Of a stretch of DNA of 31,655 nt, positions 1 through 31,655 are shown in pieces. The translations under genes and the position numbers were made by a program. Each line of letters begins with the position of its first letter. The first letter of the stretch is position 1. The notes under the pieces were generated by a model, which saw only the letters and a program-made list of their open reading frames with translations, did not search any database and had not been told where the DNA came from. Source of the DNA: a virus. Where the stretch lies: positions 1 to 31,655 of IMG/VR virus record IMGVR_UViG_3300005608_000016, one strand, 5' to 3'.

Positions 1-246
1 AGTAAGAGTGCTTAATCCACTAACTGATAATTGATTGGCACTAATTCCACCAGTAAGTGTTACGGTTTGAGCAGTTAAAATTCCTGAAAAATTTCCATCA
101 GTTGCTGCAATTCCGCCACGAACATCAAGAGTAAAGCGAGGCCCTGTGCTCCCGATACCTACACTCTTTGTATTGGCATCAGCAAAAATTAGATTGGAAT
201 TTACTTCAATTCCATTCTTGATGACAAAATTCTTATCTACTGCCAT
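1..246 (-). CDS. Virion structural / fibre-like protein, N-terminal part (truncated by window edge)
   Basis: The ATG at 246-244 opens a frame that stays open to base 1, so about 82 N-terminal residues are visible and the C-terminus lies outside the window. The start reads MAVDKNFVIKNG, followed by a VGIGSTGPRFTLDVRGG segment. That VGIGT-x-P-x-x-LDV-x-G pattern also recurs in the C-terminal third of the 1959-aa protein upstream and is typical of cyanophage fibre-like structural proteins. A purine-rich stretch (GGGGGA) lies about 14 nt before the start, and a late-promoter-like CATAAATA lies at 278-285. The exact role is unknown; a distal fibre or its attachment is an inference from position. 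Confidence 0.75.
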   Translation of the reverse strand, partial: MAVDKNFVIKNGIEVNSNLIFADANTKSVGIGSTGPRFTLDVRGGIAATDGNFSGILTAQTVTLTGGISANQLSVSGLSTLT

Positions 247-277
247 TTGGGTTCACTATCCCCCGTTAGGTTTTTAC

Positions 278-285
278 TATTTATG
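278..285 (-). promoter_or_regulatory. Late-promoter-like octamer CATAAATA
   Basis: On the minus strand CATAAATA lies about 32 nt upstream of the ATG at 246 and overlaps the stop codon of the preceding Gly-rich protein gene. It resembles the T4 late promoter TATAAATA, which is read by a gp55-type sigma with gp33 and the clamp. The same core recurs before other genes in this window. Confidence 0.5.
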
Positions 286-1903
286 GTATGTAATACTCAA
301 AAGTAATAAATGCATTTCCAGAAGTATTTCCACCTAACTCAGTGCTAAGGACAGTTACTTCTCCGCTTGAATATCCGCTACCTCCTCCACCACCAGAACC
401 ATTAGAAGTTGCAGCATTACCACCATTTGCACCAGATCCGCCACCACCTTCATTGCCAGATCCATTACCGCCATTGTTTCTATATGCAGTACCACCTTTA
501 AATCCTCTTTGAATTGTAGGAGATTCTTGCATAGGCACTGCAAAATAATTAAGGAATTTAGAGAGTCCATAATCGTCGCAAGGAGAATATAGATTCCTTA
601 AAACCTTAGATCCTATAGTGCAAGCAGATAGTGTTCCTCCAGTGGAACCACTTCTAGGTTGCCCACTAGTAGATAGATTTCCTGTTGTGATTGTAGATCC
701 TCCTGCACCCGCATTTCTTCCTGTTCCATTTTCTCCAGCAAGTCCAATTCCTCCACCTTTTCCACCTTTACTACTACTTCCGGCACCGCCACCTCCTCCT
801 AATGCGACAATGACTCTTGCTTTTTTGTAAAGAACAGCTGATCCACCACCACCGTTGGCACCACCAGTAGGTGCTGATGTTGAACCAAGTTTTACAACAT
901 ATTCTTGATTCTGTTCGAGAGTAATAACAAATTCAGATTTACCACCTTCTCCACCTGTATTTCCATTTCTATTTTGTCCAGCACCTGCTGCCATTGTTAT
1001 TTTTATAGTAATATCTTTTTCTGGAGCATGGAATGATGTAAGTCTCTGGGCATTTGCTGGATTGGCAGTGATAGTAAGTGGTGCTGTAAATAAATTCTGC
1101 TCACCACTATTGAAGAAGTTTCCACTACCATCATGCTGAAGATATGAAACAATATCTCTAGAGGAAACAACATTGAATACAACCGTATCTGAAGTTACCG
1201 GTGAATTTCCAGCAGTCGGATGTGATATCGTAACAGTAATATTTGATGTTCCTATATCTGAACCAGAAATAGTAAGTGTTGGAGTATTAGAACCACTTAC
1301 TGTATCACTATCTAATAAAGCAACTCCATCTTTATTCCATTGATACAAAACATCACTTCCATCAGATGCTTCTGCAACCACTGTAAATGTTGCATTTAAT
1401 TCCTGAGCAGCAGTTGCATCTACTGGTTGAGTTGTAATAGAAATTGTTGGATTTACTGTAATAATAGCAGCACTTGTATCTACGGGCTCGTTGACACCAT
1501 TACCAGTGGATCTTGCAATACCTGCTGTAATTGCACCGGATTCGGATTGATATGCAGAACCTTCATATGTTGCTCTCAAAAAAACTGATTTAGCATTATC
1601 AGTAGGACTTACAAGATTTGATATTGTAATTTCATTTGTCTGAGAACCACTTATTCTATCTGTGGCATCTACTGCAGCGACACCATCAATATACCATTGA
1701 TATTTTATTTCTCCAGTATTTGTAACTCTTTCTCCTGGAATAGTTGATGGGTTATGCTTAAATTCAGCAACGGCAGTGCCACTTATCGTAACACTACCGC
1801 CATCATTTGCTGTTGCTGACGCTGGTTCATCAGTAAACCTCAGGAAAGGCCCATTGATGTCCAGAGTTGTATTGTGTGCGTTATAGAACCCTAATCCTAT
1901 CAT
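281..1903 (-). CDS. Glycine-rich, Ig-like-domain virion protein (putative adhesin)
   Basis: This 540-aa protein starts with an ATGA overlap with the stop of the 1959-aa gene, so it is probably translationally coupled. Residues 20-150 and 150-245 look like two Ig-like beta domains, each with a Y-Q-W core (residues 68-70 and 187-189) followed by D-G. A linker with a YLQHDGSGNFF segment follows. From about residue 290 the chain is very glycine-rich (runs such as GGGGGAGSSSKGGKGGG), interrupted near residue 440 by a cysteine-containing insert, and it ends in FITFEYYIP. Gly-rich C-terminal domains of this kind are known from phage adhesins such as T-even gp38. A host-binding tip role is therefore likely but inferred. 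Confidence 0.75.
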   Translation of the reverse strand: MIGLGFYNAHNTTLDINGPFLRFTDEPASATANDGGSVTISGTAVAEFKHNPSTIPGERVTNTGEIKYQWYIDGVAAVDATDRISGSQTNEITISNLVSPTDNAKSVFLRATYEGSAYQSESGAITAGIARSTGNGVNEPVDTSAAIITVNPTISITTQPVDATAAQELNATFTVVAEASDGSDVLYQWNKDGVALLDSDTVSGSNTPTLTISGSDIGTSNITVTISHPTAGNSPVTSDTVVFNVVSSRDIVSYLQHDGSGNFFNSGEQNLFTAPLTITANPANAQRLTSFHAPEKDITIKITMAAGAGQNRNGNTGGEGGKSEFVITLEQNQEYVVKLGSTSAPTGGANGGGGSAVLYKKARVIVALGGGGGAGSSSKGGKGGGIGLAGENGTGRNAGAGGSTITTGNLSTSGQPRSGSTGGTLSACTIGSKVLRNLYSPCDDYGLSKFLNYFAVPMQESPTIQRGFKGGTAYRNNGGNGSGNEGGGGSGANGGNAATSNGSGGGGGSGYSSGEVTVLSTELGGNTSGNAFITFEYYIP

Positions 1904-4900
1904 GCGAAGTTTTGTCCTCCAACTACACCGAAGAGTGTTGATCCGCCATCAAATGTCTTGAATGAATAGATATCAGATTTAGCAGCGGTGGTTGTTACAA
2001 TAGGCAAGACACCACCTGCGGGGAACTTAACAGGAATTGCAGATCCTCCACTATCTTTAAAGGTGGCGATTCCAACAGAATATCCAGTGCTATCCTGCGT
2101 AATAAGAATTGAGAATGCAGTAGCACCTGAGGGAGGATTCAGAAGTGTAAATTGTGTTACTTCTTCATCAACTGTCAATGTAAATGATTGAGCGATTGAC
2201 AGATCAACATTTACATTACCACCAGAGATGTCAAGTTCTTCAACATATTCTGAATATGTTTTAAACTTAGCAGATCCTTCAATATCAACTTTTGCTCTTG
2301 GTGTTGCTGTACCAAATCCAGTTTGATTACTTGTAGTTGAAAGTGCAGTTCCAACTACAATGTTATTGGCAGTAATAATACCAACACGAATTTCGCCGGA
2401 TGTACTATCTAGTTTGTAAGATATAGCAGTTAATATACCAGTAACATTTACATTGTTTACATCAATTCTTCCATCAAAAATGGCATCATTTCTAACCTTA
2501 AGATCTGTTGTTCCGGTTCCAGTTGTTCCAACATCAAGTGGGAAGTGAGGTACAGAAGTTCCAACACCCACGCGAACGAGATTGTTGGGGAAGATACCAG
2601 TTCCAAGTCCAACAGGAGTGCCACTAAACAAACTATCATTCTGAAGATTAATTAATGCCGAACCATCACCGATGAATTGAGCTGCAGTTATTATACCAGC
2701 GGAGTTTACATTACCAGAAATGTAAGAATCACCCTCTACTCTGAACTGGAAGACATTTGCATCTGTGCCGACACCAACTCTACCAGAGGTATCAACGCTA
2801 AACTGAGTTCCACCACTACCAACTTTTAGGACATTTGTACCTGGAGTTGTAGTTGCAATACCAACAGAATCAAAGATTCCAACACTTAGAGTCTTCTCAA
2901 GACTTACATTACCATAGCGATACCAATCATTATTAGTTGTATAAATCCAACCAACATAACCACCTTTAGTAGGATTGGCATTGAAAACAACATCACCAGG
3001 ATTTCCTGCAAGTGAAGGAGTTGCAATACCAACCGTATATTTTCTAGAAACAGTTGTATCGCCTTGTAAGAACAAGGAATTAGACTCGATACCTTTACTT
3101 GAAGTTGAAGTAATCTTTTCATTAAAGATTACTGGGCCATCAAATTCAGAAACGATGTTTCCATCTGGGCCACCTTCAACTCTTAAAGAGCGACTGATAG
3201 ACGCCTCAAGGGGTGTAAGAACGTCAAATCCAACACTAATACCACTGGTTGATACATCTTCACCTGTTACTGTTGGGATTGGTGCATCAAATACTTCCTC
3301 TTGTCCAGTGGCAGAACTTACTTTCTTGTTTCCAACATAGAAGTCACCAGCATCATTCATACCGGTGTAGACATTTACACCACCATCAAACTTCAGTGAT
3401 TGAGAGATAAGTTCTTCTTTAGTGCTTAGATCTCTGTCTTGTTTTTCAGGTAATGCAGTAGAATAGTTTCCAGGGCCGTAACCAACATACTCAAATGTAT
3501 GTCCAGATGCACGAATGATTGAGTTTCTTCTAAATTCAACTGGACGGCAATCGATTCTCTTAATAACAGAATTGATATCATGAGAAACTGCCTTTGTTCC
3601 AAGAACTCCTCTGAATACTTTGACTGGATTTCCGGTTACAGTTGTCTTAACTCTAACGATTTCTTCATCAATAATCAGATAGTCGCCAATATTAATATCA
3701 GTATCGGTGATGTTCAGAATGTCGATATCAGATGTTGTTGCAGTCAGAATAGATGAAGAGATTGTAGTGGTAATACCAGCATATGTTGATTGTTGTCTTC
3801 CACTCAGATTTTCATTTTCTATGACAACATTACCGCCCGCAGATGCATATCCAAAAGGAAATACTCTGATAGTTCCAGTGGCGGTAGGAGCAACAGTTCC
3901 GACACCTACACTTATTTCAAAAGTATTAAGCGCATTAGTCTTTTTAACAATAAAATCACCACGATATAGTGATTGTTCAGCTCCTGCAATTTTTATTTTA
4001 TTATTAACTCTTAATCCATGATTTTGAGTTGTTGTAACAACAGCAATGCCAGTGTCTTTGTCATAATTGAAAGAACTTACATTATGAGTTCTACCAAGAA
4101 CTTGAATAGTGGCAGTTGAAAGATCTGTTACTCCAACTCCTGAAACTCCACTTACAGTAGAAGCAGAAGAAACAAGAACTTCCTTAGAAGATCCTGCTGT
4201 TACCCCAGTAATTCTATAAAGATTATTATATGGATTATTTACTTCAGGTTTGACATTTCTTAAATCTATTGTATCGTCAGTATTATCATGTATTTTCGTT
4301 ACTTCAAGAATACCAACAGAATATCCAGAGGTGGTTCCAACTCCAACAACTTGAAGTGAATCTCCAACAGTATAAGCACTTCCTCCATCCATTATCTTTG
4401 CAGCGATAATGCCACCAGAAGCATTAACCTGAATTCTAGCCGTGGCATTTTGTCCTTGAGTGCTTGCCGCACCGGCAGACGCTAATTTTGCATTGTATAT
4501 AAATCCAGCACTCCCATTTCCATATCCAGCACCACTATTAGCAATACTGACGTTGACTGCACGATTAAATCCATGATCAATAGTGGTAAAGATCGTATGA
4601 GCAGTACCTACACTATTTGATTGAATCTCAGTTATGCCAATACCAATGTTATAATCTCTAATCTGAGCACATAAAGTCTCGCTAGTTACACTATTTTGTG
4701 GATCATTAATTACAGTCTCACCAATCGGTGAAGGAAGTGCAAAAGATGCAGAGTGTTTAGGATCGCTCTTTGGATTATCTCTATTAGTTTGTGGATATAA
4801 CTGTTGAATAGATTGAGAGAATCTTTCTGTAGAGAAAGGTGATACTGAAGGAGAATTAGAACTATTAATAATTAATAGATGGTAGATTCCATCTTGCTCA

Positions 4901-7779
4901 CCGGGAACATACTTTTGAATCTGTTGTGAACGATATACTTGATATGTTCCCTTTGTTCTTGTCTGAGTGAATGTAGGCAGACTTGTTGTTCTACTAGATG
5001 TATCATTAGTGAACGAACCGGGGCCAGCAGAACTAACAAGTGAAACAGTGAATTCTCTCGCGCTAGTAATTCCTGTAACGTCGAACTTACCATTAAATCC
5101 AGAATTAGCAGTACCAACAGGATTATTTCCACTAGTAATATTTTTGATTTCTACTTCTGATCCTACCTTGAGATCATGAGGAAGTTCCGTTAAAATATTG
5201 GCAACATTACTACTCCAACTTGCATTAGCAATAAATCTAAAGTTTCTCTGCTCATTAACATTACTAATTGAGACAGTGGTAGGACTGAAATATGATGCAA
5301 CCTCAGTATCTGTTGAACCTGATGTTTTGGAAGAATCTTGAAGGATATATCCATCAACAGGAGGACGAGCAGATGTGATTCCAGAACCAGAAGGAATTAC
5401 ATAACGTGCTCTATAAATCGTGTCAATGACATTTCTTGTGTCAGGTTGACGATTGATAAAGGTTCTTGGAGTAGCAGATCCAAGTGATGCAGTTCCAAGT
5501 CCTGAAATTGTGGAATAGATATTATTATCTGTAGATGCAGTCCCTACGGTAACATACCACTGAGATTCGTCAGTATCAAACTGAATTGGGTGTCCGATGT
5601 CGCCAGCAACTTTATCAGATACTCTACTTTGAACTCTTAAAATACCGCCTTTATTATTGATAGTAATCGCATCACCAGTGATAGAATCATTAAGAGTTTT
5701 AGCAATCTTAATCTGATCTGCTCCCACACCAGATGTAATAGCAAAATATATTACATTGGTTTCCAAACCATCAGGAAGATGTCCATCTTCTGCTACAACA
5801 CGTATACTCTCACCAGAAAGAATATTATGATCTGCATCAAGTGTAATTGTATTTGATGTAATACTGTTAATACCAGCGTTTCTGCCAACCTTATGAACTT
5901 TCTGGAACGAATCCTGAGTTGATGATAACTCAGTATCTGGCATCACAATACGAGCTGAATAGTTCGTAGGAGTGCCATTACTATCAGGTATTAAAACATT
6001 TAAAGAATCATTCTCTTTAGCACCAATTCTATAACCCTCGACAACACTATCAGGAGGAAAACTTAAATTTGTTTGATTGTAAAGATAGAGTCTACTGGTG
6101 GAAGCAACACCTACTACAGTTTTGTGAACATCGATTGCATTAAACTCAATTGCACCGGTTGCAGTCTCAAGTTCTTTTGGGGGAATAATGTGAGTAATAT
6201 ATCCCACATCATCTCTTGAGAATGAAGTTCTCTTGAATCCCTTAGATACAAGTGCTTTTGAACCAAAGTTGGAATTAGAGTTTGTAACAGATAAATCACC
6301 ACCACTTTCAGTTACAAAATGTTGGGCATAACCAATCGCAAAACAAGAAACAATTTGAACTACAGAATCATTTGATGCCTTAATATGGTAATTTTCATAG
6401 TCGGGTTTAAAGATAGCACGACTATCTTCATTAATATTTGCATTACCAGCAAAAGTTGAATCCTTATACTCACCACTGGTAGGATTATATTTAACAAAAG
6501 CATTCTTATCTTTTTGAAGTCCAATACCCGTGAACTGGGCAACCACCATGGACTTAAATCCTAGTGCATTATTTCCATCAGCGTGCATTCCGCACATACC
6601 AAAGACGGAACGTAGAGAAATATTAAAGATATATGGAGATGCAGAAGTAACACTATCAGACTGAAGATCTACTTTTGAACCAGTAACAGTAGGAAGTGCA
6701 TCAGAAGGAGGATTGGATACACTATACTTAAACTGTGTTGTTCCCTCAGTCGTTGATGCTAATACATCACTGACAACAAACTGTCCATTATATGCATCTG
6801 TAGCAACATCAGATATCTTAATTGGAGTATCAACATCCAATCCAAATAATGCACTCTCAAGAGTAACAGTAACTTCTGTTGTAGCAGTTACGCCATCACC
6901 TGCCTTGATACTTGAAATACCTATTGCGCCACTCTTAGGGCCTACAATACGGAACTCATCAATCTTGGGCTGAATATCAACTCCAGAATTAGGATAGTTT
7001 GGTGTGATTTGTCTTCCAGATGAAACACCATACGCTAAACCAACCTTTTCATAATACATGTCAAGATCAGTCCTTCCTCCATCATAATTGCTAATGAAGG
7101 CATCATTAATTTTTACATTATTTTTTCCGTCAGCATACTCAAAGCAAGTAAGTTTATGGTGAGAGAAATTAGGAACAAAGATGTTTGAAGAATAATCTTT
7201 AAAAACTGTTCCATTAGGATCACCATCAAAGATGGAGAACTGCCATGTGTAACAAGTACCAGTTACTCTGAATAATGCAGATCTTTCGATGTTTGCATTT
7301 TCAGGATCAGGGACATACTTAGGACGAATCTTTGTCTTACGAAGATCTAAACCTACCAAAGAAGTTCCTCTAGGTAGAATAACTCCACCATGAACACTGT
7401 TAAGTTTATATAATGAGTTGTTGTCAGATGTGAGATCAAAATTAGTGCTCAGTGAAAAATCGGAAAAGTCTGTAGATGTAGATCCGTCTCTTAATTTAAA
7501 AGTACCCGCTCCGTCTGGAATCCATCCAGGACGATTATCAACTACGTGCTCACCAGGATATAAAAGTATAGTTGTCTTACTAAATCTATCGTTATCTAAT
7601 CCACTCTGGTACGAAAATCTAGCTGCTTCAATAAGTGCTCTTTGAATCGTCTTGAACGGACGTGCTAGAGAATTTCCTTGATTCTCAATAGAGTCTGTGG
7701 CATCTAAATCGTTTGGGTTTACGTAGAGAATGTTGCCACGCGCATTCTTTAGAAAATTATCTAGACGACTGAGAGGCAT
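1900..7779 (-). CDS. Large virion structural protein (1959 aa, fibre/tailspike-like)
   Basis: This is a very long structural protein. It opens MPLSRLDNFLKNARGN and then has an LARPFKTIQRALIEAARF segment, the kind of P-F-K-T-I-Q-x-A motif found at the start of phage beta-helix tailspike domains. Several modules of about 60 residues carry a pattern close to H-G-L-x-x-G-x-x-V-x-I, then y-N-G-x-F-x-V, then a Phe/Val strand. A G-x-G-Y Gly-rich module sits mid-protein. The C-terminal third (about residues 1583-1835) holds repeated VGIATTTP / VGVGTSVP / FGTATP segments followed by LDV or VDI. No enzymatic motif was seen. A late-like octamer AATAAATA at 7808-7815 precedes the gene. It belongs with the two adjacent fibre-region genes; the precise virion location is unknown. 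Confidence 0.85.
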   Translation of the reverse strand: MPLSRLDNFLKNARGNILYVNPNDLDATDSIENQGNSLARPFKTIQRALIEAARFSYQSGLDNDRFSKTTILLYPGEHVVDNRPGWIPDGAGTFKLRDGSTSTDFSDFSLSTNFDLTSDNNSLYKLNSVHGGVILPRGTSLVGLDLRKTKIRPKYVPDPENANIERSALFRVTGTCYTWQFSIFDGDPNGTVFKDYSSNIFVPNFSHHKLTCFEYADGKNNVKINDAFISNYDGGRTDLDMYYEKVGLAYGVSSGRQITPNYPNSGVDIQPKIDEFRIVGPKSGAIGISSIKAGDGVTATTEVTVTLESALFGLDVDTPIKISDVATDAYNGQFVVSDVLASTTEGTTQFKYSVSNPPSDALPTVTGSKVDLQSDSVTSASPYIFNISLRSVFGMCGMHADGNNALGFKSMVVAQFTGIGLQKDKNAFVKYNPTSGEYKDSTFAGNANINEDSRAIFKPDYENYHIKASNDSVVQIVSCFAIGYAQHFVTESGGDLSVTNSNSNFGSKALVSKGFKRTSFSRDDVGYITHIIPPKELETATGAIEFNAIDVHKTVVGVASTSRLYLYNQTNLSFPPDSVVEGYRIGAKENDSLNVLIPDSNGTPTNYSARIVMPDTELSSTQDSFQKVHKVGRNAGINSITSNTITLDADHNILSGESIRVVAEDGHLPDGLETNVIYFAITSGVGADQIKIAKTLNDSITGDAITINNKGGILRVQSRVSDKVAGDIGHPIQFDTDESQWYVTVGTASTDNNIYSTISGLGTASLGSATPRTFINRQPDTRNVIDTIYRARYVIPSGSGITSARPPVDGYILQDSSKTSGSTDTEVASYFSPTTVSISNVNEQRNFRFIANASWSSNVANILTELPHDLKVGSEVEIKNITSGNNPVGTANSGFNGKFDVTGITSAREFTVSLVSSAGPGSFTNDTSSRTTSLPTFTQTRTKGTYQVYRSQQIQKYVPGEQDGIYHLLIINSSNSPSVSPFSTERFSQSIQQLYPQTNRDNPKSDPKHSASFALPSPIGETVINDPQNSVTSETLCAQIRDYNIGIGITEIQSNSVGTAHTIFTTIDHGFNRAVNVSIANSGAGYGNGSAGFIYNAKLASAGAASTQGQNATARIQVNASGGIIAAKIMDGGSAYTVGDSLQVVGVGTTSGYSVGILEVTKIHDNTDDTIDLRNVKPEVNNPYNNLYRITGVTAGSSKEVLVSSASTVSGVSGVGVTDLSTATIQVLGRTHNVSSFNYDKDTGIAVVTTTQNHGLRVNNKIKIAGAEQSLYRGDFIVKKTNALNTFEISVGVGTVAPTATGTIRVFPFGYASAGGNVVIENENLSGRQQSTYAGITTTISSSILTATTSDIDILNITDTDINIGDYLIIDEEIVRVKTTVTGNPVKVFRGVLGTKAVSHDINSVIKRIDCRPVEFRRNSIIRASGHTFEYVGYGPGNYSTALPEKQDRDLSTKEELISQSLKFDGGVNVYTGMNDAGDFYVGNKKVSSATGQEEVFDAPIPTVTGEDVSTSGISVGFDVLTPLEASISRSLRVEGGPDGNIVSEFDGPVIFNEKITSTSSKGIESNSLFLQGDTTVSRKYTVGIATPSLAGNPGDVVFNANPTKGGYVGWIYTTNNDWYRYGNVSLEKTLSVGIFDSVGIATTTPGTNVLKVGSGGTQFSVDTSGRVGVGTDANVFQFRVEGDSYISGNVNSAGIITAAQFIGDGSALINLQNDSLFSGTPVGLGTGIFPNNLVRVGVGTSVPHFPLDVGTTGTGTTDLKVRNDAIFDGRIDVNNVNVTGILTAISYKLDSTSGEIRVGIITANNIVVGTALSTTSNQTGFGTATPRAKVDIEGSAKFKTYSEYVEELDISGGNVNVDLSIAQSFTLTVDEEVTQFTLLNPPSGATAFSILITQDSTGYSVGIATFKDSGGSAIPVKFPAGGVLPIVTTTAAKSDIYSFKTFDGGSTLFGVVGGQNFA

Positions 7780-7807
7780 CTTACTAACACACTATTTCTG
7801 TATGAGT

Positions 7808-7815
7808 TATTTATT
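7808..7815 (-). promoter_or_regulatory. Late-promoter-like octamer AATAAATA
   Basis: AATAAATA on the minus strand lies about 29 nt upstream of the ATG of the 1959-aa structural gene, in the short gap after tRNA-Thr. It matches the late-promoter core seen elsewhere in the window and is placed to start transcription of the fibre region. Confidence 0.55.
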
Positions 7816-7833
7816 ACCGCTGTCTTCTCGTTA

Positions 7834-7905
7834 AGCCCCCGATCCGATTTGAACGGACAACCTACGCTTTACAAAAGCGTTGCTCTGCCATTGAGCTACA
7901 GGGGC
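7834..7905 (-). tRNA. tRNA-Thr (anticodon UGU)
   Basis: On the minus strand this 72-nt sequence folds as a canonical cloverleaf. It has a 7-bp acceptor stem (GCCCCTG with CGGGGGC), a D stem GCTC/GAGC, an anticodon stem ACGCT/AGCGT with loop TTTGTAA (anticodon TGT), a 5-nt variable loop and a T arm with TTCAAAT. The 3' CCA is not encoded. It would read ACA, a codon favoured in this AT-rich phage. Its 5' end is one base after the stop codon of the oxygenase gene, so it is probably processed from a shared transcript. Confidence 0.95.
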
Positions 7906-7906
7906 A

Positions 7907-8485
7907 TTAATAGTATTTAATGTTTGATTTAACTTTAACATCAAAAGGAATAACAATTCTTTCCTTTGAAGAGACTGTTCCATGATATCCATGCCAAATA
8001 TCTGCAGGATAAATTAGTAAATCATCTTCATCACAGTCGGGTGTTAATGATTCACTCAAACTTCCATCATTATAAAAAGTAGTTGACTTATGTTCATTAC
8101 TATCAAAATTTAAATAGTATATTCCAGAAAAGCAATAATTTCTATCACTACTATGTCTATGTGGAACACATTTTTCCGTGTCTTTATAACTAACACACCA
8201 TAAATTACTAATTTCTAATTCTTTATTTAATTTTATTTGTTTTGAAAATAAATTTAATTCTTTTTCTATTTGATATGAAAGATAATCAATTAGATTGGTA
8301 TCTTTATCTTTAAATCTTACATCGTTTTCAAAAACATCAAAAATTTTTGCATTTGTTGTTTTTGAATTAACGCCTTTTATAAAAGAATCTGATTTAATAT
8401 TTTTAATTTTATTGGTTAATTTTTCTCTATGTAAAAAATTTAATTTAGATTTAAAGATTTTATAAGAAAAACAGTCGATTAACAT
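7907..8485 (-). CDS. Putative 2OG-Fe(II) oxygenase (cyanophage type)
   Basis: This 192-aa protein has a C-terminal half resembling the 2OG-Fe(II) oxygenase-like family common in cyanophages. PHRHSS (H109, H111) is followed by SGIYYLNF, then DDLLIYPADIWHGYHG (H165/H168) and ERIVIPFDV with R176. These fit a double-stranded beta-helix iron-binding core, with HxH in place of the usual HxD. The N-terminal 90 residues are Lys/Asn/Ile-rich, and the gene looks more AT-rich than its neighbours. It is flanked on both sides by tRNA genes. A GGAG about 9 nt before the ATG supports the start. The substrate is unknown; such proteins may hydroxylate proteins or small molecules. Confidence 0.7.
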   Translation of the reverse strand: MLIDCFSYKIFKSKLNFLHREKLTNKIKNIKSDSFIKGVNSKTTNAKIFDVFENDVRFKDKDTNLIDYLSYQIEKELNLFSKQIKLNKELEISNLWCVSYKDTEKCVPHRHSSDRNYCFSGIYYLNFDSNEHKSTTFYNDGSLSESLTPDCDEDDLLIYPADIWHGYHGTVSSKERIVIPFDVKVKSNIKYY

Positions 8486-8519
8486 TGTGAACTCCAGTCA
8501 GTTACATATGAGCGGAGAA

Positions 8520-8604
8520 TAGGAGTGGGGGGACTTGAACCCCCACGAGATTGATTCTCAACAGATTTTAAGTCTGGTGCGTCTACCGATTCCGCCACAC
8601 TCCC
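8520..8604 (-). tRNA. tRNA-Leu (anticodon UAA)
   Basis: This is an 85-nt class II tRNA on the minus strand. The acceptor strand GGGAGTG pairs with CACTCCT (first pair G-U). The D arm carries GGCGGAATCGGTAGAC, the anticodon loop is CTTAAAA (anticodon TAA), the long variable arm has a GAG/CTC stem, and the T arm is GGGGG-TTCAAGT-CCCCC. The discriminator is A, as expected for leucine tRNAs, and no CCA is encoded. The outermost anticodon-stem pair appears mismatched. It would read UUA. Confidence 0.95.
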
Positions 8605-8625
8605 AAAAAATCAACCTTCAGGTTG
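8605..8625 (-). terminator. Probable weak rho-independent terminator
   Basis: On the minus strand CAACC-TGAA-GGTTG forms a 5-bp stem with a tetraloop, followed directly by ATTTTTT. The loop contains the TGA stop of the small ORF ending at 8618. It sits between the small-gene cluster driven from 9042 and tRNA-Leu. The stem is short, so termination may be partial. Confidence 0.55.
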
Positions 8626-8770
8626 GATATGTAGGAGGGTGAAATCTACAATATTCGTTGAATGTAATCTTCATCTCCTTATTTGTCAACCCGCAATTTT
8701 CTGCTGCTTTCGGCAGATTCCATTTTGACACGAATAACATTTCCATAGATTGTCGGGTTTCTACTCTCAT
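8618..8770 (-). CDS. Small cyanophage protein, 3' part (50 aa; possibly half of a frameshifted gene)
   Basis: This frame is open from ATG 8770 (or a more natural internal ATG at 8746) to TGA at 8618. It contains MEMLFVSKWNLPKAAENCG, then NEYCRFHPPTYPT at the end. The text resembles a short conserved cyanophage protein, but this is from memory only. No clear ribosome binding site precedes either ATG. The overlapping ORF at 8679-8822 lies in another frame; a +1 shift near 8747 would join the two into one protein of about 67 residues. Either this is a separate overlapping gene or the 3' half of a broken or recoded gene. Confidence 0.5.
   Translation of the reverse strand: MRVETRQSMEMLFVSKWNLPKAAENCGLTNKEMKITFNEYCRFHPPTYPT
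8661..8689 (-). promoter_or_regulatory. Possible sigma70-type promoter upstream of tRNA-Leu
   Basis: On the minus strand there is an exact TTGACA (8684-8689), a 17-bp spacer and TACATT (8661-8666, 4 of 6 matches to TATAAT). The tRNA-Leu gene starts about 55 nt downstream. It lies inside the small ORFs, so chance occurrence is possible. Confidence 0.35.
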
Positions 8771-8822
8771 ACTCGTAGCACTTAAGGATTTCTTGATATA
8801 AAGATTCAGAGTGGGTTAGCAT
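8679..8822 (-). CDS. Small ORF, 5' part (47 aa; possibly half of a frameshifted gene)
   Basis: ATG 8822 overlaps the last 17 nt of the 60-aa gene upstream, as expected for coupled translation. It encodes MLTHSESLYQEILKCYEYES and continues RNPTIYGNVIRV to a TAA at 8679. The first 25 residues look like a natural N-terminus. The residues after RNPTI look less protein-like, while the frame one base over continues with MEMLFVSKW. This suggests that residues 1-25 belong with the ORF ending at 8618. The function is unknown. Confidence 0.45.
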   Translation of the reverse strand: MLTHSESLYQEILKCYEYESRNPTIYGNVIRVKMESAESSRKLRVDK

Positions 8823-8988
8823 ATGCAACAACTTCATCAGAAGCGGTAGAACGAATAAAAGACATTACACTCATAAATTCATCAACTGTTTCACAGTCTA
8901 CAACTTTTTCATCACCTTCATTGGAGTAAAGATAGAAGTTGCGAGTGGAAGGATCGATGACGACTCGGGAGAGATACTCGTCTTGCAT
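8806..8988 (-). CDS. Small hypothetical protein (60 aa)
   Basis: This is the first gene after the perfect sigma70 promoter at 9014-9042, with its ATG about 20 nt past the expected transcription start and a weak AAGAGA purine tract upstream. The protein is acidic (MQDEYLSRVVIDPSTRNFYL to VVAYANPL), with alternating hydrophobic residues suggesting a small beta-plus-helix fold. No domain was recognised. Its end overlaps the next small ORF by 17 nt. Placement behind a strong early-type promoter suggests an early function, possibly host-directed, but this is inference. Confidence 0.7.
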   Translation of the reverse strand: MQDEYLSRVVIDPSTRNFYLYSNEGDEKVVDCETVDEFMSVMSFIRSTASDEVVAYANPL

Positions 8989-9013
8989 TAGGTGTTCTCT
9001 TGATTACCCACTT

Positions 9014-9042
9014 ATTATAGAGGACTCAGGCGTCCTTGTCAA
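9014..9042 (-). promoter_or_regulatory. Perfect consensus sigma70 promoter (early type)
   Basis: On the minus strand an exact TTGACA (9037-9042), a 17-bp spacer and an exact TATAAT (9014-9019) form a textbook sigma70 promoter. The -35 box lies inside the last codons of the 80-aa structural paralogue (the Leu-Asp-Lys codons), and the spacer holds an inverted repeat AGGAC/GTCCT. It would drive the 60-aa gene and the small ORFs down to the terminator at 8605. Confidence 0.85.
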
Positions 9043-9268
9043 GCAATTCACCCACGATCATGTAGTAGCAATCCACTGGTAACCCATTGGTTGAAAGGTG
9101 AATCTCATTACCCTGGTGACGCTTCACACGCAAGTCCTGGTTAGAACCCACCTGAGTGAGGTGAATCGTCACAGTACTCATATCTATATCTTCTTCCCAT
9201 GACTTGGGAAGTTCTATCATGTTCTTCGTTGTTCTGCCGTGCAGAAATTCAAAATTAGGTTCAGTCAT
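9026..9268 (-). CDS. Small structural-type protein, paralogue of the 344-aa protein's C-terminal domain
   Basis: This 80-aa protein is nearly a stand-alone copy of a domain at the C-terminus of the 344-aa protein (10751-11785). Compare NMIELPKSWEEDIDMSTVTI with NVIDLPEYWEGLVDPETITV; then LTQVGSNQDLRVK with LTAFGRAQNLYVK; then a C-Y-x-M/V-x-V ending. The domain looks all-beta. Its ATG overlaps the end of the 482-aa gene by 8 nt, suggesting translational coupling within the late operon. The function is unknown; a small decoration or assembly subunit sharing a binding site with its larger relative is plausible. Confidence 0.75.
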   Translation of the reverse strand: MTEPNFEFLHGRTTKNMIELPKSWEEDIDMSTVTIHLTQVGSNQDLRVKRHQGNEIHLSTNGLPVDCYYMIVGELLDKDA

Positions 9269-10709
9269 CTATAACATCAAGAATTGTAGGATCTTCTATA
9301 ACAGAGCTAAGTGAATCTAAAGTATCTATATCATCATTCTCATTCCCCAAAACCTTGCGCATACCAAAAATTCTAAGAGAAATATCATTACGCTGCGATC
9401 TTAATGCATTAGATGACACAAGTAATGTTTGATTTACTGAATCATTACTAATAAGTGCAGTCTCTTTTGTGCTTGAAATACCAAGTGTGTTTGTTATAGC
9501 ATTATTAATTGCAGATGAGCAAGAATTTAATGACTCGTAGAATGGATTAGTTTCTGATCCTGTTGGAAAACCGCCAGCATTTGATCTAGTATCACCTTCC
9601 TCAGCGTCATCTCCATTAAAAAGAATTGGTTTATCATCAAATCCAAGCGTAAAATAAATTCTTCCAGGGCCAACTTCTGGTTCAAAAATGTACTGTTCTC
9701 CATCAGTATTTACTAGGAATGCATCTCCAGTATTCCATTCATCTTGTTTTTTAGTATCTCCATTTTGAACTAGAAAAACTGATTTACCTGCACCAATATT
9801 AGATGTTGTGGCAATACTAATGACTTGATCATTAAATGGATCTTTTTTAAATGGAACTTTAAATTTTTTTCTTCCTTTTAAGAATTCATCAGGATCTGCA
9901 ATAACCCTGAAACTGACGAGTGAATTATCAGGTTCTGGAGCAGCTGCATTATCTCCCATTGCAACATTAGTCTTAATGATATTAACTGTTGCTTGTGTAC
10001 TAGCTATTCCAACTGGTTCAAGATTTACTGTTAATGTTCCAATACCGACTTCTGTAATTTTAATGGGACTAATTTGGAGAACACCAGACTTCGTGCAACG
10101 AGAAATTATCTGTCCCGGTTCATATTTTGTATTTTTACTCGTTAGATTCATTATAGTGATCTCTGATGATCCGATACTACACGTACCAATAAATGAGCCT
10201 ATTAAAGTGTTACCAATATCTTCATTAAATGGTTCTTCATAATATTTTAATCCATATAAATTTCTTCGATCAAAACCCAGTTCACTACTGAGATTATCTG
10301 TAGTGCTTGTTCCATCAGAATTTAATTTTGTCAGAGTGGGAGTTCCTGTTGTTGTTCCAATTCCAACATCATTTCTATAAGGTGTAGCACTTAATCTTGT
10401 ACATCTAAACCAATATTGATCTTGTGACTGTTGTCCTCCAGAGGCTTCCTGAATCCCAACAAATCTCCAAAATAAATCGGTTCTACAAGGCGAATCAATT
10501 CGATCCTGATATGCAGTCTGGACATCAGCAAATGATCTATTTACATCTTCAGTTTCTTCAAAAACATGTCTTTCAAGTTTTTCTATTGCATCATCGTAAA
10601 ATGATTTACTATCATCAGCAATGATGATTTCATCTTGGACAAATCCTATTTGTTGAGCTTTAACGTCAACAGATTTTTTAATAAGTTTTTTTATATCTTC
10701 TGATGCCAT
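9261..10709 (-). CDS. Virion structural protein (482 aa), function unknown
   Basis: This protein begins MASEDIKKLIKKSVDVKAQQ with an apparently helical, charged N-terminal 60 residues, followed by a Trp/Tyr-rich segment (TDLFWRFVGIQEAS, then QYWFRCTRLSATPYR). The rest is beta-rich and Gly/Thr/Ser-rich, including VGIGTTTG, which recalls the fibre proteins. A strong ribosome binding site (GGGAGGA, about 6 nt before ATG) supports the start. It is part of the late tail/baseplate cluster, downstream of the 344-aa protein and overlapping the 80-aa paralogue. No enzymatic motifs were seen. Fibre attachment or baseplate periphery is an inference from position. Confidence 0.8.
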   Translation of the reverse strand: MASEDIKKLIKKSVDVKAQQIGFVQDEIIIADDSKSFYDDAIEKLERHVFEETEDVNRSFADVQTAYQDRIDSPCRTDLFWRFVGIQEASGGQQSQDQYWFRCTRLSATPYRNDVGIGTTTGTPTLTKLNSDGTSTTDNLSSELGFDRRNLYGLKYYEEPFNEDIGNTLIGSFIGTCSIGSSEITIMNLTSKNTKYEPGQIISRCTKSGVLQISPIKITEVGIGTLTVNLEPVGIASTQATVNIIKTNVAMGDNAAAPEPDNSLVSFRVIADPDEFLKGRKKFKVPFKKDPFNDQVISIATTSNIGAGKSVFLVQNGDTKKQDEWNTGDAFLVNTDGEQYIFEPEVGPGRIYFTLGFDDKPILFNGDDAEEGDTRSNAGGFPTGSETNPFYESLNSCSSAINNAITNTLGISSTKETALISNDSVNQTLLVSSNALRSQRNDISLRIFGMRKVLGNENDDIDTLDSLSSVIEDPTILDVIDD

Positions 10710-10730
10710 AGTTTATCCTCCCATTAAGAA

Positions 10731-10743
10731 AATGATTATCATT
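10731..10743. repeat. Perfect 13-nt palindrome AATGATTATCATT
   Basis: The palindrome lies in the 41-bp gap between the 344-aa and 482-aa genes. It equals the 13-nt core of the classical Fur-box consensus, with 15 of 19 matches to the full box by eye. It may be fortuitous or an RNA/DNA structure; a regulatory role is unsupported. Confidence 0.4.
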
Positions 10744-10750
10744 GATTTCT

Positions 10751-11785
10751 TTACCAGTGCGTTTCTCTTCGATCATAGTCCCAACCACCTACTAAGAAGT
10801 CTTTGGGATCGCCGGGATAATCTGCAGGCGTTTCTCCTTCGTAAGTGACATGTAATATTTTATCATGATTTCTTGGATCTAACCACCTTGCTACCCACAC
10901 TTCATAATGACAATCTGGCATAGAGAGATCTTCATTTGCGATAATCACTCTCTTACCGTCCTCAATTTCCTTAACATATAAATTCTGCGCTCTGCCAAAA
11001 GCAGTCAAAGTAACCGTGATTGTTTCTGGATCAACAAGTCCTTCCCAATATTCTGGAAGATCAATAACATTACCTTTTACTTTTCCACGAACATATATTC
11101 CAGGTTCAGGGCCTTCAGTAACAATGTGACGGATTCTAGTATTTTTCTTTTTCCAATGAGGAATATCAAAAGCACCCAGGGGTTTATTACCTGATGCAAC
11201 ACCATTTAAACCTCCAGTAAAAGATCCCGCAAAATTAGGAGCAGTTACTTGTCCACTAAACGCTGTAGGGCCCATAATTGCCTTAGCAGCTGCTCTTGCT
11301 TCTACTCCTGATTGTGTTTGAGCTCCAGTTTCAACTTGAGCACCTGTTTTGACTTCAGCACCTTCTGACTTTTCTAGGGCAATAGTCTTTTTCTTAAGCG
11401 GTGCTATTTCAACTGTAAGAACTGCAGTAGTAATATTAAGAGTAGAGCATAACATCGTAACACCAACGGGGCCGACTGGATCTCCAACCACAACATCCAT
11501 TGGTGTTGGCACAGGTGGAATAGAATTTCTAATATAAAGAATTGAAGGTACAGTTGCCCTTGGATTTTCTTCCGGAGATGGACGAGTCAACATAGTGGTT
11601 GCAAGTGGTTGAGCAGGAGGGAAAAATTTTCCACTTCCGACTAACACACCACCATTAAAATGTGCTGTTCCACAAACAGCTACATCTCCAGCACCGAATG
11701 GATTTATTGCAGCAGTTGGATTGAGTCCTTGAGGGGTGAAAACACAATTTAATTGTTTTCCTACATGAATGTCTCCTACTTCCAT
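10751..11785 (-). CDS. Virion structural protein (344 aa) with C-terminal conserved beta domain
   Basis: This protein reads MEVGDIHVGKQLNCVFTPQG at its start. The mid-region (about residues 135-170) has a low-complexity Ala/Gly/Glu/Thr repeat (AEVKTGAQVETGAQTQSG). An IMGPTAFSGQVTAPNFAGS stretch follows, and then the conserved C-terminal domain (about residues 225-320) with VRGKVKGNVIDLPEYWEGLV. That domain is duplicated as the 80-aa gene downstream. It directly follows the beta-helix needle gene (TAA-G-ATG junction). A baseplate or spike-associated role fits the position. No catalytic signature was seen. Confidence 0.8.
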   Translation of the reverse strand: MEVGDIHVGKQLNCVFTPQGLNPTAAINPFGAGDVAVCGTAHFNGGVLVGSGKFFPPAQPLATTMLTRPSPEENPRATVPSILYIRNSIPPVPTPMDVVVGDPVGPVGVTMLCSTLNITTAVLTVEIAPLKKKTIALEKSEGAEVKTGAQVETGAQTQSGVEARAAAKAIMGPTAFSGQVTAPNFAGSFTGGLNGVASGNKPLGAFDIPHWKKKNTRIRHIVTEGPEPGIYVRGKVKGNVIDLPEYWEGLVDPETITVTLTAFGRAQNLYVKEIEDGKRVIIANEDLSMPDCHYEVWVARWLDPRNHDKILHVTYEGETPADYPGDPKDFLVGGWDYDRRETHW

Positions 11786-11786
11786 C

Positions 11787-12401
11787 TTATGCCACTAAAC
11801 TCCTGATAAGTTTGTTGAGTCCATCTATTGTCTGGAAAAAAGTATTAGATCCAGAACCAAATAATGCTGTAACATCAGCAGCTTCAACCACTTTAAAGTT
11901 TGCTGCATTCACCCCCACTTTTTGCATACAATTAATATTTACACTCCTTTCTGCAGCGATACCAACAGAATCATCCGCCTGTATACTCATTTCAGCGGTG
12001 TCCATATCAATGGCAGCATTTGAATGAATGTTTATAAACCCAGTGGTGTCACCATTACCTTCTGCAATAAGATCAATATCTCTTGCTACTATTCTTACTC
12101 TTCCTCTAGGAGCAAACAAAATTAAATCACCGTTTTCAGCATACGTCACACCAGCGATGCCATCTACTGGTTTTTCACCACAACGCACATTATAACATGC
12201 TGGTGCTGATACGTTAATAGATCCGTTGAGTGTTCCGGTGCATTGAAGTCCAATATATTGACTTCGTCTAAATCCAGGATTAGGAAAAATACGGCGTATC
12301 ATCACCGCTTGTTTATTATTTTGACTATCTACTTGTTCAAATGAAACCTCACCAAAGAGGTTACCAATTCTATTATAATCAGGACATTTTGCTGCACCCA
12401 T
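11787..12401 (-). CDS. Beta-helix needle/spike protein (gp5 C-terminal or VgrG tip-like)
   Basis: This 204-aa protein has an N-terminal region with VSFEQVDSQNN and RRIFPNPGFRRSQYIGLQC. The C-terminal half contains short repeating beta strands (GDLILFAPRGRVRIVARDID, then LIAEGNGD, INIHSNAAIDMDTAEMSIQA, SVGIAAERSVNINCMQKVGV) like the triple-stranded beta-helix of T4 gp5C and VgrG spikes. It lies immediately downstream of the OB-fold hub gene with a TAATG overlap, which makes co-assembly likely. The likely role is the membrane-piercing needle of the baseplate. This assignment rests on repeat pattern and synteny, not on a clear sequence match. Confidence 0.6.
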   Translation of the reverse strand: MGAAKCPDYNRIGNLFGEVSFEQVDSQNNKQAVMIRRIFPNPGFRRSQYIGLQCTGTLNGSINVSAPACYNVRCGEKPVDGIAGVTYAENGDLILFAPRGRVRIVARDIDLIAEGNGDTTGFINIHSNAAIDMDTAEMSIQADDSVGIAAERSVNINCMQKVGVNAANFKVVEAADVTALFGSGSNTFFQTIDGLNKLIRSLVA

Positions 12402-15400
12402 TATACTTTACCCACACAATCGATAACTTGCAGAGTTGGAGTTCCAAGTGGAACAACAAATCCAGAATCATTTACATCAATAAATCTCAGCACAGGTTTC
12501 AGATCAGCATTAAATCCAGTCTTAGTATTTATTCTGATTTCGGGGAGAGTTGTAAATCCGATACCTGGATTAGTGATTTTGACACCTATGATTGCACCAT
12601 TCTCGATGATCAATTCTCCTTCAGCACCCGGAATAATCAGTTCATCATCGGGATTATATCCAAATCCTCCGTTATCAATAGCAATACCACTCAATGTAGC
12701 AACTTTATCATCACCATCACCTTTAGAAGTTGGAGGTTCATTTGGATCTTCTGGTGTTCCTGCAGGACATCCAGGAGCAGTAAATGTCACACTATATTCA
12801 GGAATTTTACCCCATTTAGGATCATCTAATAAATCTCTCATTTTAGGGCCAACTCTTAGGAAAAACTTGTTTGTCAAGAAAAACCTTACATCTTGATCAG
12901 AAAATCCCTGTTCTTTTGCAAGTCGAAGATCAAGAAACGCTCCAAATTGATGCTTGATCCCAGTCTCATAAGCTTTTCCTTGAGTATAATCAAAGTTACT
13001 CATGTCCTTAATTTTCGGATTAGTCCCCTTGACTACACATCCTGGTATCATATCCTCAGTGAACTTTTCATCAATTAATATTTTTTGTTCACCGGGAAAA
13101 GTTATTTCGTCTCCATAATATGCAGTTATTGTGGTGCCTTTACTATAAGGGATGTCCCAATCATAATTGGCTCTATGGATAGTAGTTTGGCATCTATTAG
13201 CCCAAACCCTTCCTCCACCCCCCTTGTCTCCATAAGGGTATGCTTCATATCCATATCCACTATCATCCATTATAACATCCGTGACGCCTATTTCATCGTC
13301 ATCATCATCTTCGTCATCATCAAACTCATCATCAATTATATCATCATCTTCTGGATCATTTGGATCTTTATCATCATCTATTATTTCAATATCTTCTTCA
13401 TTAATTTCATCTTCAGGATCTGGTGGTGTTCCGGGTGGTGTTTCTGGCAGTATTGGTTCATCATAATCTACAATTTCAGATTCTTTATCAGTAATCACGA
13501 CTTTTACATATTTCCTTTTCTTTTTAATTTTTAATTTAATTTTATCTAATTTTTTAATACCCTTATTATCTTTTTTCTTTAATTTTTTAACTCTGATACT
13601 AACATAGAAATGTTCTTTCCCTTCTATATCAGTATTTCTAAATCCTTCACCACCACCTCCTTTTGCTCTTGCTTTAATTTTAAAGACTTTTTCTGTTTGT
13701 CCAGGTTTAAACTCAATAACTTCTTTTTTAAATTTAAAATCATCATTGAATAAAGCAGTTCCTCTATTTTTAAGAGTTTTTACTCTTATTCTTGATCTAA
13801 CATCAGTACGTCCAGATCTAATAATAGTTAATCTAGCGACTTCTCCTTCTTTTATCTTAACTTTTTTTTGTTTCCATCTATAAACAATTTTATTTTTATT
13901 TTTTACTTTTCCTAAAACAGGCCTGCCAATAGCACCTTTACCATTACCACAAGGATCCTCAAAAGAAACTAAGGGCGCTTTAACATATTGTCCAGGACTT
14001 ATAATATCAACACCAATTAATTCTCCAGCCAAGTTAATCACAGGATTACCAGTTGCTCCGTCACCATCACCACCAAAAAATACAACATTGGGAGGGCCGC
14101 AACTAATAGCATCAGTATTACATCCGCCATCAATGATGTTTTGCCAAATTATTCCCGAATCTATCTCATCAAGAGGATTATATTCAGTTCCATCATCCTT
14201 TGTAAATCTAGCTTCTATAGATTCCTGTCCCTTAATTGGATTTTTCTCTAAAGTAGTAGATATATTACCTACTGTGTTTGCCACGGTGGCAGTAACACCT
14301 CTTGCTTTTTCAAATATTCTATTAAAGTCTAAAGTTGGATTATTACTTGGTTTTGAACCTTGAAGAAAATCCCAGGTGCTAGAGTCGGGACAGATATTTT
14401 CTGCTTTACAAGTGAATACATCTAGAATGCTAGTCACAAAATCAAGCATATCTCCTGCTAGATCAATAATTGCCCCTACGGAATCGACGAATCCACCGAT
14501 TACACTAGCAAGATTACTTAATATACTACTGATAACTCCAGTAATATTTCCAAGAACATTTCCAATAATGCCACCAATAACATTCTCAACTAAACATTCG
14601 GCAGCATTCAAAATCTTATCAACAATAGTCTTGAGGATATTGGCAACCGTTTTCTCAAGATTTGCAAGAATTTTTGCAATCAAACAAGATATTGCGGTTA
14701 GTGCTTTATCCTGAGCTTCATTGGCAATATATCTCGCTGATAATGGAACTTTACCTATAATTACATTCGCAACAGTTGTAACTTTCCTAAGTATCCATTT
14801 TCTAACTTTTTGAACCAATGCTGCCATTATTCTTGCGATATCGCCCGCAGCATTTCCAATACTGATATCGAAGGAATCACCTCCAATTCCTACATTTAAT
14901 GATGCATTTGGTATGGTATTACTAACAAAATTTTGTGCATCTGATAAAAAATTCTGAGATGTAGCAAGGAAACTATCATCACCGATAATTCCAGTCTTCA
15001 GAGATTCAACATCTTGAATCATACTAGTGATAGCATCATTAACACCATCTACATTTACAGTATCACAAGCACTTTTAATATTTGGTAGTTTTGATTTGAA
15101 ATCTTGCTTTTTGTCCTCATCAGACGGTGATTGAGTACCAGGAAGTTCAGCAGTGTTTAATTTTCCTTCTAAAGTATGAGTAGTAGGAGTTTTTGAGTCT
15201 GGTAAAAATCCAGTTAACGCAACTTCACCCCTTCCTGATAATTCAGCATTTTCAATGAATTTAGCAACAGCATTAGGGATGACTCTTTCAATATAATATG
15301 CGTCACTGTTTGGATCTTTTGAAACATAAACGAATGTATTTTGTGGATATTTTATGATACCCAAATCCTGAGCACCCAATCCACTCGTAAGATGAAGGGG

Positions 15401-15625
15401 ATATGCAAGACGAAGTCTATTTTCGGGTTTGTCAGGAGGATCAATACCTAAAAGTCTGATCCTATAGCGCCGAGAAACTACGGTTGGCGGCTCATCTTCA
15501 AACTTTCCAGAGTATTGTGTCTCATTTGGTGTTTCGACACCAACAATCACCGCGGGAATATGAGTTGAATTCCATATTTCTTCGGCGATTAATTTATAAT
15601 TGTACTTATCGGAAAGTCCTGACAT
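12401..15625 (-). CDS. Baseplate hub/spike protein with gp5-like N-terminal OB fold (1074 aa)
   Basis: Residues about 15-120 resemble the OB domain of T4 gp5: RRYRIRLLGIDPPDKPENRL, then FVYVSKDPNSDAYYIERVIP. A long helical, hydrophobic region follows (about 230-400, many Ile/Leu/Asn). At about 495-560 is a Gly-rich module with SPGQYVKAPLVSF. At about 580-710 is a very Lys-rich Calx-beta-like domain (EGEVARLTIIRSG; IEFKPGQTEKVFKIKA; GKEHFYVSI). Next comes an Asp/Glu-rich linker (about 720-785), and a C-terminal region with Gly-rich modules (GGFGYNPDDELIIPG). No lysozyme motif was seen. It lies between CP12 and the needle gene, consistent with a central hub or spike. Confidence 0.7.
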   Translation of the reverse strand: MSGLSDKYNYKLIAEEIWNSTHIPAVIVGVETPNETQYSGKFEDEPPTVVSRRYRIRLLGIDPPDKPENRLRLAYPLHLTSGLGAQDLGIIKYPQNTFVYVSKDPNSDAYYIERVIPNAVAKFIENAELSGRGEVALTGFLPDSKTPTTHTLEGKLNTAELPGTQSPSDEDKKQDFKSKLPNIKSACDTVNVDGVNDAITSMIQDVESLKTGIIGDDSFLATSQNFLSDAQNFVSNTIPNASLNVGIGGDSFDISIGNAAGDIARIMAALVQKVRKWILRKVTTVANVIIGKVPLSARYIANEAQDKALTAISCLIAKILANLEKTVANILKTIVDKILNAAECLVENVIGGIIGNVLGNITGVISSILSNLASVIGGFVDSVGAIIDLAGDMLDFVTSILDVFTCKAENICPDSSTWDFLQGSKPSNNPTLDFNRIFEKARGVTATVANTVGNISTTLEKNPIKGQESIEARFTKDDGTEYNPLDEIDSGIIWQNIIDGGCNTDAISCGPPNVVFFGGDGDGATGNPVINLAGELIGVDIISPGQYVKAPLVSFEDPCGNGKGAIGRPVLGKVKNKNKIVYRWKQKKVKIKEGEVARLTIIRSGRTDVRSRIRVKTLKNRGTALFNDDFKFKKEVIEFKPGQTEKVFKIKARAKGGGGEGFRNTDIEGKEHFYVSIRVKKLKKKDNKGIKKLDKIKLKIKKKRKYVKVVITDKESEIVDYDEPILPETPPGTPPDPEDEINEEDIEIIDDDKDPNDPEDDDIIDDEFDDDEDDDDDEIGVTDVIMDDSGYGYEAYPYGDKGGGGRVWANRCQTTIHRANYDWDIPYSKGTTITAYYGDEITFPGEQKILIDEKFTEDMIPGCVVKGTNPKIKDMSNFDYTQGKAYETGIKHQFGAFLDLRLAKEQGFSDQDVRFFLTNKFFLRVGPKMRDLLDDPKWGKIPEYSVTFTAPGCPAGTPEDPNEPPTSKGDGDDKVATLSGIAIDNGGFGYNPDDELIIPGAEGELIIENGAIIGVKITNPGIGFTTLPEIRINTKTGFNADLKPVLRFIDVNDSGFVVPLGTPTLQVIDCVGKV
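13285..13405. repeat. Low-complexity Asp/Glu-coding tract
   Basis: Dense ATC/TCA repeats on the plus strand correspond to GAT/GAC/GAA codons on the minus strand, encoding the polyacidic linker of the 1074-aa hub protein. It is coding and in frame. Such tracts are prone to slippage and length change. Confidence 0.8.
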
Positions 15626-15630
15626 TTATA

Positions 15631-15858
15631 TCAATCTTCGTAAATTCTGCACTCATCTGCATCTGGTTCCATTTCACAAAAAAGTTCTAATGCAGTTGGA
15701 TCATGATGATCTCCTGCTTCAATTTCTGCTTTGTGATTCTCTACATAAACTTCAAGTTCATGCAGTTCTTCTTCGATGTGGCGGCGCTGTTGTGGAGACG
15801 TTGTAGGATCTTGGAGGATCTCTTTGTCTTTTTGGATGTGCTTTTCGACGCTTTCCAT
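15631..15858 (-). CDS. cp12: CP12-like Calvin-cycle regulator
   Basis: This 75-aa protein is helical at the N-terminus and ends DPTALELFC-EMEPDADEC-RIYED. That matches the C-terminal signature of CP12 (a Cys pair around E-x-P-x-x-x-E-C-R-x-Y-x-D), which clamps GAPDH with phosphoribulokinase and so inhibits the Calvin cycle. The C-terminal Cys pair is present; the N-terminal Cys pair of many host CP12s is absent, and HIEEELHELE stands where hosts have AWDxVEEL. Phage CP12 is known from cyanophages as an auxiliary metabolic gene. Here the gene overlaps the hub gene upstream (TAATG) and sits 5 nt before the OB-fold gene, inside the late structural operon. Confidence 0.85.
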   Translation of the reverse strand: MESVEKHIQKDKEILQDPTTSPQQRRHIEEELHELEVYVENHKAEIEAGDHHDPTALELFCEMEPDADECRIYED

Positions 15859-17141
15859 TACTTTTCTCCGTAAGAATCTCGTACTAAATTTAAACCAGTA
15901 AACGCCTGAGTTGGCGTACTATAATGACACAAATCCGCTATCATATATATACCACTATCTTTCGGACTTCCTGACTGACTCTTCTTTTGAGAAGTTTCAG
16001 CAAATTTACATAAGATAAGATCACCAGCATTCAATGAAAGATCTGCATCAATTACTATATTAAGTGATAAACCAAATTTTCGCCTATAATTCTGCAGTGA
16101 TTGTCTGGAAGTCGAAACAACATCAAAACTTGTATCATTAATATCTGCTAATCCTCCTCCTGGTATAATTTTTTGTCCAACATCTTTTGTTCTATGTAAA
16201 TCAAGAGTTGCTTTATTTTTATATTCATTACTTAATACTGGAGTATCTAATCCAGCGATTATACTACTTTTTTCATAATCAAATTTGTTAAGAGTTTGAT
16301 ATACTAACTTATCATTTAAAGGATTAAAAAGATCTAATTCAGATTTATTTGCTCCCTCTTCAAACTGCTTGAGCATATCAGTGATAAGAAGAAAACTTGA
16401 TTTAAGAATTTTTCCATTATAACCAGGACTAACACGACTATCTGCAAATCCTGTCTCTTCAAATTTCTTGATTTTCTTTCCAGTCGTATCAAACATCTTA
16501 TCAAGAGATTTAAAGTTATATCCCTTAGATGTTTCCCAAAATAAAAACCCAGCACTCTTTATTCCTTCGGGCACTGATACTTTTTGAACGTCCAAACACA
16601 TTTCAAAAGGATATCTCTTATCACCATTAAATTGAATATCATTCTCTGTGGTATCTGCAAATAAATCTTTTTCAGTTTTTAATGACTTTAGTGCTTCTCT
16701 TATGATGACATCACCCCTTCCAAGATAAGAATCCACCATTCTATTTTCTAAGAGAGTATTGTCATAAGCTTCTTTTGACACAACTCTTACAGAACAGGAT
16801 GACTGATTGACTCCCTTACCAGCAAACATTGTCTTAGCGAGTCGTAGATCATCATCTCCGGATAGATCAATTTGATTACCAAACTGATCCTCTAGTTTAA
16901 GTTTAAATTTTTCTGTCCCTTGAAGTTTTATTGATTCTAAGATTCCTACAGTACCCTTTGAACCATCCTTAGACTTTGTTGCAGTTCCAGTGTCAATAAT
17001 TGTCATATCAACCGTTATATAAGGACACAACACACTCTCACGATACTCTAGAACAGGAACGCCACCTCTGATATCTACAGAGTCTTTGTTCTCATTAGAG
17101 AATACCTCTAAAATTTTGTGATTAAGTACCTTTCCTTGCAT
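15858..17141 (-). CDS. Baseplate hub protein (gp27 / gpD-like, inferred)
   Basis: This 427-aa protein starts in a TAATG overlap with the 653-aa gene. The N-terminal part (VLEYRESVLCPYITVDMTII, then GTEKFKLKLED) and C-terminal part (LNAGDLILCKF, then SGIYMIADLCHYSTPTQAFT with a final LNLVRDSYG) follow the pattern of tail hub proteins of the gp27/gpD/gp44 type. In that pattern a G-D-x-I strand and a G-x-Y-x-I-x-x-x-x-H strand end in a charged L-x-R-D. Its position between the tape-measure-like genes and the OB-fold protein also fits. The length is close to T4 gp27 (391 aa). The assignment is moderate, based on pattern and order. Confidence 0.6.
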   Translation of the reverse strand: MQGKVLNHKILEVFSNENKDSVDIRGGVPVLEYRESVLCPYITVDMTIIDTGTATKSKDGSKGTVGILESIKLQGTEKFKLKLEDQFGNQIDLSGDDDLRLAKTMFAGKGVNQSSCSVRVVSKEAYDNTLLENRMVDSYLGRGDVIIREALKSLKTEKDLFADTTENDIQFNGDKRYPFEMCLDVQKVSVPEGIKSAGFLFWETSKGYNFKSLDKMFDTTGKKIKKFEETGFADSRVSPGYNGKILKSSFLLITDMLKQFEEGANKSELDLFNPLNDKLVYQTLNKFDYEKSSIIAGLDTPVLSNEYKNKATLDLHRTKDVGQKIIPGGGLADINDTSFDVVSTSRQSLQNYRRKFGLSLNIVIDADLSLNAGDLILCKFAETSQKKSQSGSPKDSGIYMIADLCHYSTPTQAFTGLNLVRDSYGEK

Positions 17142-19102
17142 TATCCTATTTCTACAGGTTGAATCGCAATAACAACTTCTCTAGATATCATCATTCCTTG
17201 ATTATCATATGTAGTGGATCTATCTAAACCACTAGTATTATTTAACTTACCAACAGTCATCCCTGGTTTGAGTATTGTGCCGTCAGGATATACAAATATA
17301 TCATCCGCACTTTTGTCCTTAGGAATTGTGGTTGAATCTGGTTTGTTTATAGGGGATTTAGGAGTGAAGTGTTCGGGAAACTCCAACTTTTCAAGTTCTA
17401 CATCACTATTAATTTGACGTTTTTCTATGGATTCTCCACTAAAAATTGAGATGTATTTTAATATTGCATTTGCCATCTCTCTTTTTTTCTGTCCAGTGCC
17501 AAAGATATCATCTGATGATTTAGAATCCCTTTCAAGTCTTTCAATTGCTTTCTTTCTTTTTTCTTCAGGAAGATTAATAATTTTTCCTGCAGCTAATTGA
17601 TGAATCCTATCGGGATCAATCATGCCAAGGTATCCAAAGAGTTCAAAATCCTCATTATATGGAAGGATGGAACTAATATACTTTCCTATAAATTTTGCAC
17701 CAACATCAATTCCCATCCCAACTGCAAATGAACCAAGATTTTTTAAGAAGTTTTTAGGATTAAGGAGTTGCTCCTTAATAACTTTACCTATGTCAAATCT
17801 GAAATCTAATCCTTTAGTTAACTTATCAAACCCACTTTTGAATGTTCCAGTTATATTTTCAAGTGAAAATCTTGATGGTTTTGTTGTTTGTATAGATCGT
17901 AATAAATCTTCAAAACCAGTTGACATTGGCACACCTTGACGAAGAAGATCTCCTTTTAATCTTGCCCTTGCAACTCGTTGACTGGGTGGTTTTTCTCCAC
18001 CTATAAGTTCATCACCACCCTGATATCTTACCTTAGCACTTTCTCCAGCTGCTTCGGTTAACGCAGGATCAACAAACTGTGGAATAGTAGGATCTTTTAT
18101 CTTCCCCTTTTTTACATTCTCCTGTGCTTTTCGTATAAATTGTTCAAGTCCGGTTTGTGTTCCTGGCGGGGCAACAGGCAGTTGAACCCCTTTTTTACTA
18201 GCGTCAAGAGCTTTGAAGGTTCTATCAAGTGCTTCTCGTGCTGCTTTATCAAGCTCTAGAGCTTGTATTTGTTCTGGTGTTAGAGGAACACCCGTACCAG
18301 AGGCACCAGGAGCACCAGGAGTACCTACTCCAGCACCAACGGGAGTTCCTGTGAGAGTTCTTGAAAGTGATCTTGAAAGTGATTTTAAAATATTTCGCGA
18401 TTGTGTTGGAGTAAGAACTGACGGACTTCTAACAGGTGTTCTAGAAAAAATCTTGGCGGGCTTCTTAGCGGGTGTCTTTACAGGTGCGGGTATTTTTACA
18501 GGTGTTCTTGCAGGTGTCTTAACAGGAGTTTTTTTTGCCTTTGTTGCTGGTGGTGTCGCTCCAGGTGTTGTTGGTTTTACAAATGGACGATATAAACTTG
18601 CGAGCCTATATCCAAGAACGAGTATGCCACTCATCACAGTTTCAAGTACATCACTTAATTCATTGTATGGGTTCATCCTAATAACAAAATTAGCGATATT
18701 ACCAAACGTGTCTTTAATCTGAGTTCCTAACTCAACAATATCATTAAAGATGGGAACTATTACATCATCAAAATATTTTTTAAATCGAATAGCAAGTTCT
18801 TTTACTTTTTCAATTACTTGTTTTGCAAAAACAGCGATCTTATCAAGATTTTTTACAATAACACCTAACAATGTAAAACCCGCAAAACGAATGACGGTAT
18901 CTAATATATCTTGGGATTTACCTATTACTTTTTTTTGAGTTCTTTTTAAACTGAATATTTTACTTGATTCAATTTTTTTCTCTCTTTCTTCTCTTTTTTC
19001 TTTAATATCTTTCTTCTTTTTATCACTAAATCTTTTACTTCTTATATCAAAATTTTTCTTATAAGTATCGACAACAGAAGTGAACTCAGTGAGTTTAATC
19101 AT
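17141..19102 (-). CDS. Tape-measure-like tail protein, paralogue of the 621-aa protein (653 aa)
   Basis: Residues 36-85 (KREEREKKIESSKIFSLKR, then SQDILDTVIRFAGFTLLGVI) align well with residues 131-180 of the upstream 621-aa protein, including a short hydrophobic segment. Residues about 85-165 look helical. Residues about 175-230 are a Thr-Pro-Ala-Lys repeat (KTPARTPVKIPAPVKTPAKK), resembling histone-H1-like tails. The rest is helix-rich, with a second hydrophobic part around residue 470, and the C-terminus reads EVVIAIQPVEIG. The ATG overlaps the upstream stop (ATGA). The location after the chaperone pair and the first paralogue suggests a tail-interior or hub role. No enzymatic motif was seen. 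Confidence 0.6.
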   Translation of the reverse strand: MIKLTEFTSVVDTYKKNFDIRSKRFSDKKKKDIKEKREEREKKIESSKIFSLKRTQKKVIGKSQDILDTVIRFAGFTLLGVIVKNLDKIAVFAKQVIEKVKELAIRFKKYFDDVIVPIFNDIVELGTQIKDTFGNIANFVIRMNPYNELSDVLETVMSGILVLGYRLASLYRPFVKPTTPGATPPATKAKKTPVKTPARTPVKIPAPVKTPAKKPAKIFSRTPVRSPSVLTPTQSRNILKSLSRSLSRTLTGTPVGAGVGTPGAPGASGTGVPLTPEQIQALELDKAAREALDRTFKALDASKKGVQLPVAPPGTQTGLEQFIRKAQENVKKGKIKDPTIPQFVDPALTEAAGESAKVRYQGGDELIGGEKPPSQRVARARLKGDLLRQGVPMSTGFEDLLRSIQTTKPSRFSLENITGTFKSGFDKLTKGLDFRFDIGKVIKEQLLNPKNFLKNLGSFAVGMGIDVGAKFIGKYISSILPYNEDFELFGYLGMIDPDRIHQLAAGKIINLPEEKRKKAIERLERDSKSSDDIFGTGQKKREMANAILKYISIFSGESIEKRQINSDVELEKLEFPEHFTPKSPINKPDSTTIPKDKSADDIFVYPDGTILKPGMTVGKLNNTSGLDRSTTYDNQGMMISREVVIAIQPVEIG

Positions 19103-20964
19103 GATACTAAGTCCTCAATACCAAGTGCTTTACCAACCAAACCTCTCATTTGAACACCAGATGAAACTCGGAAATCTGGGATTTCATTACTAGTTTGTGT
19201 TGTTGTAGATTGTTTTGCTTGCTGCTTAATAGGAGGCAAAACAATCATTTTAGTTGAAGTGGGAGCGTATGGCGTATCAACTCCAAATAATTGTCTAATA
19301 GGTTTAAAAATAAAATCAAGATCAAATCCATCAAAGCGATCATCTACTGGTTTTCCAGTTCCACTTGGCAAACCTGGTGGTGGTAAAACAGGTGGTGGAG
19401 TAGGGGACATTTTCATCCCACTAGACTTATTATACAAGTCTTTTATAAGATCTGCAGACTTACCACCTTGCCCATAAAAACTAGTTCCTTGAATATCTCT
19501 TCCTTTATGATCAGGGCCAAATAAGTTAGGAAATGAAGCAAACTCAGGTGCTAATCTGTCGATAACTTCATCACTCATACCTTCAGACTTAAGCATTTCA
19601 GGAGTCACTCCTCTCATTCTTCTAATTCTTCTTAGTATCAATTCGTCTTGAAGTTCTGGTGTAAATTTAGTTGTGTTTAAATCAAGTCCAGCTCTCTCTG
19701 CTTCTTCTCTTAATACAACTGGCATAAATTGGTATCTTCCAGTAGCAGTTGAATTATATTCATCCTTTGCATAAACACTTTGTCCTTTATACATACCAGT
19801 TTCTTGCATATTAAGGACTTGATTGATAGTCATTTTTCCCATAGTAAGTTCTGGAATATTTCTACCTCCATAAAGAGTTCCATATCCCTTAGTCCCCTCT
19901 GCACCGGATATGGCATCAAGCATTCTTCTTTCTTCGGGACTTATATAAAATCCACTGCCTCTAGATCCGGGAAGTAATAGATTTTGGGGGATAGTTCCTG
20001 CATTTGCTGGTTGAGTTCCAGTAATAATATTAAAACTTTCACCTATTAACTCAGGTATAAAATCTGTAGTAAAACTAATCATATTATCGTCTTTGAATGA
20101 TCCACCAAATAATCCACCAAAAGGTTCCGTTTGAAGAAGAGTGCCGCCTGTTTCCTCTTGTCCTTGACGACGTTCCTCCTCTACTTCTCTTTCTAAATCT
20201 TTTTCTTCCTGTGTTTTAAATAAATCTCCAAGGAAAGGAGCTTTTTTCAAAAGTTCTCTAAAATCTGCTGTAAATTTTTTAACTTCATTTACAGTATTTG
20301 TAAACCAATCAATAACTCCCTGAATTTTTTCTCTTGCTTCTTTTAATCTCCCAGGAATGCTTCTTATAAAATTTTGTACGTTTTCTATAAACTCTTTGTT
20401 TTTAGGATTACGAAGAAAGTCAGTAACAAATTTTACTATCTGTCCTAATACTGTAAACGCTAAGAATTTTATTATTGAATCAAAGATACTCTGTGATTTT
20501 TTGATCACTTTATCTACGGTTCTGCCAATAGTAAATATTTTTCCTGCTTCAATTCTTTTTTCTCTTTCCTTTCTTTTCTCTTCAGTTTCAATTTTCTCTT
20601 CATAATCTTGCCTTTCCTTTTCTAAAGCATTGTCAGCATTAATGACTGCAATTAGTTCATTTAACTTTTCAATTATTTCTTCATTTTCACTTTCATCTTT
20701 TGGTATTAATTTATCGGGTTCAACTTTTATAACAACAGGTTCAAGAGTTTGAGATTTTATAAGATTTGGTTTTACCTGTGGTGCAGTAAATTTTTGCCCC
20801 ACTAAAGGATTTTGAAACTTTTTTGTAGATAATAATTTATTAGGATTAATTTTCTTATCTTTATCTTCTTCACGAATAGACTCTAATAAATCATCAAGAG
20901 CCTGTCCTCCTTTAGAGTCATCATCTTCTTCTCTGATTGACTTTAAAAGATCGTCTAGATTCAT
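19099..20964 (-). CDS. Tape-measure-like protein with lysozyme-like domain (621 aa)
   Basis: The N-terminus carries a tandem repeat (LDDLLKSIREED at 3-14, LDDLLESIREED at 23-34). Residues 95-180 are charged helix followed by a hydrophobic stretch (FDSIIKFLAFTVLGQIVKFV) shared with the 653-aa protein. At about residues 345-500 is a muramidase or lytic-transglycosylase-like domain: AISGAEGTKGYGTLYGG, then STATGRYQFMP, then EFASFPNLFG. These recall the SEGT, GAGRYQLL and WASLPG motifs of lambda R, so the Glu in GAEGT is the likely catalytic acid. It is the first large gene after the gp26/gp51 chaperone pair, the usual place of the tape measure gene. It probably helps the tail tip cross peptidoglycan. 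Confidence 0.65.
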   Translation of the reverse strand: MNLDDLLKSIREEDDDSKGGQALDDLLESIREEDKDKKINPNKLLSTKKFQNPLVGQKFTAPQVKPNLIKSQTLEPVVIKVEPDKLIPKDESENEEIIEKLNELIAVINADNALEKERQDYEEKIETEEKRKEREKRIEAGKIFTIGRTVDKVIKKSQSIFDSIIKFLAFTVLGQIVKFVTDFLRNPKNKEFIENVQNFIRSIPGRLKEAREKIQGVIDWFTNTVNEVKKFTADFRELLKKAPFLGDLFKTQEEKDLEREVEEERRQGQEETGGTLLQTEPFGGLFGGSFKDDNMISFTTDFIPELIGESFNIITGTQPANAGTIPQNLLLPGSRGSGFYISPEERRMLDAISGAEGTKGYGTLYGGRNIPELTMGKMTINQVLNMQETGMYKGQSVYAKDEYNSTATGRYQFMPVVLREEAERAGLDLNTTKFTPELQDELILRRIRRMRGVTPEMLKSEGMSDEVIDRLAPEFASFPNLFGPDHKGRDIQGTSFYGQGGKSADLIKDLYNKSSGMKMSPTPPPVLPPPGLPSGTGKPVDDRFDGFDLDFIFKPIRQLFGVDTPYAPTSTKMIVLPPIKQQAKQSTTTQTSNEIPDFRVSSGVQMRGLVGKALGIEDLVS

Positions 20965-21131
20965 TGCCCCTGCTGCTGTTGCATCTTAAGTTTCTCTTCC
21001 TCTAAATGTGATCTCAGAAGTTCGACATATACGTCTCTCTCCCAAGGTATCATATTTTCAATCTCTGTTAATGAGTATTTATGAAACTGAATCAAAGAAA
21101 AATTTAACTTATAGTAACTCTCCAAATTCAT
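20961..21131 (-). CDS. 51: gp51-like tail assembly chaperone ORF (56 aa), probably made as a gp26 fusion
   Basis: This ORF starts MNLESYYKLNFSLIQFHKYS and continues with LTEIENMIPWERDVYVELL before a Gln-rich end. The Y-Y-K, H-K-Y-S-L-T-E-I-E and P-W-E-R-D pattern matches the small ORFs that follow gp26-like genes in T4-like phages and serve as hub or tail assembly factors. Upstream of its ATG the frame stays open (RVALSH) back to a slippery T_TTT_TTC at 21149-21155 in gp26. A -1 shift there gives a 300-aa gp26-gp51 fusion spanning 20961-21862. The stop overlaps the next ATG (ATGA). The separate ATG has no ribosome binding site and lies in a hairpin loop. Confidence 0.7.
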   Translation of the reverse strand: MNLESYYKLNFSLIQFHKYSLTEIENMIPWERDVYVELLRSHLEEEKLKMQQQQGQ

Positions 21132-21155
21132 ATGGGAGAGTGCTACGCGAAAAAA
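21117..21155 (-). promoter_or_regulatory. Probable -1 programmed ribosomal frameshift signal
   Basis: On the minus strand the heptamer T_TTT_TTC (21155-21149) is in the correct gp26 frame for simultaneous P- and A-site slippage. A 7-nt spacer follows, then a perfect 7-bp hairpin, ACTCTCC (21141-21135) pairing with GGAGAGT (21123-21117), with an 11-nt loop. The gp26 stop TAG (21145-21143) lies in the spacer, and the -1 frame is open into the gp51-like ORF. This is the lambda G/GT arrangement. Confidence 0.75.
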
Positions 21156-21862
21156 CTTGCCAGTCCCTCCAAAACGACTTTACTACTTTTCTTTGTTTTG
21201 GGATTCAATACTTCGACTTCATGTCTCAATTTAGGCATCGTCGTAAAGAAAGACTCAATGTCTTTGAACTGAGATGAATTCATTTGCTCTAAAAATTCTG
21301 TTACTTCTTTTTTAGTGAAGTCATCAGAAGTCCATGCTTCTTCTTTTGAATATACTTTATCTATACATGATGCAATCAGATCAAATGATTGATCTACCTG
21401 ATTGTCACCATTAAAACTGAAGTTACTTTTCACAAACTGATCTAATGAAGGATACCTCATCTCCATCATTAACTTATCATCTATCTTGATTTGTTTATTG
21501 TGATCTTTATCCTTTACTACTTCAATTTCATCAATACTAATCTGCACTTCAGCGTATGTTTCTCCATCATCAGGACAGAGAACACTTACCTCAATATCTT
21601 CACCAACAGACTTACCACGAATATTAAGGAACAAATATTCAATATCAAATGTAGGAAGAGTTTCTACTTTGACACCGCGTGTCTGAATGCAGTCTTTTAA
21701 TACTGCCTTGATTGCATTGGTGATTTCCTTTGAGTCATCACTTTCAAGTGCAAGAACTAATAACTTCTCTTCTTTTACAAGAAAGGGACGATATTTAATT
21801 GTTTTTCCAGTCGAAGGCAATTCCAACTCATAAGTTGGTGTTGAAATTTTTGGTAAAGGCAT
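21143..21862 (-). CDS. 26: Baseplate hub assembly / tail chaperone gp26-like
   Basis: This 239-aa protein has the T4 gp26-type opening, with YELELPSTGKTIKYRPFLVK followed by EEKLLVLALESDD. This family of small T4-type proteins assists baseplate hub assembly and corresponds by position to tail assembly chaperones of other phages. It ends GLASFFA-stop, and the last Phe codons form a slippery heptamer (21149-21155) followed by a hairpin, so a fraction of ribosomes should produce a gp26-gp51 fusion. A late-like AATAAATA (21883-21890) lies about 20 nt before the ATG, making this the first gene of the roughly 13-kb late operon. Confidence 0.8.
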   Translation of the reverse strand: MPLPKISTPTYELELPSTGKTIKYRPFLVKEEKLLVLALESDDSKEITNAIKAVLKDCIQTRGVKVETLPTFDIEYLFLNIRGKSVGEDIEVSVLCPDDGETYAEVQISIDEIEVVKDKDHNKQIKIDDKLMMEMRYPSLDQFVKSNFSFNGDNQVDQSFDLIASCIDKVYSKEEAWTSDDFTKKEVTEFLEQMNSSQFKDIESFFTTMPKLRHEVEVLNPKTKKSSKVVLEGLASFFA

Positions 21863-21882
21863 GATATGTTATTCAGTATGTA

Positions 21883-21890
21883 TATTTATT
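21883..21890 (-). promoter_or_regulatory. Late-promoter-like octamer AATAAATA
   Basis: AATAAATA on the minus strand lies about 20 nt upstream of the gp26 ATG, immediately after the stop codon of the tube/junction gene. It is placed to drive the tail/baseplate operon down to about 9026. Confidence 0.6.
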
Positions 21891-22523
21891 CTAGTTGTTC
21901 TTACTTCTTAAGACATAGCGTGAGAAGTTAAAGTTAACTCTGCATAATAAAAGTTCAGATGCATCATAGCTTACATCCATCTGATCAATAGAGATTGGAT
22001 ATGCATTAAGGAATTTATACTCTAGATTTCTTCCCTCATAATCTCTCTCAAACTTTCTTATGAAGATATCAGTCTTATATTCGTTAGGGAAGTTTACCCT
22101 GTAACTATAATTTTCCTTTTCCGCTTCTGATAATCCACTTTCATTAACAATAAACGCAATCCAGTTCTCAAAGAAATAAATTAGATCATATTCTTTATCA
22201 ACATAGAAAGTGAAGGAAGCAGTAGGGTTATACTGTCTCCTGTATGCATGTCTTTCGGTTACACCTGTAAAATCATTATCTAAAGTATGAGTTGCTAATG
22301 AAGTTCCTGGCAATGCAGCATCTCTACATGATAATGTTAATTTTTCTCCTAAGGTTCCGGGAGAATATCCATTACCAAGTTTTAATATGCTTCTACTATA
22401 AATCCAGGATCTAACATCAGATGGAGGATTAAAGTGACACTCGTAAGTAGATGTAAGAGCAGGATTTAAAATTGAAGATTTTAATTTATCAACTGTTTTT
22501 GCCTTTGGTTTTGGCGTTGCCAT
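21891..22523 (-). CDS. Tail tube / baseplate-tube junction protein (gp19/gp54-like)
   Basis: This 210-aa protein matches the pattern of T4-type tube proteins. LSCRDAALPGTSLATHTL corresponds to the T4 gp19 stretch around CKATALPAG. A YNPTASFTFYVDKEYDLIYF strand follows, then a FFENWIAFI segment, YPISIDQMDVSYDASE, and a final VNFNFSRYVLR strand. Tube-like genes typically lie upstream of the tail chaperones, as here. Whether this is the major tube subunit, a gp54-like junction protein or another tube paralogue cannot be decided, because the main sheath/tube genes are outside the window. No clear late octamer was seen upstream. It is divergently transcribed from gp4, with start codons about 30 bp apart. 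Confidence 0.75.
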   Translation of the reverse strand: MATPKPKAKTVDKLKSSILNPALTSTYECHFNPPSDVRSWIYSRSILKLGNGYSPGTLGEKLTLSCRDAALPGTSLATHTLDNDFTGVTERHAYRRQYNPTASFTFYVDKEYDLIYFFENWIAFIVNESGLSEAEKENYSYRVNFPNEYKTDIFIRKFERDYEGRNLEYKFLNAYPISIDQMDVSYDASELLLCRVNFNFSRYVLRSKNN

Positions 22524-22530
22524 CTAAATA
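22523..22530 (+). promoter_or_regulatory. Late-promoter-like octamer TCTAAATA
   Basis: TCTAAATA on the plus strand lies about 22 nt before the gp4 ATG at 22553 and overlaps the start codon of the divergent tube-like gene. It is a degenerate match to TATAAATA. Confidence 0.45.
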
Positions 22531-22552
22531 GTTGTTACCGTATATATTATGT

Positions 22553-22996
22553 ATGGGAGTTAGTAAGAAAAGTATTTACAATCCTTCTAATCCTAAAAAA
22601 TATAAAGGAAATGCTAGCAATATTATTTGCAGAAGCAACTGGGAGAGACGTTTCTGTAAGTGGTGTGACTTAAGTGAAAGCATCCTTGAATGGGGTAGTG
22701 AAGAATTCTTCATCCCATACTTGTCACCAATTGATAAAAGAGTTCATAGATACTTTCCCGATTTTATCATAAAAGTGAAGGAAAGCACAGGACAAGTGAA
22801 GACATATGTTATTGAAGTTAAACCAAAGAAGCAAACTAAAAAACCAACTAGTAAGTCTTCTTTATTTGAGTGCAAAACCTATGCTATTAATCAAGCGAAG
22901 TGGAATGCAGCTCGTGAATGGTGTGCTGATAGATTGATTGAATTTAAAATCATCACAGAAGACGAGTTAGGTATCAATTATGGCAAGAAGGGCTAA
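22553..22996 (+). CDS. 4: Head completion protein gp4-like (PD-(D/E)XK nuclease-like)
   Basis: This 147-aa protein starts at ATG 22553 (MGVSKKSIYNPSNPKKYKGN); an in-frame upstream TTG at 22532 would add only seven unlikely residues. The sequence closely resembles T4 gp4 (head completion, 150 aa), which acts after DNA packaging. RSNWERRFCKW (E31), YFPDFIIKV (P69-D70) and YVIEVKPKK (E88-x-K90) together resemble a PD-(D/E)XK nuclease core of the TnsA or Holliday-junction-resolvase type, so nuclease activity is plausible but inferred. It is preceded by a TCTAAATA octamer. Its end overlaps the next gene by 17 nt. Confidence 0.85.
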   Translation: MGVSKKSIYNPSNPKKYKGNASNIICRSNWERRFCKWCDLSESILEWGSEEFFIPYLSPIDKRVHRYFPDFIIKVKESTGQVKTYVIEVKPKKQTKKPTSKSSLFECKTYAINQAKWNAAREWCADRLIEFKIITEDELGINYGKKG

Positions 22997-23474
22997 ACGA
23001 AGAAGATCAGGTGGGCCTTCTTATGAAGAAGTAAAGGCACAAATTGATGCAAGAGAAGAAGAGAAGCGTCTAAAACGCGAAGAACGACAATCTGCAGATG
23101 AATTCCAGTTTGAAGGACAGGTTGGCGATAATCGCATTGAACCTGAAAAAGACTCTATCAGAGACTTGGGTGATCCTGAAGAAATGATGCTTGAGATTAT
23201 GACTATCTTGAATGAAACTGTAATTATTCCTGATCTTGGTGAAGTATACACATATATCTACAACGCAAAAACCCCAAGACTTAAGTATGATCAACATCCA
23301 TTAGTCGCTGTGACTAGTGTAAATCGATGGGGGTTTAGCGGAATTAACTTTCACTGGAACCAAGTAAGAAACTACACCTGGAATGAGATACCAGGAAGTC
23401 TGCATCTCGTCAGAGAAAGTGAACTTCAATCATTACTTGACATACCTTATGCATATTATCTCACTAACCCATAA
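22980..23474 (+). CDS. Conserved phage protein of unknown function (164 aa)
   Basis: The N-terminal 45 residues are highly basic then charged (MARRAKRRRSGG, then a Lys/Arg/Glu-rich helix). The C-terminal half is a compact domain: YTYIYNAKTPRLKYDQHPLV, then WGFSGINFHWNQVRNYTWNE, ending DIPYAYYLTNP. Similar Y-D-x-x-P-L and G-F-x-G-I-N-x-H motifs occur in small proteins of many marine myophages, but I cannot name a function. It overlaps gp4 by 17 nt and precedes gp48. A basic tail suggests nucleic-acid contact, perhaps in head completion or DNA-end handling; this is speculative. Confidence 0.75.
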   Translation: MARRAKRRRSGGPSYEEVKAQIDAREEEKRLKREERQSADEFQFEGQVGDNRIEPEKDSIRDLGDPEEMMLEIMTILNETVIIPDLGEVYTYIYNAKTPRLKYDQHPLVAVTSVNRWGFSGINFHWNQVRNYTWNEIPGSLHLVRESELQSLLDIPYAYYLTNP

Positions 23475-23477
23475 ATA
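23470..23477 (+). promoter_or_regulatory. Late-promoter-like octamer CATAAATA
   Basis: CATAAATA on the plus strand overlaps the stop codon of the 164-aa gene and lies about 20 nt before the gp48 ATG at 23497. It is a close match to the T4-type late promoter. Confidence 0.6.
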
Positions 23478-23496
23478 GAAAAAAATCTTGTCTATA

Positions 23497-24870
23497 ATGG
23501 CAGAAGAAGTAAACAGTACCATTGTTGGGTATGAAATAGATGGTTCCTTAAGAATTTTCAGAACTGTCACAACTCACGAAAATAGTGAAGTTCAGAAGAC
23601 TTTAGTCCAAGAAGTTATTTCTGAAGAATTATATAATCAACGTGTGGCTGATGGCAATTCATCTTTAGTTGCGAAGGATGATCAGGGGTTATTCTATCAA
23701 ACTGTAAGTAATGATGGTGCAAATACAATATTCACGGATGTAAATTTAGAAAGATCTCTTGCAGAAACTGGTAACAATTCTTTTCTCTCCAACTTAAATG
23801 CTGCGTCAATTGATGCATTAGTTGATAATACTAATGAAGAAAGAAGTGTGTGGGAAGATAGTTATAGTCAATTTAATAATGTCGCAGACGCAGGTGATGC
23901 AAATGATGGAGGAGGAACTCTTCCACCCTCTCAACCAACACAATTTGACATTAGTAGATTAGAGATAAAAGGTAGAAGACAAAAAAAATATGAAAATCTT
24001 TTTTATCCTGAAAACATAGTATCTTCAAAACAAGATAGAATTCGTTTTACAATGTTCCATCAAACTGGAAGAAGTTTTAATTTTAATCTAGAAAATCCTG
24101 ATGGCAATCCTTTTACATTTGGAGAAAGAAATATCACAGAAATTGATGGTTCGGTAACACTTCCAATTCAAGGAGGAATTTCTGATAGGAATGAAGTTAG
24201 TTTTACGGGATCAAAACTAAATCCTGTGACAGGAGCGTTGGCATCAATTGCATTTGATCCAATAGCAGCTGGGGCACAAATACTAAGCGTTTTAAATGAA
24301 GATGTAAGCACAATCCAGAAAAGATTGGGTGGCGAAGTATCACAAAATGCAGTGGCTGCTATAAGAACCTACTTGGCTCAAACTGCTGTTGGCACTAGTG
24401 GATTGATACCAAGAACAACTGGAGCAATTCTAAATCCCAACTTGGAGTTGCTACTTGAAAGTCCCGAATTAAGGAGTTTTGAATTTGCATTTAAAATGAG
24501 TGCTAGAAGCAAAAGTGAAGCAAATCAAATTAAGAAAATTATCAGATTTTTTAAACAAGGAATGTCAGTAAAAAGATCTAAGTCTTCACTTTTTGTTGTA
24601 ACTCCAAATCTTTTTAAGATTAGATATTTGACTGATGATGGATTTGATCACCCTTCTATTGGAAGAATAAAAAAATGTGCATTAATGGCAATAAATACAG
24701 AATATACTCCTGATGGAACATATATGACATTTGATGATGAAGATAGGACAATGACATCATATCAAATTCAAATGACATTTAAAGAACTTGAACCACTGAC
24801 TGAAGACGATTATACCACAGGGCCTACAATAAATCCAATATTACCCAATGATAATCAGATAGGATACTAA
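23497..24870 (+). CDS. 48: Baseplate tail tube cap gp48-like
   Basis: This is a 457-aa protein from ATG 23497; a TTG nine bases upstream is less likely. The N-terminal third is an extension of unknown fold. The C-terminal part contains NPNLELLLESPELRSFEFAF, then KMSARSKSEANQIKKIIRFF, SLFVVTPNLFKIRYL and a final YQIQMTFKELEPLTEDDY. This is the typical gp48/tube-cap pattern, in which an N-P-x-x-E-L-L-F-x-x-P-x-x-R-x-F core precedes a helix and beta strands. T4 gp48 caps the baseplate hub and starts tube polymerisation. It is followed directly by gp53 with a TAATG overlap, so the two baseplate genes are coupled. Confidence 0.85.
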   Translation: MAEEVNSTIVGYEIDGSLRIFRTVTTHENSEVQKTLVQEVISEELYNQRVADGNSSLVAKDDQGLFYQTVSNDGANTIFTDVNLERSLAETGNNSFLSNLNAASIDALVDNTNEERSVWEDSYSQFNNVADAGDANDGGGTLPPSQPTQFDISRLEIKGRRQKKYENLFYPENIVSSKQDRIRFTMFHQTGRSFNFNLENPDGNPFTFGERNITEIDGSVTLPIQGGISDRNEVSFTGSKLNPVTGALASIAFDPIAAGAQILSVLNEDVSTIQKRLGGEVSQNAVAAIRTYLAQTAVGTSGLIPRTTGAILNPNLELLLESPELRSFEFAFKMSARSKSEANQIKKIIRFFKQGMSVKRSKSSLFVVTPNLFKIRYLTDDGFDHPSIGRIKKCALMAINTEYTPDGTYMTFDDEDRTMTSYQIQMTFKELEPLTEDDYTTGPTINPILPNDNQIGY

Positions 24871-25538
24871 TGGCAAGTTATTTCAGACAAGTACCAGACT
24901 TCGATTATGTCAACAGAGATTCTGATGGCAAAAATATTGGTGATTATCAAGTCGTAAAAAACTTATTCAAAAGAGTAAAGATTCGTCAAGATATTCTTAA
25001 AAATATTGCATACTTTACTCAATATCAGATTGTTGGTGATGATCGTCCTGACAATGTTGCCTTTGAAATCTATGGAGACGAAACATTTGATTGGTTAGTT
25101 CTTCTCTCTAATAATATCGTCAATATCCAGAATGAGTGGCCTATGAAACAGATATCATTTGATGAATTCTTAATTAAAAAGTATGGAAGTATTGAGAAGA
25201 CACAAAATATTCATCACTATGAAACCAGAGAACTGAAGAATGATTCTGGACATATTGTAACACCTAAGGGTTTAAATGTTCCTAAGAATTACAAAGTGGA
25301 ATATTTTGATACACGAAGAAATCAATATGTAGTCAGAACGAATGAAGTAGATGCAGTTACGAACTATGTTTATGAAATTCGTAAAGAAGAAGCAAAGAGA
25401 AACATCTACTTACTGAAACCAGAATATATCGGACTTATACTTGATGATACTCAAAGATTGATGAGATATAAAAAAGGTTCTACTCAATATGTGAGCAGAA
25501 CCTTGAAGAAAGGAGAAGATATCAGACTGTTTGATTAA
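24870..25538 (+). CDS. 53: Baseplate wedge protein gp53-like
   Basis: This 222-aa protein resembles T4 gp53 (196 aa), which links baseplate wedges around the hub. The diagnostic stretch is RPDNVAFEIYGDETFDWLVL followed by LSNN (residues 59-82), matching the P-E-x-L-A-x-x-I-Y-G-x-x-x-x-x-W-x-L-L-x-x-N-D core of the family. The C-terminal part carries a basic region (RKEEAKRNIYLLKPEY). Its stop codon shares a TTAA with the stop of gp32 on the other strand. No terminator was seen at this convergent junction. Confidence 0.85.
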   Translation: MASYFRQVPDFDYVNRDSDGKNIGDYQVVKNLFKRVKIRQDILKNIAYFTQYQIVGDDRPDNVAFEIYGDETFDWLVLLSNNIVNIQNEWPMKQISFDEFLIKKYGSIEKTQNIHHYETRELKNDSGHIVTPKGLNVPKNYKVEYFDTRRNQYVVRTNEVDAVTNYVYEIRKEEAKRNIYLLKPEYIGLILDDTQRLMRYKKGSTQYVSRTLKKGEDIRLFD

Positions 25539-26479
25539 CTCTCTGCCAGTTTCTGGAAGTAGGAGAGTGCATCATCTTCGTCTTCGTCCTTTGATGCAAC
25601 TGGTGTAGATGCAGTGATATCAGGAGAATTAAAGTCAGGTTTGGAGCGTGTCAGTGACTCTTGAATCTGACGCTCTGCAGACTCTTTTGCCGCATAATCA
25701 TCATACTCAGTCTCTTCATCTGTAGGAGAAGGAGTGCGGGACTTCTGTCCCAAAACATACTTCAGACGACGCTCAAGATCTTCATAGGACTTGAACTGAT
25801 CTTCAGCAGTCAGTCCAGCGAGAGAATACTGCTTCTTCCAGATTGCTTCCATAGCATCATCATCGCTCAGCAAAGGAGCAGCTGCTTCAAACTCAGACTT
25901 ATCATAGTTCCAGTAACCATCTTTCTTGACGATCTTCAGTTTGAAGTTTGCGCCCTGCCAGAAGTCAAAGGGATTGATAGGAGTTTCGTCTTCAAATTCA
26001 GGTTGCATTGCTTCCATGATCTTATCAAAGATCTTCTTACCAAACTTATAAAGGAATACACCACCTTCGTTGTGAGGATTAGTAGGATCCTTCACAACAT
26101 AAACATTTGCATAGTAAGACAGTTTACGCTTCTGTTTACGAACAATTTCTTTGTTAGAGTCAATACCGCTGTTCCATAGTTCGCGGTTGTGCTCTGATAC
26201 GGGATCTTTTTGTCCCAGAGTTGTGAGAGAATTCTCAATGTACCAACCACCGGGGCCTTGGAAGGCATGGGAGTACATCTTTGCCCAAGGGAGATCTTCT
26301 CCTTCAGGGGCAGGCAGGAAACGAAGAACGGCGAACCCGTTACCAACTTTATCTACTTCGGGTTTCCAGAGGCGATCATCACCTCCACCACCACTATTAT
26401 TCATCTTCTCTACTTCCTTGACAAGTTTAGAAGTCAGAGAACCAATAGAGGATTGCTTTTTAAGATCAGAAAAGGACAT
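25535..26479 (-). CDS. 32: Single-stranded DNA-binding protein gp32-like
   Basis: This 314-aa protein matches T4 gp32 closely in its core: VGNGFAVLRFLPAP, WYIENS, KRKLSYYANVYVVKDPTNP, NEGGVFLYKFGKKIFDKI, and FWQGANFKLKIVKKDGYWNY. The C-terminus is acidic (SKDEDEDD), as needed for partner binding. Residues 22-34 include a Gly run. The T4 zinc site (H64, C77, C87, C90) is only partly kept: H71 is present but the Cys positions are N/S83-84, D92 and S95. gp32 coats ssDNA in replication and recombination and recruits gp59. A strong sigma70-type promoter (26518-26546) lies just upstream. Confidence 0.95.
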   Translation of the reverse strand: MSFSDLKKQSSIGSLTSKLVKEVEKMNNSGGGGDDRLWKPEVDKVGNGFAVLRFLPAPEGEDLPWAKMYSHAFQGPGGWYIENSLTTLGQKDPVSEHNRELWNSGIDSNKEIVRKQKRKLSYYANVYVVKDPTNPHNEGGVFLYKFGKKIFDKIMEAMQPEFEDETPINPFDFWQGANFKLKIVKKDGYWNYDKSEFEAAAPLLSDDDAMEAIWKKQYSLAGLTAEDQFKSYEDLERRLKYVLGQKSRTPSPTDEETEYDDYAAKESAERQIQESLTRSKPDFNSPDITASTPVASKDEDEDDALSYFQKLAES

Positions 26480-26517
26480 TTTTGTATTTGTGAGATTTGG
26501 CTTTTGGGTACTTCGTT

Positions 26518-26546
26518 ATTCTACACGTCGAAACCCTGTGTGTCAA
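26518..26546 (-). promoter_or_regulatory. Near-consensus sigma70 promoter for gene 32
   Basis: On the minus strand TTGACA (26541-26546), a 17-bp spacer and TAGAAT (26518-26523, 5 of 6) lie about 39 nt before the gp32 ATG. The -10 box overlaps the stop codon of the DUF1825-like gene, so the promoter is nested in its coding sequence. Confidence 0.8.
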
Positions 26547-26865
26547 TCTGCTTCTTCATGGCGTCGAGCATCTTTCCCATATTGGAGAAGATGACACTAA
26601 TGTCAACGTCTTTCGGAAGCCCCATCATTGTAGCAGATTCTACAATACGGGTTTTCATCATCTTTGCTTCGGGATCATCGGACAAACTCAGTCTCGTATA
26701 GAGAACCTTTTGTTTATCGAGAAGTCTTTCCAGAAGAGACACATGAAATTTTTTCTCCTCTGTATTCATAGAGGGGAACTTAAAAACACTACTATAAACT
26801 TCTTCTTGAAGTTCCTGAATTTCCGTCATTTCTGCACGGACTACATCAGAATCAAAAAAACTCAT
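26521..26865 (-). CDS. DUF1825-like protein (114 aa)
   Basis: The start was chosen at ATG 26865 (MSFFDSDVVRAEM), which overlaps the gp59 stop as ATGA; an upstream extension of the frame would run through gp59. The M-x-F-F-D-S-x-x-V start and the helical body (EEKKFHVSLLERLLDKQKVL, YTRLSLSDDPEAK, ending MKKQIDTQGFDV) resemble the cyanobacterial DUF1825 family, which is helical and of unknown function. It lies between gp59 and gp32, so a role with replication or recombination proteins, or as a mimic of a host factor, is plausible but unproven. Its last codons overlap the gp32 promoter. Confidence 0.75.
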   Translation of the reverse strand: MSFFDSDVVRAEMTEIQELQEEVYSSVFKFPSMNTEEKKFHVSLLERLLDKQKVLYTRLSLSDDPEAKMMKTRIVESATMMGLPKDVDISVIFSNMGKMLDAMKKQIDTQGFDV

Positions 26866-27458
26866 GCTTCTCCTAAAACTACTTCTTTCAATATTTTTTT
26901 GTAACGAAATACATCTATATTTAGGAAAGGTGTGTACTTTCTCAATTTCAAACTTACTGATGTCCATACAGGATCAGTAAGTTGTTTATCCCAGTTTGTT
27001 TTATAACCAAGGATGAGATTTAATATTACCATGGTTTCAATGGAAACGTTACCCCTTAGATACTCTTTAAGAATCTGCGGATGTTTTGATCCATCTAAGG
27101 CAAACATCGAATCTATATTACTGTCAATGAATACTTTACTAGTTTCTTCCTTAAAAAGATAAGAGAGAGACTGAGTGCGTTTCTTCCATGACATATATCT
27201 ACCTTCACCTTCTCGAATCATCTCACCAATCCAAAGTTTTGCAGGATCAGTGCAATCAATGAAGTTAGATACAAAAAAATCGATTACTTCTTTGTCTGAT
27301 TTGTTACGTGCTAATTTTTCAAACCAGAAACGATCTTTACGTTTATAAAAAGACTTTACTGTGGCACGACTTTTACCACAATACTTATGGTAATCATATT
27401 TCTCTTTAGTGAAGTGATTCTTCAAAGAGAGGTATGATTTATAGGCATCAAACGGCAT
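26862..27458 (-). CDS. 59: Replicative helicase loader gp59-like
   Basis: This 198-aa protein starts at ATG 27458 (MPFDAYKSYLSLKNHFTKEK). Earlier in-frame ATGs at 27524 and 27503 overlap the oxygenase gene and add non-homologous residues. It matches T4 gp59 (217 aa): KYDYHKYCGKS, YKRKDRFWFEKLARN, FFVSNFI, LWIGEMIREGEGRYMSWKKR, and a C-terminal VWTSVSLKLRKYTPFLNID. gp59 binds gp32-coated forks and loads the gp41 helicase. It is encoded close to gp33 and gp32 as in T4, here with an oxygenase gene and a DUF1825-like gene interspersed. It ends in an ATGA overlap with the DUF1825-like gene. Confidence 0.9.
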   Translation of the reverse strand: MPFDAYKSYLSLKNHFTKEKYDYHKYCGKSRATVKSFYKRKDRFWFEKLARNKSDKEVIDFFVSNFIDCTDPAKLWIGEMIREGEGRYMSWKKRTQSLSYLFKEETSKVFIDSNIDSMFALDGSKHPQILKEYLRGNVSIETMVILNLILGYKTNWDKQLTDPVWTSVSLKLRKYTPFLNIDVFRYKKILKEVVLGEA

Positions 27459-27462
27459 CACT

Positions 27463-28089
27463 TTATTGATATTGTAAATAAGAGGAATCTTTACCCCCAG
27501 CATATTTTTGAAATGAAGTCCCAATCATATTGAATGCAATTGTAATTCTTTCTTCATCTGATATCTGCTCTTTGACATGGTGCCAAACTTTGCTTGGAAA
27601 GAGAATCATTGTACCATCATATCCATCATATTTAATATCAAAATCATCAAAGTAAGTTGCATGATCATGATTTTTGTAGTATATCACACCTGAAATAAAT
27701 CCATTGTGAATATGTCTAGGATTGTCATCACCTTTATATGAAAAATTAGTCCATATATCATATCCATCAAAATGTCCATGATGTTTTCCTAATTGAAATC
27801 CACGATGATGCCCATCTCCCCAGTTTTCCGTAATTAATCTTATAGTCCAAGCTAACCAAAAAGATTGTTCAATCAAATTGCATGGTATAGATGTTTGATA
27901 AGAATTATGCTTTATACCATCATGTCCAATGTATCCAACATTTTCATGAGATTTTAATTCTGCGAGAGGATGATTTTTTATTTTTTTACACTCATCAACC
28001 CAAACATCAATTTCTTTCATGATCAAGTCGGGTATTTCAGCAATCATGACAGGACAATTTTCCTGCAATTTTTTCATTTTAAAATTCAT
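27463..28089 (-). CDS. Putative 2OG-Fe(II) oxygenase (PF13759-like)
   Basis: This 208-aa protein contains PRHIHNGFISGVIYYKN (H126, H128), then GTMILFPSKVWHHVKEQ (H170/H171) and ERITIAFNM (R181). This is the family's pattern of metal ligands, FP-x-x-x-W-H-x-V turn and 2OG-binding Arg. It also has His-rich stretches around residues 93-106. It is inserted between gp33 and gp59 in an otherwise T4-like gene order. The natural substrate is unknown; the family is common in cyanophages. The start could also be Met5 (28077). An A/T-rich leader with an inverted repeat precedes it. Confidence 0.8.
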   Translation of the reverse strand: MNFKMKKLQENCPVMIAEIPDLIMKEIDVWVDECKKIKNHPLAELKSHENVGYIGHDGIKHNSYQTSIPCNLIEQSFWLAWTIRLITENWGDGHHRGFQLGKHHGHFDGYDIWTNFSYKGDDNPRHIHNGFISGVIYYKNHDHATYFDDFDIKYDGYDGTMILFPSKVWHHVKEQISDEERITIAFNMIGTSFQKYAGGKDSSYLQYQ

Positions 28090-28130
28090 ATTAAAAAACC
28101 TTACAGACGAAAATTTTGCCGGAAATTTTT

Positions 28131-28176
28131 TTGCCCCTTTTTTGAAATTAAAAGCTAATTTTGGTTAGAGGGGCAA
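28131..28176. repeat. Inverted repeat between gp33 and the oxygenase gene
   Basis: TTGCCCCT (28131-28138) is the exact reverse complement of AGGGGCAA (28169-28176), giving an 8-bp stem around a 30-nt loop that holds a smaller CTAA/TTAG hairpin. It covers the gp33 stop codon. The minus-strand transcript has A-rich rather than U-rich sequence after it, so it is not a classical terminator for gp33; on the plus-strand transcript no U run follows either. Confidence 0.5.
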
Positions 28177-28422
28177 CTTGGCACGGGATGTTCTCTTCAG
28201 GAAGTTAAGTTCCATTGCTTCGTACTTTAACTTCTCTTTCAGAGGTTTAGATATAAGTTTGGGGACAGACTCCACATCAATTGAATTCAAATCGCAGAAG
28301 TGAACGATGGCATCAATATAACTCATGTCTTGATTTTCAAGGACAAGTTTCTCAATATCTTGCGCGAATTTTGACGGGCAGAAGAATTTCTTTTCTAGTG
28401 CTTTTTCTAGTTCATTCTCCAT
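28165..28422 (-). CDS. 33: Late transcription coactivator gp33-like
   Basis: This 85-aa protein starts at ATG 28422 (MENELEKALEKKFFCPSKFA), overlapping the nuclease gene by 11 nt; an upstream ATG at 28449 is unlikely. The core DIEKLVLENQDMSYIDAIVH, then FCDLNSIDVESVPKLIS and LKEKLKYEAMELNFL, aligns with the T4 gp33 segment around EKMVEEFGMSYLEA. gp33 bridges RNA polymerase and the sliding clamp at late promoters. The T4 C-terminal clamp-binding tail (L-D-F-L-L) is here RAKLPL, so clamp contact may differ. An intragenic sigma70-type promoter (28478-28506) lies just upstream. Confidence 0.85.
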   Translation of the reverse strand: MENELEKALEKKFFCPSKFAQDIEKLVLENQDMSYIDAIVHFCDLNSIDVESVPKLISKPLKEKLKYEAMELNFLKRTSRAKLPL

Positions 28423-29095
28423 TCTCTGTCCTAGTATTGTGATGTACAAATTCTTTAATGTAACGAACTAGAAGTTTAATATAGTCGTCTTTGTTTCTTT
28501 TGTCAAATACTTCTACTTCACCACTTGGAGTTACCATGAGCGTGATTAATTTTTTGACTGGAATACCAGTCATCTCATAGTAGGCACACGCATAAAATGT
28601 TTCTTGAACGAAGTAGTTCTCCAACCACTTCTCAGGTTTAATCTTTTCAGATGTCTTAAAATCAATGACTGCTAGTTCCCCTTCGTACTCACCGATGCAG
28701 TCAACTCTACCAGCTAATCCAAGATACTCTGAATATAAAGTCCTTTCAATAGCATGTACGTTATTTATCTTATCAAGATATGGTTTGGCATGGTGAAACA
28801 TAAACTGAGTCATGGGACGGAAGTCATCCCAGTTCAGTTGAAGATTCATCAAATATGCCTGCGCTGCTTCGTGAAAGTCTGTTCCTCGTGCAGTTGCTTT
28901 CTTTGTGATACGATTTGCCTCTTCAATACCAACTCGCTTTCGCCACTTCGCAAAAATCTCTCTATTATAAAAAGAAGTCACAGAAGTGATGGAGGGAACC
29001 CACTGTCCATCTGGAAGATTATAGAAGCGAATTCCCTGTGTTTCTTTTTTGTTTAGTTCAATGTCACCGAGATAATTATGATGAGTGAATTTCAT
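28412..29095 (-). CDS. RecB-like PD-(D/E)XK exonuclease
   Basis: This 227-aa protein shows the RecB/Cas4-type nuclease motifs: RGTDFHEAAQAYL (H75), LAGRVDCIGEY with the catalytic Asp in G-R-V-D (129-132), LAVIDFKTSEK (145-151) and the Q-x-x-x-Y helix (QETFY, 164-168). This combination predicts a metal-dependent DNase. In cyanophages it is found next to gp33 and replication genes; it may degrade host DNA or act in recombination. The ATG overlaps the preceding stop as TAATG, and the end overlaps the gp33 start. Confidence 0.85.
   Translation of the reverse strand: MKFTHHNYLGDIELNKKETQGIRFYNLPDGQWVPSITSVTSFYNREIFAKWRKRVGIEEANRITKKATARGTDFHEAAQAYLMNLQLNWDDFRPMTQFMFHHAKPYLDKINNVHAIERTLYSEYLGLAGRVDCIGEYEGELAVIDFKTSEKIKPEKWLENYFVQETFYACAYYEMTGIPVKKLITLMVTPSGEVEVFDKRNKDDYIKLLVRYIKEFVHHNTRTENGE
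28478..28506 (-). promoter_or_regulatory. Intragenic sigma70-type promoter upstream of gp33
   Basis: On the minus strand an exact TTGACA (28501-28506), a 17-bp spacer and TATATT (28478-28483, 5 of 6) lie inside the C-terminal coding part of the nuclease gene, about 56 nt before the gp33 ATG. Confidence 0.65.
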
Positions 29096-29805
29096 TATGA
29101 ATATTGTAATTTTTTATTATTAAAAGGTATATTAAAAGAATTTTTTTTATTAAACTCTACAAAGAATACTTGAGTTAATCTGAATTCTTCTGGAACCCAG
29201 AAAGATGATTGTTTATGCCAGTAACTACCATCATATGCTACTATTCTATTATAAACATTTTTAAATTCAACTGTGGTGTCAAATTTGCTATTGTGTTTTT
29301 GAATAATTTTAGAATATAAATTTTCATCTACGTCCTTATTATCATATAGATGTTTATGATATAAACTTCTCTTTACTAATAAATCTTCTTCAGTAAGTTT
29401 ATGATTTTCATGTTCTTTTTTTAGACGAAGAATTTTAGTGCCAGAGTCAAGACACGTATTTTTATTTAAATAAACAACCGAAGCGTGGGTGTTAAAAGGA
29501 AATTTTTCGTCTTTATGAGCCCATCCTTCATTCATTAAGTGATGTCTATCAGAGTTAAACGTATATATTTTTTGAAAATATGATTCAGCAACGTACACTG
29601 GGATTGATTTTAAATCGAAAAAAGATGATATAAATTTTTTCACAGAAAATTCAAAAAAATCATTATCAATTTTGGATAAACATTTTGTTCTAAACCCAGG
29701 ATAGTTTTGATTATGTGGAGGAGGGACAAAATCTAAACTCAATGCAAAGTCTCTGACTGAATCGGGATTTTTATAAAAGTTATCAACACAGGAAGGAGGA
29801 ATCAT
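29095..29805 (-). CDS. Putative 2OG-Fe(II) oxygenase-like protein (DUF6445-like, 236 aa)
   Basis: The sequence has the layout of a small oxygenase-type beta-helix protein. GWAHKDEKF carries H97-x-D99, THASVVYLN and SGTKIL follow, then YNRIVAYDGSYWHKQSSF with H197 and FRLTQVFFVEF with R209. These could be the two-His-one-carboxylate iron site and the 2OG-binding Arg. The N-terminal MIPPSCVDNFYKNPDSVRDF also fits cyanophage oxygenase-like proteins. The gene is notably AT-rich and Lys/Asn-rich. It is coupled on both sides (ATGA with phoH, TAATG with the nuclease). The substrate is unknown. Confidence 0.6.
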   Translation of the reverse strand: MIPPSCVDNFYKNPDSVRDFALSLDFVPPPHNQNYPGFRTKCLSKIDNDFFEFSVKKFISSFFDLKSIPVYVAESYFQKIYTFNSDRHHLMNEGWAHKDEKFPFNTHASVVYLNKNTCLDSGTKILRLKKEHENHKLTEEDLLVKRSLYHKHLYDNKDVDENLYSKIIQKHNSKFDTTVEFKNVYNRIVAYDGSYWHKQSSFWVPEEFRLTQVFFVEFNKKNSFNIPFNNKKLQYS

Positions 29806-30554
29806 AATTTAAGTTCGTCTTTCGCAAGCAAGTATTCTTTACATAATCCAGAACGAACAATATCTTCAACACCAAATTCAATGATGTCAACTGAAGGCAT
29901 AACTCTAAGAATATTCATGAAGTCATGAATGCCATTTCTTTCGTTCTGTTTAACCAAATCAGTCTGAGTTGCGTCACCGCAGAACATAATCTTGGTATCT
30001 TCACCAACCCTAGTAATAATACTATCAAGTTCATGAAAATTCAAGTTCTGATATTCATCAACAATAATAATCGCTCTGTCTAAAGTTGTCCCTCTGATAA
30101 AAGATGTGCTCCAGAAACTAATTGTTCCTTGAGTCTTCAGATTGCCGTAAAGCATTTCAAAATCTGTCTCTGAAGGGAGAGAAAACATATACTTTACCAT
30201 ATTCTTATAAGGAATCTGATAGATATCAGATTTATCCTCATGATCACCAGGCAAAAATCCAATTTCTCTGGTTGCTACAAGAGATCGAACAATATAGATC
30301 TTATCATATGGAGATCTTTCATCAAGAACTTCTCTCAGTGCGTTGTAAAGAGTGATGAATGTTTTACCTGTGCCTGCTGCACCATATGCAACTAAGTTTT
30401 TATCATCAGAGTAAGCGTCAAATAGTTTTTGTTGATTATCGGTGAGAGGATCAATACTCCTCATCAATTCAGTGTTAATTGGTTTGCGGCGCTTCATTTG
30501 CTTTGCAGTTAATCCGACACCAATAGGTTGATCTCTTTTTCTTTTTGCAGGCAT
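29802..30554 (-). CDS. phoH: PhoH-like ATPase
   Basis: This 250-aa protein contains Walker A GAAGTGKT (58-65), Walker B AIIIVDEYQN (161-170) and the PhoH-family stretches YIVRSLVATREIGFLPGD and KIMFCGDATQTDL. The N-terminus is basic (MPAKRKRDQP, KRRK). phoH is a very common cyanophage auxiliary gene, historically linked to phosphate stress, though its activity (an RNA or DNA helicase-like ATPase) is not settled. It overlaps the following oxygenase gene by 4 nt and lies 3 nt after the 82-aa gene, suggesting cotranscription. No pho box was recognised. Confidence 0.95.
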   Translation of the reverse strand: MPAKRKRDQPIGVGLTAKQMKRRKPINTELMRSIDPLTDNQQKLFDAYSDDKNLVAYGAAGTGKTFITLYNALREVLDERSPYDKIYIVRSLVATREIGFLPGDHEDKSDIYQIPYKNMVKYMFSLPSETDFEMLYGNLKTQGTISFWSTSFIRGTTLDRAIIIVDEYQNLNFHELDSIITRVGEDTKIMFCGDATQTDLVKQNERNGIHDFMNILRVMPSVDIIEFGVEDIVRSGLCKEYLLAKDELKL

Positions 30555-30557
30555 AGA

Positions 30558-30806
30558 TTAGACAGGTTTGACAGTGGAACCGGGATACTTAGATGCACGA
30601 TGTAAAACATCGTTCCATCCAGGATGAGACTTTTTAAGTTTATCATAAACTTCTCCAACTTCACCACATCCGGGTGCGGTACTTGGATCACTCCAATCTC
30701 TTTGCCATTCAGGATTGTCCTCTAACCACTGAGTCCATTCATGCACACTAAGTTTGACATCCTTTTGCTCACCAGTTTCCTTATTAATAACAGGATATGT
30801 AGCCAT
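30558..30806 (-). CDS. Small conserved phage protein (82 aa, FmdB-like without Cys pairs)
   Basis: It begins MATYPVINKETGEQKDVKLS, followed by HEWTQWLEDNPEWQRDW and a C-terminal KSHPGWNDVLHRASKYPGST. The layout (short beta hairpin, acidic Trp-rich helix, H-P-G-W-x-D-V-L motif) resembles small FmdB-like zinc-ribbon proteins in phages, but the paired cysteines are missing (a single Cys in APGCGEVG). It sits between thyX and phoH. A late-like octamer AATAAATA (30828-30835) lies about 22 nt upstream of the ATG. The function is unknown. Confidence 0.75.
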   Translation of the reverse strand: MATYPVINKETGEQKDVKLSVHEWTQWLEDNPEWQRDWSDPSTAPGCGEVGEVYDKLKKSHPGWNDVLHRASKYPGSTVKPV

Positions 30807-30827
30807 AGAAATTAACTCACGATATTA

Positions 30828-30835
30828 TATTTATT
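30828..30835 (-). promoter_or_regulatory. Late-promoter-like octamer AATAAATA
   Basis: AATAAATA on the minus strand overlaps the end of thyX and lies about 22 nt before the ATG of the 82-aa gene, upstream of phoH. It has the same sequence as the octamers before gp26 and the 1959-aa gene. Confidence 0.5.
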
Positions 30836-31470
30836 CACCATTCCAATGCTTCCGCAATGGAAGGAAACTGTTCTTTAAAGATGCGCTTAGCATCATTAGC
30901 AATGTCCATATGCTCCTTCTGTGTGCCGTTTGCAGAGCGCAAATCAATGTAATGGATCCATGAGCGGATAGAACCCGTCATATAGAGTCTAGTGGGCACA
31001 GCGAGGGGAAGGACGAAGCGAGCACACTCCTTTGCGATTCCTTCACGAAGAAGTTCATTGTAAAGATCCATACCCTCATTGAAATAGTTTTTAATGCGTT
31101 GATTCAAGAACTTGACTTGTTCTGGATCGATATCATCAATGGAGTTCTGACGATTCTTTTCATCCTGACGACGAAGTTCGGGAAGAGGAATACCGGCATC
31201 CAACCAGTTTACATCAGCATACCTTTGCGAAAATTCCTGATATGTGAAACTCCTATGCCGAAGCACCTGAGCCGCAATACCACGACTGGTATTCAGTTCT
31301 AGAGTCATGAATGCCTGTTCAAAAATACTCCAGTGCTGATGTTTGATGCAATATTTCAACAATCCAGAGAACCTTTCATTCTCTTGATTTTGAGGATTAC
31401 TTACGCGAGCACAATATGCAATGTGTTTCTCCGCATCAGGAGTTACACTGATCAGTTTTACGTCGTTCAC
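30835..31470 (-). CDS. thyX: Flavin-dependent thymidylate synthase ThyX
   Basis: This 211-aa protein carries the ThyX motif as RHRSFTYQEFSQRY (71-84), with the upstream HWSIFEQ and downstream SIRSWIHYIDLR segments of the family. ThyX makes dTMP from dUMP using FAD/NADPH and methylene-tetrahydrofolate, supplying thymidine for phage replication. The length is normal for phage ThyX. The gene starts within the end of the upstream 52-aa gene (35-nt overlap), so translation may be coupled. Confidence 0.95.
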   Translation of the reverse strand: MNDVKLISVTPDAEKHIAYCARVSNPQNQENERFSGLLKYCIKHQHWSIFEQAFMTLELNTSRGIAAQVLRHRSFTYQEFSQRYADVNWLDAGIPLPELRRQDEKNRQNSIDDIDPEQVKFLNQRIKNYFNEGMDLYNELLREGIAKECARFVLPLAVPTRLYMTGSIRSWIHYIDLRSANGTQKEHMDIANDAKRIFKEQFPSIAEALEW

Positions 31471-31594
31471 TTTCTTTCAGTTCTTTTTTTACAAGTTTAG
31501 CATACGTCACATCCCCTTGGGAATACCACTCTGGATGTTTTTTTGCTCTTTTAATAATTTTCTTTGCTGCTTTTTTGAGAGATAACTCTTCCAT
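31436..31594 (-). CDS. Small basic protein upstream of thyX (52 aa)
   Basis: ATG 31594 opens MEELSLKKAAKKIIKRAKKH, followed by PEWYSQGDVTYAKLVKKELK, and ends ...KTDQCNS at TGA 31436. It is Lys-rich and probably helical. I recall similar short K-K-A-A-K-K-I-I-K-R-A-K-K-H-P-E-W-Y proteins in cyanophages, but a function is not known. It overlaps thyX by 35 nt in another frame. DNA binding is possible given the charge. Confidence 0.7.
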   Translation of the reverse strand: MEELSLKKAAKKIIKRAKKHPEWYSQGDVTYAKLVKKELKESERRKTDQCNS

Positions 31595-31599
31595 AGAAG

Positions 31600-31655
31600 T
31601 TAATCGGGATAACCGTCGTCGTCATCAAAGATCTCATCATAATCAGTTATAACTG
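31600..31655 (-). CDS. C-terminal end of an upstream gene (partial)
   Basis: The minus strand carries an open frame from the window edge to TAA at 31600-31602, encoding VITDYDEIFDDDDGYPD. The acidic tail and the 5-nt spacing to the next ATG indicate the real 3' end of a gene. Too little is visible to identify it. Confidence 0.6.
   Translation of the reverse strand, partial: VITDYDEIFDDDDGYPD

Follow-up and report, generated by a model that had tools for sequence, protein, structure and literature searches.

A predicted programmed -1 ribosomal frameshift joins gp26 to the C-terminal domain annotated as gp51 in T4-like cyanophages

Introduction

Where is the rest of cyanophage gp51? A comparison of 26 T4-like genomes published in 2010 reported that the gp51 proteins of cyanophages and marine vibriophages seem to be missing their N-terminal ~200 residues, and that Aeh1 seems to have no gp51 (PMC3037559). 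The gp51 of T4 is essential and required for tail assembly, yet it is absent from the particle and its function is unknown (PMC3004832). Here we analysed the junction of gp26 and gp51 in a T4-like cyanophage contig of 31,655 nucleotides (IMG/VR virus record IMGVR_UViG_3300005608_000016, hereafter the window) and in its relatives. A sequence-only reading of the window had proposed that a programmed -1 frameshift at the end of gp26 leads straight into a short gp51-like open reading frame.

Results

Organization of the gp26-gp51 locus

All features of the locus lie on the minus strand, and are as follows.

21891 to 22523, minus strand: gene of the tail tube family (phrog_45 tail tube, E 2.2e-37), the immediate upstream neighbor of gp26
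21143 to 21862, minus strand: gp26, the zero-frame product of 239 aa, proposed from homology as a short tail assembly chaperone (G-like, or TAC-N)
21165 to 21170, minus strand: Shine-Dalgarno-like element GGAGGG, preceding the heptamer by 9 nt, a possible frameshift stimulator judged from Glu/Gly codon bias
21149 to 21155, minus strand: slippery heptamer TTTTTTC in the phase T_TTT_TTC, identified from conservation among relatives
21148 to 21142, minus strand: spacer GCGTAGC, 7 nt between heptamer and stem, from the sequence
21143 to 21145, minus strand: gp26 stop codon TAG within the spacer, from the sequence
21117 to 21141, minus strand: downstream hairpin with a 7-bp stem and an 11-nt loop, probably stimulatory, from minimum free energy (MFE) and shuffle z
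21141 to 21135 and 21123 to 21117, minus strand: stem arms ACTCTCC and GGAGAGT, from the sequence
21134 to 21124, minus strand: hairpin loop CATATGAATTT, 11 nt, from the sequence
20961 to 21149, minus strand: -1 frame extension of 62 codons plus stop (RVALSHMNLE...QGQ), from the open frame and phrog_634
21131 to 20961, minus strand: 56-aa ORF called gp51 in relatives, lying within the -1 extension
21129 to 21131, minus strand: internal ATG, the start for a separate gp51 here but probably not the main start, as judged from its place in the loop and the lack of a Shine-Dalgarno sequence
19099 to 20964, minus strand: next gene, 621 aa, a candidate tape measure protein from the position of tape-measure-like genes in relatives

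The layout first proposed for the junction proved correct in all its elements: the heptamer at 21155-21149 is in the exact phase for -1 slippage, the 7-nt spacer at 21148-21142 holds the stop codon of gp26, and RVALSH in the open -1 frame leads into the 56-aa ORF, giving a predicted fusion of 238 + 62 = 300 aa. The stop of the -1 ORF and the ATG of the 621-aa gene share the tetranucleotide ATGA (20961-20964). Overlaps of 1 to 20 nt between the two are common among relatives, so that translation by ribosomes that have shifted may be coupled to that of the following gene.

The tape measure assignment comes from two relatives, in which the gene at the downstream position has weak matches to tape-measure PHROGs (E 1.6e-6 in a KVP40-like phage and 1.8e-5 in phiM12); the window's own downstream gene has no such match. 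This gene and its neighbor at 17141-19102 share a similar N-terminal stretch (IFTIGRTVDKVIKKSQSI and IFSLKRTQKKVIGKSQDI, respectively), and both products match phrog_35029; they are possibly paralogous tape-measure or hub proteins. Elsewhere in the window, the gp5-like hub/lysozyme protein (12401-15625) has a weak Calx-beta-like region below the Pfam cut-off and a long acidic Asp/Glu stretch, and the 75-aa protein at 15631-15858 is covered along its whole length by a match to phrog_627 (E 4.7e-41), a family without assigned function.

Homology of T4 gp51 spans the whole predicted fusion

Profile searches revealed that the window gp26 matches phrog_150 baseplate hub (E 2.9e-78) and Pfam PF12322 T4_baseplate (E 5.1e-74), and that the 56-aa ORF matches phrog_634 (E 9.6e-26). 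T4 gp26 aligns with the zero-frame product only (hhalign E 1.8e-16), whereas T4 gp51 aligns with fusion columns 22 to 284, unbroken across the junction (hhalign E 2.1e-10). In agreement with this, T4 gp51 matches both phrog_150 (13-280) and phrog_634. In T4, the gp26 gene is on the strand opposite to gp51 and has no slippery heptamer (GAG TTC TTT GAG). With T4 gp51 homology extending over the whole fusion, the cyanophage "gp51" would amount only to the C-terminal domain of a long chaperone of the gp51 type. What the sequence-only reading called a gp51-like ORF is not a whole gp51. The seemingly missing part of gp51 would then be gp26 itself, joined by frameshifting, which would explain the shortened or absent gp51 noted before (PMC3037559).

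An AlphaFold2 model of gp26 alone (pLDDT 86) matches models of viral baseplate hub proteins. Against the PDB, neither a sequence search with the gp26 profile nor a Foldseek search with the model gave a real or significant match, the HK97 tail assembly chaperone 2ob9 being among the non-significant Foldseek matches (E about 1, probability 0.25). Homology of PF12322 family proteins to lambda G was not detected. From the alignments to T4 and by analogy, the short and long products would form a pair of tail assembly chaperones.

The slippery heptamer is conserved beyond the need of the protein

We collected 262 loci from IMG/VR scans, named GenBank phages and the window, 260 of which extend beyond the gp26 stop; thinning to below 90% identity left 147 cyanophage-type representatives. 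The heptamer T_TTT_TT(C/T) is found 7-13 nt before the gp26 stop in 258 of the 260 loci, including 80/80 of the first relative set. All 147 representatives have TTTTTTC, followed by G in 146, whereas T_TTT_TTY encodes none of the 169 Phe-Phe pairs found elsewhere in these genes. The seven heptamer columns, three of them degenerate wobble positions, all have zero entropy, compared to mostly 1.2-1.8 bits at the flanking wobble positions. The heptamer is thus conserved beyond what the amino acids require. The window alone would not reveal this, because among the 9,413 codons of its genes there are 66 in-frame heptamers of the form X_XXY_YYZ, three of them TTTTTTC; a chance origin, not significantly contradicted by one window, is rejected on the overwhelming agreement of the relatives (258/260).

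Both the heptamer and the open -1 frame, whose conservation in homologues the sequence-only reading had put forward as a check, are kept throughout Kyanoviridae and in distant relatives. The same signal is present in Sinorhizobium phage phiM12, Pseudomonas phage pf16, Stenotrophomonas phage BUCT608, Aeromonas phage PX29, Vibrio phage ValKK3 (KVP40-like), Rhizobium phage LG08 and Agrobacterium phage Atu_ph07, and Pseudoalteromonas phage XG4 has the variant T_TTT_TTA. The two exceptions among the 260 loci, L087 and L088, resemble or are Ackermannviridae. Together with L265 and L268, likewise Ackermannviridae or similar, they have an open -1 frame after gp26 without the canonical heptamer, and in the Salmonella phages among these four the frame is homologous to the C-terminal domain.

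The -1 frame is coding

All 256 loci not cut by the contig end have a -1 frame that continues without interruption for at least 164 nt beyond the gp26 stop. Over connector codons 2-6 of the 147 representatives, entropy in the -1 frame is 0.74, 0.53 and 1.45 bits at codon positions 1, 2 and 3, respectively; the highest variability at the -1-frame wobble position is a coding-type pattern. No stop codon and no indel of a length other than a multiple of three was seen in the connector among relatives. This pattern indicates that the -1 frame is genuinely coding and is selected at the protein level. In the GenBank/RefSeq records of P-SSM2, S-SSM5 and Bellamy gp51 is a separate gene, and S-CAM4, S-CAM1 and S-MbCM7 (loci L094, L266 and L267) have no annotated gp51 feature, with the C-terminal domain intact in the -1 frame.

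A downstream RNA structure and an upstream Shine-Dalgarno-like element

The 47 nt following the heptamer were folded and compared with codon shuffles that preserve the -1 protein. The window hairpin has an MFE of -8.2 kcal/mol and a z of -3.46. The mean z over the 147 representatives is -2.58, with 64% below -2 and about 18%, a minority without a stable hairpin, above -1; four controls within gp26 and one within the C-terminal domain gave -0.19 to -0.66. The perfect 7-bp stem with an 11-nt loop claimed for the window is present and such a structure is supported as a class, but its exact pairing register varies between clades, and a single universal hairpin is rejected. Across the wider clade of the window, both sides have changed at 5/5 pairs of an inner 5-bp helix, with 35 two-sided change cells compared to 9.5 in shuffles; the window itself uses another, longer stem. 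Within the S-CAM4 group, an Ala codon GCC always occurs together with CTA GAG (10/10), and GCA with TTG, CTG or ATG preceding GAA or GAG, corresponding to two alternative stems built by mostly synonymous choices. Altogether, these comparisons indicate that the downstream RNA structure is conserved beyond the protein sequence, and the hairpin probably stimulates shifting.

Upstream of the heptamer, a GAGG, AGGG or AAGG element that the sequence-only reading had overlooked is present in 116/147 representatives and missing in 31/147. The Glu codon at this element is GAG in 80 and GAA in 28 cases (n=108), compared to 30% GAG in gene bodies, which corresponds to a GAG/GAA odds ratio of 6.7 among related sequences. 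Where Glu is encoded by GAA, the Gly codon is GGG in 16/28, as if compensating. The mean hairpin z is -3.60 in the 31 representatives without the element, compared to -2.31 in those with it. The codon bias makes the Shine-Dalgarno-like element a possible frameshift stimulator. As the sequences are related and neither the Fisher nor the shuffle P-values are corrected for phylogeny, the figures on both stimulatory elements are descriptive.

Alternative explanations of the junction

According to the current annotation, gp51 is a small gene of its own, translated from the internal ATG by initiation or reinitiation, and the heptamer merely encodes two Phe residues. The short distance from the gp26 stop to the ATG, which starts 11 nt beyond it in the window, agrees with this model, as do the annotated gp51 starts overlapping the gp26 stop in the distant relatives PX29 and ValKK3. 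The window's ATG itself, however, sits in the hairpin loop (21131-21129), with no Shine-Dalgarno sequence in the preceding 20 nt, as already noted from the sequence. Among the 147 representatives, the internal ATG is present in 73 and absent in 74, which excludes both separate initiation as the general mechanism and a free gp51 from this Met as the general product. In 56 of them, codons 1-20 contain a single ATG, codon 19, which already belongs to the conserved domain; eight have no ATG in this stretch, and five of the eight lack GTG and TTG as well. C-terminal domains are conserved even where the junction has no start codon nearby. Where the ATG does exist, a Shine-Dalgarno sequence of at least 4 nt precedes it in 16%, compared to 42% for gp26 starts. 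A separate gp51 would also leave unexplained both the T_TTT_TTC in 147/147 against 0/169 elsewhere and the protein-level selection on the -1 frame upstream of the ATG. We therefore reject internal initiation as the general mechanism, and regard the separate-gene model as very improbable.

The frames could also be joined by RNA polymerase slipping on the T run, a reading slightly less probable still. The site is indeed a run of six, sometimes seven, T; but six T are short for transcriptional slippage, and the run is held in the exact ribosomal phase in 147/147 representatives. This strict phase and an RNA structure conserved beyond the protein fit a ribosomal signal, and transcriptional slippage is rejected on the short run and the phase. 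Least probable of all, to the point of being hardly credible, is that the junction goes untranslated, and that the open frame and hairpin are by-products of overlapping constraint or of a recent gene fission. With only 6 connector codons before the window's ATG, openness in one genome would be unremarkable. Against this stand an open frame in every readable locus across several phage families, the codon-like variability of the connector, and the conservation of C-terminal domains that have no nearby start codon.

Discussion

We consider it very likely that a programmed -1 ribosomal frameshift makes two proteins, a short and a long chaperone, from one gene. The argument is built on sequence comparison: the signal and its conservation, the selected open -1 frame, an internal start missing in half of the representatives, and the homology between the fusion and T4 gp51. 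From these we infer slippage in infected cells and its efficiency, a role for each stimulatory element, and the chaperone function. In the proposed mechanism, most ribosomes would read gp26 through to the TAG and release the short 239-aa chaperone. A fraction would pause at T_TTT_TTC, helped by the downstream hairpin and, in most lineages, by pairing of the upstream GAGGG/AAGGG with 16S rRNA. Both Phe tRNAs would then re-pair on UUU UUU and reading would continue in the -1 frame, yielding the 300-aa protein, whose additional C-terminal domain is the one annotated as "gp51". If the pair works like lambda gpG/gpGT, its two members would coat the tape measure and bring in tail tube subunits.

If this is true, the annotated Kyanoviridae genomes have a wrong gene model here, either split or without gp51. 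Although the trick is known from other phages, annotation would hide its use in T4-like viruses of marine cyanobacteria. T4 gp51 (PMC3004832) would in turn gain a concrete, testable role, in an abundant group of marine viruses. We further lean towards frameshifting being ancestral in the T4 supergroup, with a three-part signal of Shine-Dalgarno-like element, U_UUU_UUC and hairpin whose parts trade off between clades, and with the two-gene form of T4 arising by later loss of the signal. Such an ancestry would revise the published view, as conveyed by citing papers, that something other than frameshifting serves this purpose in T4-like phages. Within the open literature searched, the cyanophage frameshift site, its hairpin and its Shine-Dalgarno-like element are undescribed; Vladimirov, Gautam and Davidson 2022 may cover part of this.

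Comparison with known systems

This kind of system is already known from lambda gpG/gpGT. Xu, Hendrix and Duda reportedly described in 2004 a conserved -1 frameshift in such tail assembly genes. In lambda, as predicted here, a short chaperone is accompanied by a -1 fused long form, the locus lies between the tail tube gene and the tape measure gene (the latter a candidate here), and a slippery heptamer is found near the end of the first frame. They differ in the heptamer, T_TTT_TTC here and G_GGA_AAG in lambda, and in the conserved hairpin, the upstream Shine-Dalgarno-like element and the PF12322 family seen here. The three-part layout resembles that of E. coli dnaX, where an upstream Shine-Dalgarno sequence, an A_AAA_AAG heptamer and a downstream hairpin are used; the dnaX shift, however, leads to a shorter protein.

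T4 gp26 is homologous to the short form and T4 gp51, end to end, to the predicted fusion. The two T4 forms nevertheless come from two genes on opposite strands without a slippery heptamer, whereas a single locus with a frameshift would serve here. T4 gp26 and gp51 have been assigned as tail assembly chaperones by Vladimirov, Gautam and Davidson 2022, as relayed in PMC10885494 and PMC12846349. Citing the same work, PMC10885494 states that some T4-like phages carry short and fused chaperone genes instead of frameshifting, and PMC12846349 mentions poly-T slippery sequences in T4-like TAC-N genes. The latter source describes a TAC-N/TAC-NC frameshift in Vandenendeviridae/Andersonviridae, in Pseudomonas phage Adele; its section on this frameshift analyzes neither a hairpin nor a Shine-Dalgarno element. 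Adele has the same organization, with the C-terminal fragment mis-annotated as a separate gene, an invariant poly-T slippery motif and no stops in the -1 frame, but its motif is GTTTTT and the phage families are different from those described here.
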